The notes under the pieces are model-generated. The model saw only the letters and a list, made by a program, of their open reading frames with translations. It was not told where the DNA came from and ran no database searches. A program made the translations under genes and the position numbers. Shown piece after piece: positions 1-64,000 of a stretch of 64,000 nt of DNA (its first letter is position 1; every line of letters starts with the position of its first letter). This DNA comes from an uncultured Bacteroidia bacterium. Its GTDB lineage: Bacteria; Bacteroidota; Bacteroidia; Bacteroidales; F082. The stretch is taken from the NCBI GenBank assembly GCA_902801465.1, contig CADCIH010000002.1:78851-142850 (forward strand). The letters are read 5' to 3'.

Positions 1-791
1 ACCTTGAACTGTTGATCCTGCACTTCCACGAAGATACGCTTCACGTTGTTGATCCGTTGCGTCTCTTCCGGGAGGCCGCCGACCTCTATGTCGATTTGGC
101 GCACGCCCTTGGTGTCGGCTTCAAGCATGAAATCGACTTCTTTGGAGTAGCGGTTGGTGTTGATACTAAGATCTTGACGCGCCACAACGCGACCATCGAC
201 GGATATGCTGAGCGCTGCTTTCTGTCCTGCGCAGTCCACCGCCCCTACGGTCACCCGAAGGGGGAAGGAAGCACCCAGCGACACCTTTTTGTTATAATGC
301 AGGTCTTTCACCGCCAGGTCGGGGTGTGTCAAGGTATCGCCCAGTACCACGGTGTGGATGGGGAACGCCATCTTCCCGACCAACAGCATCGGGTCGAGAC
401 CACGGTTGTATATGCCGTCGGTGAACAGCAGCACTGCACCAACATTCCTTTTATAATAACGACGTTCCACCGAGCGCATCATCGACGAGAGGTCGGTGAG
501 CTGGTCGGCAAAGTCGAGCGTGTCGAACTCGCGCACCTCCTGACCGAAGAGGTATTCGTGTACCTGAAAGTCTTCCGACAAGGCCTCACGGAATCCGTTC
601 AGCTTGGTTTGATAGTCTTTCTTGAAAAAGCTTGAGTCGCCCCCCAGCACTATCGAGGCCGAGTTGTCGTGCGCCAACACCACCACGGACTGTTCCACCA
701 CGCTGGAACGGTGGCGGACGTAGGGGTTGATGAGGAGCAACACCAGGATGCCCAGCACCAGCACGCGCAACACGATATGAACAGCTTTCAT
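1..791 (-). CDS. VWA-domain membrane protein, N-terminal part (runs off the window)
   Basis: The reading frame stays open from the ATG at 791 to the window edge, giving 263 visible residues, so the C-terminus is missing. Residues 6-25 form one hydrophobic membrane segment. Next comes a von Willebrand factor A domain: a MIDAS-type DNSAS at about 42-46 and a TDG further on. After that is a beta-rich segment that may be CARDB-like. This order (TM helix, VWA, beta domain) is usual in Bacteroidota membrane VWA proteins related to aerotolerance/Bat proteins. A metal-dependent protein-binding role at the cytoplasmic membrane is inferred from the family; the partner is unknown. It diverges from the glycosyltransferase gene. 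Confidence 0.75.
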   Translation of the reverse strand, partial: MKAVHIVLRVLVLGILVLLLINPYVRHRSSVVEQSVVVLAHDNSASIVLGGDSSFFKKDYQTKLNGFREALSEDFQVHEYLFGQEVREFDTLDFADQLTDLSSMMRSVERRYYKRNVGAVLLFTDGIYNRGLDPMLLVGKMAFPIHTVVLGDTLTHPDLAVKDLHYNKKVSLGASFPLRVTVGAVDCAGQKAALSISVDGRVVARQDLSINTNRYSKEVDFMLEADTKGVRQIDIEVGGLPEETQRINNVKRIFVEVQDQQFK

Positions 792-825
792 CGGCTTGAG
801 GGGTTATTATCTAAAAATAAAGATG

Positions 826-833
826 CAAAAATA
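826..833 (-). promoter_or_regulatory. -7 element for the VWA gene
   Basis: TATTTTTG on the minus strand, about 35 nt upstream of the VWA start codon. It matches the Bacteroidota TAnnTTTG consensus. Confidence 0.65.
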
Positions 834-845
834 AGAATTTTTCAG

Positions 846-853
846 TAAATTTG
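846..853 (+). promoter_or_regulatory. -7 element for the glycosyltransferase gene
   Basis: TAAATTTG, 20 nt before the ATG at 874, back to back with the VWA promoter. It supports 874 over the in-frame TTG at 865 as the start. Confidence 0.65.
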
Positions 854-873
854 CACCTATAAATTTGGAAGGA

Positions 874-1608
874 ATGAACAAGATCACCGCCGTCGTCATC
901 ACCCTCAACGAAGAGCGCAACATCGGGCGTTGCCTGGAGAGCGTTTTGCCCGTAGTGGACGAGGTGGTGGTGGTTGATTCCTTCTCGACCGATGCCACTG
1001 CCGACATCTGCACTCGGCACGGTGTTCGTTTCGCCACCCACGAATGGGAAGGCTATGTGGCCACAAAAAACTACGCCAATGAGTTGGCTTCGAACGATTG
1101 GATACTCTCCCTCGATGCCGACGAGGCCCTCTCACCGGAGCTGGCGAAATCCATCCTGGCCTTGAAAAACCAAGACATGGAGGGTAAGGTGTTCTCGATG
1201 AACCGCTTGATGAACTATTGCGGCCGATGGATCCGTCACGGTGGCTGGTATCCCGACGTCAAAGTCAGGCTGTTCGACCGTCGTCAGGTGCGTTGGACCG
1301 GGCAGAAGGTTCACGAGACCTTGGATGTTCCCGATGGCACTCCTGTCTTGAAGCTTGAGGGCGACCTGTGGCATTATTCGTTTTATACGCCCGAGGAGCA
1401 TCGTCGTCAGATGGAGAAGTTCGCCGCCCTCTCTGCCGAGGAGATGAAAGAACGTGGTCAGCGTCCCAGCTTGTTCTCAGCCTGGGTCCACACCGGATGG
1501 AAGTTCCTTCGCGACTACCTTTTCAAAGGTGGTTTCCTGGACGGAGCTTTGGGCTGGACCATCGCATGCAACAACGCATACGGTGTGTGGTGTAAATACA
1601 AAAAATAG
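874..1608 (+). CDS. Glycosyltransferase family 2 (WaaE/KdtX-like)
   Basis: A 244-residue GT-A fold glycosyltransferase. The N-terminus carries the nucleotide-sugar strand (VVITLNEERN, residues 8-17), then VVDSFSTD and the metal-binding DAD at 81-83. A GGWYPD motif and the histidine-rich WHYSFYTPEEH segment follow, both typical of the LPS-core beta-1,4-glucosyltransferase branch (WaaE/KdtX). The likely role is adding a sugar to lipooligosaccharide or another cell-surface glycan from a nucleotide sugar at the inner membrane face. The acceptor cannot be read from sequence. The ATG at 874 lies just behind a purine-rich stretch. The gene converges with valS, leaving only 9 bp between the stop codons. 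Confidence 0.85.
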   Translation: MNKITAVVITLNEERNIGRCLESVLPVVDEVVVVDSFSTDATADICTRHGVRFATHEWEGYVATKNYANELASNDWILSLDADEALSPELAKSILALKNQDMEGKVFSMNRLMNYCGRWIRHGGWYPDVKVRLFDRRQVRWTGQKVHETLDVPDGTPVLKLEGDLWHYSFYTPEEHRRQMEKFAALSAEEMKERGQRPSLFSAWVHTGWKFLRDYLFKGGFLDGALGWTIACNNAYGVWCKYKK

Positions 1609-1617
1609 AATTGAGTT

Positions 1618-4323
<2,706 letters not shown>

Positions 4324-4342
4324 AATCGTAAATAATAAGCGG

Positions 4343-4350
4343 CAAAAATA
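4343..4350 (-). promoter_or_regulatory. -7 element for valS
   Basis: TATTTTTG on the minus strand, 19 bp from the valS ATG. Confidence 0.65.
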
Positions 4351-4372
4351 CGTTTTTTTTGTGCTAAATTTC

Positions 4373-4380
4373 TATTTTTG
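4373..4380 (+). promoter_or_regulatory. -7 element for the HAD / TlpA / bcp operon
   Basis: TATTTTTG, 18 bp before the ATG at 4399, divergent from the valS promoter. Confidence 0.65.
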
Positions 4381-4398
4381 CGCCAAAATATCATCTTG

Positions 4399-5034
4399 AT
4401 GATTAAAAATATCATTTTTGACTACGGCGGGGTGCTCCTCGATTGGAACCCGCATTACCTTTACGATTCTTATTTCGGCGATGTTGAGAAAGCCGAGTGG
4501 TTTCTCACGAACATCTGTACCTACGAGTGGAATGCCCAGCACGACAATGGGAAGCCTGTTGCCGAGGGTACGGCCGAATTGATTGCCGAACATCCCGAGT
4601 GGGAGAAGGAGATCCGGATGTATTACGATGATTTCATGAAGATGATGGGCGGACAGATTCCCGGCATGGAGGAATTTGTCAAAAGTTTGAAGGACAAGGG
4701 CTATCGTGTATTCGGACTTTCCAACTGGTCGGAGGAGACTTTCGCCTTGGTGCGTCATGTCTATCCCGTGTTGGATCTGATGGAGGACATGGTGATTTCG
4801 GGAATTGAACGGGTGATGAAACCCGACCATCGTATTTTTAGGTTGGCTTTGGAGCGTTTTGGCATCAAGGCCGAGGAGACCATTTTCCTCGATGATAATC
4901 CTGCCAATGTCCAAGCCGCTTGTGAAATAGGTATTAAAGGAATTTTATTTAATAAAAATATTGTAAAAAATGAAAAAAGTATTCTTCATCATGATGGCAG
5001 CCTTGTTCTTCCTGAGTGGCTGCAACAAAACTAA
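4399..5034 (+). CDS. HAD-superfamily hydrolase (YihX-like)
   Basis: A 211-residue haloacid dehalogenase-fold phosphatase. Motif I is DYGGV at residues 8-12; the second Asp of the classic DxD is replaced by Gly, as in the YihX/epoxide-hydrolase-N group. Motif II is the Ser of SNWS, motif III the Lys of MKPDHRIF, and motif IV FLDDNPAN. The likely substrate is a small phosphorylated metabolite such as a sugar phosphate; none can be named. The ATG at 4399 follows the promoter directly. The last ~20 residues overlap the signal peptide of the next gene by 65 bp in another frame and do not look like a normal family tail, so an ancestral stop may have been lost. Confidence 0.8.
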   Translation: MIKNIIFDYGGVLLDWNPHYLYDSYFGDVEKAEWFLTNICTYEWNAQHDNGKPVAEGTAELIAEHPEWEKEIRMYYDDFMKMMGGQIPGMEEFVKSLKDKGYRVFGLSNWSEETFALVRHVYPVLDLMEDMVISGIERVMKPDHRIFRLALERFGIKAEETIFLDDNPANVQAACEIGIKGILFNKNIVKNEKSILHHDGSLVLPEWLQQN

Positions 5035-6061
5035 GCAATTCACAGTTACCCTGAATCTTGACAACGCTGACCAAAAGACCGTCTATCTCTGCAAGGATGT
5101 TGATGGCAAGGATGTGTGCATCGACACCGCTGTCTTCGTAGGACAACAAGCAGTGCTGAAAGCCGATTTTGCTGATCCTCAGACCTGTTACGTTGTCAAA
5201 TTCGACCCATCTGAAAAATGCGGAGTATTCCCGTTCTTCACCGAAAACCAAAACACCACCATCACCGGCGACAAGGATGCCATCGAGCAATGGGTGGTGA
5301 AAGGCTGCGCCACGATGGACGATTACAACGCCTATCGTCAGGAGATGCTGCCCATGGAAGAGTCGATGATGGTCATGTTTAATGAGTCGCAGGAGGCTTA
5401 CATTTCGGGTGACACCGTGAAGGCTGCCGATATTTTTGCGCAAGTCAATGCCGCCATGGATGATTACCAAAACTATCGTTTCGACTACCTAAAAAATCAC
5501 GCTGACAGCTACCTGACCCATTTTCTGGTTCTTCAGGGTGTGGACGAATTTGGCTATGAAAAAGTGAAGGAACTGGCCGAGAGTTTCACCACCGAGTCGG
5601 TTTACAGCAAGCGGATCAAGGACTATCTAGACAAGTATGCAAGACTGGAGGTCGGAGCTCCGTTCATCGACTTCACCTTGAAGACTGCCGAGGGTGAGGA
5701 GGTCAATCTGGAGACGGTCATCAACAGCAACCGTGTGGTGTTGGTTGATTTCTGGGCTTCGTGGTGCGGACCCTGCCGTGGCGAGAACCCCTTCGTGAAA
5801 GCCGCCTACGAGAAATACCACGCCGACGGTTTTGAGATCATTGGCGTGAGTGTCGACCAGGACGAGGAGGCATGGCAGAAGGCCGTGGCCGACGATGGCA
5901 TGACATGGATTCAGGTGCGTGATGTTGACAACGCTGCCTCCAAAGACTACATGATCCAATACATTCCTTCCAATTTCCTTTACGACGGCAATGGTGTGAT
6001 GATTGCCAAGGGTCTCCGTGGCGAGGCGCTCGAGGCAAAGTTGGCTGAGGTGTTGCAATAA
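4970..6061 (+). CDS. Thioredoxin-like lipoprotein (TlpA/DUF4369 type)
   Basis: A 363-residue exported protein. It begins with a signal peptide ending in a lipobox (LSGC), so it should be lipid-anchored in the periplasm or outer membrane. The N-terminal half is beta-rich and resembles the DUF4369 domain of Bacteroidota TlpA-like proteins. The C-terminal half is a thioredoxin fold with the redox motif W265-C266-G-P-C269 preceded by VLVDFWAS, and a later cis-Pro segment (YIPSNFLYD). The likely role is a periplasmic disulfide reductase. It overlaps the end of the HAD gene and is followed after 9 bp by bcp, which makes a redox-themed operon. Confidence 0.88.
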   Translation: MKKVFFIMMAALFFLSGCNKTKQFTVTLNLDNADQKTVYLCKDVDGKDVCIDTAVFVGQQAVLKADFADPQTCYVVKFDPSEKCGVFPFFTENQNTTITGDKDAIEQWVVKGCATMDDYNAYRQEMLPMEESMMVMFNESQEAYISGDTVKAADIFAQVNAAMDDYQNYRFDYLKNHADSYLTHFLVLQGVDEFGYEKVKELAESFTTESVYSKRIKDYLDKYARLEVGAPFIDFTLKTAEGEEVNLETVINSNRVVLVDFWASWCGPCRGENPFVKAAYEKYHADGFEIIGVSVDQDEEAWQKAVADDGMTWIQVRDVDNAASKDYMIQYIPSNFLYDGNGVMIAKGLRGEALEAKLAEVLQ

Positions 6062-6070
6062 AAGAATGCC

Positions 6071-6514
6071 ATGTTAGACAAAGGAACCAAAGCCCCTTAT
6101 TTTGAGGGCAACGACGAGAACGGGAATCTCGTGAAGTTAACTGATTTCGCTGGAAAGAAGTTGGTGCTTTATTTCTATCCCAAGGACAGCACTCCGGGTT
6201 GCACCGCTGAGGCGTGCGATTTGCGTGACAATTACGAGCGTTTCCTTTCGTTGGGTTACAACGTGTTAGGCGTCAGCCGTGACAGTGCGGCTTCGCATCA
6301 GCGTTTCATCGCCAAGTACAGTCTGCCGTTTCATTTGATTGCCGATACTGACCTCACCATCTTGAAAGCCTACGAAGCATGGGGTGAGAAGAAGATGTAT
6401 GGCAAGGTCACCGAAGGCACTCTGCGTACCACCTACGTCATTGACGAAGACGGGGTGATTATCGATGCCATAGGGAAGGTCGACACCAAGAATCACACGG
6501 CGCAGATTTTATAA
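6071..6514 (+). CDS. bcp: Thiol peroxidase, Bcp/PrxQ-type peroxiredoxin
   Basis: A 147-residue peroxiredoxin that reduces hydrogen peroxide and organic hydroperoxides with thioredoxin as electron donor in the cytoplasm. The peroxidatic cysteine is C44 in STPGCTAEACDLRD and the likely resolving cysteine is C49, the four-residue spacing typical of 2-Cys Bcp/PrxQ. The YPKDSTPGCT motif and the catalytic Arg/Thr positions are intact. It starts 9 bp after the thioredoxin-like lipoprotein and probably shares its promoter at 4373. It lacks a few C-terminal residues relative to longer family members but looks functional. Confidence 0.93.
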   Translation: MLDKGTKAPYFEGNDENGNLVKLTDFAGKKLVLYFYPKDSTPGCTAEACDLRDNYERFLSLGYNVLGVSRDSAASHQRFIAKYSLPFHLIADTDLTILKAYEAWGEKKMYGKVTEGTLRTTYVIDEDGVIIDAIGKVDTKNHTAQIL

Positions 6515-6532
6515 AAACAGATTTGTCGGAGC

Positions 6533-6662
6533 GGCACCCCCATCGGGGTGCCACATCGGTAAGCGAGAGATGATTCCCTATCGTCTCCGCACCCCATCGG
6601 GGTGCCACATCGGTAAATGAGAAAAGCCATCCCGTCGTCTCCGCACCCCATCGGGGTGCTCC
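6533..6662. repeat. Tandem 54-bp hairpin repeats, three copies
   Basis: A palindromic core GCACCCC-(C)ATC-GGGGTGC begins at 6535, 6589 and 6643, an exact 54-bp period. Copies 1 and 2 are followed by CACATCGGTAA-like flanks and copy 3 by TCCGTCGGTAG. The palindrome can form a 7-bp stem. A related single copy sits at 14731. These are non-coding; the minus-strand reading frame through them only reflects the 18-codon period. Confidence 0.85.
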
Positions 6663-6720
6663 GTCGGTAGGAACGGGTAAAAATTTTTTATAAAAATGTT
6701 GCGAAGAAAGAAATTTGTTG

Positions 6721-6728
6721 TATCTTTG
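6721..6728 (+). promoter_or_regulatory. -7 element for the small RNA
   Basis: TATCTTTG with a TTG about 22 bp upstream. No start codon with a credible gene follows before the terminator at 6827. Confidence 0.65.
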
Positions 6729-6734
6729 CATTCA

Positions 6735-6853
6735 GTTGGTCGCGGACAACGGAATGAAAAACAAATGGATTATCAAGACGTGAGGGACGGACCTGCTGGT
6801 ACGACACCCCCCGCGATAACAAGTTAAAGCCTTCCTTTATTGGGAGGCTTTTT
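6735..6853 (+). ncRNA. Candidate small terminated RNA, ~119 nt
   Basis: The promoter at 6721 would start transcription near 6735. The first 11 nt (6735-6745) pair with 6811-6820 in a 10-bp closing stem with one bulge (GTT, then G-TCGCGG against CCGCGA-T, then AAC). A rho-independent terminator with a 9-bp stem follows. No coding potential is evident. The identity is unknown; a Bacteroidota 6S-like RNA is one possibility, but I cannot match conserved motifs. Confidence 0.5.
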
Positions 6854-6854
6854 T
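6827..6854. terminator. Bidirectional rho-independent terminator
   Basis: Stem AAGCCTTCC / GGGAGGCTT with a 6-nt loop and a T-tract on the plus side. On the minus strand the hairpin coincides with the last codons of the gene at 6837-7253, so it can serve both transcripts. Confidence 0.75.
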
Positions 6855-7253
6855 GATGGGCCTCTTGTAAAGGGACACAAACGCAAGACTTTTGTTTCGA
6901 CCAATTCGGATTTCCTCAACATATACGTATTGGTTCCCAATGGTTTTGCGATAGAGAATGGTTTTCAACCCATGTTTCTTAGTCCTGTGGTTTGATATCT
7001 CAATCGAATCGCGATGTTTGATGATGTAGGGTATTAACAAATAGTCTTCGATTGATAACGGGGAACGGTCGGCGCTTTCTTTGCCATGTCGCGATTCAGA
7101 ATGCCTAGTGCCTGATGTTTCTATAACATGTTTGTAACCCGTTAGGTCTATTCCTAGTTCTTTTGCTTTAGTTAATAGTTCTTCGTCTATTTCATTGTCG
7201 ATAATGGCGAAATGGTAGTCGCAGTCTTGATGGATGAGTTCTACTAATTCCAT
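6837..7253 (-). CDS. Phage-type BECR-fold nuclease-like protein (PBECR3-like)
   Basis: 138 residues. From about residue 40 the pattern GYKHVIETSGTRHSESRHG, then SIEDYLLIP and a C-terminal YVYVEEIRIGRNKSLAFVSLYK, resembles the phage barnase-EndoU-colicin-RelE (PBECR) domains. Those occur as C-terminal toxin domains of Mu-type head-morphogenesis proteins. If so, it would be an RNase-like effector with the conserved His/Arg cluster as active site. Here it stands alone without a MuF head domain. It diverges from a second MuF-C-like gene at 7384. The match is from memory of the family pattern, so the class is likely but the activity is inferred. No clear promoter is visible. Confidence 0.6.
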   Translation of the reverse strand: MELVELIHQDCDYHFAIIDNEIDEELLTKAKELGIDLTGYKHVIETSGTRHSESRHGKESADRSPLSIEDYLLIPYIIKHRDSIEISNHRTKKHGLKTILYRKTIGNQYVYVEEIRIGRNKSLAFVSLYKRPIKKASQ

Positions 7254-7307
7254 GGTAAATAGGGCTTGCTCGGAAGATAATAACTTGACTTTATTTTAGT
7301 AATGTTG

Positions 7308-7315
7308 TATATTTG
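7308..7315 (+). promoter_or_regulatory. -7 element for the MuF-C-like gene
   Basis: TATATTTG, 69 bp before the ATG at 7384. Confidence 0.55.
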
Positions 7316-7383
7316 CATACAAAAACGAAAATCATCTATAATTAAAATGATAAAAATATTAATATTGAAACGCAAAATCCGAT

Positions 7384-7947
7384 ATGGCTACAAAAGACAG
7401 AAACTTCATTGAAGTGGTTATTACAATAAACAATGAAGGCAAGGAAGTTGCCAGCAAACTTTATCGTCAACAGTATTTCTTTGTTGCTCAAACACCGGTT
7501 TTTATGAAAAACTATGGGCTTAGAGGTGAGTCGTTTACGATTTCTTATGGTGCTATTTCGAGGCATTTCGGAAAAGATCCTGACCATAATCTGTCCAAAG
7601 AAATATGGGAACAACTGCCAACTGCCATAACAAATCCATTCGCAATTACTGAATATTACAGAGAGATTGAGCATGAACATCTACAAGGGTACAGAATATA
7701 TACCTCTATTCAACTTGGAGAAGGATATGTTGTAGTTGGAGTTGACGTGAAGGTGGCAGGTCGGAATCTGTTGGTTAACTCAATAACAACGGTATTTGGA
7801 AAAACAGGTCGGATAACCGAGTTTGAGGTCGAAATCTACCGAAATGAAAAAATTAATCCCCAACAAGCGGCACTTCTTAAGAGGCCCAATTCCTCTCAAT
7901 ATCCGTCCATTGGGGATTCCAATTGCAAAGATAAAGAGAATTCTTGA
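7384..7947 (+). CDS. MuF C-terminal-like / phage toxin-domain protein
   Basis: 187 residues with low GC relative to the core genes. The segment FTISYGAISRHFGKD, then EIWEQLPTAITNPFAITEY and a later VVVGVDVKVAGRN...VNSITTVFGK, follows the pattern of the phage MuF C-terminal domain. That domain is a BECR-like toxin module often carried by phage head proteins and polymorphic toxins. It has no signal peptide and no head-protein domain. Its partner or immunity gene is not obvious. It diverges from the PBECR-like gene across a 130-bp spacer and is followed by iteron-like repeats. The last ~35 residues are hydrophilic and look disordered. Confidence 0.6.
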   Translation: MATKDRNFIEVVITINNEGKEVASKLYRQQYFFVAQTPVFMKNYGLRGESFTISYGAISRHFGKDPDHNLSKEIWEQLPTAITNPFAITEYYREIEHEHLQGYRIYTSIQLGEGYVVVGVDVKVAGRNLLVNSITTVFGKTGRITEFEVEIYRNEKINPQQAALLKRPNSSQYPSIGDSNCKDKENS

Positions 7948-7992
7948 AAAATCAAGTAAATAATACAAAAAATGAAGGCAAATCTGAAAATT

Positions 7993-8069
7993 TGTAAAAT
8001 ATCGCGTTCTAAGTTTGCGATTTTTGTAAAATAACGCAATTTGAAAACGGTTTTTATGTAAAATATCGC
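7993..8069. repeat. Three iteron-like repeats, exact 32-bp spacing
   Basis: TGTAAAATATCGC, TGTAAAATAACGC and TGTAAAATATCGC start at 7993, 8025 and 8057, about three helical turns apart. The middle copy lies in a quasi-palindrome with TTGCG and CGCAA arms (8015-8039). The 289-bp gap between the MuF-C-like gene and the toxin-antitoxin pair otherwise holds only AT-rich sequence and the promoter at 8184. Possible operator or iteron array. Confidence 0.7.
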
Positions 8070-8183
8070 ATTTTGCTAGCGAATCCCGTCAATCCTAACC
8101 GATGCTTCCAAACTTTCAACAAATTGTTGAAAATCAGTCTAATAAATCTTTATTGACCCCTTGACAGGTATATAAAAACGTTG

Positions 8184-8191
8184 TAATTTTG
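8184..8191 (+). promoter_or_regulatory. -7 element for the toxin-antitoxin operon
   Basis: TAATTTTG, 46 bp before the antitoxin ATG at 8237. Confidence 0.6.
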
Positions 8192-8236
8192 CAGCGAGAT
8201 ACAAAGTGAACTATGTTTTGTTAAATCTTTTAGGAT

Positions 8237-8473
8237 ATGGAAAATATAGTTACTTTTGCCAATGAAAACCAGTTGAAGGAACTGGGAGGAGAGATGACCA
8301 TGACTAACGAATCAGAGATTAATTTTCCTGGTTCCTATTCTGAGGAGCAGGTGAAACTTCTTCTGACGGAACGGTTGCAAAGCGTTGCCGGAGGTACTGC
8401 CGTATTTGTTCAGCATGAAGAAGTGAAAAACCACATAAAGTCCTTGCTTCATGAGGGTCATCAGATGGCTTGA
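8237..8473 (+). CDS. Antitoxin of a RelE/ParE-type pair
   Basis: A 78-residue acidic protein directly upstream of, and overlapping by 23 bp, a RelE/ParE toxin gene. This is the usual antitoxin-first order. The C-terminal part (EEVKNHIKSLLHEG) looks like a short toxin-binding helix. The N-terminal part has no recognised DNA-binding fold, so the antitoxin family cannot be named. The assignment rests mainly on size, charge and gene order. Autoregulation through the promoter at 8184 is expected for such modules but not shown here. Confidence 0.6.
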   Translation: MENIVTFANENQLKELGGEMTMTNESEINFPGSYSEEQVKLLLTERLQSVAGGTAVFVQHEEVKNHIKSLLHEGHQMA

Positions 8474-8783
8474 TTCTGCTGAACTGGATTTGACTAATAT
8501 CATAAGATACATCGAGGTAACTTTCGGAACTTCTACCGCTTCGCAGGTATTTGATGATATCATGCTTCGTGTTGAGGCCCTTTGTCAATTTCCTTATTTG
8601 GGCACATTCTATCCTTTGGTCCAATATAAAGGATTGAAGGTTTATACCCTCCATGAACGACATACGAGAGTTTTCTATTCCATAACAGACAGCGAGATTA
8701 TTATAGTATTGGTTTGGAATAACCTGAAAGACGATAGTGCAATAGTAGAATTACTGTCTTTTGCAAGTCAAAATCCTCTTTGA
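8451..8783 (+). CDS. RelE/ParE-family toxin
   Basis: A 110-residue protein with the RelE/ParE layout: WLDSAELDLTNIIRYIE N-terminal helix pair, a FPYLGTFYPL turn, then YTLHERHTRVFYSITDSEIIIVLVWNNLKD, where the Arg and the hydrophobic strands match the ParE/RelE core. RelE members cleave mRNA on the ribosome and ParE members poison gyrase; the sequence does not decide between them. It overlaps the antitoxin by 23 bp, pointing to translational coupling. It lies in the accessory island with two Fic genes and two phage-type toxin-domain genes. Confidence 0.85.
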   Translation: MRVIRWLDSAELDLTNIIRYIEVTFGTSTASQVFDDIMLRVEALCQFPYLGTFYPLVQYKGLKVYTLHERHTRVFYSITDSEIIIVLVWNNLKDDSAIVELLSFASQNPL

Positions 8784-8825
8784 AAACACCAAAGAAAAAA
8801 TCGCTTTGAATAAAAAGAAAAATTG

Positions 8826-8833
8826 TATTTTTG
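8826..8833 (+). promoter_or_regulatory. -7 element for the first Fic gene
   Basis: TATTTTTG, 72 bp before the ATG at 8905. Confidence 0.6.
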
Positions 8834-8843
8834 CACCGAAAAG

Positions 8844-8858
8844 GTGGTAAGTTACCAC
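8844..8858. promoter_or_regulatory. Perfect palindrome at the Fic transcription start
   Basis: GTGGTAA-G-TTACCAC lies about 10 bp past the -7 element, over the predicted start of transcription. This position suits an operator, perhaps for the winged-helix end of the Fic protein downstream. Confidence 0.55.
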
Positions 8859-8904
8859 TATTTTGATGGTGTTTTTGGATTTTTAGACTTAATTCGATTG
8901 AAAT

Positions 8905-9981
8905 ATGCCAAAAGAAAAACTGAACAGCCTATTTGAACACTGGATGTCGCTTCAGCCTCTTACCGAAACACAACAGAGTAGCTTTAGCCGACGTTTCACT
9001 ATTGAGTACAACTACAACAGCAATCACATTGAAGGTAACACGCTAACATACGGGCAAACTGAATTGCTGTTGATGTTTGGCGCCGTAAGCGGTGAAGGAC
9101 ATCTTCAGGATTTCACGGAGATGAAGGCTAGTCAGGTGGGCCTGGAAATGATGAGTCAGGAAGTGAAGGAGACCAGCATGCCATTGACGCAACACTTTAT
9201 CAGAACACTCCATAGAACATTACTCCGAGAGGACTACACCGTCTATAGTAACCTTCCAGGTGGACAACAAACCAGTTATGTGATTCACGCAGGGCAATAT
9301 AAGACGCGGCCAAATAGTGTGATTACTCGCTATGGCGATCGATTCGAATATGCATCTCCAGAGGAAACCCCGGCGTTGATGACAGACCTCGTCAATTGGT
9401 ATAACGATGCCGAGCAGTCTGGCAAATACTCAGTGGTGGAACTTGCTGCGCTGTTTCATTATCGCTATATCCGTATCCATCCGTTTGAGGACGGCAATGG
9501 CAGAATTGCCCGATTGATGGTCAACTATATTCTGGCACGTCATGGATGGCCAATGATTGTGGTGAGAAGCAGAAAAAAACAAGAATATCTGGAGGCGCTG
9601 CATAAAACCGATTTGGTGGTTGGCCCAGTGCCTTCTGAAGGAGCTCATGCAAGCCTTACCAAGATTAGGAATTTTGTAAAGTATTTTACAAAGCTGGTGG
9701 AAGACGAATTGGCCTATGATATTGCTTTCATCGAAAACAAAGACGAAAAGGTTTGGTGGTATGATGGAGAGAAAATAGCCTTTCGATCTCCTAATTCATC
9801 ACGAATACTTGGCATCCTTAGAGACAATCCCTACATTACCTTTGCGAAACTTTCTGAAGAAATTGGCATCAATGTGTCTGCTATCCAAAAACTTATCGAC
9901 GGTATGGAAGAGAAAGGATATATCCAACGTCGTGACACTGACAAATCGTGGCTTGTCCTGGCCACTTCTGTCATCAAATAG
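8905..9981 (+). CDS. Fic-family protein with N-terminal inhibitory motif and C-terminal winged helix
   Basis: A 358-residue Fic-domain protein, presumably an AMP- or other nucleotidyl-transferase onto a target hydroxyl. The catalytic motif HPFEDGNGR (residues 192-200) is complete, including the His. The N-terminus carries the self-inhibition motif S39-x3-E43-G44, marking a class II Fic protein. A Fic N-terminal helical domain precedes it. The last ~70 residues (ILGILRDNPYITFAKLSEEIGINVSAIQKLIDGMEEKGYI) form a winged-helix DNA-binding domain, so it may regulate its own promoter. It is AT-rich relative to the next gene, suggesting recent acquisition. Confidence 0.9.
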   Translation: MPKEKLNSLFEHWMSLQPLTETQQSSFSRRFTIEYNYNSNHIEGNTLTYGQTELLLMFGAVSGEGHLQDFTEMKASQVGLEMMSQEVKETSMPLTQHFIRTLHRTLLREDYTVYSNLPGGQQTSYVIHAGQYKTRPNSVITRYGDRFEYASPEETPALMTDLVNWYNDAEQSGKYSVVELAALFHYRYIRIHPFEDGNGRIARLMVNYILARHGWPMIVVRSRKKQEYLEALHKTDLVVGPVPSEGAHASLTKIRNFVKYFTKLVEDELAYDIAFIENKDEKVWWYDGEKIAFRSPNSSRILGILRDNPYITFAKLSEEIGINVSAIQKLIDGMEEKGYIQRRDTDKSWLVLATSVIK

Positions 9982-10000
9982 AAATCAACCAACATTCCCC

Positions 10001-11689
10001 ATGAAAAACCTCATCCTCTCCCTCATCGCCCTCCTGCTGGGCGCAAACGCCTTCGGACAACATGCCCTCACATATCAAAGCTACGCCAAAGACGTGGAAG
10101 ACGGCGACACGACCCTCGTCAGCGTGGTCGAACAAAAAGGCTGCCTCAAAATCACCAACCTCGGCAACGAAGTCAAAAACCCCATCCCGGGCTACGTCGA
10201 AAGTGTCACCTACGTCAGCTATGCGGAAGACTCGGTGTTCACCGTGCTGCAATACCCCGAGGAGAACTTCTATAGCGCCTACGCCTTCACCGATAACGAC
10301 GTCAACTTCAGCGAAGAAGGCAAGGAGACGGTGCTGGGCTACCCCTGCACAAAATACAAAACGAGCATCAACTCGAACACCATCGAGGTGTGGATGACCG
10401 ACAAGCCGGGTTTCGAAGCTACCCCCATGCCGGGATTGGGCCGACTCAACGGGGTGATGGTGCGCTGCATGAGAAATGGCATCTATGTCACCGACCTCAA
10501 AACAATGAAAAAAGCCAAGGGTTTGCCAAAAACGCTGATTCCCAGTGATAAAGGCGAACGAAAATCTTCTCGCGAGCTGAGCCAGCTGCGGAAGGACAAA
10601 CTGGTGATGCGCCTCCCGGTGTTCAAAGGACAACAGATTCATTTCGCGGATTACGATCCCGTGGTAGGGGAGATCCCATTCGATACCACCCTCCATTTCA
10701 GCCATGGGACGATCATCCTCAAAAGGATGCAGCTGCCGCAACTGCCGGAACATTACCAGCTCTTCGCTGAGCTTCACCAACGTTCCAACGGCGATGCCTA
10801 CGACCGCGCCGCCTCCGTGTTCGTCATCCCTATGGACAAATCCCTCAGTTTTCTCGACGGACTGACGCAAGGGGTAGAGGCTCTGCCAGTGTTCAAAGGC
10901 CGCGACGGCAAGGAATACCAAGGCATCAAAGCGGAGACGGATTACCTGCCACCCGTCGAACTGGTGCGCTTCTTCACCTCGTTCGGTGCGGGACATTTCA
11001 ATGACAAAGTGCAGATCGACGGCCTCTACTGGACCGAAGAAAACTACTATAAACAAGAGGTGAGCGAGCTGCGTGATCGACTGCAAGGCGATGTGCTCAT
11101 CGGGGCTTTCATCGGCAACTACGACAAGGGCGGCCATATCGTCTCCTTGGATCTGGTGGCATACCCGGGCGAATATGAATGGGATGAGACGCCCTGTCGC
11201 CAACACTCGGTGCCGCTGTTCAACACCTGCAACGTGATGGAGATGTCGGGACAGAACTACGGTCGGCTCTTTGCCACCGACAGCCTCGAAGTGACATTTG
11301 AAATCCCCGAAGGCGCTGCCGATGTCCGTCTCCGTTACATCAGCACGGGCCACGGCGGCTGGGGTGGTGGCGATGAGTTCAACCCCAAGGAGAATGTCCT
11401 CTTCATCGACGGCGCGAAGACCTTTACCCATACGCCATGGCGATGCGACTGTGCCACCTTCCGCGACCAAAATCCCGTGTCGGGCAACTTCTGGAACGGG
11501 GTCTCCTCGTCGGACTACTCGCGCTCGGGCTGGTGCCCAGGGACGGCGACCAACCCGGTTTATTTCGACCTTGGCTTCTTGAAGCCTGGCAAGCATACCC
11601 TCCGCATCGCCATCCCGCAAGGCAAAGACGAGGGTGGGAGCTTCAGCCACTGGATGGTTTCTGGGACGTTGCTTTATTTTATTCCGTAG
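10001..11689 (+). CDS. PNGase F-like peptide-N-glycosidase
   Basis: A 562-residue secreted protein. It has a signal peptide (residues 1-19) and an N-terminal ~160-residue region resembling GLPGLI/DUF4412 domains (MPGLGRLNG). The N-glycanase N and C beta-sandwich domains of PNGase F follow. The C domain is very clear: GHGGWGGGDEF near 450, then WRCDCATF and DYSRSGWCPGT. Such enzymes release whole N-glycans by cleaving the Asn-GlcNAc amide bond, turning Asn to Asp, in the periplasm or outside the cell. There is no type IX sorting tail. The gene starts 19 bp after the Fic gene with no visible promoter and is markedly more GC-rich than that neighbour. Start ATG at 10001 is set by the signal peptide. 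Confidence 0.88.
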   Translation: MKNLILSLIALLLGANAFGQHALTYQSYAKDVEDGDTTLVSVVEQKGCLKITNLGNEVKNPIPGYVESVTYVSYAEDSVFTVLQYPEENFYSAYAFTDNDVNFSEEGKETVLGYPCTKYKTSINSNTIEVWMTDKPGFEATPMPGLGRLNGVMVRCMRNGIYVTDLKTMKKAKGLPKTLIPSDKGERKSSRELSQLRKDKLVMRLPVFKGQQIHFADYDPVVGEIPFDTTLHFSHGTIILKRMQLPQLPEHYQLFAELHQRSNGDAYDRAASVFVIPMDKSLSFLDGLTQGVEALPVFKGRDGKEYQGIKAETDYLPPVELVRFFTSFGAGHFNDKVQIDGLYWTEENYYKQEVSELRDRLQGDVLIGAFIGNYDKGGHIVSLDLVAYPGEYEWDETPCRQHSVPLFNTCNVMEMSGQNYGRLFATDSLEVTFEIPEGAADVRLRYISTGHGGWGGGDEFNPKENVLFIDGAKTFTHTPWRCDCATFRDQNPVSGNFWNGVSSSDYSRSGWCPGTATNPVYFDLGFLKPGKHTLRIAIPQGKDEGGSFSHWMVSGTLLYFIP

Positions 11690-11715
11690 AAGTGGTTTTG
11701 AATAATTTTTTTTAC

Positions 11716-11723
11716 TATCTTTG
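11716..11723 (+). promoter_or_regulatory. -7 element for the second Fic gene
   Basis: TATCTTTG, 20 bp before the ATG at 11744. Confidence 0.65.
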
Positions 11724-11743
11724 CAGAGAAAAAGAATAATTTT

Positions 11744-12931
11744 ATGTCTCAAAACCAAGGGTATTTGGATTTCGATGAATACATCCGTCAGGGGGAGCCT
11801 TCGAAACGCGAGGCGGCCTACGCCTGGAGTACGGCCATCGGTCTTCAAGCGGTGGACGGACTTAAGACCTCGGAGTATCTGAATGAGTTGGCCCGCCGGA
11901 ATATCGAGGGAGAGATCACCATCGAAGAGGTGGGCAAGCTGCTCGATAGTTACTACGAGAGCAAGACGGTCCGAGAACCTGACGATGACGACAAGGAGGA
12001 GGCGGACAAAGCTTCGAAGAACATCAAGAAGATATTGTCGGTAAAGACTTTTGATTTCTCGACTAATGGCTACATTTCCATTCATCGTAGGATTTTTGAT
12101 GGTGTTTTGCTTCGTGCAGGGAAACTCCGTAACTATGATATTACAAAGAAGGAATGGGTATTAAGAGGAGACACCGTCAGCTATTTGAATTGGGAAGATC
12201 TGCGCCGTGCACTTGACTACGACATACAACAGGAAAAGTCTTTTGATCTTGCCCAACTTTCGATGGAGGAGTTCGTCAAACATATCTGTCAATTTGTTTC
12301 AGGTATTTGGCAGATTCATGCTTTCGGTGAAGGTAACACTCGGACAACGGCGGTCTTTACGATCCAATATCTGCGTTCCTTGGGGTTTGAGGTGGACAAC
12401 GATCTTTTTGCCAAACACTCTTGGTATTTCCGAAATGCATTGGTTAGGGCAAATTATACCAACTATCAAAAGAAGATTACAGCAGACACTTCATTCCTGG
12501 AAAGGTTTTTCCGTAATTTGTTGATGGGAGAAAACAATGAGTTGAAAAACCGATATATGGTGATCAATCCTCCTAAAGAATGGGGACTTGAGACGATTGG
12601 ACAGGACAAGCAGAGGTCAACACCCCGACAAGCACCCGACAAGTACCCGACAAGTACCCGACAAGTACCCGACAAGTTAAAAACAAAGAATCCTGATATT
12701 GAAAGACTTGTGAGGGTTATTGGAGGGCAACAGCTGTCGGTAAAGGAGATGTTGATTTCATTGGGGCTTAAAGATCGAGAGAATTTCCTTGATGTCTATC
12801 TTTCGCCTGCCATTTCCGAAGGCTATGTCCGACTCCTCTACCCTGAAAAGCCACATCATCCTCGGCAAAAATATTTGCTGACGGTAAAAGGATCCCTGCT
12901 CTTCAACGAATTAATAAATTTGGAAAATTAA
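11744..12931 (+). CDS. Fic-family protein with fused VbhA-like N-terminus
   Basis: A 395-residue protein. Residues ~20-70 resemble the VbhA antitoxin domain (AYAWSTAIGLQAVDGL ... RRNIEGEITIEEVGKLLDSYYE). The E55-G56 of the inhibitory motif is kept, but the expected Ser/Thr four positions earlier is Arg51. The Fic core has HAFGEGNTR at 192-200, a full HxFxxGNxR motif, so AMPylation is plausible. The C-terminus after residue 325 looks like a winged helix. Linker residues ~293-311 are encoded by five 11-bp tandem repeats, so unit gain or loss would change the frame and cut off the C-terminal domain. It has its own promoter at 11716. Confidence 0.88.
   Translation: MSQNQGYLDFDEYIRQGEPSKREAAYAWSTAIGLQAVDGLKTSEYLNELARRNIEGEITIEEVGKLLDSYYESKTVREPDDDDKEEADKASKNIKKILSVKTFDFSTNGYISIHRRIFDGVLLRAGKLRNYDITKKEWVLRGDTVSYLNWEDLRRALDYDIQQEKSFDLAQLSMEEFVKHICQFVSGIWQIHAFGEGNTRTTAVFTIQYLRSLGFEVDNDLFAKHSWYFRNALVRANYTNYQKKITADTSFLERFFRNLLMGENNELKNRYMVINPPKEWGLETIGQDKQRSTPRQAPDKYPTSTRQVPDKLKTKNPDIERLVRVIGGQQLSVKEMLISLGLKDRENFLDVYLSPAISEGYVRLLYPEKPHHPRQKYLLTVKGSLLFNELINLEN
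12622..12676 (+). repeat. 11-bp minisatellite inside the Fic gene, five units
   Basis: Five consecutive units of (A/C/T)(A/C)CCCGACAAG at 12622, 12633, 12644, 12655 and 12666; the last three are identical. Because 11 is not a multiple of 3, the repeat is read in all three frames (PRQAPDK, YPTST, RQVPDK). Confidence 0.9.
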
Positions 12932-12942
12932 GGAAACCTCCT

Positions 12943-12950
12943 TATTTTTG
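12943..12950 (+). promoter_or_regulatory. -7 element for the POT transporter genes
   Basis: TATTTTTG, 86 bp before the ATG at 13036. The leader contains a family A heptad repeat. Confidence 0.6.
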
Positions 12951-12961
12951 CGCCCTATAAA

Positions 12962-12982
12962 CGGAAAACGGAGAACGGAAAG
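12962..12982 (+). repeat. 7-nt tandem repeat, family A (intergenic, 3 units)
   Basis: CGGAAAA, CGGAGAA and CGGAAAG in the 5' leader of the first POT gene. With its flanks it is essentially identical to the copy inside valS at 2991-3018. Confidence 0.8.
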
Positions 12983-13035
12983 TTAATTTGAAACGACAAA
13001 TTACAAATAACAAATATTATTAAAATCAAAGTATT

Positions 13036-14718
13036 ATGATGGATTTTTTGAAAGAAAACTTGATGATCGTACTGTTGTGCGTGATTCTGGCCATTGTGAT
13101 CCCCTTCTTGATTTATTACCTTCGCACCGCGAAGCGTTACCATCCGAAAGGTTTGATCGCAGCGGCACTCAGCAACATGGGTGAGCGTTTCGGCTACTAC
13201 ATCATGAACGCCATCTTGCTGTTGTTCCTCGTCTCAAAATTTGGTTTGCCAGATGGTGTTGCTGGTATTATTTACTCGGTGTTTTACTTCGGCATCTATG
13301 TGCTTGCCTTGGTAGGTGGTATCATTGCCGACCGTACGCAGAACTACCATGGCACCATTCAGTGGGGCTTGATTATCATGGCTGTCGGTTATGTGGCTCT
13401 GGCCATCCCGCTCTTCAGCCGTGATGCTCAAGGCATTATTGCCGACGGCACCGGTGCATGGTGGGGCATCCTCATCTTCACCTGCGTGGCACTGCTTATG
13501 ATCGCCTTCGGTAACGGTTTGTTCAAAGGCAACTTGCAGGCGCTGGTCGGTCAGTTGTACGACAACTTCGAGGCTGAAGCTGCCAAGAAAGGTCCCGAGG
13601 CCCTGGCCGAAGCCAAGGATCGTCGAGACAGCGGTTTCCAGATTTTCTATGTGTTCATCAATATTGGTGGTGTGATCGCCCCCTTCGTGGCTCCGTTGCT
13701 GCGTGTTTGGTGGTTGAAGATCCATAACTTCCTTTATAACGCGGATATGCCGGCTCTCTGCCATCAGTACTTGAAAGACGGTCAGGTGACCACCAAGTTC
13801 ACCGAGACCATGAGCAGCTCCGTGATTGATGCCAGCGCTGCCACCGACTTGACGCAGTTCTGCTCTGATTATATCGGTGTCTACAACCAAGGCATCCACT
13901 TCGCCTTCATCGCTTCGATGATCGCCATGATGATTTCCTTGATTGTGTTCATCTCCCAAAAGAAGAAATTCCCGCAACCTGGTAAGAAACTGGCCGCCGA
14001 AGTGGCTGGCTATACGCCTGAAGAGAAGGCTGCCATGGCTAAGGAAATCAAGCAACGTATGGCTGCCTTGTTCGCCGTGTTGGGCATCGCTGTGTTCTTC
14101 TGGCTCTCGTTCCACCAAAATGGACAGTCGCTGATGCTGTTTGCCCGCGACTTCGTCAACTCCGAGTGGCTCGCTCCTGAGATTACACAAGCATTGAACC
14201 CCTTGTTCGTAATCATCTTGACTCCTATCGTCATGGGCATCTTTGCTGCCTTGGTCAGAAAGGGCAAAGGCGTTTCCACGCCACGTAAGATTGCCTTGGG
14301 TATGTTCATTGCCGGCATCGCCTACCTCTTCTTGATGTCGCTTTCGCTGCTCAACGGTTATCCGTCAGGCAATGAGTTCCGCGCCATGGATAGTGCCACG
14401 ATGGCTTCCGCAGGGTTGCACAAACAAGGCTATTGGGTGATGTTCGTCGTGTACTTCTTCCTGACGGTGGCTGAGCTGTTCATCTCACCGCTGGGTCTGT
14501 CGTTCGTGTCGAAAGTCGCCCCACGTCACCTGCAGGGTCTCTGCCAGGGTCTCTGGCTCGCTGCCACCGCCATCGGCAACCTGTTTATCTTCGTGGGTCC
14601 CCTCATGTACAACGCATGGCCGATCTGGGTTTGCTGGACTGTGTTCTTAAGCGTCTGCATCGTCTCCATGTCGATCATGCTGGGTATGGTGAAATGGCTT
14701 GAACGTGTCACTGCCTAA
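13036..14718 (+). CDS. POT/PTR2-family peptide transporter
   Basis: A 560-residue integral membrane protein of the proton-dependent oligopeptide transporter family (major facilitator superfamily), importing di- and tripeptides. It has an extra N-terminal membrane helix (residues 6-28), then the first POT signature NMGERFGYY, where the usual first Glu of ExxERFxYY is Asn. The PTR2 signature FYVFINIGGVIAPF follows near residue 215. The start may be either of the two adjacent ATGs at 13036 and 13039. A second POT gene follows after 55 bp, so the pair is probably co-transcribed. Confidence 0.9.
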   Translation: MMDFLKENLMIVLLCVILAIVIPFLIYYLRTAKRYHPKGLIAAALSNMGERFGYYIMNAILLLFLVSKFGLPDGVAGIIYSVFYFGIYVLALVGGIIADRTQNYHGTIQWGLIIMAVGYVALAIPLFSRDAQGIIADGTGAWWGILIFTCVALLMIAFGNGLFKGNLQALVGQLYDNFEAEAAKKGPEALAEAKDRRDSGFQIFYVFINIGGVIAPFVAPLLRVWWLKIHNFLYNADMPALCHQYLKDGQVTTKFTETMSSSVIDASAATDLTQFCSDYIGVYNQGIHFAFIASMIAMMISLIVFISQKKKFPQPGKKLAAEVAGYTPEEKAAMAKEIKQRMAALFAVLGIAVFFWLSFHQNGQSLMLFARDFVNSEWLAPEITQALNPLFVIILTPIVMGIFAALVRKGKGVSTPRKIALGMFIAGIAYLFLMSLSLLNGYPSGNEFRAMDSATMASAGLHKQGYWVMFVVYFFLTVAELFISPLGLSFVSKVAPRHLQGLCQGLWLAATAIGNLFIFVGPLMYNAWPIWVCWTVFLSVCIVSMSIMLGMVKWLERVTA

Positions 14719-14730
14719 TCTACCAACAGA

Positions 14731-14747
14731 GCACCCCTATGGGGTGC
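14731..14747. repeat. Single hairpin repeat between the POT genes
   Basis: GCACCCC-TAT-GGGGTGC, a 7-bp stem with a 3-nt loop, of the same type as the array at 6533-6662. It may act as an RNA-stability or attenuation hairpin between the two transporter genes. Confidence 0.7.
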
Positions 14748-14773
14748 GGTGACAAATACTTAACCTTTATACT

Positions 14774-16456
14774 ATGTTTAAGGGACATCCTAAAGGCCTC
14801 TATGCGCTCGCCCTCGCCAACACGGGCGAGCGCTTTGGCTATTATACCATGTTGGCCATCTTTGTGCTTTTCCTGCAAGCCAAGTTCGGCTACAACGAAG
14901 CACAAGCGGGCCATATCTACGGCATCTTCCTCGGATGCGTCTATTTCATGCCTCTCATCGGTGGTATGCTGGCCGACCGTTTCGGCTATGGCAAGATGGT
15001 CCGCATAGGCATCGTTGTGATGTTCCTCGGCTACCTGCTGTTGGCCGTACCCATGGCCACCGCGACGGCAAAAATCACCATGTTCTCGGCTTTGGCGTTG
15101 ATCGCCATCGGAACGGGTCTCTTTAAGGGTAACCTCCAGGTGATGGTGGGCAACCTCTACGACGAGGCCAAATACAGTGCCTTCCGCGACAACGGCTTCA
15201 GCCTGTTTTACATGGCCATTAATATCGGCTCGATGTTCGCTCCCATGGCGGCTACCAAAGTCACCGACCTCTTCCTCGGAAAAGCGGGTTATACCTACGT
15301 GCCGCAGATTCCCTCACTGGCACACCAGTACCTCGATGGCACCATCAGTGCCGATGCCCTCTCAAGCTTCGAGGCCCTGGCGGTCCAACAAGGGGGCAAT
15401 GTCAATGACTTGGCTGGTTTCGCCAACAGCTATATCGACGCCCTTTCAGGTGCCTATAACTACGGCTTCGGCGTGGCATGCATCTCGTTGATTCTCTCCA
15501 TGGCCATCTATCTGTGCTGCCGCAAGTGGTTCAAACACGCTGACGTGAACGCCAAGCAGGCCAAGAAGATGGAAAGCACTACCGTGAACGTGCAGGAACT
15601 CTCCAAGGAGCAGACCCGCGAACGTATCACCGCCCTGGCCCTGGTCTTTGTGGTGGTCATCTTCTTCTGGATGTCGTTCCAGCAGGCGGGTCTCTGCCTG
15701 ACCTACTTCGCCCGCGACTATACGCAAAGCACGGCAAGTGGTCTCACTCGTTTCGGCTTCAATATCTGGGCGTTGGCCTTGGTCGCCGTGTCGATTTACA
15801 CGATGTTCGGTGCCGCCCAAGCCACCAAACCCATGAACCGTGGCATCCTTTGTGGTGTTACGACATTCCTATGGGTCATGGCAGCGATGCTTTATAAGAC
15901 TATGCCTGATACGATCAACATCCTGCCGCAGCAGTTCCAGCAGTTCAACCCCTTCTTTGTAGTGGCCCTGACGCCCGTCTCGATGGCGGTGTTTGGTGCC
16001 TTGGCGAGGAAAGGGAAGGAGCCGTCCTCACCGCGTAAGATTGGCATGGGTATGATCGTGGCCGCTCTCGGCTTCCTCATCTTGGTCGTCTGCTCCTTCC
16101 CCTTGGCCAGCCCGGCAGAACTGAAGGCGCAAGGTGGCGTGAGTAGCACATTGGTCTCGCCCAACTGGCTCATCAGCACCTATCTCGTGCTGACTTTTGC
16201 AGAGCTGTTGCTGAGTCCCATTGGCATCTCCTTCGTCACCAAGGTGGCCCCGCCCAAGTACAAGGGCATGATGATGGGTCTCTGGTTCTGCGTGACCGCC
16301 ATCGGCAACTACCTCACCTCGGTCATCGCCCGTATTTGGGGCACCGGCATGCCGCTCTGGATGGTCTGGGGCGTCCTCGTGGTGCTCTGCCTGCTCTCCG
16401 CAGTGTTTATCTTCTCCATCATGAAACGACTGGAGAAGGCAACCTCCGGGTGCTGA
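14774..16456 (+). CDS. POT/PTR2-family peptide transporter (second copy)
   Basis: A 560-residue oligopeptide:proton symporter, a diverged paralogue of the gene before it but without the extra N-terminal helix. The first POT signature is NTGERFGYY, again lacking the first Glu. The PTR2 signature FYMAINIGSMFAPM lies near residue 150. About 12-14 membrane segments are visible. The residue change shared by both copies suggests an altered proton-coupling network typical of this branch rather than decay. A terminator follows at 16481. Confidence 0.9.
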   Translation: MFKGHPKGLYALALANTGERFGYYTMLAIFVLFLQAKFGYNEAQAGHIYGIFLGCVYFMPLIGGMLADRFGYGKMVRIGIVVMFLGYLLLAVPMATATAKITMFSALALIAIGTGLFKGNLQVMVGNLYDEAKYSAFRDNGFSLFYMAINIGSMFAPMAATKVTDLFLGKAGYTYVPQIPSLAHQYLDGTISADALSSFEALAVQQGGNVNDLAGFANSYIDALSGAYNYGFGVACISLILSMAIYLCCRKWFKHADVNAKQAKKMESTTVNVQELSKEQTRERITALALVFVVVIFFWMSFQQAGLCLTYFARDYTQSTASGLTRFGFNIWALALVAVSIYTMFGAAQATKPMNRGILCGVTTFLWVMAAMLYKTMPDTINILPQQFQQFNPFFVVALTPVSMAVFGALARKGKEPSSPRKIGMGMIVAALGFLILVVCSFPLASPAELKAQGGVSSTLVSPNWLISTYLVLTFAELLLSPIGISFVTKVAPPKYKGMMMGLWFCVTAIGNYLTSVIARIWGTGMPLWMVWGVLVVLCLLSAVFIFSIMKRLEKATSGC

Positions 16457-16480
16457 ATCCAAAACACTTAAACCTTGAAT

Positions 16481-16527
16481 CCCACTAGTCCCTGGCTTTT
16501 TGTCAAACTAGTGGGTTTGGTTTTTTA
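16481..16527 (+). terminator. Terminator after the POT operon
   Basis: Stem CCCACTAGT / ACTAGTGGG with a 16-nt loop, then a T-rich run. Confidence 0.75.
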
Positions 16528-16561
16528 TAGGGGGTTGCTAATGCGTTTATTGGTTCGTTTT

Positions 16562-17482
16562 TTAAAGCCTGATTTTGTTGATAATTTCTTCTGCTGTGAT
16601 TTCTTTTATTAATGTGAATCCAAACCATTTCTTCCCTAAATCCTTGATAGAGGCTCCAATAAGATAAACTTCATTGTCAATAATCAAAAAACGGTCATGT
16701 GCTTTATGGAAACGTATTATCTCAATCATGGGATATTGAGAGTTGTGACGTTGAAGGTCAATTTGAAGCTGTTGGTTGAGATTCGCTGTATAGATTGTTG
16801 CTGAAACGTTTTCATTGCGTTTGTCCAATATGGAGAGAACAGTCTCATCTACATAATTGTCAATTAAGACGATTGTTCTCTGTGCATTACGGATTAAACC
16901 ACAAACAAATTGATAGGCGTCAAATATTTGACCGTCGAAGAATATTCCTTGTTGTGGCTGTGCATTGGCATCCAATCGATTGAACACTTCATCAATGCGT
17001 TTGTCGGTTTCAACCTGATGATATTCTATAGTAGAGAGTCGTTGGATGATTTGTGTGTTATTGACTAAAAAGCGACGCATGGCAATGAAAGTCCTCATAA
17101 TACGAATGTTCACTTCAATGGCTGTTTGGGATTTCAATACGCTACTTAACATGGCTATTCCACTTTCTGTAAAAGCGTATGGTAGGAATTTCAGGTTTTG
17201 ACCTCTTTTCCCGTTCAAGATCACAAATTGTGATTTTGAACATTCCTCTTTTGTTAACTGAAACATAAAGTCACTTGGGAAACGACGGGTGTTTCGCTTT
17301 ACCGCTTGATTGATAATTCTGGTCTCCACTCCATAGAGCATTGCCAAGTCCTTATCTAGCATTACTTGAACACCTCTTATGCAATAAATCAATGATTCTA
17401 TATCGAACGTGTTTATATTATTATTGGAATTGGTAATTGACAAGTCTTCATCTTCAGTAGTATTAATATTATCTTTATTCAT
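16562..17482 (-). CDS. ORF6N-domain protein with PLD-like C-terminus
   Basis: 306 residues from the ATG at 17482, chosen because the -7 element TATTTTTG lies at 17507-17514, inside any longer frame. The N-terminal half is a phage-type ORF6N domain (LYGVETRIINQAVKRN, RRFPSDFMFQLTKEE, YAFTESGIAMLSSVL), a fold linked to DNA binding in phages. The C-terminal half looks like a single phospholipase D-type domain with HDRFLIID, an HxR-x4-D variant of the HKD motif, and ends in a GASIKDLGKK segment. Such fusions are common in mobile elements and may be nucleases or DNA-binding regulators. It diverges from the structured RNA and PD-(D/E)XK gene. Confidence 0.8.
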   Translation of the reverse strand: MNKDNINTTEDEDLSITNSNNNINTFDIESLIYCIRGVQVMLDKDLAMLYGVETRIINQAVKRNTRRFPSDFMFQLTKEECSKSQFVILNGKRGQNLKFLPYAFTESGIAMLSSVLKSQTAIEVNIRIMRTFIAMRRFLVNNTQIIQRLSTIEYHQVETDKRIDEVFNRLDANAQPQQGIFFDGQIFDAYQFVCGLIRNAQRTIVLIDNYVDETVLSILDKRNENVSATIYTANLNQQLQIDLQRHNSQYPMIEIIRFHKAHDRFLIIDNEVYLIGASIKDLGKKWFGFTLIKEITAEEIINKIRL

Positions 17483-17506
17483 GATTTTAATAATTTTACA
17501 TCTCTG

Positions 17507-17514
17507 CAAAAATA
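17507..17514 (-). promoter_or_regulatory. -7 element for the ORF6N gene
   Basis: TATTTTTG on the minus strand, 25 bp from the ATG at 17482. Confidence 0.65.
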
Positions 17515-17568
17515 ATATCATTTACAGCTTTTGTCAATGTTTTTTTTTGTGTTTTCTAAGAAAAAGTG

Positions 17569-17576
17569 TATCTTTG
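17569..17576 (+). promoter_or_regulatory. -7 element for the structured RNA / nuclease transcript
   Basis: TATCTTTG, 311 bp before the nuclease ATG, back to back with the ORF6N promoter. The expected transcription start is near 17583. Confidence 0.65.
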
Positions 17577-17582
17577 CCATTA

Positions 17583-17887
17583 ATTGTCCGGGGAGAAATC
17601 CGGACAGTTGAAGGCAATTTGTGCTTGTATCTTGTTGTACGAATTCTGGAAAAACAAGTAGATGAGATATAGATCACAAGTGAGCCAGCCTAAATTGTAT
17701 TCAATCAGTTTAACTGTTGATGCTATAGGCTAGGCAAACAGTGTACTATTTTTATCTACGAGGTTTTCCAGAGCCTGTACAACGGAAATAGCTGCAAAGA
17801 GTTTCCTAGCCTTCTTTTGTATTGTGCCAACTCGGGGAAACTATAGGCGGAAACGTTGTGCCCGACACGGATTAGGGGAATGATATT
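17583..17887 (+). ncRNA. Long structured RNA upstream of the PD-(D/E)XK gene
   Basis: About 305 nt between a strong promoter and the nuclease start, with no credible coding frame. Pairings seen: a 5' hairpin TGTCCGG/CCGGACA (17585-17606); then a long coaxial arm TTGTAC 17635-17640 / GTACAA 17777-17782, CTGGAAAA 17646-17653 / TTTTCCAG 17764-17771, and GTAGAT 17658-17663 / ATCTAC 17754-17759, separated by 5-nt and 3-4-nt symmetric loops. Inside it is GCC-AGCCTA 17684-17692 with TAGGCT-A-GGC 17726-17735. A GGAAA/TTTCC hairpin (17784-17806) follows. CTATAGGC occurs twice (17723 and 17841), which could allow alternative pairing. It matches no riboswitch, retron or intron that I can recall. Confidence 0.65.
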
Positions 17888-18520
17888 ATGAGTGATATTT
17901 CAAAAAGCGCTATTTTCAAAGATAGTATTGAGGAAATAATCAGAGACACTTTTAGAGCTGTTCAAGATGCCTATGATTACCAAACGGAGAATGCTCCAAA
18001 ACTTAACAATCCGAATAGACAAAAACTAAGCCGCATCATCTTTCCCGGAAAAAGGAACGAATCGATACGTATTAGTGAACAGGAACTCAGATTTGTGTTT
18101 GTTGAGCAATTGAACAAGAAAATCGAAAAGGGTTGGGATGTGTTCTACGCAGTTGAAACCCCAACAAAAGATAGTTACAGTGGGTTCAGCAAAGGACGAG
18201 ACCCAAGACAAGATGAAAATGGACGTTCGGGAGAATTCGATCTAGTTATTTTCAATAATCACATGAATCGAATAGCTCTTATTGAGTTTAAAGCCAACAA
18301 TGCTTCATCCCATGACCATAAGAAGGATTTCGTCAAATTGAACAATCCGAAAGAAGGGGGAAAAGAAGTTCTAAGATATCTCATTGAAATAGTCAACGCA
18401 TTCGATAATAGAACGCTCTCACGTCTTCATTCTAAAATCACAGGCAATGAATCCGTGTTCAGATGCTGGTCATTGAAAGATGGAAGAGAGATTACGCAGG
18501 ATATAATAAAGACCAAATAA
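17888..18520 (+). CDS. PD-(D/E)XK nuclease-like protein
   Basis: A 210-residue soluble protein. The PD-(D/E)XK core is visible as GEFDLVIF with D118, a 14-residue spacing, then E133-F-K135 in ALIEFKAN, with a preceding Glu-rich helix (ISEQELRFVFVEQL). This layout matches restriction-endonuclease-like enzymes that cut DNA or RNA with Mg2+. There is no HTH, helicase or methylase domain and no methylase gene next door, so it is not an ordinary restriction enzyme. It is preceded by a 305-nt structured leader RNA, and its base composition is AT-rich. The family name is unknown to me; the nuclease fold is a sequence-pattern inference. Confidence 0.65.
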   Translation: MSDISKSAIFKDSIEEIIRDTFRAVQDAYDYQTENAPKLNNPNRQKLSRIIFPGKRNESIRISEQELRFVFVEQLNKKIEKGWDVFYAVETPTKDSYSGFSKGRDPRQDENGRSGEFDLVIFNNHMNRIALIEFKANNASSHDHKKDFVKLNNPKEGGKEVLRYLIEIVNAFDNRTLSRLHSKITGNESVFRCWSLKDGREITQDIIKTK

Positions 18521-18544
18521 AACAATCTCAAACAACACCGAATA

Positions 18545-19549
18545 ATGATGAAACGAATTTTTAAGGCAATTTCTGCCATAATACTTACGACAGCGACTAT
18601 AATCGCAGTGGGATGTAAGCCTGAAGACCACCCCAACAACGGAGGAAACAATGGTAATAATAACAGTGATGTAGCCGTAACCACATACACTCCTCAAAAC
18701 ATTACTTGTACAACGGCTGATTGTGGTGGCGATGTGATTGTTACACAGGGCCTTTCCCTAAATGAAATAGGAGTGTGTTGGAGCAATGAAGCGGAACCAA
18801 CGGTAGAAGATTTTCACCTTTCGACGACGGATTGGCATACCCCGTTTGTCTGTACCTTGAGTGGACTGCGACCAGGTACTATTTATTATGTTCGCGCCTA
18901 TGCGTTGCGAGGGTTAGAGTATTATTATGGTGAAGAAAAGAACTTTACCACAGATAACAATCCGGGTCATGATTTTGTTGATCTGGGACTTCCAAGCGGT
19001 ACTTTATGGGCGACATGTAACGTGGGTGCCGTTATGCCTGAAGAAATTGGCTACTACTTTGCATGGGGAGAAACGGAACCCAAGGATTCATATAGTTGGA
19101 GTAATTACAAGTATTGTTATCAAATAGAAAATGCACTTACTAAATATTGTTACAATGCCCAATTTGGCCTTAACTACTTTACAGATAATCTTATGATCTT
19201 AGAGCCTGAAGATGATGCGGCCACTGTTAACTGGGGCAATGATTGGCGTACTCCATCTCAAGCCGATGTTGATGAATTGTGGCAGAATACAACCAGCACA
19301 ATTATTATTCAAAATGAAATGATAGGAATACTATTGACTGCTACCAATGGCAATTCCATATTTTTCCCATTTTCAGGTTATATGGTTGATGAAGGAGTCG
19401 TGCAATATTTCAACATCGGCCTATATTGGACAAACACACTTTCTGACAATTCGCCCAAAAATGCAGAAAGATATGGTTTTGGGATGGGTAATGGTCCTTT
19501 TGTTAGCAAACGCTCTTATGGACACGTTGTTCGGCCAGTTCGAAAATAG
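18545..19549 (+). CDS. FISUMP-domain lipoprotein
   Basis: 334 residues with a type II signal peptide (IIAVGC, lipid-modified C24), then an Asn/Gly-rich linker. A fibronectin-III-like module follows, with the phrase LRPGTIYYVRAYALRG typical of Bacteroidota surface proteins. The C-terminal ~190 residues form a FISUMP (Fibrobacter succinogenes major paralogous) domain starting FVDLGLPSGTLWATCNVGA and containing YYFAWGETEPK and WRTPSQADVDEL. It is likely a cell-surface lipoprotein of unknown binding function. It starts 24 bp after the nuclease-like gene and could share its transcript. A terminator follows at 19605. Confidence 0.85.
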   Translation: MMKRIFKAISAIILTTATIIAVGCKPEDHPNNGGNNGNNNSDVAVTTYTPQNITCTTADCGGDVIVTQGLSLNEIGVCWSNEAEPTVEDFHLSTTDWHTPFVCTLSGLRPGTIYYVRAYALRGLEYYYGEEKNFTTDNNPGHDFVDLGLPSGTLWATCNVGAVMPEEIGYYFAWGETEPKDSYSWSNYKYCYQIENALTKYCYNAQFGLNYFTDNLMILEPEDDAATVNWGNDWRTPSQADVDELWQNTTSTIIIQNEMIGILLTATNGNSIFFPFSGYMVDEGVVQYFNIGLYWTNTLSDNSPKNAERYGFGMGNGPFVSKRSYGHVVRPVRK

Positions 19550-19604
19550 CTTTATTAAAAGAGTAAATTGTTGTATAAAGTAAATGGGGCAAAACCCTTG
19601 ATTA

Positions 19605-19630
19605 AGCCGGCAGCGATGTCGGCTTTTTTC
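19605..19630 (+). terminator. Terminator after the FISUMP gene
   Basis: AGCCGGCA / TGTCGGCT stem with a GCGA loop and a T6 run. Confidence 0.8.
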
Positions 19631-19711
19631 TTGTTTTTCTTAAAAAAGGTTTTGTTGATACTGTTTTTTGTTAAAAAACTTACTTTATAAGGTAAATTTT
19701 TAAAAATGTTA

Positions 19712-19719
19712 TATCTTTG
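19712..19719 (+). promoter_or_regulatory. -7 element just before the XRE gene
   Basis: TATCTTTG ends only 7 bp before the ATG at 19727, so the mRNA should be leaderless or nearly so. It also excludes the in-frame upstream ATG at 19706. Confidence 0.65.
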
Positions 19720-19726
19720 CAGCATC

Positions 19727-19999
19727 ATGAAACAAGACACAAAAGGAAGGGAATTGCTTCGTCAGATTGTTGACGAGACTCCTCAGGGCTTAAAAACGCA
19801 ATTGCGATACTCGGATACTATTGCGGTAAAACTGGATGGGATGTTAAAGAAGCGGGGAATGTCGCAACGGGACCTTGCCAGAAGCACGAAAAAGACTGAA
19901 GCCGAAGTATCACGATGGCTTGGGGGAACACATAACTTCACACTACGTACCCTCGCCAAAATATCAATCGTACTAGGCGAAGACTTGATTCAAATATGA
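19727..19999 (+). CDS. XRE-family HTH protein, HigA-antitoxin-like
   Basis: 90 residues. The C-terminal half is a helix-turn-helix ([29 protein letters not shown], then [18 protein letters not shown]), the Cro/C1 arrangement seen in HigA/MqsA-type antitoxins. The N-terminal half ([29 protein letters not shown]) also matches solo antitoxins of HigBA-like modules. No toxin gene lies beside it: the gene before is separated by a terminator and the next is queF. It may be an orphan antitoxin or a stand-alone regulator. Confidence 0.75.
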
Positions 20000-20049
20000 C
20001 GGACAGGAGTGCTTCTTTGCTAAAATTACGTTGATTGAGAACATTTTAC

Positions 20050-20057
20050 TAATTTTG
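20050..20057 (+). promoter_or_regulatory. -7 element for the que operon
   Basis: TAATTTTG, 18 bp before the queF ATG. The gap is too short for a preQ1 riboswitch. Confidence 0.65.
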
Positions 20058-20075
20058 CAGCCAAATCACAAACCC

Positions 20076-20546
20076 ATGTCACGTAACGAACAAGAACTTC
20101 AAGGTGTCACGCTGTTAGGGAACCAAAACACCCACTACAGCTATGACTATACCCCCGAGGTACTGGAGACCTTCGAGAACAAACACCCGGAGAACGATTA
20201 TCTGGTGACCCTCGACTGCCCAGAGTTTACCTCACTGTGCCCCAAGACGGGTCAGCCTGACTTCGGACACATTATTATTAATTACATCCCACGCACCTTG
20301 ATGGTGGAGAGCAAGAGCCTCAAACTCTACCTCTTCAGTTTCCGCAACCATGGCGACTTCCACGAGGACTGCGTGAACATCATCATGAAGGACCTCGTCA
20401 AGCTGATGGATCCCAAGTATTTGGAGGTCATCGGCTTGTTCAATCCCCGTGGCGGCATCTCCATCAAGCCCTTCGCCAACTACGGCGACGCCGACCATCA
20501 GGATCTGGTCAAACAACGTCTCTTAGCTTGTTTCCATAATGAATAA
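20076..20546 (+). CDS. queF: NADPH-dependent 7-cyano-7-deazaguanine reductase
   Basis: 156 residues, the short unimodular QueF. It reduces preQ0 to preQ1 in the cytoplasm, the last step before tRNA insertion by Tgt. The T-fold signature is clear: the catalytic Cys in [17 protein letters not shown] (the second Cys), the QueF motif [21 protein letters not shown] and C-terminal FNPRGGI. The ATG at 20076 follows the promoter; the longer frame from 20031 would include the promoter. It is the first gene of queF-queC-queD-queE. Confidence 0.95.
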
Positions 20547-20550
20547 CTTT

Positions 20551-20571
20551 TCACTTTCCACTCTCCACTCC
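20551..20571 (+). repeat. 7-nt tandem repeat, family B (between queF and queC)
   Basis: TCACTTT, CCACTCT and CCACTCC, ending one base before the queC start codon. The same units occur in frame inside valS (3680-3714). Confidence 0.75.
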
Positions 20572-20572
20572 C

Positions 20573-21247
20573 ATGAAAGACTCCGTCATCATCATCTCCG
20601 GCGGCATGGACTCGACCACCATGCTTTACGAGTTCAAGGATGAAATCGCCTTGGCCATCACCTTCGACTATGGGTCCACCCAGAATGGACGTGAGCGGGT
20701 GTGCGCCATCACCCACTGCCAGCGTTTGGGCATCAAACATATTGTGGTGCCGCTGGAGTTCATGCACCGCTATTTCAAGAGTGCCCTGCTGATGACGGCT
20801 GACGATATTCCGGAAGGCAACTACGACGACGAAAACATGAAATCCACGGTGGTTCCTTTCCGCAATGGCATCATGCTGGCCATCGCTGCTGGCATTGCGG
20901 AGAGCAACGGACTGAAACGGGTGATGATCGCCAACCACTCGGGCGACCACTCCATCTATCCCGACTGCCGTCCGAGCTTTGTCAATGCCATGTCGGAAGC
21001 GATGTCGAATGGAACGTATGACCATATAACTGTATATGCACCTTATACCAATCTCAGCAAGAAGGAAATCGCCGAACATGGCAAGGCCTTGGGCATTGAT
21101 TACAGCGAGACATACTCCTGTTATAAAGGTGGCGAAAAACACTGCGGCAAATGCGGCACCTGCCGCGAACGCATCCAGGCCCTCCACGACGCCGGCATCA
21201 TCGACAACACAGAATATGAATGCGGAATTTTCATTCCGCATTCCTAA
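20573..21247 (+). CDS. queC: 7-cyano-7-deazaguanine synthase
   Basis: A 224-residue ATP-pyrophosphatase that converts 7-carboxy-7-deazaguanine plus ammonia to preQ0. The PP-loop SGGMDSTTMLYEF lies at residues 6-18. The zinc cluster of four Cys is near the end (CYKGGEKHCGKCGTC). The C-terminal tail TEYECGIFIPHS is encoded by a heptad-repeat hairpin (21218-21260) that overlaps the stop codon, so the natural end is probably altered by the repeat. It lies 26 bp after queF and 21 bp before queD in one operon. Confidence 0.95.
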   Translation: MKDSVIIISGGMDSTTMLYEFKDEIALAITFDYGSTQNGRERVCAITHCQRLGIKHIVVPLEFMHRYFKSALLMTADDIPEGNYDDENMKSTVVPFRNGIMLAIAAGIAESNGLKRVMIANHSGDHSIYPDCRPSFVNAMSEAMSNGTYDHITVYAPYTNLSKKEIAEHGKALGIDYSETYSCYKGGEKHCGKCGTCRERIQALHDAGIIDNTEYECGIFIPHS

Positions 21248-21260
21248 TTCCTAATTCCGC
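21218..21260. repeat. Heptad repeat family C and hairpin at the queC stop
   Basis: Units ATTCCGC, ATTCCTA, ATTCCTA and ATTCCGC (21233-21260). An upstream inverted arm makes a perfect 11-bp hairpin GAATGCGGAAT / ATTCCGCATTC (21218-21243) with a 4-nt loop. The array covers the last codons and stop of queC. A related array is at 29506. Confidence 0.85.
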
Positions 21261-21268
21261 ATTAAAAA

Positions 21269-21622
21269 ATGTATTACGTAAGAAAAACCTTAGAAATATC
21301 TGCTTGCCATCAGCTTTATCTCGATTATGAGAGCAAATGCGAGAACCTGCATGGCCACAATTGGAAGATCAACGTGTATTGCCGTGCTGAGCAACTCGAC
21401 AGCAATGGCATGGTGTGCGACTTCACCTTGATCAAAAAGATGATCCATGGTAAGATCGATCATACCAACATCAACGAAGTGCTCGATTTCAACCCAACCG
21501 CCGAAAATCTGGCCAAGTGGATCGTCGACACGGTGCCGAACTGCTACCGCGCCGACGTTTGGGAGTCACGCGATAACAAGGCCTCCTATATCAAGGACGA
21601 TGCGCCACAAAACTTCGATTGA
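21269..21622 (+). CDS. queD: 6-carboxy-tetrahydropterin synthase
   Basis: A 117-residue T-fold enzyme that turns dihydroneopterin triphosphate into 6-carboxy-tetrahydropterin, the first committed step of 7-deazaguanine synthesis. Zinc-binding histidines appear in SACHQL and in NLHGHNW (HxH). The catalytic Cys lies in YESKCENLHGH and the DHTNINEVL motif follows. The length is typical. The TGA overlaps the queE ATG by one base (TGATG), so the two are translationally coupled. Confidence 0.94.
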   Translation: MYYVRKTLEISACHQLYLDYESKCENLHGHNWKINVYCRAEQLDSNGMVCDFTLIKKMIHGKIDHTNINEVLDFNPTAENLAKWIVDTVPNCYRADVWESRDNKASYIKDDAPQNFD

Positions 21623-22212
21623 TGTTTAAAATCAACGAAATATTCCACTCCCTTCAAGGCGAAGGCTTCCACACTGGAACGCCAGCGGTCTTCGTGCGCT
21701 TCAGCGGATGCAACCTCCATTGTGCCTTTTGCGACACCCAGCATCAAACTGGTACCTTGATGTCAACCCAAGCCATCATTGATGAGGTCAACAAATACCC
21801 CAATGCCCCGTTGATTGTCCTGACCGGCGGCGAACCGTCTTTGTTTATCGACGAGGCCTTTGTTGAAGAGCTGAAGCGTCAAACGGGTAAGCACATCGCC
21901 ATCGAGACCAACGGCACCCGACCTTTGCCCACCAATCTTGATTGGGTGACCTTCTCACCCAAAACGGGATTCGATGGGGGAGATGCCGAGCCTTGTGTTC
22001 TTAAACAATGTAACGAGTTGAAGGTGGTGTATCTGGGCCAAGACCTAAGACAATATGAAGGTGTCAAAGCCAGCCATCGGTTCCTTCAGCCGTGCTTCTC
22101 AGAAGATGATGCTCAATGCCAGATCAATATGAAAGCCTGTGTGGAAGCTGTGTTGAATAATCCCGGATGGCGCCTCTCTCTTCAAACCCACCGCATCCTC
22201 AACATCCGTTAA
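21622..22212 (+). CDS. queE: 7-carboxy-7-deazaguanine synthase (radical SAM)
   Basis: A 196-residue radical-SAM enzyme converting 6-carboxy-tetrahydropterin to 7-carboxy-7-deazaguanine. The cluster motif CNLHCAFCDT gives a CxxxCxxC [4Fe-4S] site near residues 31-38. The GGEPSLF motif for SAM binding follows, then an ETNGTRPLP segment. The start ATG at 21622 is fixed by overlap with the queD stop. It is the last gene of the queFCDE operon; the next gene is on the other strand. Confidence 0.94.
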   Translation: MFKINEIFHSLQGEGFHTGTPAVFVRFSGCNLHCAFCDTQHQTGTLMSTQAIIDEVNKYPNAPLIVLTGGEPSLFIDEAFVEELKRQTGKHIAIETNGTRPLPTNLDWVTFSPKTGFDGGDAEPCVLKQCNELKVVYLGQDLRQYEGVKASHRFLQPCFSEDDAQCQINMKACVEAVLNNPGWRLSLQTHRILNIR

Positions 22213-22233
22213 ATCCGTGTAATCCCTGGTTTA

Positions 22234-22956
22234 TTACCTTTTTGCCTCGCAATAAACCAAAAACACCGCCGGTTTCTTGTTCAAGTCGCCCTTGAACTTC
22301 TTCCATTCCGCCACATCTTGACTGATGATCAATTCATCCTCGCAGGTGAGGTTGCATGCCACGCACACGCGGGTGGAAGGGTGGAGGTTTTTGCATAGAT
22401 CGGCAATCATGGCGTTGTTACGAAAAGGGGTCTCGATGAAGAGTTCGGTCTCATCGTTGGTCATGGACCTACGTTCCAGGTTTTTGATGGCGTTCTGCCG
22501 TTCGGGACTCTTGATGGGCAGGTAGCCATGGAAGGCAAAGGCCTGTCCGTTGAAGCCCGAGGCCATCAAAGCCAAGATCATGGCGTTGGGACCGACGAGC
22601 GGGACCACCTGGATGCCTGCGGAATGGGCCAGGTCGACAACCAAGGCGCCGGGATCGGCCACGCAGGGGGTGCCGGCTTCCGACATCAGCCCCATGTCCT
22701 CGCCTTGCAGACAGGGACCGAGATGTTCCATCAAATCGAGGTTGTGGGCGTTGTGCTTGTCGAGCTCGATGAATTCGATGTCGTCGATGGGGCAGTCCAT
22801 CCCGATGCGGCTCAGCACACGACGCGAGGTGCGGGTGTTCTCCACCACGAAATGCCTCAGACGTTTCACAATGGCGAGGCTGCCTGCGGGAATCACCTGC
22901 TCAGGCTTGGTCGCACCCAAAAGGTTGGGCACCAGATAAAGCTTTCCGAAAACCAT
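22234..22956 (-). CDS. RsmI-like SAM-dependent methyltransferase
   Basis: 240 residues of the tetrapyrrole-methylase-like fold used by 16S rRNA 2'-O-ribose methyltransferase RsmI (YraL). The glycine motif MSEAGTPCVADPG, then VVPLVGPNAMILALMASGF and FHGYLP follow the family closely, as does ELFIETPFRNN. It is a Bacteroidota form, shorter than E. coli RsmI, and may modify C1402 of 16S rRNA or another target. Its ATG follows the dnaA stop with no gap (TAAATG), so it is probably coupled to dnaA. Confidence 0.8.
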   Translation of the reverse strand: MVFGKLYLVPNLLGATKPEQVIPAGSLAIVKRLRHFVVENTRTSRRVLSRIGMDCPIDDIEFIELDKHNAHNLDLMEHLGPCLQGEDMGLMSEAGTPCVADPGALVVDLAHSAGIQVVPLVGPNAMILALMASGFNGQAFAFHGYLPIKSPERQNAIKNLERRSMTNDETELFIETPFRNNAMIADLCKNLHPSTRVCVACNLTCEDELIISQDVAEWKKFKGDLNKKPAVFLVYCEAKR

Positions 22957-24378
22957 TTATATGAGGATTTTCTTTTCAATTTCGGCCACCATTGACTTGA
23001 ACTGCTTGTCGGTATCGATGCGGTCCGATACGGTCTTGCAGGCATGGTGCACGGTGGCGTGGTCCTTGCCGCCGCAATACTGCCCGATGACGGCGAGACT
23101 CACACCGGAATATTTCTTCGCGAAGTACATCACGATCTGACGGGCCTGGACCACCTCGTGCTTGCGGGTGTTCTGCGAGAGGGTCTCGATGGGAATCGAG
23201 AAGAAGTCGCAAACCACGTTCATGATATACTCGACCGACACCTCCTTCACGGAGTTGCGGATGAAACGCTCGATGATCTGTTGGGCCAGCTCCAAGGTGA
23301 TGGCCTTCTTGTTGAGCGACGACTGCGCCACCAATGAGATGAGCACGCCTTCCAACTCACGGATGTTGGTGCGCACGCTGGTGGCGATATAATTAATGAT
23401 CTCGTCGGGCAACTCGATGCCGTTGTTGTAGAGTTTGTTCTTCAGGATGGCGCAACGCGTGTTGGCGTCGGGCATCTGAAGGTCGGCGGTGAGACCCCAC
23501 TTGAACCTCGAGAGCAACCTCGGCTCCATGTCCTGCAAATCCACCGGTAACTTGTCGCTGGTCATCACCAGCTGCTTGCCGTTCTGATGCAGGTAGTTGA
23601 AGATATGGAAGAAGGTCTCCTGTGTCTTCGTCTTCTTGGCCAAGAACTGGATGTCGTCGATGAGCAACACGTCGATCATCTGGTAGAAATGTACGAAGTC
23701 GTTCAGGTTTTGGTTCTTCGAGGCATTCACGAACTGGTTCACAAACTGCTCGGTCTGCACATACAATACGGTCTTCTCGGGGAACTTGTGCTTTACGTGA
23801 AGTCCGATGGCATGACAGAGGTGAGTCTTTCCCAAACCGGTCTGGCTATATATTAATAAGGGATTGAAGGCGGTCTTGCCAGGGTTCTCGGCGATGGCCA
23901 ATCCTGCCGAACGGGCCAGACGGTTGCAGTCGCCTTCCACGAAGTTGTCAAACGAATAGTTCTCGTTGAGCTGCGAGTCAATCTCCATCTTCTTCAAGCC
24001 AGGGAAGATGAAAGGGTTGACTGGATTCTGGGTGAGACTCTCAGGTGCGGGACGTCCCAAGGCACCGTTCTTCACAGCATCACGGTTGGTGCCCGGAACC
24101 ACCATGCGGTAGGTCTGGTCGCTGCTGTCCATCACAATGCTGTACTCCAACTTACCCTCCGTGCCCAACACGCGCTTGATGGTCTTCTTCAACAGACTGA
24201 GGTAATGCTCCTCCAACCACTCGTAAAAAAACTGACTCGGGACCTGGATGGTCAAGACGTTGTTCGAAAAACCAATGGGAACGATAGGCATAAACCACGT
24301 CGCGTATGCCTGCTCCGACGTGTTGTCCTTGATGATTTCAAGGCATTTGCGCCATATCTCATTGTGGTTTTTCATCAT
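22957..24378 (-). CDS. dnaA: Chromosomal replication initiator protein
   Basis: 473 residues from the ATG at 24378 (24375 is also possible). Domain I is at the N-terminus (NHNEIWRKCLEIIKDN). A short linker leads to the AAA+ domain with Walker A SQTGLGKTHL, Ser replacing the usual first Gly, and Walker B VLLIDDIQFL. Domain IV is a C-terminal helix-turn-helix with the DnaA signature CGGKDHATVHHACKT. It binds DnaA boxes and opens oriC. The ~155 bp upstream is AT-rich, but no TTATNCACA-type boxes are visible, so the origin is not evidently here. Confidence 0.96.
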   Translation of the reverse strand: MMKNHNEIWRKCLEIIKDNTSEQAYATWFMPIVPIGFSNNVLTIQVPSQFFYEWLEEHYLSLLKKTIKRVLGTEGKLEYSIVMDSSDQTYRMVVPGTNRDAVKNGALGRPAPESLTQNPVNPFIFPGLKKMEIDSQLNENYSFDNFVEGDCNRLARSAGLAIAENPGKTAFNPLLIYSQTGLGKTHLCHAIGLHVKHKFPEKTVLYVQTEQFVNQFVNASKNQNLNDFVHFYQMIDVLLIDDIQFLAKKTKTQETFFHIFNYLHQNGKQLVMTSDKLPVDLQDMEPRLLSRFKWGLTADLQMPDANTRCAILKNKLYNNGIELPDEIINYIATSVRTNIRELEGVLISLVAQSSLNKKAITLELAQQIIERFIRNSVKEVSVEYIMNVVCDFFSIPIETLSQNTRKHEVVQARQIVMYFAKKYSGVSLAVIGQYCGGKDHATVHHACKTVSDRIDTDKQFKSMVAEIEKKILI

Positions 24379-24534
24379 GATTTCTCGACCTTTTTTCACT
24401 CGAATTTGGAACTGCAAATATCTAATGAAAAAAGTTAATAAAAAATTTTTTTTGCTATTGACTTTATACTTTTTTCACCGTAAATTACGAGCAAAAAGTG
24501 TTGTAAAAAATATAGCAAATTTTAAATCATTGAT

Positions 24535-25149
24535 TTACAATGTTTTAAGATATTTTATTGTAACACCAAAAATATTCTTGAATTTGGCAACGATTTGGTC
24601 TGCATTGTTTTTCCTTGTTGAAAACTCTAAGTAACAGTCGATTTCAAAACGGGGGTTGCGCTGCTCCAGTCCTTCCTCTTTCATCACTCGCATCACGTCG
24701 TTCATCAAGGGATAGGCGAACTCGAGACTGTACACCTCGTCGACGGTCTTCTCGATGACAACGGCGTTGTCCAAGGCATCCCTCGCCGCCGTCTTGTAGG
24801 CGTTGATAAGACCGCTCACCCCGAGCTTGATGCCCCCGAAGTAACGCACCACGATGACACACACATTGGTGACGTCCTTCGAGAGAATCTGGTTGAGGAT
24901 GGGCTTCCCAGCCGTGCCCGAAGGCTCGCCGTCGTCGGATGAACGGAAACAACTCTTGTCGGGACCGATCATGTAGGCGTAACAATGATGCCTTGCGTCG
25001 TAATACTTCTTCTTTACCTCCGCCAAGGCCTGCTTCACCTCCTCCTCGCTGGTCACAGTGAAGGCCGTGGCGATGAACTTGCTGCCCTTCTCCTTGTAAA
25101 GGCCTTCCCCAGGCACCGAAAGCATCTTATAGGTGTCGTCGAACATCAT
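24535..25149 (-). CDS. yigZ: YigZ/IMPACT family protein
   Basis: 204 residues with the UPF0029/IMPACT N-terminal domain: KGSKFIATAF, then ARHHCYAYMIG, SSDDGEPSGTAGKPIL, VVRYFGGIKLGVSGLINAYKTA. A C-terminal ferredoxin-like domain follows. The cellular role is unsettled; eukaryotic IMPACT regulates translation through Gcn1. The start ATG at 25149 overlaps the TGA of the EamA gene (ATGA), with an alternative ATG three bases later. Transcription is from the EamA promoter. Confidence 0.9.
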   Translation of the reverse strand: MMFDDTYKMLSVPGEGLYKEKGSKFIATAFTVTSEEEVKQALAEVKKKYYDARHHCYAYMIGPDKSCFRSSDDGEPSGTAGKPILNQILSKDVTNVCVIVVRYFGGIKLGVSGLINAYKTAARDALDNAVVIEKTVDEVYSLEFAYPLMNDVMRVMKEEGLEQRNPRFEIDCYLEFSTRKNNADQIVAKFKNIFGVTIKYLKTL

Positions 25150-26015
25150 AGCTTCACCGTTATTAATATGACCGCAATGATGGCGATTACCAGCCCGAGG
25201 TAATTCTTCCAGGTGAGCTTCTCCTTGAACAGAAGCCAGCCAGCAAGGGCCGAGAAACAAACCACTCCGATGTTATACACAGGGAACATCACCACGTTGT
25301 CGAACACCCGCATGGCCTGATAGATGCAACAGGTGGAGAAAAAGTTGACCGTACCCAGGGCCAAACCTCCAAGGGCGCTCTTCCACTGCCATTTGCTCTT
25401 CTTTGCTATCAAGTCGTAAGCCACCAATGCCACCCCAAACAGGAAGGAGATGAAATAGATGAAGGCGATCATGGGAATCGTGTCGCCAGAGGTGTTCCTC
25501 TGCTCGGTCATCTTCATCAGGACGTCGCCGATGCCGGTGCTCAAAAAGATGAAAACGGGTAGCAGAAGAAGGTATGTCGTCTTTGGGGCCTTTTCAGATC
25601 CCTTTTCTTTTCCACCAACGACCAAAAACAAGGCTACCAAAGCGAGAATGATGCCGATGCCGGCCGTAACCCCCAAGGCTTCCTTCAGGAAGATGATGCC
25701 GAACAGGGTGGGGATGACCACGGAGAGTTTGCTCGACAGCGAGGTGATGGTGACCCCGGAACGTTGGCTGGATTCAACAATGAGCACATAGGTGAGGATA
25801 AACCAAAAGCCCAAAATCAGGGTCAGTCCAAACCACGGCTGTGTGGTGGGCGCTACCCACGTGCCTTTTGATACGCTCATGAGAATTCCGATGATGGCCG
25901 AGGTGGCGTAGTTCCAGGTCAAAGCCTGGTGATTGTCGAGGTTGAACCGACCGAATATGCGCATGACCACGAAGACGGCGGTCGATAACAGGATGGCTAG
26001 AATCAAGTAAATCAT
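25146..26015 (-). CDS. EamA/DMT-superfamily transporter
   Basis: A 289-residue membrane protein with about ten hydrophobic helices in two repeated halves, the drug/metabolite transporter layout. The first half ends with IIFLKEAL and the second with WLLFKEKLTWKNYLGL, the repeated LxEx(L/I) segments of EamA domains. The substrate is unknown. The start at 26015 (MIYLILAILL) is chosen because the promoter element lies at 26022-26029, inside the longer frame. It diverges from prmC and overlaps yigZ. Confidence 0.85.
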   Translation of the reverse strand: MIYLILAILLSTAVFVVMRIFGRFNLDNHQALTWNYATSAIIGILMSVSKGTWVAPTTQPWFGLTLILGFWFILTYVLIVESSQRSGVTITSLSSKLSVVIPTLFGIIFLKEALGVTAGIGIILALVALFLVVGGKEKGSEKAPKTTYLLLLPVFIFLSTGIGDVLMKMTEQRNTSGDTIPMIAFIYFISFLFGVALVAYDLIAKKSKWQWKSALGGLALGTVNFFSTCCIYQAMRVFDNVVMFPVYNIGVVCFSALAGWLLFKEKLTWKNYLGLVIAIIAVILITVKL

Positions 26016-26021
26016 AATCTG

Positions 26022-26029
26022 CAAAATTA
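26022..26029 (-). promoter_or_regulatory. -7 element for EamA/yigZ
   Basis: TAATTTTG on the minus strand, only 7 bp from the ATG at 26015. Confidence 0.6.
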
Positions 26030-26042
26030 GGAAAGTTTTGAT

Positions 26043-26050
26043 TATCTTTG
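26043..26050 (+). promoter_or_regulatory. -7 element for prmC
   Basis: TATCTTTG, 5 bp before the ATG at 26055. Both divergent transcripts here look nearly leaderless. Confidence 0.6.
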
Positions 26051-26054
26051 CAAC

Positions 26055-26927
26055 ATGATAGGTTTTAATCTTAATAAGGTAAAAAGGCAATTCACCAAAA
26101 AGCTGGCGGAGCACTATCCCCAACGTGAGGCGGAACAACTGATGCGCATCCTGCTAGAGGACTTCATGGGCGTTGATGCGAAATGCATGCTGATGGAGCC
26201 GGATCTCCGTATCAACGAGGTCCAATACTCCATCTTGGATGATGCCGTGAAACAACTTCTGAAAGGCGTCCCCGTTCAATACGTCACCCGCAAGGCTTGG
26301 TTCGACGGACTGCTCTTCTATGTGGACAAGTCGGTGCTGATCCCACGTCCCGAGACCGAGGAGCTGGTCCAAAAGGTGGCAGCGACCTTGCCGAACGACA
26401 AGCCACTGCGTATCTGGGACATCGGAACGGGTTCGGGATGTATCGCCATCGCCCTGGCCAAACGCTTCCCCAAAGCGGAAGTCACGGCCTTCGACGTCTC
26501 CGAGAAAGCCCTTGCCGCTGCCAAGATGAATGTGATAATAAACGAGGTGCAGGTAGAACTCGTTTGCGACGATGTGCTGCATCCCCAATCGGACCGCTGG
26601 AGCCAACCGGTCGATATCGTGGTGAGCAATCCGCCCTACATCCGCGAGAGTGAGAAAGCTTCCATGGAACACAACGTCCTCGACTACGAGCCGCACCAGG
26701 CGCTCTTCGTCCCCGATGAGGACCCGCTGCTGTTTTACCGACAGATTCTAACCCTCGTCAAGCCCCAGTTGACACCCGGAGGCTCCGTGTGGTTCGAAAT
26801 CAATGAGGCTATGGGGGAGGAGATGGTCAAACTTGTTCAGGAAAAGGATCTCGAGGCAAGGCTTTATGGAGATTTTGCTGGGAAGACGAGATTCTGCCAG
26901 GCATCAATAAAAAAGCCCCGCGTCTGA
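26055..26927 (+). CDS. prmC: Peptide chain release factor N5-glutamine methyltransferase
   Basis: A 290-residue Rossmann-fold methyltransferase that methylates the Gln of the GGQ motif of RF1/RF2, increasing termination efficiency. The N-terminal helical domain carries the SVLIPRPETEELV motif. The SAM-binding site is WDIGTGSGCIAIALAK and the catalytic NPPY is in VVSNPPYIRESE. The stop codon falls inside the terminator hairpin (26909-26940). Confidence 0.94.
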   Translation: MIGFNLNKVKRQFTKKLAEHYPQREAEQLMRILLEDFMGVDAKCMLMEPDLRINEVQYSILDDAVKQLLKGVPVQYVTRKAWFDGLLFYVDKSVLIPRPETEELVQKVAATLPNDKPLRIWDIGTGSGCIAIALAKRFPKAEVTAFDVSEKALAAAKMNVIINEVQVELVCDDVLHPQSDRWSQPVDIVVSNPPYIRESEKASMEHNVLDYEPHQALFVPDEDPLLFYRQILTLVKPQLTPGGSVWFEINEAMGEEMVKLVQEKDLEARLYGDFAGKTRFCQASIKKPRV

Positions 26928-26940
26928 GCGAGGCTTTTTT
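26909..26940. terminator. Bidirectional terminator between prmC and the subtilase
   Basis: AAAAAGCC-CGC / GCG-GGCTTTTT with a 6-nt loop and one mismatch. It has T-tracts on both strands and separates two convergent genes. Confidence 0.8.
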
Positions 26941-26941
26941 G

Positions 26942-29473
26942 TTATCGGGAAACCTTTCTGGTTACAATCCCTTGGTCTGTCAACAACCTGACCACATAAA
27001 CCCCTTCGGGGAAACGCTCCAGAATGGCCTTTGAATCATCTTTGTCAATACTGGCATCGTAAACCACCTGTCCCAAAGTATTGATGATGGTGATCCTCTT
27101 GATTCCACTGATCTCGGTGTTTTCGTCAACGGCCATCACCGTCTTGTCGAGGCAGTCAGACCATGCAATGGTCAATCCTTCGTCGTTGCTGATACCATAT
27201 TTATATTGTCCTATTGGCAACGCATCCCAACCGTTGTCGACATATTGGGCGTTGGCCACCTTCTCGGCGATGAGCTCGCAATTGCTTCCATCGCAGTTGG
27301 CGCGATACACACTGAAGGGGTTGCCAACGGTGATGTCGTCAATATAGAAAGCATTGTCATATTCGCCCTCGGCCAGCTGGTTGACGTATTTCCATTGCAG
27401 TTGGTGGCTGCCTGGATTCAGCACGAAAGAATACCGTGTCCACGGCACCTCGTCCTTGATGGTCTCACCCTGTTGCACGTTGTCGATGAGGAAACCGCCT
27501 CCGTTGAGTGGGAAGCAGCTGATGTGTGCCATGTAGCTGATGACGCAGGTGACAGGGACGTTGACGCCCAGGCTAAGGCTGCTTGTGGAGAACATGCTCG
27601 TGTTGGTGGACTTGGCGCAATACACCCCCTCGCCGGGGTTGTCGGTGGTGATCACCCAAGGGCTGGATGCGTCGTTGAACCACATGTTCTGGTAAAAGTC
27701 GCCCGACTCGAAGCCATCGACGATGCTGTTGGGCATGTTCCAGGAGAGACTCACCCTCTGGTTGTTGATGACCTCCGCCTCAATGTCCACCGTTTTCTCG
27801 ATGACGAGGTAGTTGGAAGGCAAGGAGATGAGACCCTCGTTGAAAACGGCCGTGACATAATAGGTGTAGGTGCCGCCATAGTTCAAATGGTCGGTATATT
27901 GTGTTGAAGTGAGGTTGTTGGCGATGCGCAGACCGTCGCGATAGACCTCGTATGACACTGCAGTAGCGGAAGCCTCCCAGCTCAGATCGACGTATTCGCC
28001 GTCGAAGTCGGCGGTGAGTTGGGTGGGTCCATGGTAAAACAGGGCGTTGACAGCCGCCAAGGCGTCGATGCGTCCCGATCCCGTGGTGTTGTTCTTCTTG
28101 TAATTGCCGATCTTCACTGCTGTGAGTTCGATGATGGAGTCGAGTTGGGCGGGGGTCAACGTGGGATCAGCCTCCAGAAGAAGAGCCATCACGCCGGCGG
28201 TGCAAGGTGTCGCCATCGAGGTGCCGTCGTAAGCCACGTAGTTGGTGGTATTGGGAAAACCGAGAGAGGTGATGTTGGAGCCTGGCGCCGAGATGTCGGG
28301 ACGGATCAAGCCGGGCATGTCGGGGTTGCCGACTTCGTAAGGATAGTCGTTATAATCGCCAATCATGTCGCCCTCTGCCCAAGTTACAGGTCCCACAGAA
28401 GAGAACCCACTGTGCTTGTCGTTGGAATCAGTGGCGCCAACACTCACCACAGCGGTGTGGCCTCCGTGAAGGGTTTGGTCGGGATGGAACCAAGGCGGGG
28501 GACAGTTGCCGGGTGACTCAATGTTGTAAGGCTTCGGGACGGAGTATTGTAAGTCACCGTCGTTGCCTGCCGCGACCGCGGCCACCACACCGGCGTCGAG
28601 CACGGTCTCGTATAACTGACGGTGCAGGGCATAGCCGCCGATGCCTTGGTCGCCGAAAGAACAGCTTAAGATGTCGGCACCATGGGCCAAGGCGAACTCG
28701 ATACCTTCAATGATTTGCGCATCGTCGCCAAAACCGGTCTCGTCCAATATCTTCACTGCCATGATCTTGGCACCGGGAGCGATACCCGTCTGGATGCCGG
28801 CATTGCCCTGTCCGGCCACGATGCCGGCGCAGTGGGTGCCGTGGCAGTAGTCGTCCATGGGGTCGTCGTCGTGATTCATGACATCGTAGCCGTGGTGCGG
28901 AAACTCAGGACCGCCGTCCCACATGCTGTTGGCGATGTCGACATGCTCATAGTTCACACCTGAGTCGAGGACGGCCACGACGACGCCGTTGCCGGTATAG
29001 CCTGTGGAGCCGTTGTAACTCCATACGGCAGGCGCGTTCACCTTGTCAACATGCCAGGCGTTGTCTTTCGACTCCAAAGGATACGATTTCTCGTTCTCTG
29101 GAATCATCCTTCTTCTCTCGTCACGATACACCAAAGCCACATCGCGGCGGGCCTCCAAGAGGGCGATGGCCTCGTCGGTGGCCATGCAGCTGAAGCCGTT
29201 GACGGCCCAGAAAGGATGGATGTCCTGAACGTCCCCGCCAAGGTGGCGGGTAAAGTCAAGCACTTCTGCCTGTGATGCCTCGCAGAAAGCTCGGTGGTCG
29301 TTGATAACAAAATCGCGTCGCTGGGCCTTGTCCATGAACTGCGTCTTGCGGCCCAATTCGACGTTGTCGTACTGTTGTCCCATCATTACAATCACATGAC
29401 GGTACTCTCTGTTCTGCCCATGGATGAAACTGAAGCAGAACACTAAAACCAAAATCAAAATAGTTTTTTTCAT
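26942..29473 (-). CDS. S8 subtilisin-like protease with type IX sorting domain
   Basis: 843 residues from the ATG at 29473 (MKKTILILVLVFCFSFIHGQ signal peptide). The longer frame runs back through rnpB and is rejected. The catalytic triad is visible: Asp in VVAVLDSGVNYEH, His in DDYCHGTHCAGIVAG and Ser in DGTSMATPCTAGVMALLL. Fibronectin-III-like and beta-sandwich modules follow. The last ~75 residues (LGQVVYDAS ... FPEGVYVVRLLTDQGIVTRKVSR) form a Por/type IX secretion sorting domain, so the protease should be exported through T9SS and displayed or released. Its promoter sits beside a heptad repeat. Confidence 0.92.
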   Translation of the reverse strand: MKKTILILVLVFCFSFIHGQNREYRHVIVMMGQQYDNVELGRKTQFMDKAQRRDFVINDHRAFCEASQAEVLDFTRHLGGDVQDIHPFWAVNGFSCMATDEAIALLEARRDVALVYRDERRRMIPENEKSYPLESKDNAWHVDKVNAPAVWSYNGSTGYTGNGVVVAVLDSGVNYEHVDIANSMWDGGPEFPHHGYDVMNHDDDPMDDYCHGTHCAGIVAGQGNAGIQTGIAPGAKIMAVKILDETGFGDDAQIIEGIEFALAHGADILSCSFGDQGIGGYALHRQLYETVLDAGVVAAVAAGNDGDLQYSVPKPYNIESPGNCPPPWFHPDQTLHGGHTAVVSVGATDSNDKHSGFSSVGPVTWAEGDMIGDYNDYPYEVGNPDMPGLIRPDISAPGSNITSLGFPNTTNYVAYDGTSMATPCTAGVMALLLEADPTLTPAQLDSIIELTAVKIGNYKKNNTTGSGRIDALAAVNALFYHGPTQLTADFDGEYVDLSWEASATAVSYEVYRDGLRIANNLTSTQYTDHLNYGGTYTYYVTAVFNEGLISLPSNYLVIEKTVDIEAEVINNQRVSLSWNMPNSIVDGFESGDFYQNMWFNDASSPWVITTDNPGEGVYCAKSTNTSMFSTSSLSLGVNVPVTCVISYMAHISCFPLNGGGFLIDNVQQGETIKDEVPWTRYSFVLNPGSHQLQWKYVNQLAEGEYDNAFYIDDITVGNPFSVYRANCDGSNCELIAEKVANAQYVDNGWDALPIGQYKYGISNDEGLTIAWSDCLDKTVMAVDENTEISGIKRITIINTLGQVVYDASIDKDDSKAILERFPEGVYVVRLLTDQGIVTRKVSR

Positions 29474-29493
29474 AAAAAAGTCATAAAGTGTCG

Positions 29494-29501
29494 CAAAATT
29501 A
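29494..29501 (-). promoter_or_regulatory. -7 element for the subtilase
   Basis: TAATTTTG on the minus strand, 21 bp from the ATG. Confidence 0.6.
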
Positions 29502-29505
29502 CAAA

Positions 29506-29533
29506 ATTCAGCATTTCTAATTCCGCATTCCGC
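29506..29533. repeat. 7-nt tandem repeat, family C, between divergent promoters
   Basis: ATTCAGC, ATTTCTA, ATTCCGC and ATTCCGC fill the space between the subtilase and rnpB -7 elements, where both -33 regions should be. Confidence 0.8.
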
Positions 29534-29542
29534 AATATTTTG

Positions 29543-29550
29543 TACCTTTG
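29543..29550 (+). promoter_or_regulatory. -7 element for rnpB
   Basis: TACCTTTG, ending 5 bp before the predicted RNA 5' end. Confidence 0.7.
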
Positions 29551-29554
29551 CGGC

Positions 29555-29926
29555 GGCGATGAGAGAAGACTGTCGCGGGTCGGGAAAGCCGGCGCGAGGA
29601 AAGTCGGGACAGCACAGAGCACCGTACTTCCTAACGGGAAGGTGTCCGCAAGGGCAACAGCAAGTGCCGCAGAAAATATACCGCCCCACAAGGGTAAGGG
29701 TGAAAACGCGAGGCAAGAGCTCACGCGACGGGTGGTGACACTCCGCCGAGGTAAACCTTACGGGCTGCAAGTCCAAGTATAGAGGCAAGGGCCGCTTCGG
29801 CGGCCGAACGGGCTGCTCGTCCGTCGCCTCAGGGTAGGGCGCTTGAGCCTGTGGGTGACCGCAGGTCTAGAGAAATGACAGTCGCCCCGAAAGGGGAACA
29901 GAATCCCGCTTACCACTCTCATCGCC
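29555..29926 (+). ncRNA. rnpB: RNase P RNA, bacterial class A
   Basis: About 372 nt. The ends pair as P1 (GGCGATGAGAG at 29555-29565 with CTCTCATCGCC at 29916-29926). Conserved core sequences are present: GAGGAAAGTC near 29597, ACAGNAA-type CAACAGCAAG, and the 3' AGAGAAATGACAGTCGCC followed by ACAGAATCCCGCTTA. It forms the catalytic part of RNase P, which trims tRNA 5' leaders. A T-rich stretch follows; exact ends are uncertain by a few bases. Confidence 0.96.
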
Positions 29927-29972
29927 TTTTATAATAAAAAGCGCGTATGCACGTTATACTTTTTAAGTTATT

Positions 29973-32900
29973 ATGCTTACCATGAGAATACGTCTTTTTC
30001 TACTCACCGTGACGCTATCGTGCCTAAGCTCCATGCTCATGGCCCAAAAAACAGTCTCACAATACGACCCCGAAGCCCTCTACAGCCAAGGCTTGATCCT
30101 CTACCAAAATGGCGAATATGGCGCTGCCATCGAGTCGTTCGGCCAATACCTCACTGCCATCGGTGACGCCAAACTCCAAAAATCGGTCGATGCCCAATAC
30201 TATATCGCCGTCAGTGCCCTCTATGCAGGTCGTGGCGACGCCGAAGCCAAAATAAAAGCCTTTGTAGCCGACAACCCGGGCAGCACCTGGGCCAACCACG
30301 CCAACTTCCTCTATGCCAACGTGCTTCTCAACAAAAGGAAATACCTCGAGGCACTCGCACTGTATGAACAGGTGCCTACGGCATCCCTCACCCAGGTGGA
30401 GACACAACAGCTGCAGTTCAACATGGGCTATGCCTATTTCCAACTGGAGGATTACGACAAAGCCCAGCCTTTGCTGCAAGGCCTCGCCCTCAACGAAGGC
30501 AAATACCAACAGGATGCGAGGTACTACTACGCTCACATCCAATATCTCAAAGACAATTATCAAGAGGCAGCACTCCATTTCAGTCAAGTGAAAGACCACC
30601 CCCTCTACGGTAAGGCGGCACAGTCCAGCCTCTTGCAGATCAACTACCAACAAGGCGATTACGATGCCGTGGTGCGCGATGGCTCCGACGTGGTGCGTAA
30701 CGCCGACAAAAAATACCAAGGGGAACTGTCACTGCTCGTCGCCGATGCCTATTACCAACTGAAAAACTATGAGAAAGCGGGCGCCTATTATACCTTCTGC
30801 ATCAAAAACCATGTCCGCTCCATGACCCGTGAGGCATATTACCAGATGGGCGTGTGCCGAATGAAGAAGAACGACCTGAGCGGCGCCATCACCGACCTGC
30901 AGAAGGCAGCTTCCGACAAGGACTCCATAGGACAATACGCCTCGTACTACCTGGCTTCATGCTATGCCGACACCGACCAGCCAAAATATGCCCGAAACGC
31001 TTTTTATACTGCCTATTCAGCCGGTTTCGACCGGGCCATCAGCGAGGACGCCCTGTTCAACTACGCCCGCCTGAGCCTCATCCCAGGTGCCGACCCCTTC
31101 AACGAAGCCGTCTCCCATCTGGATGCCTTCGTGGCCAACAACCCGCAGTCGACCCGCCGCTCCGAAGCCGAGGAACTGGCCGTGTATCTGCTGCTTAATG
31201 CACAACATAACGACGAAGCTCTGACCCGCCTCGAGAAGATGCGCCAAAAAAGCGATGAACTCAACACGGCGTACGACGAACTGCTCTACGCCACAGGCAT
31301 CGACCACTACCAAAACCGCGAATACGACAAGGCACAAGCCTGCTTCTCCAAGATACTGAAAGGCAAACAGTCGTCAGCCCGCAAGTCGGAAGCTACCTAC
31401 TGGCTCGCCGAGTCGGCATACGCCGCCAACGACTTCAGTACCGCCGAACGCTACTTCAAACAAGTGAAAAACAGCCTTTCGGCAAACAATGAACTAGCCA
31501 TCATGGCAGAATACGGACTGGGCTATATCAACTACCAGAAACCCAACTACGAGGAGGCAGTGAGATGCTTCCGTAACTTCATCCAACGATGCGACGACCG
31601 TAAGGCCGACCTCAAGAGCGACGCCTACATCCGCCTCGGCGACTGCTTCTTTGTGGATCGGAGCTACGACCAAGCCATCAACTATTACGACCTGGCCACT
31701 CGCATCAGCCGCCGCAATGCCGACTACGCCCTCTTCCAACAAGGCCTGTGCTATGGCGCCAAAGGCAAGTCGAACCAAAAGATCGACATGATGGAGACCC
31801 TGGTGAGGACCTATCCCTCCACCAACTATTACGACCGTGCCCTGTTCGAGATCGGCAATACCCACCTCGTGTATGGCGACAAACGAGCTGCTATCGCCGC
31901 CTTCAACCGTCTCGTCAAAGAACGCCCGCGTTCGTCCTACACCCGCCAGGCACTCATGAAAGTGGGCATGATCTATTACAACAACAACCAATACGACCTG
32001 GCACTCACCAACCTCAAGACCCTTATCCAGAACTATCCCAACACCGATGAATCCCGTGAGGCAATGTCAATTGTTCGCAATATTTATATGGAACAAAACA
32101 ACCTGAACGACTATTTCAGCTATGTGGAGTCGTCGGGCTCGGGACAGGTGAAGGTGACCCAACAGGACTCGCTGGCATTCGCCAACGCCGAAAACTTCTT
32201 CCTCGACGGTCGTTACCAAGACGCCGAGAAGGCCTTGAAATACTACTTCGAGCAGTTCCCTAACGGCGGCTATACCTTGAAAGCCCGCCATTATGCCGCC
32301 GAATGTGCAGAGAAAGTAGGCACGGAAGAGGAGGTGAAGACACATCTGACGTATATCGTCAACCAACCCGACAACGATTACACCGACGATGCCTTGCTCA
32401 AGTTGGCCCGCATCGAATACGATCATGGCAATTACGACAAGGCAAGCCAATACTACGGACGCCTGGCCAACATCACTGAGAAGCCGCTCCGTCGTCTGGA
32501 AGCCCTCGAAGGCAGCATGAAGAGCTATTTCTTCCTGAACAACTACGACAAGGCCATCGAGATGGGGGAGACCCTGAGCCACTCGAACGACCTGACCGCC
32601 GAACAGACCAACCAGGTGAATCATATCGTGGGTAAGTCGCACTTCATGAAAGGCAACTACAGCACAGCGCTTCAGTGGCTCGACCGTAGCGCCCAAGCCG
32701 ATGTGTCGGTCTATGGCGCCGAGAGTGCATATTATGCCGCCTGCGCCGCCTTCAAGCTCAACAACCTCGACGATGCCGAGAGCCGCGTGTTCAACATCTC
32801 CGACCGTTTCGGCTCGCACGAATACTGGGTTGCCAAGTCGTTCATCCTGCTGGCCGACGTGTATGTGGCCAAAGACAATGTATTCCAAGCCCGGGAGACC

Positions 32901-32981
32901 CTCCGTAGTGTCATCGATAATTGCTCTATCGCCGAACTCAGAAACGAAGCCCAAACCCATCTCAATCAAATCAAAGAATGA
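29973..32981 (+). CDS. Large tetratricopeptide-repeat protein, exported
   Basis: 1002 residues: a signal peptide (LFLLTVTLSCLSSMLMAQ) then TPR-type helical repeats almost end to end, with recurring A/Y-x2-G-x3-Y...A phrases such as YFQLEDYDKAQPLLQ, AYYQLKNYEKAGAYY and GYINYQKPNYEEAVRCF. It probably acts in the periplasm as a scaffold or binding protein. It overlaps the following outer-membrane beta-barrel gene by 4 bp (ATGA), so the two likely work together. The second ATG at 29982 is an alternative start. Confidence 0.85.
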   Translation: MLTMRIRLFLLTVTLSCLSSMLMAQKTVSQYDPEALYSQGLILYQNGEYGAAIESFGQYLTAIGDAKLQKSVDAQYYIAVSALYAGRGDAEAKIKAFVADNPGSTWANHANFLYANVLLNKRKYLEALALYEQVPTASLTQVETQQLQFNMGYAYFQLEDYDKAQPLLQGLALNEGKYQQDARYYYAHIQYLKDNYQEAALHFSQVKDHPLYGKAAQSSLLQINYQQGDYDAVVRDGSDVVRNADKKYQGELSLLVADAYYQLKNYEKAGAYYTFCIKNHVRSMTREAYYQMGVCRMKKNDLSGAITDLQKAASDKDSIGQYASYYLASCYADTDQPKYARNAFYTAYSAGFDRAISEDALFNYARLSLIPGADPFNEAVSHLDAFVANNPQSTRRSEAEELAVYLLLNAQHNDEALTRLEKMRQKSDELNTAYDELLYATGIDHYQNREYDKAQACFSKILKGKQSSARKSEATYWLAESAYAANDFSTAERYFKQVKNSLSANNELAIMAEYGLGYINYQKPNYEEAVRCFRNFIQRCDDRKADLKSDAYIRLGDCFFVDRSYDQAINYYDLATRISRRNADYALFQQGLCYGAKGKSNQKIDMMETLVRTYPSTNYYDRALFEIGNTHLVYGDKRAAIAAFNRLVKERPRSSYTRQALMKVGMIYYNNNQYDLALTNLKTLIQNYPNTDESREAMSIVRNIYMEQNNLNDYFSYVESSGSGQVKVTQQDSLAFANAENFFLDGRYQDAEKALKYYFEQFPNGGYTLKARHYAAECAEKVGTEEEVKTHLTYIVNQPDNDYTDDALLKLARIEYDHGNYDKASQYYGRLANITEKPLRRLEALEGSMKSYFFLNNYDKAIEMGETLSHSNDLTAEQTNQVNHIVGKSHFMKGNYSTALQWLDRSAQADVSVYGAESAYYAACAAFKLNNLDDAESRVFNISDRFGSHEYWVAKSFILLADVYVAKDNVFQARETLRSVIDNCSIAELRNEAQTHLNQIKE

Positions 32982-34639
32982 TGAATACCAGATATATATT
33001 CCTAGCCGCAGCGCTGTTCTTTTGCGTCAGCGCGTTTGCCCAACACAACGAGGAAGTCACCATCGAGGGCACCTATCGCCCCAAGGTCAACAAGGTGGAT
33101 AAGATTCTGATGCAGGCCGAGACCCCGCAACAGCATTTCGAGATGCCCGGCACAGAGATCAGGGTACTCGACATCGAACATCGTTTTCCCCTCCAACTTG
33201 AGAAACTGAGCGCTGTGAATTACAATGGTAAGAACGGACAGAACCCTGTGCCCGTCAAGAACTTCCTGATGGCCGGCTTCGGAACGCGCATCTCCCCGGT
33301 GTTTCTCTATAAGCACAACTCCAACCTGACCAAAAATGTGGGTCTGGGAGTGGGCATCAAGCATTATTCCTCATGGCTCGACATGGAGGAATATGCACCT
33401 TCGAGCTTCATGAACAACGCCTTCGATATCGGACTCACCAGCAGCAAGTACAAGAACGTCCAGATGGGCGGCAAGGTATATTACAAGAACGACATGGTTC
33501 ATTACCGTGAGGGTAACAAACAGGTCTATAACACCATCGGCGGACATTTCGGATTGACTCCCACTTCGACGCGTACGGGCGAGGTGAGCCACCAACTTGG
33601 TGTGGATTATCATTACACTTTCGACAACACTTATGCAAGAGAGCATTTTGTAAAAGCGGATTATGGTCTTGGCTATACCCAAAGTTGGTGGGGCGACAAG
33701 AGCCATCCCCAGAAAATCGGTGTGGATGTCGGAGGTCAATACGAATTTTTTAGGGATAATCTTTATCTGTTGAAAGTCAATCCTTATTTTGAAATGGGTG
33801 ATGAGTTCTACAAACTCCATTTGGGCGTTCGCCTGGATGGCGTGAACCGTGTTCAGAATGGGGATCAATTCCTGGCAGTGCGCCCCGATGTCAGCGGGAG
33901 CCTGTATGTGCTGAACAAGAAGTTGGAATTCTACGCCGGCTTGAATGGGGGTAGAAAGTTGACGACTTATAGCGACCTCATCACCGAGAATCCCTTTGTG
34001 GGGAACGAATGCTCTATGTTGGCGCAAAACGTCAAGCTCGGCTTCGATGGCGGTGTGCGGACCAATATCGCTGAAGTGGTCGACCTGCATTTGGGCGTGC
34101 GTTATCGCCATACCGACAACGACCCGTTCTTTGTGCACGATAGGAGCGTCCCTGAATGGCAAGGGTTTCCCAATAAGTATGATGTGGTTTATGATGAAAC
34201 CCAGTTGGTGAGCGTGCTGGCTGATATGCGCGTGAAACTGCGTAACGGTTTCACGGCGGATATGGGCTTCGCCTACAACAATTACAAGATGACTGTCTCG
34301 GAATATCCCTGGCATCGTCCCAAGATGGAAGGCAAGCTGAAACTGACCTACGATGTCAACGAAAAACTGGCGTTCAACACCACTTTCCTCTATATGGGTG
34401 AACGCTACAACAAGGTTTGGAACAATGGCCCCTATTGGATGACCAAATATCCGCCCCAGTATGATGTGGTAAAACTGAAGGATGTCTACGATCTCAGCCT
34501 GGGTGCCGACTACCGTTTCAACGACCAGCTTTCGGTGTTCGCCAAGCTCGACAATTTGCTCAACCAGAAGTACCAACTTTACTATGGTTATCCGGTGGGT
34601 GGAATCCAGTTTTTCGCAGGCTTGAAGATGACTTTCTGA
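32978..34639 (+). CDS. Outer-membrane beta-barrel protein (TonB-receptor-like)
   Basis: 553 residues from the ATG at 32978, overlapping the TPR gene stop. It has a signal peptide (FLAAALFFCVSAFAQ) and then a short N-terminal segment (EEVTIEGTYRPKVNKVDKI). Many alternating amphipathic strands follow, ending in the beta-signal-like FFAGLKMTF with a terminal Phe, typical of barrels inserted by BamA. Near the end, LSVFAKLDNLLNQKYQLYYGYPVGGIQF matches the last strands of TonB-dependent receptors, but there is no plug domain. Probably a partner of the TPR protein; the cargo is unknown. Confidence 0.8.
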   Translation: MMNTRYIFLAAALFFCVSAFAQHNEEVTIEGTYRPKVNKVDKILMQAETPQQHFEMPGTEIRVLDIEHRFPLQLEKLSAVNYNGKNGQNPVPVKNFLMAGFGTRISPVFLYKHNSNLTKNVGLGVGIKHYSSWLDMEEYAPSSFMNNAFDIGLTSSKYKNVQMGGKVYYKNDMVHYREGNKQVYNTIGGHFGLTPTSTRTGEVSHQLGVDYHYTFDNTYAREHFVKADYGLGYTQSWWGDKSHPQKIGVDVGGQYEFFRDNLYLLKVNPYFEMGDEFYKLHLGVRLDGVNRVQNGDQFLAVRPDVSGSLYVLNKKLEFYAGLNGGRKLTTYSDLITENPFVGNECSMLAQNVKLGFDGGVRTNIAEVVDLHLGVRYRHTDNDPFFVHDRSVPEWQGFPNKYDVVYDETQLVSVLADMRVKLRNGFTADMGFAYNNYKMTVSEYPWHRPKMEGKLKLTYDVNEKLAFNTTFLYMGERYNKVWNNGPYWMTKYPPQYDVVKLKDVYDLSLGADYRFNDQLSVFAKLDNLLNQKYQLYYGYPVGGIQFFAGLKMTF

Positions 34640-34710
34640 CCAGCGGAAAAACACGAAAAAAAACCAAAAAAATCTTCAAAAAAAGCGCTTGGTTTTTCAG
34701 ATTTTTTTCG

Positions 34711-34718
34711 TACTTTTG
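34711..34718 (+). promoter_or_regulatory. -7 element for gyrB
   Basis: TACTTTTG, 33 bp before the ATG at 34752. Confidence 0.65.
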
Positions 34719-34733
34719 TCTTTTAATGTTTAA

Positions 34734-36728
<1,995 letters not shown>

Positions 36729-36748
36729 CCCTATAAAACAATTAAGAT

Positions 36749-39700
36749 ATGAAAACTTCAAAATTGTCTCGCATCGTGATGCTCGCCATGGGCATCTTGC
36801 TGCTCGGAGGTCTTAACTCCTGCAACAAAGGGGGAGGCGGCCAACCAGGCAACCTTACCAAAGAAGAACAAAAAGAACGCGCCCAGGTGTTCAGCGTCTA
36901 TGACGTGGAACCTACCTTTACTGAGGACAACACCCAGTACGACGTCAAAGTGTTCTTTACCCAACCCGTCGACGACGAGGAAGCCGTGAAAATCTTCCCC
37001 TCCGCCTTCGTGGAAAAGTACAACGTGACCACTACCTATCTCGGCGACCGTAAGTTCAACTTCCAATTGAACAACATCGAAAGGAAAGACAAAGACACCA
37101 AGATCGAACTCGAACTCAACGGCAAACCGCTGAACTCCAAGACCCAAATCAGCAAGACCCTCACAGTCCCCAGCCAAGGCGAGTTCAAACTCATGGATTA
37201 TAAAGTCGACAAAGCCAATAGCATTGTCACCCTGTACTTCACCCAACCCCTGAAACAACGCAACATCGACGGATACATCTCCATCGAACCTAACATGGGC
37301 TATAGAACCGAACTGGTGGAAAACAAACTGGTGCTTTATTTCGACAAATCGAACGTGTATAGCTATGAACTCGAAAACGTCACCCTAACCATCGGCTCAG
37401 GCATCAAGGACAAGGCCGGCAACTCACTTAAACAAGAGGAAGAACTAAACATCGACCTTACCGACCTCAGCCCCAAAGTGCGCTGGACAGAAAAAGGAGT
37501 CATCGTACCCGAAGTGAGCGAGGCCACCATCTATTTTGACGCCATCTGCCTCAACTCAGTGGTGCTCCGTATCGTGAAGGTGTATGACGACAACATCCTC
37601 TCGTTCTATCAGAACAACGACCTCGACGAGACCTGGGGCATCCGCAACGCAGGCCGCCTCGAGAAAAAAGTAAGGATCGCCCTCGACAACCCAACACCCA
37701 ACCAATGGCGCTCGTTCCCCATCAAGCTCTCCGACTATGTCGATGTGAAGTCAGGCGACATGTACCAACTCATCCTCGACTTCGGACCGGCCGACTACGC
37801 CTACGCCACCGAAGAGTCAAAACGACTCACCCTCGAGGACGACAGACTCGAAGCCCGCTACTGGGACGGACAGGCTGGCGACTTCAAACACCATGACTAC
37901 GACGGCGACTGGGACGACCCGCTCTCGACATCCTACTATAACTGGGTGGAAGAAAAGAAAAACGTCATCATCACCGACCTCGCCCTCACCGCAAAGATGG
38001 GCAGCAGCGACGCCATCGACGTGTTCGTGTTCCAAATCTCCGACACCAAACCGGTGTCAGGAGCTACCGTTGAAGCCTACAACTACCAGCGTCAGATGAT
38101 CGCCTCAGGTCGCACCGATGGCAAGGGCCATGCACTGCTGAACTGCGAGAACCGCCCCGCCTTCGTGATCGCCAAGAACAACAAGGGCGGACAGTCGGTC
38201 ATCAAGACCAATGACGGCGAAGCCCTTTCCTACAGTAAATTCAATATCGGCGGCGAGTCAGTCGAAAAAGGTGTCTCCGCCTTCGCCTACTCCAACCGCG
38301 GCGTCTGGCGCCCAGGCGATGAACTGCAACTCAACCTGATGGTCTCCATGGCCGACGACAAACTGCCTAGCGACTACCCCGTGGTGATGGAGGTCTATGA
38401 CGCTTACAACAGCCTCTATACCCGCTTGACAAACAACAGCCCCGTGGGCGGCATCTATACCTTCAACGTGCCTACCAGCCCCAATGACGAGACAGGCCTC
38501 TGGAGAGCCTCGTTCAAAGTGGGCAACAGTGTCATCAACAAGAATCTGCGCGTGGAGACCGTGAAACCCAACCGCCTCGAGATCAAACTGAACACTCCTG
38601 ACGTGATCAGCCTGACCAATCCCAGCACCGTCCAACTGAACTCCAAATGGCTCAATGGACTTACCGCCTCAGGCCTGAAAGCTGAGATCGACGTCACCGT
38701 GCGCCAAGGTTCGACCTCGTTCGAGAAGTTCCCGACCTATACCTTCGGAAACGAATCCGAAGAGTTCTATCCCGATGAACTCTCCCTCTTCAGCGGTCCA
38801 CTCGACGGCCAAGGCAACGCCGCAGTGAGATTCGACCCACTTGCCGAACTCTATGCCGACCAAATGATCAACGCCACCTTCGTCACCAAAGTCTTTGAAC
38901 AAGGCGGCGACTTCAGCGTGGCCTCATCGACAGCCAAACTCTCAGCATGCCCCCGCTACATCGGCGTGGAATTCCCCCAAACCGAATCAAAATACGGTAG
39001 CTACTACTTCACCAACCGTAACTGGAGTTTCCCCGTCGCCCTGGTGAAAGAGACAGGCGACCTCGACAAGAACAGCGCCTCACTCGACTACCAACTCTAT
39101 AAGCTGGACCATTACTGGTGGTGGTCAAGCGAGGATTCATACACCCTTCAAAGGTATGTCAACGGCACCTATAAACGTCCTGAACAGAACGGCACCATCA
39201 CCTGCCTCAACGGCAAGGCCGAAATCAACGTGAATGTCCCCGACGAGAAATGGGGCATGTACCTCCTCGTCATCAACGACCCCCAAGGAGGCAACACCTT
39301 CGCAAAAGTGATCCGCTTCGACTGGGACTACGCCACCATCCATAGCACCGGCGAATCGGAAGGCCCCGTGCAACTGGCCATGAATACCACCAAAGATGCC
39401 TATAACGTGGGCGAAAACATCATCGTGACCTTCCCCTCCAACGAAAACGCCACGGCACTGGTCACCGTTGAAGCCAACGACCATATCATCCAGTCGATGG
39501 TGCTCGACAAACTCGGCACCGAAGGCAAAGTGGAAATCAAAGCCACCGAGGAGATGATCCCGAATGTCTATGTGTATGTGTCACTCCTCCAACCGCATAA
39601 CACCGGTAATGACATGCCGCTCCGTATGTACGGCGTGGTTCCCGTGAAGATCGAGAACCAAGAGATGCACCTCAAACCCGTGCTTAACGTGCCCGAGACC

Positions 39701-41953
39701 TCAAACACCAACAAGAAAATAAAGGTGTCGGTCAAAGAACAAAACGGCAAAGCCATGACTTATACCCTGGCCGTCGTCGATGAAGGTATCCTCGGACTGA
39801 CCAACTACAATACCCCGGATCCGTACGACTACTTCAATGCCAAACAAGCTCTGAAGGTGCGTACTTGGGACAACTACGACTATGTCATAGACGCCTTCTC
39901 AGGCGAACTCGGTACCGTGTACGCTATCGGTGGTGACGGCTTCATCAACCAGGAGATCACCCTCGACAAACGCTTCAAGGCATTCGCCGTGACCTACGGT
40001 CCCTTCGAACTCCAAGCCAAAGGCGAGAACACCACCGAAATAGAAGTGCCTCAATGCTCAGGCGCACTCCGCTTCATGGTGGTGGCCAAAGGCCAAGGTA
40101 AGTCGTTCGGCGCCACAGAGAAACAGATGAAGGTCGTCGACCCGATCACCCTCTATCCCGCCGCACCGCGCGTCACCGCCCCCGGCGACGAGATGACTCT
40201 CAAAGTTCAAGTGCTCGCCCCCAACATGAAAGGCAAGAATCTCAATGTGGTGGTCAACAATAAGAACCTTACCGCCATCGGCGACATCCCGGGTTCAGTG
40301 AAGGTTGACGAGAACGGCGAAGCCATGGTCGTCATGAAAGTGAAAGTGCCCGAGACCCTCGGCAACGCCACCATGGATGTGACCGTCTCCGATGGAAGCT
40401 TCGAGGCACAGACCGTGACCGAGATCCCAATCCGTATGCCTTACGCCGAAAAACGTAAGACCTATACCGTCGAGATCGCTCCCAACGCCACCGAGACCCT
40501 CGATTTCGACCTCCAAGGCATCAATGGTACACAGGAAGGCAATATCACCGTAGCCTCCCTCATCCCCGTCGACTTCTACAGCCGACTCAACTACCTGAGC
40601 ACCTATCCCTATGGCTGCCTCGAACAAGTGGTGTCATCTGTGTTCCCACAGTTATATTTCAATTACTTCATCCAACAAGATGAGGCATCGGAAGCCAAGA
40701 CACGTGATGCCATCGAATCCGGCATCGCCAGCATGAAGTCGTACCAGAAGGCCGACTTCTCACTCACCAACTGGGTGGGAGGCAACTATACCGACCCGTG
40801 GACCGAGATCTATGCGTTGCATTTCCTCACCGAAGCCAAGAGCCAAGGCTTCGACGTGCCCGACTATCTCTACGACGGCATGCTGAAACACCAAGGCGAC
40901 ATCGCCAAGGCTTGGGCCAACAACCCCGACTACAAACCTGGTGAGACCATCCAAGCCTACCGTCTGTTTGTGCTCGCTTTGGCCGGCGCTCCCGAGATGG
41001 GTGCCCTCAACCGCTTCAAAGACCTGAAGATGAACTACAGCCTGAGTGCAGTACTCACTGCCGCCACCTACGCCCAAGTGGGCAAGAAGAACATGGTGTC
41101 TCAGTTCTGGCCTGCCATTCAGGAGGGTGAGTACATGTCGGACTACTATAGCTCCTTCGGCTCAACCACCCGCGACTTGGCCTTCCTGACCTATTCCGAG
41201 ATGCTCTGCAGCAAAGACGACGCCCTGATCCAAGGCCATGTCAACGACCTTTGTGAAATTCTCAATAGCGGACGTTGGCTCGACACCCAGTCAACCGCCT
41301 TCGCCCTGTTCACCCTCGGCAAGTACGCAGAGAAGGTCGGCACCTCCAACGCCCCCATCGCCGCCACCGTCAAAATGAACGGCGACGAGCGTACCGTGAG
41401 CACCAACCGCGGTTCGGTCGGCTATGCCATCACCCCGAAGGTCGGTTCCAACAAGGTTGAAATCACCAATAAAGCAGAAGAGAAGCTTACCGCCAAGGTC
41501 TATACCAAGGTGGCCAAGGCAGAATATGAGACCCAAGAGACGGGCAACTTCATCAAGATGAAGGTGAATTACTTCGATAAGAACGGCGCCCCGATCAATC
41601 CTGCCACACTGCCTATGGGCAAAGACTTCTCAGTGGCTATCACCGTAGAGAACCCGAGCGAATACCGTGTAACCGAACTCGCCCTGTCGTACTACCTCGC
41701 CTCAGGATGGGAGATCGTCAACGACCGTATGACCGGCCTCGACGCTGAATTCGATGGTGCCAAGCATCTCGACATCCGCGACGACCGCGCCTATTTCTTC
41801 TTTGACCTCTCACCGAAAGATAAGAAGACATTCACCCTGAAGCTGAATGCCACCTATGAGGGTTCGTACATGCTTCCTGCAGTCCGCTGCGAGGATATGT
41901 ACAACAACGACATCTACTACATGGTGCCGGCTCGTCCGGTCGTGGTGAAATGA
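36749..41953 (+). CDS. Bacterial alpha-2-macroglobulin lipoprotein (YfhM-type)
   Basis: 1734 residues. The type II signal peptide ends in LNSC, so it is lipid-anchored. Stacked MG beta-sandwich domains lead to a bait-like region, then the thioester domain with C1290-L-E-Q1293 in PYGCLEQ. The Cys-Gln thioester can trap attacking proteases covalently in the periplasm. It overlaps pbpC by 4 bp, the classic pairing of YfhM-type macroglobulin with penicillin-binding protein 1C, thought to guard and repair the cell wall after breaching. Confidence 0.93.
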   Translation: MKTSKLSRIVMLAMGILLLGGLNSCNKGGGGQPGNLTKEEQKERAQVFSVYDVEPTFTEDNTQYDVKVFFTQPVDDEEAVKIFPSAFVEKYNVTTTYLGDRKFNFQLNNIERKDKDTKIELELNGKPLNSKTQISKTLTVPSQGEFKLMDYKVDKANSIVTLYFTQPLKQRNIDGYISIEPNMGYRTELVENKLVLYFDKSNVYSYELENVTLTIGSGIKDKAGNSLKQEEELNIDLTDLSPKVRWTEKGVIVPEVSEATIYFDAICLNSVVLRIVKVYDDNILSFYQNNDLDETWGIRNAGRLEKKVRIALDNPTPNQWRSFPIKLSDYVDVKSGDMYQLILDFGPADYAYATEESKRLTLEDDRLEARYWDGQAGDFKHHDYDGDWDDPLSTSYYNWVEEKKNVIITDLALTAKMGSSDAIDVFVFQISDTKPVSGATVEAYNYQRQMIASGRTDGKGHALLNCENRPAFVIAKNNKGGQSVIKTNDGEALSYSKFNIGGESVEKGVSAFAYSNRGVWRPGDELQLNLMVSMADDKLPSDYPVVMEVYDAYNSLYTRLTNNSPVGGIYTFNVPTSPNDETGLWRASFKVGNSVINKNLRVETVKPNRLEIKLNTPDVISLTNPSTVQLNSKWLNGLTASGLKAEIDVTVRQGSTSFEKFPTYTFGNESEEFYPDELSLFSGPLDGQGNAAVRFDPLAELYADQMINATFVTKVFEQGGDFSVASSTAKLSACPRYIGVEFPQTESKYGSYYFTNRNWSFPVALVKETGDLDKNSASLDYQLYKLDHYWWWSSEDSYTLQRYVNGTYKRPEQNGTITCLNGKAEINVNVPDEKWGMYLLVINDPQGGNTFAKVIRFDWDYATIHSTGESEGPVQLAMNTTKDAYNVGENIIVTFPSNENATALVTVEANDHIIQSMVLDKLGTEGKVEIKATEEMIPNVYVYVSLLQPHNTGNDMPLRMYGVVPVKIENQEMHLKPVLNVPETSNTNKKIKVSVKEQNGKAMTYTLAVVDEGILGLTNYNTPDPYDYFNAKQALKVRTWDNYDYVIDAFSGELGTVYAIGGDGFINQEITLDKRFKAFAVTYGPFELQAKGENTTEIEVPQCSGALRFMVVAKGQGKSFGATEKQMKVVDPITLYPAAPRVTAPGDEMTLKVQVLAPNMKGKNLNVVVNNKNLTAIGDIPGSVKVDENGEAMVVMKVKVPETLGNATMDVTVSDGSFEAQTVTEIPIRMPYAEKRKTYTVEIAPNATETLDFDLQGINGTQEGNITVASLIPVDFYSRLNYLSTYPYGCLEQVVSSVFPQLYFNYFIQQDEASEAKTRDAIESGIASMKSYQKADFSLTNWVGGNYTDPWTEIYALHFLTEAKSQGFDVPDYLYDGMLKHQGDIAKAWANNPDYKPGETIQAYRLFVLALAGAPEMGALNRFKDLKMNYSLSAVLTAATYAQVGKKNMVSQFWPAIQEGEYMSDYYSSFGSTTRDLAFLTYSEMLCSKDDALIQGHVNDLCEILNSGRWLDTQSTAFALFTLGKYAEKVGTSNAPIAATVKMNGDERTVSTNRGSVGYAITPKVGSNKVEITNKAEEKLTAKVYTKVAKAEYETQETGNFIKMKVNYFDKNGAPINPATLPMGKDFSVAITVENPSEYRVTELALSYYLASGWEIVNDRMTGLDAEFDGAKHLDIRDDRAYFFFDLSPKDKKTFTLKLNATYEGSYMLPAVRCEDMYNNDIYYMVPARPVVVK

Positions 41954-44229
41954 CCAAACAGCAAAAATGGATGCTTGGAACAGGCCTGCTTATCGCAGGC
42001 CTGTTCCTTCTGTTTTTGTGTATTCCAATCCCCAAATTCGATGACCCTTATTCCACTGTGCTGACCGCCAGCGACGGAGAACTGCTCGGAGCCCGCATCG
42101 CCGATGACGGACAATGGCGCTTCCCGGCAACCAACACCTATTCGGAGAAATACGTTGCCTGCGTACTCGAGTATGAGGATCGACAGTTTTTCCGCCATAG
42201 AGGGTTCAACCCAGTCGCCTTTATCCAAGCCATCATCGAGAATGCCCGCGCCGGCCATGTGGTCAGGGGAGGTAGCACCATCTCCATGCAGGTGGTGAGA
42301 CTCGCTCGGAAAAACAAACCAAGAACCTACAAGGAGAAATTCCTGGAAGTGGTGCTGGCCCTCCGGCTGGAACTGCATTACTCCAAGAAATCCATCCTCG
42401 ACCTCTATGCCGCCCATGCACCTTTCGGCGGCAATGTGGTGGGCATCGACGCCGCCGCTTGGCGGTATTTCCACACCACCCCCGACCGTCTGACCTGGAG
42501 CGAAGCAGCCACCCTGGCCGTATTGCCCAACGCTCCCTCGATGATCCACCCAGGCAAATCGCGCGAACGACTGCTCGACAAACGTGATGCCCTGCTGCTC
42601 AGGATGACCGCCTCGAAAGTGTATAGCCCAAGGAAATACCACCTGCCCCGCCTTAGCCATGACGACTATGAACTGTCACTCATGGAACGCCTGCCCGACA
42701 AGCCTTACGACATGCCGATGCTTGCCTATCACTATCTGATGGACATGGAAAAGAGACATAAGGGAGAGCAGATTCATTCCGATATCGACTATCAGCTGCA
42801 AAAGAACGTGATCCAAGTGATGGAACGTCATCACCAGAACAATGCCCTTAACCAGATTGAGAATGCCGCCGTCTATGTGGTCGATTACCTCAACGACAGG
42901 GTCGTCGCCTACGTCGGCAACAACGCCAACGCCGCTGATGCCGCCATGGTGGATATGGTGAAGGCCCAACGCTCCACCGGAAGCATCATGAAGCCTTTCC
43001 TCTTCGCCGCCATGCTTGACGAAGGGACCCTGCTGCCTACCATGATGCTCCCCGATGTCCCTATGACCCTTTCGGGATTTACCCCGAAGAATTACTCGGG
43101 CCAGTATTGGGGAGCGGTTCCAGCCAACCAAGCCCTCCAGCATTCGCTGAACGCACCTTTCGTCCATCTCCTCAAAGAATACGGACACCAGAGGTTTCAT
43201 TCACTGTTGAAACGCCTTGACCTGTCGGGAATCGTGTTCGATGCCGACCATTATGGGCTGTCACTTATCGTCGGCGGGGCGGAAGCTTCGCTCTTCGACC
43301 TTGTGAACGCCTATGCTCGAATGGCCAAGGAACTCAGCACTGGCGAAGATCTCAGCCCTTTCAGCCCAGAAGCCATCGCCGTCACTTTTGACGTGATGCG
43401 GGGACTTACACGACCCTCAAGCCAAACGGGATGGAGCGGCTTCTCATCGGCGAAACAGGTGGCTTGGAAGACTGGTACCAGCTTCGGGTTCAAGGATGCT
43501 TGGACCATCGGAGTCACCGACCATTATGTTATCGGCGTGTGGGCAGGCAACGCCGATGGGGAAGGACGTCCCGGACTGACAGGCGTTGGCGTGGCCGCCC
43601 CGATTATGTTCGACGTGGCCGCCTTGCTCAATGACGCCTATACCCATCCCGCCTCCACGCCTGAGTCGATCGAAGTGGAGGTCTGCGCGGTAACAGGCTA
43701 TCCAAGCACCAGCCTCTGCAGCCATACCAAGATGGTGACCATGCCGGATGTGGAGATTCAAACAGGCCCATGTCCATACCATAAGAAGATCTTCCTCGAC
43801 TCCACCAGACAGTATCAGGTGCTTCCCGACTGCTATCCTGTCGACCAACGGTGTTATGAGAATTACTTTGTGCTGCCCCCAGTGATGGAATGGTTCTATA
43901 AAAAACACTCACCCCTGTATCGCCCTCTGCCGACCCTCTATCCCAATTGCGCCAACTCACACCCCGACGAGCTGATGGCCTTTATCTACCCAAAATCCGA
44001 TGCCAGGGTCACCATCCCGATCGGCATCAAGGGCGACCGACAACAGGTGGTCTTCGAAATTGCCCACAGAAACCCCTCGAAAAGAATCTATTGGACGCTG
44101 AACGACACCTTCCTCGGGATGACTAAATGGAACCACCAAATGCCCATCGACGTGGAACGGGGCACCTATGTACTCCGCTGTGTTGACGAAGATGGAGTGG
44201 AACTGCGCAGAAAGATTGTTGTAAATTGA
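41950..44229 (+). CDS. pbpC: Penicillin-binding protein 1C
   Basis: A 759-residue bifunctional peptidoglycan synthase. It has one N-terminal membrane helix (residues 8-27) and a GT51 glycosyltransferase domain with E76-D-R-Q-F-F and RGGSTISMQ. The transpeptidase domain has the active Ser S345 in STGSIMK, SLN as the second motif and KTG in WKTGTSFG. A C-terminal BiPBP_C-like domain follows. Overlap with the macroglobulin gene points to joint expression; the terminal ~120 residues may contact that partner. Confidence 0.94.
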   Translation: MTKQQKWMLGTGLLIAGLFLLFLCIPIPKFDDPYSTVLTASDGELLGARIADDGQWRFPATNTYSEKYVACVLEYEDRQFFRHRGFNPVAFIQAIIENARAGHVVRGGSTISMQVVRLARKNKPRTYKEKFLEVVLALRLELHYSKKSILDLYAAHAPFGGNVVGIDAAAWRYFHTTPDRLTWSEAATLAVLPNAPSMIHPGKSRERLLDKRDALLLRMTASKVYSPRKYHLPRLSHDDYELSLMERLPDKPYDMPMLAYHYLMDMEKRHKGEQIHSDIDYQLQKNVIQVMERHHQNNALNQIENAAVYVVDYLNDRVVAYVGNNANAADAAMVDMVKAQRSTGSIMKPFLFAAMLDEGTLLPTMMLPDVPMTLSGFTPKNYSGQYWGAVPANQALQHSLNAPFVHLLKEYGHQRFHSLLKRLDLSGIVFDADHYGLSLIVGGAEASLFDLVNAYARMAKELSTGEDLSPFSPEAIAVTFDVMRGLTRPSSQTGWSGFSSAKQVAWKTGTSFGFKDAWTIGVTDHYVIGVWAGNADGEGRPGLTGVGVAAPIMFDVAALLNDAYTHPASTPESIEVEVCAVTGYPSTSLCSHTKMVTMPDVEIQTGPCPYHKKIFLDSTRQYQVLPDCYPVDQRCYENYFVLPPVMEWFYKKHSPLYRPLPTLYPNCANSHPDELMAFIYPKSDARVTIPIGIKGDRQQVVFEIAHRNPSKRIYWTLNDTFLGMTKWNHQMPIDVERGTYVLRCVDEDGVELRRKIVVN

Positions 44230-44239
44230 TTTTTTTTCA

Positions 44240-44247
44240 TATCTTTG
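44240..44247 (+). promoter_or_regulatory. -7 element for guaB
   Basis: TATCTTTG, 24 bp before the ATG at 44272. Confidence 0.65.
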
Positions 44248-44271
44248 CAAGTTAATACCTATTTTAATATT

Positions 44272-45747
44272 ATGAAGACATTGGATAGTGATAAATTTGT
44301 GGGGGAAGGCCTGACTTACGACGATGTGCTGCTGGTCCCAGCCTATAGTGAAGTGCTGCCCCGCGAAACCGATTTGAGGACCAAGTTTACCCGTAACATC
44401 CAGCTGAATGTGCCTATCGTTTCGGCTGGCATGGACACTGTGACAGAGTCGCGTATGGCCATCGCCATCGCCCAGGAAGGCGGCATCGGCGTGTTGCATA
44501 AGAACATGACCATTGGCAAACAGGCCGCTGAGGTCCGTAAGGTGAAACGCGCCGAGAACGGCATGATCACCGACCCCATCACCATCCATGTCGACGCCAC
44601 CGTACGCGACGCCCTCAACCTGATGAGCGAATACCATATCGGCGGCATCCCGGTCGTCGACAGCCATAACGTCCTCAAAGGCATCGTCACCAACCGTGAC
44701 CTGCGCTTCGAACGTGAACTCGACAGACCCATCAGCGAGGTGATGACCAGTGAGAACCTCATCACGACGACAGAGGTGTCGTTTGAGAAAGCTGCCGACA
44801 TCCTCCGTCAATACAAGATAGAGAAACTGCCCGTGGTGGATCAGAAAATGCATCTGCTCGGACTGATCACCTATAAGGACATCATCAAGGTGAAAGCTCG
44901 TCCCAATGCCTGCAAGGATGACCGTGGCCGACTCAGAGTAGCTGCCGCAGTGGGTATCGCCGCCAACACCATGGAACGTGCCGACGCACTTGTGGAAGCC
45001 GGCGTTGACGCCCTCGTCGTCGATACCGCACATGGCCATTCAAGAGGCGTGCTCGAGATGGTGAAAGCCCTCCGTGAACGCTATGCAAATATCGACATCG
45101 TCGGTGGTAACATCGCCACCGCCGACGCCGCCCGCGCCTTGGTCGAGGCTGGCGCCGACGCCGTGAAAGTGGGCATCGGTCCCGGCTCGATATGCACCAC
45201 CCGCGTAGTGGCCGGCATCGGCGTACCTCAACTCACCGCCGTCATCAACGTGTCAAAAGCCCTCGAAGGTACCGGCATCCCCGTCATCGCCGACGGCGGC
45301 ATCCGCTATACGGGCGACATCGTGAAAGCCCTCGCCGCAGGCGCCTCGTCCATCATGGCAGGCTCACTCTTCGCCGGCGTGGATGAGTCACCAGGCGACA
45401 CCATCATCTTCGAAGGCCGTAAGTTCAAGACCTATCGCGGCATGGGCTCACTCGAAGCCATGCAGGCAGGCTCAAAAGACCGCTACTTCCAAGATATGGA
45501 AGACGATGTCAAAAAACTCGTTCCCGAAGGCATCGCAGGACGCGTTCCCTACAAAGGCACCCTCTCCGAAGTGGTCTATCAGATGGTCGGAGGCCTCCGC
45601 TCAGGCATGGGCTACACTGGCTCCCATACCATCGAAGAACTCAAAAAGGCCAAGTTTATCCGTATCACCAACTCGGGCATCCAGGAAAGCCATCCCCATG
45701 ATGTCACCATCACACAGGAAGCCCCCAACTATAGCAAGAGATCCTAA
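44272..45747 (+). CDS. guaB: IMP dehydrogenase
   Basis: A 491-residue TIM-barrel enzyme oxidising IMP to XMP with NAD+, the first committed step of GMP synthesis. The start at 44272 follows the promoter. The catalytic loop GPGSICTTR has C308. Two CBS domains are inserted (around residues 95-210, [12 protein letters not shown] ... [20 protein letters not shown]). The [19 protein letters not shown] phosphate-binding segment and the RGMGSLEAM flap are intact. It begins a cluster with three foldase-like genes. Confidence 0.97.
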
Positions 45748-45764
45748 TTTTAGAAACCACTATC

Positions 45765-47783
45765 ATGAGAAGATTCAGCTTTTTGAGACTGCTCGTCATC
45801 GCCGCAGTCGCTTTCTTAGGCCTCCAAGCCTCCGCTCAGTCGAAACTCGACAAGAAAGTCCTGATGACCATCGGCGACCAAGACATCACTGTCAAGGAAT
45901 TTACCGATGTCTATAACAAAAACAACCTCAAAGACGAAGTCGTCGAGAAAAAGTCAATCGATGAATACCTCGACCTTTTCATCAACTTCAGAATGAAGGT
46001 GATGGAAGCATACGAGATGCAACTCGACACCAACCCCAAGTTTAAGAAAGAACTGAACGGCTATCGTAAACAACTGGCCAAACCTTATTTTACAAACGAT
46101 GAAATCAGCGAAGAACTGGTCGAGGAAGCCTATCAGCGCAAACTCAAAGACATCCGCGCTTCCCATATCCTGATCACCTGCGACAAACACGCCCTTCCTT
46201 CCGATACCTTGAAAGCCTATAACAAAGCCTTGGATATCAGGAAGAAAGCGCTCAAGGGAAATGACTTCGGACAACTGGCTGTCACCTACTCGCAGGACCC
46301 CTCGGCTCGCGACATCAAAGCCACCGAGACCACCCCGGCACGCAAAGGCAACCGCGGCGACCTCGGCTACTTCACCGTGTTCGATATGGTATATCCCTTC
46401 GAGACCGGAGCCTATAACACCCCCGAAGGCGAAATCTCCATGCCCGTCCGTAGCGACTTCGGATACCATATCATCAAGGTGACCAGCGTCTCCGATGCCT
46501 TGGGCACAATCAACGCCTCTCATATCTTCCTCCAACTCAGCCCCGACGCTACGGAAGAAGAGACTCAAGCCATGAAAGCCAAAGCCGACAACATCTATAA
46601 GGAAGTCATGGATAGCGATGGCAAAAACTGGAACGAAGCTGTCATGAAATATTCCGACGACCGTGGCAACGCCAGCCGCTCCGGCACCTTGACCCCCTTC
46701 ACCGTCAGCCGTATCGTTCCCGAATTCATCGAAGCGATCAAACAACTCCAGCCAGGCGAGATATCACATCCCATCCGCACCAGCTATGGGTACCACATCA
46801 TCAAACTCAACAGCTTTACAGGCGTGAACACCTTCGAAAAAGAACGTTCCGCCATCGCCGAACGCGTCGAAAAAGACATGCGTTCCAAGAAGTCGGAGGC
46901 AGTGGTGCTCCAACAGATCAAGAAAGACTATAAATTCAAAAGCAACGACAAAAACCTTGAAGAGTTCATGGCTAGCATCGACAGCAGCCTGCTGAAAGGA
47001 ACCTATGAACCAGCCGACAACATTGACCTCTCCAAGACCCTTTTCACCATCGGGAAATCTTCATTCACCACAGGAAACTTCGCCAGCTACCTCAAAGCCC
47101 ATCAAACGGCACAACGTTATCTCAGCCTCCAAACCTACGCCTATCAGCTGTATGAAGCCTTCCAAAATGAAAAACTGCTCGCCTATGCCGACGAACACCT
47201 CGAGGAACATTATCCTGAATTCAAAGCCCTCGTCCAAGAATACAACGACGGCATCCTCCTGTTCGACTTGATGGACCAGGAAGTGTGGAGCAAAGCCGTC
47301 AGCGATACTGCCGGACTTCGCGCTTTCCATGAGAGAAATGCAGAAAAATACATGTGGAAAGACAGAGTGAAAGCCTGTGTCATCACCGTCAACCGCCCCG
47401 AGTCACTGCCCAAAGTGAAAGACTATCTCGCCCAAGGCGTTCCTTACGACAGCCTGCGCATGGTCATCATTCGCGATACCGTGCCCGGTGTCAATGTGCG
47501 CAACAGCTTCTATCAGCATGGCGACAACCAATATGTTGACCAGACCGAATGGCGCGTCGGCGTGAGGAACGAAATCCCCTCCACCGTCGACAACACCACC
47601 GTGATTGTCAACATTCTCGAAATCCGCAAGCCTGAACCCAAGACCCTTGCCGAAGCAAGAGGCCTTGTGACTTCCGACTATCAAACCGAACTTGAAGCCA
47701 AGTGGATGGAGAAACTGCATCAGAAATATCCTGTGAAAATCAACGAGAAAGTACTCGATCAAGTTAGAGCGCTGTATCAATGA
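45765..47783 (+). CDS. Periplasmic peptidyl-prolyl isomerase with two parvulin domains
   Basis: A 672-residue exported protein (signal peptide ending LGLQASAQ). A SurA/PpiD-like N-terminal helical domain precedes two parvulin domains. The first has ASHILI ... FGQLAVTYSQDPS ... GDLGYFTVFDMVYPFE ... FGYHIIKV and the second ASHIFLQL ... GTLTPF ... YGYHIIKL. It likely helps fold outer-membrane proteins in the periplasm. It lies 17 bp after guaB and overlaps the next gene by 4 bp. Confidence 0.9.
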   Translation: MRRFSFLRLLVIAAVAFLGLQASAQSKLDKKVLMTIGDQDITVKEFTDVYNKNNLKDEVVEKKSIDEYLDLFINFRMKVMEAYEMQLDTNPKFKKELNGYRKQLAKPYFTNDEISEELVEEAYQRKLKDIRASHILITCDKHALPSDTLKAYNKALDIRKKALKGNDFGQLAVTYSQDPSARDIKATETTPARKGNRGDLGYFTVFDMVYPFETGAYNTPEGEISMPVRSDFGYHIIKVTSVSDALGTINASHIFLQLSPDATEEETQAMKAKADNIYKEVMDSDGKNWNEAVMKYSDDRGNASRSGTLTPFTVSRIVPEFIEAIKQLQPGEISHPIRTSYGYHIIKLNSFTGVNTFEKERSAIAERVEKDMRSKKSEAVVLQQIKKDYKFKSNDKNLEEFMASIDSSLLKGTYEPADNIDLSKTLFTIGKSSFTTGNFASYLKAHQTAQRYLSLQTYAYQLYEAFQNEKLLAYADEHLEEHYPEFKALVQEYNDGILLFDLMDQEVWSKAVSDTAGLRAFHERNAEKYMWKDRVKACVITVNRPESLPKVKDYLAQGVPYDSLRMVIIRDTVPGVNVRNSFYQHGDNQYVDQTEWRVGVRNEIPSTVDNTTVIVNILEIRKPEPKTLAEARGLVTSDYQTELEAKWMEKLHQKYPVKINEKVLDQVRALYQ

Positions 47784-48625
47784 GAAAGCTGGGCGTTTTT
47801 CTGGTTTCCCTTTTGTTTCTTGCTGGCTGTGGAAAGTTGTTTCGACAGTCGGATCGGATTATCGTGGCGGAATGCTACGATAAGAAACTGTACGCCGATG
47901 AGCTGGGAGGCCTGGTCCCATCAAGCGCGGGAAAACTCGACAGTTTGACACAGGTGAACGCCTTTATCGACTCGTGGGTGCGCCGGCAAGTGTTGGTTCA
48001 CCAAGCCGAAATGAATCTCCCGCCAAGCGAACTCGACTTTACCAAACAACTTGAGGATTACCGCACATCGCTGGTGATATACGCCTATGAGACTCAGTTG
48101 ATTGAACAGTATCTTGATACCGTGGTCAGCCAAGAAGAGATATCAACTTATTATGAGGAACACAAGGAGAACTTCCAGCTTCGCTCAACAATGGTGCGTG
48201 TCGCTTATGTCATCCTCGACGCGGATTGCAAACATGAGAAAGATTTCAAGAAACTGTTGAGCGATCGCGATACCCTTGACGTGGCTCGTCTCGACGACCT
48301 GGCGTCGCAACATGCCAAGTTCGTCTCACTTGACGTGGATACCTGGATGCGACTCGACGACTTCCTTACCATCGTTCCAATCGAGATCTTCAACCACGAG
48401 AGTTTCCTCCGAAAAAACCGTTTCGTTTCGTTTGAAAAAGACGGCTTCGTCTACATGGTGCGCTTTGAGGACTATCTGCTGGAAAAAAGCGTGTCGCCTC
48501 TTGAACTCGAAGAAGCGAGAATTAAAAACATTATCCTGCTGAAAAGGCAGAAAGAATTGCTTGAACGTATGCACTCCGAACTATACGAACAGGCAAAAAA
48601 TGAAAAAGTATTTGAAATCTATTAA
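47780..48625 (+). CDS. SurA-N-like lipoprotein, likely chaperone
   Basis: 281 residues. The signal peptide ends in the lipobox LAGC (C17), so it should be lipid-anchored. The rest resembles the helical chaperone part of SurA/PpiD proteins (VNAFIDSWVRRQVLVHQAEMNLPPSE), followed by a short region placed like a parvulin domain but without its conserved residues. The likely role is a non-catalytic periplasmic chaperone working with the foldases on both sides. It overlaps the upstream gene (ATGA) and lies 9 bp before surA. Confidence 0.75.
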   Translation: MRKLGVFLVSLLFLAGCGKLFRQSDRIIVAECYDKKLYADELGGLVPSSAGKLDSLTQVNAFIDSWVRRQVLVHQAEMNLPPSELDFTKQLEDYRTSLVIYAYETQLIEQYLDTVVSQEEISTYYEEHKENFQLRSTMVRVAYVILDADCKHEKDFKKLLSDRDTLDVARLDDLASQHAKFVSLDVDTWMRLDDFLTIVPIEIFNHESFLRKNRFVSFEKDGFVYMVRFEDYLLEKSVSPLELEEARIKNIILLKRQKELLERMHSELYEQAKNEKVFEIY

Positions 48626-48634
48626 AGTAACAGT

Positions 48635-50023
48635 ATGCTGAAAAGATTTTTGTTTTTGACAGTTGCAATGCTTGGAATGACCGTGGGTGTCATGGCCCAG
48701 CAGCCGAAAGTCCAAGTGATCGACAAGGTAGTAGCTGTCGTCGGCAAGAACATCATCCTCCAATCTGACGTGGAGAACCAATACCAACAATACCGCATGC
48801 AGGGCAACATCGAAGGTAGCAGCAAGGATATGCATTGTGCCATCCTGGAGGAACTGATGTTCCAAAAGCTGATGCTGAACCAAGCTGAGATGGACAGCCT
48901 TGAGGTTACTGACAGCGAGGTCGACGCAGAACTGAGCCGTCGTATCAGTGATCTGATCGGCCGTGCCGGTTCCCAAGAAAAGCTGGAGACAATCTTCAAC
49001 AAGACCATGTCGCAAATCAAGGAAGAAATGCGTCGGCTGGTAAAGGAAAAGAGCCTTCAAGACCAAGTCCGCGCCAACCTTTTGAAAGGGGTGACGGTGA
49101 CTCCTGCCGAAGTCAGGGCTTTTTATAAAGGACTCCCTCAGGATAGCATCCCAATGGTGGACACCCAATACGAAATCATGCAAATCGTGAAACGTCCACC
49201 TATCAGTATCGACGAGAAGCTATCGGTGAAGGACCAACTCTATCAGATTCGCCGACGTATCCTCGACGGCGAAAGCAGCTTTTCGACCATGGCCATCCTG
49301 TATTCGGAAGACCCTGGATCGGCCAAAAAAGGCGGTGAGCTAGGTTTCACAGGCAGAGGTGAGTTCGCCCCAGAGTTCGAGAACGTGGCCTTCAACCTCC
49401 ATGAAGGGGAGATCTCAGAGGTGGTGGAGACCCAGTTCGGGTTCCATATCATCCAACTCATTGAGCGTAGAGGCGATTATGTCAACTGCCGCCATATCCT
49501 CATGACCGCCAAAGTTCCTGTTGAAGCCCTCGAAAAAGCCCAGCATGAACTCGACTCGGCAGCACAACTGATCCGTAATGGCGACCTCACCTTCGAGGAG
49601 GCCTGCAAACGGTTTAGCGATGACGACTCCAAGACCAATGGCGGCTATATCGGCAACCCGATCGCCGGTGGCTACGCAATTGGAATGCAAGACATTCAAG
49701 ATCTGGAGAACTACGGCTTCCAGGAATTCAAGAACCTGGCTTTTGTCATCAGCCGTCTCGGGGAAGGCGTCGTGAGCGACCCCGTCCCCATGACCACCAG
49801 CGACAACAAAGATGCCTTCAGACTGGTGATGGTGAAAAAAGTGGTCCCCGCTCATAAGGCCAACTTGACCGATGACTATTCGTTGATACAAGGCTGGGCC
49901 ATGAACAAGAAAAACCAAGAGGTAATCAGCACCTGGATAAGAAACAAAGCCAAGAAAGCCTTCATTCGCATCGACGAGGATTTCACCGACTGCGATTTCC
50001 AATTTGAATGGGAGAAAAAATAA
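48635..50023 (+). CDS. surA: SurA-like peptidyl-prolyl isomerase
   Basis: 462 residues with a signal peptide ending VMAQ. It has the SurA N-terminal motif VVAVVGKNIILQSDVENQ and a chaperone helix region. Two parvulin domains follow: the first has FSTMAILYSEDPGSAKKGGE and GFHIIQLIERRGD, and the second is more divergent (CRHILMTAKVP ... FEEACKRFSDD). SurA escorts outer-membrane beta-barrel proteins through the periplasm. It is the third foldase gene in a row downstream of guaB. Confidence 0.9.
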   Translation: MLKRFLFLTVAMLGMTVGVMAQQPKVQVIDKVVAVVGKNIILQSDVENQYQQYRMQGNIEGSSKDMHCAILEELMFQKLMLNQAEMDSLEVTDSEVDAELSRRISDLIGRAGSQEKLETIFNKTMSQIKEEMRRLVKEKSLQDQVRANLLKGVTVTPAEVRAFYKGLPQDSIPMVDTQYEIMQIVKRPPISIDEKLSVKDQLYQIRRRILDGESSFSTMAILYSEDPGSAKKGGELGFTGRGEFAPEFENVAFNLHEGEISEVVETQFGFHIIQLIERRGDYVNCRHILMTAKVPVEALEKAQHELDSAAQLIRNGDLTFEEACKRFSDDDSKTNGGYIGNPIAGGYAIGMQDIQDLENYGFQEFKNLAFVISRLGEGVVSDPVPMTTSDNKDAFRLVMVKKVVPAHKANLTDDYSLIQGWAMNKKNQEVISTWIRNKAKKAFIRIDEDFTDCDFQFEWEKK

Positions 50024-50029
50024 AGAGTT

Positions 50030-50992
50030 ATGTACAGTTCTGACGTGGAGGGCGCTAAAGCCCTGGTGGAGAAATATAACCGCCTTCGCGGCGAAATAGG
50101 GAAGGTGATCGTGGGACAGGAAGAGGTGATTCACAACACCATCCTCTCAATCTTCTGTCAAGGCCACGTGCTTCTGGTGGGCGTTCCCGGATTGGCCAAA
50201 ACCTTGCTGGTGAATACTATCGGACAAGCTCTTGGGTTGAGCTTCAGCCGCATCCAGTTCACCCCCGACTTGATGCCTTCCGATATTGTGGGTACAGAGA
50301 TTCTCGATGAGTCGCGGCAGTTCCGCTTCGTTAAGGGACCTGCTTTTGCAAACATCATCCTTGCCGATGAAATCAACCGCACGCCTCCTAAAACCCAGTC
50401 GGCTTTGCTTGAGGCTATGCAGGAGAGACGCATCACGGTATCGGGCAAGACCTACCAACTGCCAGAGCCTTTCTTCGTACTGGCTACGCAAAACCCTATA
50501 GAACAAGAGGGAACCTATCCGCTGCCTGAGGCACAGCTCGACCGTTTTATGTTCAACCTTTCGCTCGATTATCCTACATACGAAGAGGAAGTTGAAGTGG
50601 TCAAGAACACCACCATGGGCAAAACCACAGAGGTGAATGCCGTGCTCTCACCAGAAGAGATCGTTTATTTCCAACAGCTGGTGCGTAGAGTGCCGGTGTC
50701 GGACAATGTGTATGAGTATGCCGTCGCATTGTCGGCAAAGACTCGTCCAGGAACGGAACGGGCGCATGATTGGGCCAACCGTTTCTTGAGTTGGGGTGCC
50801 GGACCTCGCGCTTCGCAATACCTGATTATCGGTGCCAAGGCCAATGCCTTGCTCTCTGGTAAATACTCGCCTGATATCGAGGATGTCCGAAAAGTGGCCA
50901 TCCCGATCTTGCGGCACCGTCTCATCCGGAATTATACCGCCGAGGCCGAGGGAGTCGGCATCGAGGATATCATCAAAGAACTGGTAAAATAA
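50030..50992 (+). CDS. MoxR-family AAA+ ATPase
   Basis: 320 residues. The MoxR layout: Walker A GVPGLAKTLL, Walker B ILADEINRTPPKTQSALLEAMQE, sensor VLATQNPIEQEGTYPLPEAQLDRF and a C-terminal lid domain. MoxR ATPases act as chaperones for cofactor insertion or complex assembly, often with VWA proteins. Here no VWA gene follows; a terminator comes at once. A remote link to the VWA gene at the window start cannot be judged. Confidence 0.93.
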   Translation: MYSSDVEGAKALVEKYNRLRGEIGKVIVGQEEVIHNTILSIFCQGHVLLVGVPGLAKTLLVNTIGQALGLSFSRIQFTPDLMPSDIVGTEILDESRQFRFVKGPAFANIILADEINRTPPKTQSALLEAMQERRITVSGKTYQLPEPFFVLATQNPIEQEGTYPLPEAQLDRFMFNLSLDYPTYEEEVEVVKNTTMGKTTEVNAVLSPEEIVYFQQLVRRVPVSDNVYEYAVALSAKTRPGTERAHDWANRFLSWGAGPRASQYLIIGAKANALLSGKYSPDIEDVRKVAIPILRHRLIRNYTAEAEGVGIEDIIKELVK

Positions 50993-50994
50993 AA

Positions 50995-51030
50995 AGAAAC
51001 AGCCTGAAATGCTTCAGGCTGTTTCTTTTT
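50995..51030 (+). terminator. Terminator of the guaB-moxR operon
   Basis: GAAACAGCCTGAA / TTCAGGCTGTTTC with a 4-nt loop and T5, a 13-bp stem. Confidence 0.9.
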
Positions 51031-51052
51031 ATAAACGATTATAGTCTTCGAA

Positions 51053-51400
51053 TCAGATACCAGGATTGGCCGAAATCTTTCTCTTGGCTTCTTTTGAGAA
51101 AATAGCGAAAAAGTCGCGGTGAAGGATCACCGAGATGCGCATCAAAAGCTCAGTGTCGATGTCCTGACGACGGAAGATGTTATAGACATTGGTGCGGTCG
51201 CAGTCAAGCTTGCGGGCAAGCCATGACACAGTGCGTTCTTGGTTCTTCAGTTCCTGTTGGATGAGGGTACCGATGAAAATGGCGTTTTCATCGCCAGCAG
51301 CGGCTGTTGCTCTTTTGGCTCTTGGCTTTCTGGTGCCTCTCTTGGTTTCTTTGATCTCGTTGTTTTCCATTTCTTTTAATTTTTTGTTGGTTTTTGACAT
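51053..51400 (-). CDS. Small HTH regulator with basic N-terminus
   Basis: 115 residues from the ATG at 51400; 51370 (MENNEIK) is an alternative. The N-terminal ~45 residues are Lys/Arg-rich and probably disordered. The C-terminal part (RTVSWLARKLDCDRTNVYNIF, then IDTELLMRISVILHRDFFAIFS) is a helix-turn-helix of the XRE kind. The family role is unknown to me. It is transcribed from a promoter at 51702-51709 through a ~295-nt leader that folds strongly, which hints at RNA-level control. Confidence 0.7.
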   Translation of the reverse strand: MSKTNKKLKEMENNEIKETKRGTRKPRAKRATAAAGDENAIFIGTLIQQELKNQERTVSWLARKLDCDRTNVYNIFRRQDIDTELLMRISVILHRDFFAIFSKEAKRKISANPGI

Positions 51401-51434
51401 CAGGTGACCCCAAAAAGAATGTGGGACCACTTAT

Positions 51435-51598
51435 TTACGTTCGCAGTAAGCCTAGATAAAATGCTGCTAATCTCAATGTGTATCCCACATCTTATTCAGA
51501 TGTACGTACAATAGTCTTATCGAGATTAGGTTTAGACCCGCCAAGTTTCCCTGGCGCTGTCGGAAGAAATGATTTCTAGGCTTTTCTTCTGAACGTAA
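51435..51598 (-). ncRNA. Structured leader RNA upstream of the HTH gene
   Basis: Nested pairings on the transcribed (minus) strand, in plus coordinates: 51435-51442 with 51591-51598 (TTACGTTC/GAACGTAA), 51448-51456 with 51575-51583 (AAGCCTAGA/TCTAGGCTT), and 51467-51474 with 51522-51529 (CTAATCTC/GAGATTAG). Side hairpins are at 51487-51503 (ACATCT/AGATGT) and 51539-51556 (CGCCA/TGGCG). A further 8-bp GTGGTCCC/GGGGTCAC hairpin lies close to the start codon. It matches no riboswitch I recognise. Confidence 0.6.
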
Positions 51599-51701
51599 AA
51601 TAATCACTAATGCCGTTTAATTATGTTTAAGTTAATTTGTGTCTACTCTTTGTCTTTTTTTTAATGTTGTTTTTTATTGTTACTAATCTTATTTTGCCAT
51701 G

Positions 51702-51709
51702 CAAATATA
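51702..51709 (-). promoter_or_regulatory. -7 element for the structured leader and HTH gene
   Basis: TATATTTG on the minus strand, about 300 bp upstream of the ATG at 51400. Confidence 0.6.
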
Positions 51710-51745
51710 GCAAATATTATTTCATATTGTTACACAAATTATAAA

Positions 51746-51768
51746 TTTATCGAAAAATCATCGATAAA
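51746..51768. repeat. Inverted repeat in the AT-rich gap
   Basis: TTTATCGA / TCGATAAA, an 8-bp stem with a 7-nt loop. Together with the palindrome at 51806 it occupies the gap between the leader promoter and the LUD gene. Confidence 0.6.
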
Positions 51769-51805
51769 ACGACAATAAAAAGCTGAAAATCAGATAATTA
51801 CATTC

Positions 51806-51828
51806 TAATTTAGAATTATTCTAAATTA
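51806..51828. repeat. Perfect palindrome over the LUD stop codon
   Basis: TAATTTAGAAT-T-ATTCTAAATTA, an 11-bp arm palindrome with one central base, including the TAA of the LUD gene. It could be a weak terminator or an operator site. Confidence 0.65.
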
Positions 51829-52491
51829 TTCATCCACCAAAAACACGGCAATTTGGCGTGCACCAAAAACGCCTTTGACAGATTCTTGCTCGACAGCATG
51901 GGTCTGTGTCAGCCCCGTGAGGATGACGGCCTGAGAGGAAACCTTGTCGCCCAAATCTTCCTTCAACAACTGTAAAGCCTCCTTGAGCCCTCCTACGATC
52001 TGGTCGGTGCGCGCAATCACCAAGAGTACGTCGCAGTCGGTATAGGATCTCCTCGAACCGGCTCTGCCATCGGTGAGTACGATGCTCCCCGTCTGGGCAA
52101 TCAGATAGTCGCAGGGCATAATGCTCGCCAGCCTTTTCCGTCCCGGAACGTCAGGCTCAGTGCAATATTGTATGCCATACTTCTCAAGTAAGGCCTGCAT
52201 CTCATGGCTGGTGCACCATAACGGCTCCCAACCGTTTTGTGGTGCCAATTGCCGTAGACATTCGCCAAGCTCCGACTCGTTTTCCAAATAGATGAAGATG
52301 CCGCCCATGTCCTTGAACCTCTGGACAAAGGTGATGGCGTTGCCATCTTCCTCCTTGATGGGGTTCCAAGTGTCGGACTGCAAGTCGATGTCCTCAAACA
52401 TCGCCTCGGGCTTCTCCATGATGGCGTTCCTGAGCCGTGCGAGAATCTGCTCCTTGTTGGTTACTTGGTCAAAACCTTTCCTATCCTTCAT
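51826..52491 (-). CDS. LUD-domain (LutC/YkgG-like) protein
   Basis: 221 residues from the ATG at 52491, which overlaps the end of ftsH by 11 bp. The LUD core has CDYLIAQTGSIVLTDGRAGSRRS and a VLLVIARTDQIVGGLKEAL segment. LutC-type proteins take part in lactate utilisation with LutA/LutB, but those genes are absent here. In Bacteroidota this gene often sits alone beside ftsH and rsfS. Function in this setting is unknown. Confidence 0.82.
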   Translation of the reverse strand: MKDRKGFDQVTNKEQILARLRNAIMEKPEAMFEDIDLQSDTWNPIKEEDGNAITFVQRFKDMGGIFIYLENESELGECLRQLAPQNGWEPLWCTSHEMQALLEKYGIQYCTEPDVPGRKRLASIMPCDYLIAQTGSIVLTDGRAGSRRSYTDCDVLLVIARTDQIVGGLKEALQLLKEDLGDKVSSQAVILTGLTQTHAVEQESVKGVFGARQIAVFLVDE

Positions 52492-54388
52492 GGCTTTCCG
52501 TATTAGTGTCGGTGTCCCACGGACGTTTTCCAAATATGATTTCCAGGTCGTCACCGAAGATGACTTCCTTCTCGATGAGTTTGTTGGCCAGTTGGGTGAG
52601 GCCGTCCCTATGACTGCTCAATATTTCGATGGCCTCTTGGTAAGCTTTCTCCACCAATTTGCTCACCTGCTTGTCGATGGTCTCAGCGGTCTTCTCGCTG
52701 TATGGCTTGGTCAGGCTGTAATCCTGTTGCCCGGTGGAGTCGTAATAGCTCAGGTTGCCTATCTCCTCGTCGAGACCATAATAGGTCACCATGGCGAATG
52801 CCTGCTTGGTCACCTTCTCCAGGTCGGAGAGCGCTCCCGTGGAGATCTGTCCAAAGATCACCTGTTCGGCGGCACGTCCTCCCATGGTGGCAATCATCTC
52901 GTGATAAAGCTGTTCCTTGGTGGTGATCTGACGCTCCTCAGGGAGATACCAGGCGGCGCCGAGTGCCTTGCCTCTCGGTACGATGGTCACCTTCACCAAT
53001 GGATGGGCGTAACGCAACAGCCAACTGGTGGTGGCGTGTCCAGCCTCGTGGAAGGCAATCACCTTCTTCTCGTCAGCGGTGATGATCTTGTTCTTCTTCT
53101 CCAAACCACCGATGATGCGGTCAACGGCATCGAGGAAGTCCTGCTTGTCGATGGCCTCCTTGCCTTTGCGGGCGGCCATCAAAGCAGCCTCGTTACAGAC
53201 ATTGGCGATATCGGCTCCAGAGAACCCTGGCGTCTGCTTGGCAAGGAACTCGCGGTCGACATCGGGACCGAGCTTCAAGCCCCTCATGTGGACGTCGAAA
53301 ATCTCACGGCGGCCGTTGAGGTCGGGCAACTCCACGTAAATCTGACGGTCGAAACGCCCGGCACGCATCAAGGCCTTGTCGAGAATGTCGGCTCGGTTGG
53401 TGGCGGCCAACACGATGACGCCAGTGTTGGTGCCGAAGCCATCCATCTCAGTGAGCAATTGGTTCAACGTGCTCTCACGCTCGTCGTTGCCCCCGTTGAT
53501 GGGGTTCTTTCCCCTGGCGCGGCCGATGGCGTCAATCTCGTCGATGAAGATGATGCAAGGCGATTTTTGCTTGGCGTTGTTGAACAAGTCGCGCACCCGT
53601 GAGGCTCCTACGCCTACGAACATCTCCACGAAATCGGAACCGGAGATGCTGAAAAACGGCACGTTGGCTTCACCTGCAACCGACTTGGCCAGCAAGGTCT
53701 TGCCCGTTCCGGGAGGACCAACCAGCAATACGCCCTTGGGTATCTTGCCACCTAACCTGGTGTATTTGGTGGGATTCTTCAAGAAATCCACAATCTCCAT
53801 GATCTCCACCTTGGCCTCCTCAAGTCCAGCCACATCCTTGAAAGTGACGTTGACCGGCACGTTGTCCTTGTCGAACAACTGGGCCTTCGATTTCCCGATG
53901 TTGAAAATCTGTCCGCCACCTCCCATGGAACCACGCCCCATGCCACGCATGAACAGGAACCACAAAGCGATGATGAACACGAAAGGCAAGATCCAGGTGA
54001 ACAACAGATCCAACCCCCAACTCTTGCGTTCCACGTTGGTGATGTAAACGGGCTGTTCAATGCCACTCTCCACCTGCACCCGCTCCACAGTCTCCTCAAA
54101 ACGGTCCAACGAACCGATTCGATAGGTGTAACTTGGAGTGCGAGTGTTTTCCTGAGTGTAAATCTCGGCGTTCTCCTTGTTGATCAACTCGATCTTGGTG
54201 ACCTCGCCCTTCTGAAGCATCTCGATGAGCTGACCCATCTCAATCTCCTCCGACCGGGTTTCGTCCTTGCCTGAGAAATAAAGTGACAAAAGGACCACCG
54301 TTAAAATAACGTAAATCCAATAAATGTTGAATCTCCTCTTCCCCTTCTGCGGGTTAGGCTTATTGGGAGTGCTGCTGTTTTCGCTCAT
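52481..54388 (-). CDS. ftsH: ATP-dependent zinc metalloprotease FtsH
   Basis: 635 residues from the ATG at 54388 ([10 protein letters not shown]). Two membrane helices flank a periplasmic domain (residues ~21-40 and ~135-155). The AAA domain has GPPGTGKT, the Walker B pair in [11 protein letters not shown] and the arginine-finger region [22 protein letters not shown]. The zinc site HEAGH is at 447-451. It degrades misfolded membrane proteins and unstable regulators. A longer upstream frame through rsfS is rejected. The order rsfS-ftsH-LUD looks like one operon. Confidence 0.96.
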
Positions 54389-54417
54389 AAAAACCAAAAA
54401 ATATCTAAAAACACCAA

Positions 54418-54792
54418 TTATTCTTCTCCATTCACTATTCTCTCGGCATCGGCCCAGAGCTCCTCCAATTGGTAGAAACTGCGCGCCGACTGAAGGAAGA
54501 CGTGAACCACGACATCCACGAAGTCGATCAGTATCCATTCCGTGTTATCCCTCCCTTCCACATGGTAAGGCTTCACGTGCTCTTTCTCCCATACAAGGTC
54601 GATGACCTTGTCGGCAATGGCGTCCACCTGCGTCTTCGAATTGGCGTGGCAGATGACAAAGTAATCGGTCACCGAAGTGCCCGTCTCCCTCAAATCCAAA
54701 GTGACGATCTCTTTTCCTTTTATTGAATCCATGGCTTCGACAACGGTGGCCACAAGCGACTCTACGTTGTCCGACTGGTGTCTAATTCTCAT
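54418..54792 (-). CDS. rsfS: Ribosome silencing factor
   Basis: 124 residues of the RsfS/Iojap fold (KEIVTLDLRETGTSVTDYFVICHANSKTQ, then EGRDNTEWILIDFVDVVVHVF). It binds ribosomal protein L14 on the 50S subunit and blocks subunit joining when nutrients are scarce. It precedes ftsH by 29 bp on the same strand. The spacing to the divergent kdsC-like gene is 123 bp of AT-rich sequence. Confidence 0.93.
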   Translation of the reverse strand: MRIRHQSDNVESLVATVVEAMDSIKGKEIVTLDLRETGTSVTDYFVICHANSKTQVDAIADKVIDLVWEKEHVKPYHVEGRDNTEWILIDFVDVVVHVFLQSARSFYQLEELWADAERIVNGEE

Positions 54793-54915
54793 GCTTTTCC
54801 TCTCTTTTATTCCTTTTAAACTACAAAATTACACAAATAGTTTGATTGTTGCCGCTTTTTTTGGACAGAATTGGCAAAAAATCCTTAATTTCGTGCATCG
54901 AAACGTAATATCATC

Positions 54916-55437
54916 ATGCACGAATTGAACGAAATGCTGACCAAGGTCACCACCTTCATCTTCGACTACGACGGAGTAATGACCGACGGAACGGTCTATA
55001 TGGACAGCAACGGCGATCCTTTGCGAACCTCCAACGTTAAAGATGGCTATGCCATCCAACTGGCCGGAAAACTGGGGTTCCATGTCGCCGTCATCTCAGG
55101 CGCAGTGGTAACCAACATCACAAAAAGGTTGAATATGTTAGGGGTAAAAGATGTGTTCACCGGCGTCCCTGACAAGATCGTGAAGCTTGAAGAATACATG
55201 AAGGCATACCATCTTGTCCCAGAACAGGTCGTTTACATGGGCGACGACATCCCGGACCTTCGCGTGATGCAACGTGTCGGGGTGCCAGCATGTCCCGCCG
55301 ACGCCTCCGAAGAGGTGAAAAGCATCAGCCGCTTCATCAGCGACCGTCCCGGCGGCCATGGCTGCGTGCGCGATATCATAGAACAAACCCTCAAGGCCCA
55401 AGGCAAATGGATGACCGCCGAAGCCTATTCCTGGTAA
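54916..55437 (+). CDS. KdsC-like HAD phosphatase (KDO 8-phosphate phosphatase)
   Basis: 173 residues of the C0 HAD type. Motif I is FDYDGVMTDGTVYMD, motif II ISGA, and motif IV VYMGDDIPDLRVMQRVG. It carries the NVKDGYAIQLA segment and the SDRPGGHGCVRDIIE C-terminal tail of KdsC enzymes, which remove phosphate from KDO 8-phosphate for lipid A core synthesis. lpxB four genes on fits that pathway. It is the first gene of a tight operon through lpxB. Confidence 0.88.
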   Translation: MHELNEMLTKVTTFIFDYDGVMTDGTVYMDSNGDPLRTSNVKDGYAIQLAGKLGFHVAVISGAVVTNITKRLNMLGVKDVFTGVPDKIVKLEEYMKAYHLVPEQVVYMGDDIPDLRVMQRVGVPACPADASEEVKSISRFISDRPGGHGCVRDIIEQTLKAQGKWMTAEAYSW

Positions 55438-55448
55438 AACCAACCGCC

Positions 55449-56033
55449 ATGATACTAGAACGTATTAATAATTATAATGTAGTGCTTGCATCCAAGTCGC
55501 CCCGCCGTCAAGAACTGCTGCGCGGCATGGGAGTGAAGTATGTCACCATCACCAAAGAAACCCCCGAGGATTATCCCGACATGCCTTTTAAAAAGGTCCC
55601 GGAATACCTCAGCCGACAAAAGTCGCTGGCGTTCACCGATGAGGAACTGCCTGAAGACTATCTCCTGATTACCGCCGACACCGTGGTGATCGCCGAAAAC
55701 GAAATCCTAGGGAAACCCGCCGACAAGGCCGACGCCCTGCGGATGCTCCAAATGCTCTCAGGCAAGACACATCACGTGGTGACCGGCGTCACCGTGAGGT
55801 CAAAACAAAAGATGAAGACCTTCGCCGCCACCTCCAAAGTCACCTTCGCCACCCTCGACCAAGAGGAAATGGAGCATTACATCGACCAATATCGTCCCTA
55901 CGACAAAGCGGGCGCCTACGGCATCCAAGAATGGATCGGATATGTGGGCATCTCGGGCCTTCAAGGCTCCTTCTATAATGTGATGGGCCTGCCTACCAGA
56001 AAACTGTACCAAACACTAAAGGAATTCAAATGA
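55449..56033 (+). CDS. maf: Maf-type nucleoside triphosphate pyrophosphatase
   Basis: 194 residues: ASKSPRRQELLRGMG at the N-terminus, ITADTVV with the catalytic Asp and DKAGAYGIQEWIG near the C-terminus. Maf proteins hydrolyse dTTP, UTP and modified nucleotides to monophosphates, limiting misincorporation. The ATG at 55449 is used; the frame starting at 55290 overlaps the upstream gene. It overlaps surE by 4 bp. Confidence 0.93.
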   Translation: MILERINNYNVVLASKSPRRQELLRGMGVKYVTITKETPEDYPDMPFKKVPEYLSRQKSLAFTDEELPEDYLLITADTVVIAENEILGKPADKADALRMLQMLSGKTHHVVTGVTVRSKQKMKTFAATSKVTFATLDQEEMEHYIDQYRPYDKAGAYGIQEWIGYVGISGLQGSFYNVMGLPTRKLYQTLKEFK

Positions 56034-56824
56034 CTAACAAGCCACACAAAAAACCACTCATACTTATCACCAACGATGATGGACACATGGCCAAAGGCCT
56101 GCGAAAACTCATCGATTTGATGAAACCCCTGGGAGAACTGGTCGTCATCTCCACCGAACAGGTGATGTCGGCAAAGGGACATTCCATCACTACGACGCCC
56201 ACCTTGACGGCACGACTCGTTGAAAATGGCCCCGACTTTAAGGAATATGTGTGCAACGGCACACCGGTCGACTGCGTGAAACTCGGTTACCAATGGCTTC
56301 TCGACCGGGCCCCCGACCTGGTGGTCTCTGGCATCAACCACGGCTCCAACGCCTCCACCAATGTCATCTACTCTGGCACCATGGCCGCCGCCATCGAGGC
56401 CTGCATGGACGGCATCAATGCCATAGGGTTCAGCCTCGACTGCTATGACCTCGACGCCGACTTCGACCATCTCGACGAATATATCGTCACCATCACCAAA
56501 GACGTCCTCCAAAACGGACTTCCAGAAGGTATCTGCCTGAATGTGAACTTCCCCAAACGAGGACCGGAACCTATCCGCGGACTCAGGGTGTGCCGCCAAG
56601 CCGCCGCCCAATGGACCGAAGCCTATAGCGAATTCGTGGACGAGAGAGGAGGTACCTGCCTGAAACTCGGCGGAAAGTTTACCTGCTTGGACGAAGGCGA
56701 CGACACAGACTATTATGCATTGCAAAACAACTATATCTCGCTGGTCCCCACCCATTTTGACCTGACAGCCAAACAATATATCGAGGGAATGCGACGTTTT
56801 GAACATATAATCGAGAACAAATGA
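56030..56824 (+). CDS. surE: 5'-nucleotidase SurE
   Basis: 264 residues. The metal-binding N-terminus ITNDDGHMAKGLRKL includes the two adjacent Asp. The catalytic region SAKGHSITTTPTL and the substrate loop SGINHGSNASTNVIYSGTMAAAIEA are intact. SurE removes phosphate from nucleoside 5'- and 3'-monophosphates and short polyphosphate in stationary phase. It overlaps both neighbours by 4 bp. Confidence 0.95.
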   Translation: MTNKPHKKPLILITNDDGHMAKGLRKLIDLMKPLGELVVISTEQVMSAKGHSITTTPTLTARLVENGPDFKEYVCNGTPVDCVKLGYQWLLDRAPDLVVSGINHGSNASTNVIYSGTMAAAIEACMDGINAIGFSLDCYDLDADFDHLDEYIVTITKDVLQNGLPEGICLNVNFPKRGPEPIRGLRVCRQAAAQWTEAYSEFVDERGGTCLKLGGKFTCLDEGDDTDYYALQNNYISLVPTHFDLTAKQYIEGMRRFEHIIENK

Positions 56825-57066
56825 GAATCAAAGACAACTTCTGGCTGGGACTGCTCGTGGGCGCCGCCTCGTTCGCCCTCTGCTTCCTGCTGCTTTGGCT
56901 CATCCCCTGGGGTGAAGCCTATCATAGAGCCCCCTACCTGCTGGCCTTCATTCCCGGTATCGTCCTCTTCAGGATGGCCATGGTGAAATGGAATCTGGAA
57001 CGAGTCGGCAAAGGAATCCTCCTGGTGACCTTCGTCGGCATGCTGTTGGTGTTTTTCTTGGTCTGA
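56821..57066 (+). CDS. Small membrane protein with three helices
   Basis: 81 residues. Three hydrophobic segments are visible (about 9-28, 36-52 and 64-80) with a short charged loop (MVKWNLERVGKG). There is no known domain. It overlaps surE by 4 bp and lies 4 bp before lpxB, so it is real and co-translated. A role at the inner membrane in the lipid A pathway is only a guess from position. Confidence 0.8.
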   Translation: MRIKDNFWLGLLVGAASFALCFLLLWLIPWGEAYHRAPYLLAFIPGIVLFRMAMVKWNLERVGKGILLVTFVGMLLVFFLV

Positions 57067-57070
57067 TCCT

Positions 57071-58186
57071 ATGAAGTACTACATCATAGCAGGAGAGGCC
57101 TCGGGCGACCTTCACGCGGCAAACCTGATCGCCGAAATAAAAAACAAAGACCGCAACGCAGAGTTTAGGGCCTGGGGCGGCGACCTGATGCGAAAACAAG
57201 GCGTCACCTTGGTGAAACACTATCGCCACATGGCTTTCATGGGCTTCGTCGAAGTGGCAGCCAACCTCCATAAAGTGCTCGGCAACATCAAGGAATGCAA
57301 GGCAGACATCCTCAATTATAAACCCGATGTGGTCATCCTGGTGGATTATCCCGGATTCAACCTCCGTATCGCTGAGTTCGCCCACCGTAACAGGATGAAA
57401 GTGTGCTATTACATCTCTCCCCAAGTATGGGCATGGAAACAGCACCGTGTCAAGAAAATCCGACAGAATGTGGACGAAATGCTGGTCATACTTCCCTTCG
57501 AAGAAAACTTCTATAAGGAACACGGCGTGAATGTGAGCTTCGTGGGCCATCCGCTTCTCGACGAACTGTCAAAACAAGGAAGCTCTCCGAGGATTAATTT
57601 CATCCACCGGAACAACCTCTCCGAGAAACGCGAGATCATAGCCCTGCTCCCAGGAAGCCGAAAACAGGAAGTGGAACGCATGCTACCCACCATGCTTAAG
57701 GTAATCCCACATTTCCCGCAATACCAGTTCGTGATCGCAGGCGTCGCCTCGCTCGACAAGGAACTGTATGCCCGTATGATCGGCAACAAAGATGTGCAAC
57801 TGGTGGTGAACCAGACCTATGAACTGCTTCAAAATTCCAGCGCAGCACTGGTGACCTCGGGCACCGCCACCCTCGAAACAGCCTTGCTCTCCGTTCCAGA
57901 GGTGGTCTGCTACAAAGCAAATAGGCTCTCCTATATGATCGCCCGTAACATGATCAAGGTAAAATACATCAGTCTCGTCAACCTGATCATGGAAAAACAG
58001 GTGGTTAAGGAATTAATACAAAACGACTTCAATGAAAGCAATCTGGTGAAGGAATTGGAACAACTGCTCAACAACCCCGAAAAACAACGCCAATTGCTCG
58101 ATAACCTCGACCAACTGAAGCACCGCCTAGGTAACTCAGGCGCTTCCGAAAAAGCGGCTGAATTAATAGTTGGAATGGTAAAATAA
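57071..58186 (+). CDS. lpxB: Lipid-A-disaccharide synthase
   Basis: 371 residues. The GT19 fold begins MKYYIIAGEASGDLHAANLI; then comes FMGFVEVAANL, VDYPGFNLRIAEFAH, YYISPQVWAWK and LPGSRKQEVERMLP. It joins UDP-2,3-diacylglucosamine to lipid X, forming the tetra-acyl disaccharide of lipid A at the inner membrane. It is the last gene of the operon; an AT-rich 75-bp gap precedes comEC. Confidence 0.96.
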   Translation: MKYYIIAGEASGDLHAANLIAEIKNKDRNAEFRAWGGDLMRKQGVTLVKHYRHMAFMGFVEVAANLHKVLGNIKECKADILNYKPDVVILVDYPGFNLRIAEFAHRNRMKVCYYISPQVWAWKQHRVKKIRQNVDEMLVILPFEENFYKEHGVNVSFVGHPLLDELSKQGSSPRINFIHRNNLSEKREIIALLPGSRKQEVERMLPTMLKVIPHFPQYQFVIAGVASLDKELYARMIGNKDVQLVVNQTYELLQNSSAALVTSGTATLETALLSVPEVVCYKANRLSYMIARNMIKVKYISLVNLIMEKQVVKELIQNDFNESNLVKELEQLLNNPEKQRQLLDNLDQLKHRLGNSGASEKAAELIVGMVK

Positions 58187-58261
58187 TATTTTATTAATTA
58201 TTTCTATTGACAAATTATCAATAAAATAGTAACTTGCGCCAGTTTTCAGAACCTTTGCTTG

Positions 58262-60298
58262 ATGAACTGGAACAAGTATCCTTTTGTTAGAATGGTGACG
58301 GCCTTGGTCTTGGGTATCATGGTCGGCGATAGGGTAGGAGTAGGCGCACCCGACAAAGCCCTTCTCGTTGGACTCATGGTGATTCCTCTGGCCGTTGAGA
58401 TGCTGCTTCACCATCTCCTGAGATCGTATCGGTACCGTTGGATCTTCGGGGTGAACACCCTGGTCGCCTTCACGTTGTTGGGCTTCGTCAGGATGTCTAT
58501 CGAACAACAACCTGAAGTCGGCGCCCAAAAGCCTGGGTGGGAACTGGCTCGTGTGTTGGAACCTCCCGAGGAACGGGAAAAGACGATGAAAGTGCTGCTT
58601 CAATCGGATCAAGGCAAGGTGTTGGCCTATTTTCAGAAGGACCTGCCGTCGTTGGACTTGAGCTACGGCGATTACATCGGCTTTTCAGCGCCTCTGGAAG
58701 AGGTCTTGCCACCCATGAATCCAATGGAATTCGACTATAAGACCTACCTTGTGCGAAGGGGAGTGGCATGGAGCGTGTATCTGAAAAGCGGTGACTGGAT
58801 GCCGACGGGGGTCCGACAGACCAATCCTGTGTTCGATTTCGCCTACCGTTTCAGGCATCGATTGCTCCTGACGCTTCAACATTGCGGAATCACCGACGAT
58901 GAATTCGGAGTCGGCGCGGCTATCCTGCTAGGTTACGACGAGAACCTCCCGGCACAGGTACGAAAGAATTATGTGGCGGCCGGCTCCATGCATATCCTGT
59001 GTGTCTCGGGTATGCATGTGGGCATCATCTATCTGCTGGCTTCCTTCCTGCTGGGACTCTTCGGTAAAGGGAAACATGCCGCCTTCGTCAAAAGGATCCT
59101 GCTCCTGCTCTTGATCTGGCTCTATGCCTTGATCACGGGCCTGTCACCTTCCATCATGCGCTCTGCCTTGATGATTTCATTTATGCTTTTTGGAGAGTTG
59201 ATCCGCCGCAAAGGCTTCGCGCTGAACTCTATCGCAGCCTCTGCGTTTATCTTGCTTTTGATCAACCCAAACAACCTGTTCGCCATGGGCTTTCAACTCT
59301 CTTACGGTGCCGTGGTAGGTATCGTGTTGTTGCAAAAGCCTATCTATAATATAATATATGTGAAGAACAAATGGCTTGACAAAGCTTGGGAGGTCACGGC
59401 CGTTTCACTCGCCGCACAGGTGGCCACAATGCCTTTCACAGTGTATTATTTCAACCAATTCACACCGTACTTCTGGCTGAGCAACCTGCTGATGACGCCG
59501 CTTTCGTTCATCGTCATCCTTACCGGCATGACACTCTTGGCCGTTTCCTGGGTGCCATGGCTGAACATCGCCCTGGGGAAAGTCGTATGGCTGAGCCTCC
59601 ATGTGATGAACATGGTGGTCGCCAGCATTGAGCGACTGCCGCTGTCGTTGGTTAAGGGATTGTATCTGAGTGATTTCCAGTTTGGGCTGAGTTTGTTGCT
59701 TTTGCTGCTATTGTGGTTGTTGGTGAACCTGAAACGGAAACGCATGGTAATGGAGATGCTGGTAGTTGCATCGGCTTTTGCGATGAGCTTGGCGTGGAGG
59801 AGCCAGCAACTGGCGCATCAGTCGCAGGTGGTGGTGTACTCGCTTCGCAACCATACCGCCATCAGCATCGTTGACGGCTTTGACCAAGTGCTGCTGTGCG
59901 ATGAGACCCTGCTCGAGGACCCGTCAGCCATCGATTACAGCTTGAAGGGCTTTTGGGCGGAACGACAGCTGCCGATGAGTCCCCGATGCTACCTGCTGTC
60001 AGACGACTTTGCCGATCGATTGGCGGTGAAGCGGAGCCATCTGGTCTCTACTCAGGGTAAGCTTCTGGCTTTTTGGAATCCCGACATGTATTATGGCGAA
60101 GGGCGCCTTAAGGTTGATTATCTGCTAGTCAGATCCAAACAAACTCCTGACCTGAAACGTATCTTGTATGTTTATCAGGTCGGGGAACTGATCATCGATG
60201 GTTCAGTGCCTGAATACTTGGCTGAGGAATGGATTCGACAGGCGGAATCAATGGGTGTTCCTTATCGTAATGTCAGGAAAGGAGCTTTGTTTGTTTGA
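58262..60298 (+). CDS. comEC: ComEC/Rec2-family competence protein
   Basis: 678 residues. Early membrane helices surround a DUF4131-type OB domain (LEPPEEREKTMKVLLQ ... YGDYIGFSAPLEEV). The competence domain follows with GSMHILCVSGMHVGIIYLLA and SPSIMRSALMISFMLFG, then eight or so helices. A soluble C-terminal region lacks the metallo-beta-lactamase motifs seen in Firmicutes ComEC. It forms the channel for single-stranded DNA uptake. The ATG at 58262 is used over the TTG at 58259. Confidence 0.9.
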   Translation: MNWNKYPFVRMVTALVLGIMVGDRVGVGAPDKALLVGLMVIPLAVEMLLHHLLRSYRYRWIFGVNTLVAFTLLGFVRMSIEQQPEVGAQKPGWELARVLEPPEEREKTMKVLLQSDQGKVLAYFQKDLPSLDLSYGDYIGFSAPLEEVLPPMNPMEFDYKTYLVRRGVAWSVYLKSGDWMPTGVRQTNPVFDFAYRFRHRLLLTLQHCGITDDEFGVGAAILLGYDENLPAQVRKNYVAAGSMHILCVSGMHVGIIYLLASFLLGLFGKGKHAAFVKRILLLLLIWLYALITGLSPSIMRSALMISFMLFGELIRRKGFALNSIAASAFILLLINPNNLFAMGFQLSYGAVVGIVLLQKPIYNIIYVKNKWLDKAWEVTAVSLAAQVATMPFTVYYFNQFTPYFWLSNLLMTPLSFIVILTGMTLLAVSWVPWLNIALGKVVWLSLHVMNMVVASIERLPLSLVKGLYLSDFQFGLSLLLLLLLWLLVNLKRKRMVMEMLVVASAFAMSLAWRSQQLAHQSQVVVYSLRNHTAISIVDGFDQVLLCDETLLEDPSAIDYSLKGFWAERQLPMSPRCYLLSDDFADRLAVKRSHLVSTQGKLLAFWNPDMYYGEGRLKVDYLLVRSKQTPDLKRILYVYQVGELIIDGSVPEYLAEEWIRQAESMGVPYRNVRKGALFV

Positions 60299-60378
60299 TT
60301 AATATATTGAATACCAATATAATATAAAAAAATTTGAAAAAAAATAAAAAAAACGCTTGCTAGTATCAAAAAAGGTTG

Positions 60379-60386
60379 TACTTTTG
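60379..60386 (+). promoter_or_regulatory. Strong promoter of tRNA-Asp
   Basis: TACTTTTG with GCTTGC upstream. It lies in a block (AAAAAGGTTGTAC(T/C)TTTG then CAGCCGTT) that recurs at 63955. Confidence 0.7.
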
Positions 60387-60411
60387 CAGCCGTTAAAGGC
60401 TTTAACAAGCT

Positions 60412-60486
60412 GGTCCGGTAGTTCAGCTTGGTTAGAATGCCTGCCTGTCACGCAGGAGGTCGCGAGTTCGAGTCTCGTCCGGACCG
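60412..60486 (+). tRNA. tRNA-Asp (GTC anticodon)
   Basis: Acceptor stem GGTCCGG (60412-60418) pairs with CCGGACC (60479-60485), with discriminator G. The anticodon arm CCTGC-CTGTCAC-GCAGG gives GTC. The T-arm has GTTCGAGTC. The 3' CCA is not encoded (GCAAG follows). A terminator starts 3 bp later. Confidence 0.97.
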
Positions 60487-60488
60487 CA

Positions 60489-60521
60489 AGAGCGCAAGTC
60501 ACCCAAGACCTGCGCTCTTTT
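60489..60521 (+). terminator. Terminator after tRNA-Asp
   Basis: AGAGCGCA / TGCGCTCT stem with a 14-nt loop and a short T run, located 6 bp before the capA ATG. Confidence 0.75.
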
Positions 60522-60526
60522 CGTTT

Positions 60527-61723
60527 ATGAGGGTGAAGAAAACCACCAATAGGTTGATAGGGATATGCCTCACCGGAGTGATGATCCTCTGGATGACGCT
60601 GTTTGCCACGCTGGTCCAGCATCAATGGCAACAGCGTGAGTGGGAGCGTCAGGCTGAAGAAGCCTGGCTGGCCGACAGCATTGTCACCCTGCTGTTCGCC
60701 GGCGATGTGATGGGACACGAGCCCCAATGGAAAGCAGCCTACGACCCCGCCACGGACAGCTACGACTACCACGATTGCTTCCGTTTCGTTCAGCCTTACA
60801 TCGAACAAGCCGACCTGGCCTGCGCCAACCTTGAGGTAACCCTGGCCGGACCACCATACACTTCCTATCCCTGTTTCTCGTCGCCTGACGCTTTGCTTTT
60901 TGCTTTGAAAGACGTAGGCTTCGATGTTCTTTTCACAGCCAACAATCACGTACTCGACCACGGGCGCCAAGGACTGGAACGAACCCTGCTGATGCTCGAC
61001 AGTGTGGGAATGGCCCATGCGGGTAGCTATGCCGACTCGCTCGACCGTGTTACCGGCTATCCTCTAGTCCTGGATGTGAAAGGACTACGTGTGGGCTTCC
61101 TCAACATGACCTACGGCACCAATGGTATCAGAGTGCCTAAGCCAAATTGCGTCAACAAGATGGACCGTCCCCAAGTGGCCGCCGATTTCAAGAAACTCCA
61201 GAGTCAAGATGCAATGCTGAAAGTGGCCTTCGTACATTGGGGCGATGAATACCAACTTGAAGCCAATAGATACCAACGGAGTTTCGCCGGTTTCCTGGTC
61301 GACCAAGGCGCTGACCTGGTGATTGGCGGGCATCCGCATGTGACGCAGAATGCCGACACCCTATTCAATAGCGACGGGAAACCAGTGGTTGCCTACTATT
61401 CGCTGGGCAACTTCATCTCCAATCAACGCGGAACCAATACCAAAGGCGGCATCATGGTGCAAGCCGCCGTCAACAGGTTCACCGGACACGTGATAGAGAC
61501 TGGCTACATCCCTTACTATGTGTTCAAAGGGGTGATCGACGGCAAATACCAATACTACGTGATTCCAACCATACCTTATATTAATAATAGGTATGATTTC
61601 CGACTGCCGGCCTATGACAGCATCTCGCTGGTCAAAGTTCATCAAGCCTTGACGGAGCGACTTTCGGATTTTATTCCTATTTTTGCAGACTTTTCGAAAT
61701 CGAGGACAAATGAGCTTTATTGA
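60527..61723 (+). CDS. CapA-family (poly-gamma-glutamate capsule) protein
   Basis: 398 residues. One N-terminal membrane helix (residues 7-25) precedes a metallophosphatase-like CapA domain: [60 protein letters not shown] and YSLGNF. Those motifs carry the expected metal-binding Asp, His and Asn. CapA proteins are tied to poly-gamma-glutamate or other surface polymers; many have unclear roles. The ATG at 60527 is used, as the longer frame starts inside the tRNA. Confidence 0.87.
61678..61685 (+). promoter_or_regulatory. -7 element for prfC
   Basis: TATTTTTG inside the end of capA, 24 bp before the prfC ATG. Confidence 0.65.
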
Positions 61724-63284
61724 TGAAATCAACAGACGCAGGACATTCGCCATCGTGAGCCACCCCGATGCGGGTAAGACCACGCTGACAGAGAAACTGC
61801 TGCTTTACGGCGGCGCCATCCAGGTAGCCGGTGCGGTGAAATCGAACAAAATACGCAAGACTGCCACTTCCGACTGGATGGAAATTGAGCGTCAGAGAGG
61901 AATCTCGGTGGCTACATCCGTCATGGGATTCGACTATAACGGGATCAAGATAAATATCTTGGATACCCCAGGCCACAAGGACTTCGCCGAGGATACCTTC
62001 CGCACCCTGACAGCTGTGGATAGTGTCATCGTGGTCATCGACGCGGCCAAAGGCGTGGAGTCGCAAACCGAGAAACTCGTCGAGGTGTGCCGTATGCGCA
62101 ATACCCCAATCATCGTGTTCGTCAACAAGATGGACCGCCCCGGTAAGGATGCCTTTGAACTGCTCGACGAGATCGAACAGAAACTCGGCCTCCGCCTAAC
62201 GCCCCTGAGCTGGCCTATCAATATGGGACCGAAGTTCAAAGGCGTGTACAGCATCTACGACAAGAGCTTGTATCTGTTTCATTCCGATAAGCAACATATC
62301 ACTCAAGGCATCGCTTTCGACGACCTCAACAACCCAGAGCTCGACAAGGTGCTGGGCGAAGATGCCCAGACGTTGCGCAATGAGACCGACCTTGTACAAG
62401 GCGTCTATGACGAGTTCACCAGGGAGGCTTACCTCAAGGGTGATATATGCCCCGTGTTCTTCGGATCCGCTTTGAATAACTTCGGCGTGAAGGAGCTGCT
62501 CGACTGCTTCATCCAGATTGCCCCGACCCCGATCGGACGCGACACGGTGGAGCGCCATATCGATCCGACTGAGGAAAAGTTCACCGGTTTTGTTTTCAAA
62601 ATTCACGCTAACATGGACCCCAACCACCGCGACCGTATCGCCTTCGTTCGTGTGGTCTCAGGCCGTTTCGAGCGTAACAAGAACTATTACCATGTGCGTC
62701 AAGGCCGCGAACTGAAGTTTTCCAACCCCACCGCCTTCATGGCCCAGAAAAAGTCGGTCCTCGACGAGGCCTTCCCCGGCGACATCGTGGGTCTGTACGA
62801 CGCCGGAAACTTCAAGATAGGTGACACCCTTACCGAAGGAGAAATCCTGAATTACAAAGGCATCCCGAGCTTCTCCCCAGAACAATTCCGTTATGTGGAG
62901 AACGCCGACCCGATGAAGGCAAAACAACTGGCCAAAGGCCTGGAACAACTCACCGATGAGGGCGTGGCCCAACTCTTTACAGGCAAGATGACAGGCCGTA
63001 AGATTATCGGTACGGTAGGTGAACTGCAGTTCGAGGTGATACAATACCGTCTGCTTCATGAATACAATGCTTCATGCCGCTATCAGCCGATTTCACTCTA
63101 CAAAACCGCTTGGATCACCAGCGACAACGAGGCACAACTGGCCGACTTCAAGAACAGGAAAGCCATAAACCTGGCTGAGGACAAAGAGGGTAGGGATGTG
63201 TTCCTCGCGGAGTCACCCTATGCATTGCAGATGGCAATGGAAAAATATCCCGACATTGAATTCCATTTTACTTCAGAATTTTAA
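61710..63284 (+). CDS. prfC: Peptide chain release factor 3
   Basis: 524 residues. The GTPase domain has P-loop [15 protein letters not shown], switch [10 protein letters not shown] and NKMD, followed by the RF3 domain 2 and 3 regions. RF3 uses GTP to remove RF1/RF2 from the ribosome after termination. The ATG at 61710 ([10 protein letters not shown]) overlaps capA by 14 bp and sits behind its own promoter. Confidence 0.96.
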
Positions 63285-63303
63285 TTTGGAAATACCTTTT
63301 TCT

Positions 63304-63311
63304 TATATTTG
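63304..63311 (+). promoter_or_regulatory. -7 element for mscL
   Basis: TATATTTG, 48 bp before the mscL ATG. Confidence 0.65.
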
Positions 63312-63358
63312 CATGTTCTATTAATAATAAGGTGTAAAACAAACTAAAACTTCAAACT

Positions 63359-63778
63359 ATGGGACTTCTCAAAGAATTCAAGGAATTTGCCGTTAAGGGC
63401 AACGTGATGGACATGGCTATCGGCGTTGTCATCGGCGGTGCTTTTGGCAAAATCGTCACTTCCTTGGTGAGCGACATCATCATGCCGCTGATCAGCGCAG
63501 CTACGGGCGGACTCTCTTTCACCGATTGGAAATGGGTTATCCGTGAAGCAGTGATGGATGGTGAGACCGTCGTCAAACCTGAACTTTGCCTTACTTATGG
63601 CAATTTCTTCCAAGTGATTTTCGACTTCATCATCATCGCCTTCTGCATTTTCATGGTGGTGAAAGGCATGAACAAAATGAAGAAAAAGGAAGAACCGGCT
63701 CCCGAACCTGCCCCTGCCGAGCCGTCTGAAGACATCAAATTGTTGACGGAAATTCGTGATTTGCTCAAGAAAAATTGA
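63359..63778 (+). CDS. mscL: Large-conductance mechanosensitive channel
   Basis: 139 residues. It begins with [29 protein letters not shown], the first MscL helix and its Gly-rich gate. Then come VSDIIMPLI, a periplasmic loop and the second helix [23 protein letters not shown]. The C-terminal tail is a Pro/Glu-rich linker and a short helix ([12 protein letters not shown]). The pentamer opens under osmotic shock to release solutes. Confidence 0.95.
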
Positions 63779-63810
63779 GAAATCTGCCTGTTTTGCTTCA
63801 AAAAACACCC

Positions 63811-63845
63811 CGTAGAGACGACAAAAATGTCGTCTCTACGTGTTT
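63811..63845 (+). terminator. Hairpin terminator after mscL
   Basis: A perfect 13-bp stem CGTAGAGACGACA / TGTCGTCTCTACG with an A4 loop, then TG and a T run. The arm resembles dispersed Bacteroidales hairpin repeats. Confidence 0.7.
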
Positions 63846-63954
63846 TTATGCAATTTTTTATCGTTTTTTGTTTTTCTATTTATTTGATAATCAGGCAAAA
63901 GAAATTTTTTTGAAAAAAAAGTAAAAAAAAGCTTGCGGGAAAGAAAAAAGGTTG

Positions 63955-63962
63955 TACCTTTG
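63955..63962 (+). promoter_or_regulatory. Strong promoter at the right edge, product outside
   Basis: TACCTTTG in the same extended block as the tRNA-Asp promoter, suggesting a stable RNA or tRNA operon next. Beyond it only ~38 nt are visible, including a small CCCCC/GGGGG hairpin. The stretch 63846-63954 is AT-rich with no gene seen. Confidence 0.6.
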
Positions 63963-64000
63963 CAGCCGTTTTCACCCCCTGAGATACGGGGGTTGCGAAC

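Follow-up and report, generated by a model that had tools for sequence, protein, structure and literature searches.

The RNA encoded on the plus strand at 17577-17848 of the window, as we call the whole 64,000-nt stretch of DNA from an uncultured Bacteroidia bacterium analysed here, is the long form of a larger family of leader RNAs without a match in Rfam 15. Judged from sequence, the family is a cis-regulatory 5' leader RNA with its own predicted promoter, and it appears to be a new Bacteroidota family of cis-acting leader RNAs whose most likely mode of action, in our moderately confident view, is transcription attenuation. Two forms are distinguished: class 1, the long form of about 270 nt, and class 2, the ~190-nt form.

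The leader RNA, its locus and its relatives

A Bacteroidota-type promoter (17546..17576, plus strand) stands ahead of the RNA, with TTTG (17546-17549) and TATCTTTG (17569-17576) separated by 19 nt; it was recognised by what we take to be the Bacteroidota consensus, and it gives a position to the promoter described in the initial annotation. The RNA would start at about 17580-17585, and no evident gene lies between the promoter and the ATG at 17888. The window RNA gives a full-length profile match with E 1e-71, to a profile whose alignment includes the window RNA itself, and the class-1 RNA is further defined by A1, an alignment of 35 class-1 copies. The fold of 17580-17890 reaches -106.6 kcal/mol, while 100 dinucleotide shuffles average -76.4 (sd 5.0), which corresponds to z -6.1, and the minus strand of the same interval gives a folding z of -4.3 against dinucleotide shuffles; the RNA is more than chance because it is conserved across genomes, and both its folding and its conservation uphold the earlier description of a real, structured RNA.

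Along the plus strand the pairing strands follow one another in the order P2-5', A5, U, S, A3 and D, then a U tract. Ahead of them the previously noted 5' hairpin, which is specific to class 1, is placed at 17580-17611 by the MFE fold; both sides have changed in 5/12 of its consensus pairs, changes that are carried by a few sequences only. P2-5' (17621..17642) pairs with the start of U, and its 3' part also forms the outer portion of helix A, while A5 (17643..17656, core UCUGGAAAA) is followed by U (17664..17694), the proposed antiterminator partner of S. The strand S itself (17723..17756) is able to pair with U or with D; A3 (UUUUCCAGAGCCUGUACAAC, 17764..17785) is the partner of A5 and P2-5'; and D (17784..17813), the proposed terminator partner of S, is followed directly by the U tract UUCUUUU (17812..17818), the proposed point of termination, at which the match to the class-2 model ends. 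The 3' extension E of class 1 (17826..17848) is conserved in A1. The multi-part arm described at the outset is found with GUUGUAC and CUGGAAAA pairing with UUUUCCAG and GUACAAC, and the repeated element with two copies of CTATAGGC, at 17723 and 17841.

Between the RNA and the ATG lies GTTGTGCCCGACACGGATTAGGG (17855-17877, plus strand), an instance of a short pre-ATG motif, GTTGYGCCCGACACG-N-ATTAGGG, defined by a pattern scan and by distances to ORF starts. With <=2 mismatches allowed the pattern occurs in 72/99 genomes of the genus, the reversed control pattern giving 0 in every row of the scan. An ATG-started ORF of >=40 aa follows within 60 nt at 45 of the 46 unique sites in the loci compared, and the gap from AGG to the ATG has a median of 9 nt, being exactly 9 in 26 sites and 11 in the window. 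The motif is a separate element, because it is found behind class-1 RNAs or alone, and it probably acts at translation. It is also present at G000:C13:46509 and G000:C3:279, often stands before lipoprotein-like or secreted genes, and occurs on contig G109:C22 in eight copies on one strand within 6 kb.

Several neighbours of the RNA were also characterized. A gene for an ORF6N-domain protein (16562-17521, minus strand; Pfam E 2e-33) reads away from the RNA, and among the loci compared it has a relative outside its own genome only in L024 (51% over 146 aa). POT-type transporter genes (13036-16456) adjoin the RNA, and their relatives neighbour class-1 RNAs in other genomes (loci L001, L003, L010, L029 and L030), where the genes behind the RNA differ; this side of the locus looks like a variable spot next to conserved genes. 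Elsewhere in the window, a row of preQ0 genes at 20573-22212, which from the appearance of the ORFs are presumably queC, queD and queE, has no link to the RNA, and 29557-29928 encodes the RNase P RNA of bacterial class A (Rfam).

A DNA search of 100 related genomes found class-1 matches in 28, every one from the genus of the window. Besides its own genome, long matches occur in 19 genomes, at 24 places and with 71-89% identity, and the remaining 8 have no more than short pieces. R1, a sequence model of class 1, finds 43 places at >=150 bits in 34/99 genomes of the genus, with at most 3 per genome. A pattern scan of 84,980 species genomes returned 52 stretches, mostly from Bacteroidales or Bacteroidia genomes and with 'Candidatus Limimorpha' among the genome names. 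The pattern matches from other phyla have no 3' end at the distance where it would be expected, except for a full class-1 copy (L079) in a genome bin labelled Bacillota, which may be mis-binned. Carriage of the window's RNA by phages or plasmids was rejected, as blastn with this RNA gave no match in either collection; class-2 queries matched one plasmid record and none among the phages. The viral contig L083 has a class-1 pattern match at its end, not confirmed as a copy, and the viral contigs L188 and L189 match both the class-2 pattern and the class-2 profile.

Weak matches to R1, of 20-27 bits, led to the shorter form, since 11 of them fetched from 11 genomes proved to be a shorter related RNA; ten of these 11 were used to build the sequence model R2. 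R2 has matches in 37/40 genomes of the genus, in 91/295 genomes and 64/183 genera of the order, and in 33/296 genomes and 16/140 genera of the phylum, where all three tallies count the window's own genome, that of the order also holds three further genomes of the window's genus and that of the phylum one further genome of its order. Both models score sequence only, with rough E-values, and in searches over 40 genomes the filters lose weak matches. Match counts can take in the opposite strand of the same hairpin, as do some of the up to 17 matches per genome. The window RNA itself scores 25.4 bits with R2 at 17609-17818 (G000:C2:96459-96668), and other class-1 copies reach up to 44 bits. Since R2 scores class-1 RNAs, the two classes share a core, a kinship that is not independent of the choice of R2 seeds through R1. 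A record of Parabacteroides distasonis holds a copy of the family (E 9.8e-27), the next annotated gene being a response regulator 270 nt downstream on the same strand.

The known unrelated element that had been named as a possible identity of the RNA was sought in Rfam and not found. At the gathering score Rfam has no match to the window RNA, ribozyme families included, and at E<=5 it gives only a meaningless microRNA model (E 4.6). The RNA itself is likewise unmatched in 48 class-2 loci (11 + 17 + 20, the last 20 at gathering score only), and 6S RNA or any other listed family was rejected on these results for the window and the class-2 loci. Among the papers listed by text searches, none describes the family in its title or abstract; one of the 3161 candidates of PMC8040213 might overlap with it.

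Covariation and two exclusive pairings

The position of the RNA is that of a leader. Profile searches yielded 155 unique copies, a few of them class 1, and 139 of these had both sufficient sequence on the downstream side and an ORF of >=60 aa there, ORFs being called by their length without a gene finder. The closest downstream ORF shares the strand of the RNA in 133 of the 139, after a median gap of 43 nt; it does so within 150 nt in 122, as against 4 copies with an opposite-strand ORF within that distance. Upstream, the closest ORF shares the strand in 83 copies and runs the other way in 48. All 41 unique class-1 RNAs have the promoter element TAnnTTTG between -80 and +12, where letter shuffles predict 4.1, and in 40 RNAs it falls into a single 10-nt bin; of the class-2 RNAs 106/158 have it, against 7.6 predicted by letter shuffles.

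The pairings were assessed by comparing the duplex energy of native partner strands with that of partners swapped between RNAs. In class 2 (n=104, 108 RNAs having been picked for diversity and 4 removed by hand) four pairings covary: A5:A3 (z -1.98, native better than the median in 103), S:D (z -2.01, 102), U:S (z -1.52, 102) and P2-5':U (z -0.79, 89). The other eight of the 12 pairings tested, out of 15 possible, stay at |z| <=0.15. The value for S:D is similar within the window's genus (z -1.93, 36 RNAs) and in other genera (z -1.83, 68 RNAs). In class 1 (n=35) the strongest signal is that of P2-5':A3 (z -2.18, 35/35 better than the median), followed by U:S (z -1.09), a modest S:D (z -0.64), one helix of which has 12 pairs without any two-sided change, and P2-5':U (z -0.62, 27/35); A5:A3 shows no covariation (z -0.02) and hardly varies, six of its nine pairs never doing so, and the remaining pairings have |z| <=0.29. 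The compensatory changes that the initial annotation had proposed to look for are therefore present in the RNA. Since U:S and S:D both covary, S is complementary to both U and D; the two helices share this strand and would be mutually exclusive, a pattern that is clear in class 2 and weaker for S:D of class 1. Directly after D, a U tract (>=6 T in 9 nt) is present in 98/104 class-2 RNAs.

Two whole-structure states were evaluated on A1. The rod, with U:S closed by A5:A3, has 87.6% of cells paired, 75 cells changed on both sides (35.8 in shuffles) and a covariation score of 0.224 (0.168), and the two-hairpin state has 92.1% paired, 33 changed on both sides (16.1) and a score of 0.210 (0.182); these values were reached by 0/500 shuffles, which do not preserve relatedness. 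For two of the five measures the excess over shuffles is not clear: 14 pairs of the rod show changes on both sides (11.8 in shuffles, reached by 70/500), as do 9 of the two-hairpin state (5.4, 8/500), and the further pair types are reached by 58/500 and 155/500 shuffles respectively. When the partners are slid along, pairing falls and does not exceed 49%, a comparison that favours the native lists as they come from the consensus of A1 itself. The unconstrained consensus fold of A1 corresponds to neither state, having the 5' hairpin and P2 yet pairing S with A3 and D with E, whereas an earlier alignment of 22 sequences gave the rod. Neither S:A3 (z -0.27) nor D:E (z -0.09) covaries, and both were rejected, as was a closing stem of a 5' strand with the tail of D (AAAAGCGU:ACGCUUUU) that single-sequence folds had suggested (z 0.06).

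We propose that RNA polymerase would move through the leader and that U, being made first, would capture S, the resulting U:S antiterminator sitting in a long rod closed by A5:A3 and allowing read-through into the gene. S would be freed by a signal that disturbs the rod or promotes the P2 hairpin, in which the start of U is engaged, and would then pair with D to form an intrinsic terminator, whose U tract would end the transcript ahead of the gene. In this state the two hairpins would carry in their loops the complementary A5 and A3 strands, which might kiss. Here the controlled gene would be that of the PD-(D/E)XK nuclease, and elsewhere accessory, surface and defence genes. In computed energies the rod beats the two-hairpin state in 95/104 RNAs, by a mean of 7.5 kcal/mol, so that reaching the terminator state would take some assistance or kinetic control. 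Also against attenuation, the S:D stem encloses a long loop, and the conserved part E of class 1, 3' of the U tract, is left unexplained by the model.

S:D need not mean switching off, because the order of the strands lets A5:A3 and S:D coexist as a pseudoknot. A static scaffold of this kind, binding a protein and controlling mRNA stability or translation without termination, would suit the A5/A3 core being the best conserved part of the RNA. We consider it unlikely, however, since the nucleotides of S:D also covary as U:S, a pairing that a static fold could do without, and since the U tract behind D is conserved. A second alternative is that the leader mostly terminates and thereby yields a stable ~190-270-nt sRNA acting in trans, with the gene expressed by leak-through. 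The promoter and U tract count in favour of such an RNA, as do its many copies per genome (the maximum of 17 matches includes opposite-strand ones); multicopy sRNA families such as FopS are described for Bacteroides in PMC11697453. As given there, FopS sRNAs are ~65-70 nt long, with a single-stranded 5' part and a terminator, and act in trans; they resemble the present family as a multicopy Bacteroidota RNA family with its own promoters and a tie to SusC-type genes, but a family of ~190-270 nt with a long rod, lying in cis, differs from them, and the length does not fit. The nearly constant same-strand site just before a gene would be unusual for independent sRNAs, which makes this reading quite improbable. 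Attenuation remains the reading that we prefer. The initial annotation is sustained in part: of its options, cis control of attenuator or riboswitch-like type is supported by the leader position, the promoter, the covariation and the exclusive pairings with their U tract.

The nuclease and the other genes behind the RNA

The gene at 17888..18520 (plus strand) encodes a protein of 210 aa that is a predicted PD-(D/E)XK nuclease, its core residues being kept and its fold matches weak. The core reported earlier is borne out, as E64, D118, E133 and K135 are invariant in nine aligned sequences, the most distant of which is 29% identical. An AlphaFold model has a mean pLDDT of 83.5 and a pTM of 0.81, with residues 41-59 poorly modelled. 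Its first matches in the PDB are Can2, VC1899, NucS, Cdn1, Card1, EndoMS, PspGI and DrdV, all of which we take to be PD-(D/E)XK nucleases. These matches are weak (best E 8.3e-3, none reaching E 0.001, TM-scores about 0.3), and Rab GTPases appear further down the list. Pfam gives only sub-threshold hits to VRR_NUC (E 0.029) and HSDR_N_2 (E 0.052), and among the matches listed Pfam, NCBIfam and PADLOC leave the protein unnamed.

Close homologues of the nuclease (68-72%) are present in 6 other genomes among the 99 of the genus searched, and in 7/7 genomes a class-1 RNA lies directly upstream of the gene, which in G057 is in two pieces. Structured RNA directly upstream of a nuclease gene is also the arrangement of IscB and TnpB omega-RNA loci and of further RNA-guided nucleases. 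The present locus shares it, but differs in that the cargo is inconstant and the nuclease occurs without the RNA. A nuclease homologue adjoins 7/43 strong class-1 copies of the same 99 genomes and is absent beside 36/43, and the RNA family has a far broader distribution than the nuclease; the proposed partnership of RNA and protein fails. Three more distant homologues (L277, L278 and L287), of which the genus supplies two (39-40%) and a search of 294 further genomes of the order the third (40% over 115 aa), have no class-1-type RNA in the flanks that were fetched. The homologue in L287 lies downstream of ORFs that, from their motifs, we take to resemble an ATPase and HNH pair (Septu-like). As to whether the nuclease is widespread without the RNA, it is rare and not widespread, yet it does occur without it. 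The dedicated RNA-nuclease pair or RNA-guided nuclease that had been suggested is, on the copies without nuclease and the homologues without RNA, largely refuted and was rejected; despite the seven out of seven close homologues behind a class-1 RNA we regard it as extremely improbable. The RNA and the nuclease are associated locally and do not constitute a system; the nuclease is one cargo among many that the RNA precedes.

This variety of cargo is evident in both classes. The nuclease follows 7 of the 41 unique class-1 copies, a different ORF follows 33, and 1 has none behind it. Scanning 132 downstream proteins gave, among the matches listed (the 25 commonest families per library), 9 with T9SS sorting domains, 5 SusC/RagA receptors, 3 N6-methyltransferases and 2 ResIII helicases, together with WG-repeat, LRR and zinc-ribbon proteins. 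Individual loci have a type III methyltransferase (L162), type I/IIG methyltransferases (L172, L203 and L250), a ResIII helicase (L207) or a PLD-SNF2 helicase (L251) behind the RNA, L250 and L251 being loci of the window's own genome. Small HTH proteins stand behind 36/160 class-2 copies by a simple motif count, and for one HTH protein at least 26 of the 35 best homologues in 40 genomes of the genus are directly behind a listed RNA, a lower bound from comparison by eye.

That similar RNAs have differing cargo, and that several genomes have POT transporter genes beside the RNA but differ in the genes that follow it, might suggest the end of a mobile or recombining cassette whose role is in DNA, the RNA being carried along with exchanged cargo. 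Compensatory changes in the helices, the promoter in front and the fixed orientation to the gene, however, argue for a function of the RNA, and a cassette end is very improbable. Under attenuation, the diversity of the partner genes speaks against a metabolite of any single pathway and would make a global signal or a protein more likely. We tentatively entertain, as a doubtful extension, a general-purpose Bacteroidota switch that would read one global state of the cell and attenuate accessory genes through a common core. With the same reserve, such a switch might find repeated use ahead of genes for surface receptors, for secreted proteins and for small HTH regulators, and of defence genes such as those of restriction-modification; phage attack, envelope stress and the status of transcription or translation are conceivable but equally doubtful examples of the state.

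Comparison with known leader RNAs

Attenuators and terminator-type riboswitches contain mutually exclusive antiterminator and terminator helices. The present family is like them in its leader site, in a strand shared by two exclusive helices, in the U tract and in the gene just downstream. It is unlike them in that it matches none of the 4227 Rfam families, that, across a phylum, the genes behind this single family are unrelated, and that no leader peptide is apparent in the family consensus, the consensus alone having been inspected. As regards a riboswitch, the downstream genes are too diverse to suggest a ligand. In pT181-type plasmid attenuation by antisense RNA, pre-emptor and terminator pairings share a strand; the pairings described here do likewise, but the family precedes many gene types. 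The DUF805 RNA (RF03081) is a cis-regulatory motif as well, but with 68 nt it is shorter and does not overlap the family RNA. In L170 (1714-1779) and L171 (1399-1467) a DUF805 RNA follows the class-2 RNA at 34-36 nt, as tandem structured leader elements, and none was found in 20 further class-2 loci by Rfam at gathering score.

If the proposed attenuation is right, a major bacterial phylum would share an RNA attenuator without any match in Rfam 15, and this attenuator would precede genes central to the phylum, namely those of SusC-type receptors, T9SS-sorted secreted proteins and restriction-modification. The question of the signal that controls these genes would then be directly testable, and the named gut species Parabacteroides distasonis has a clear copy.
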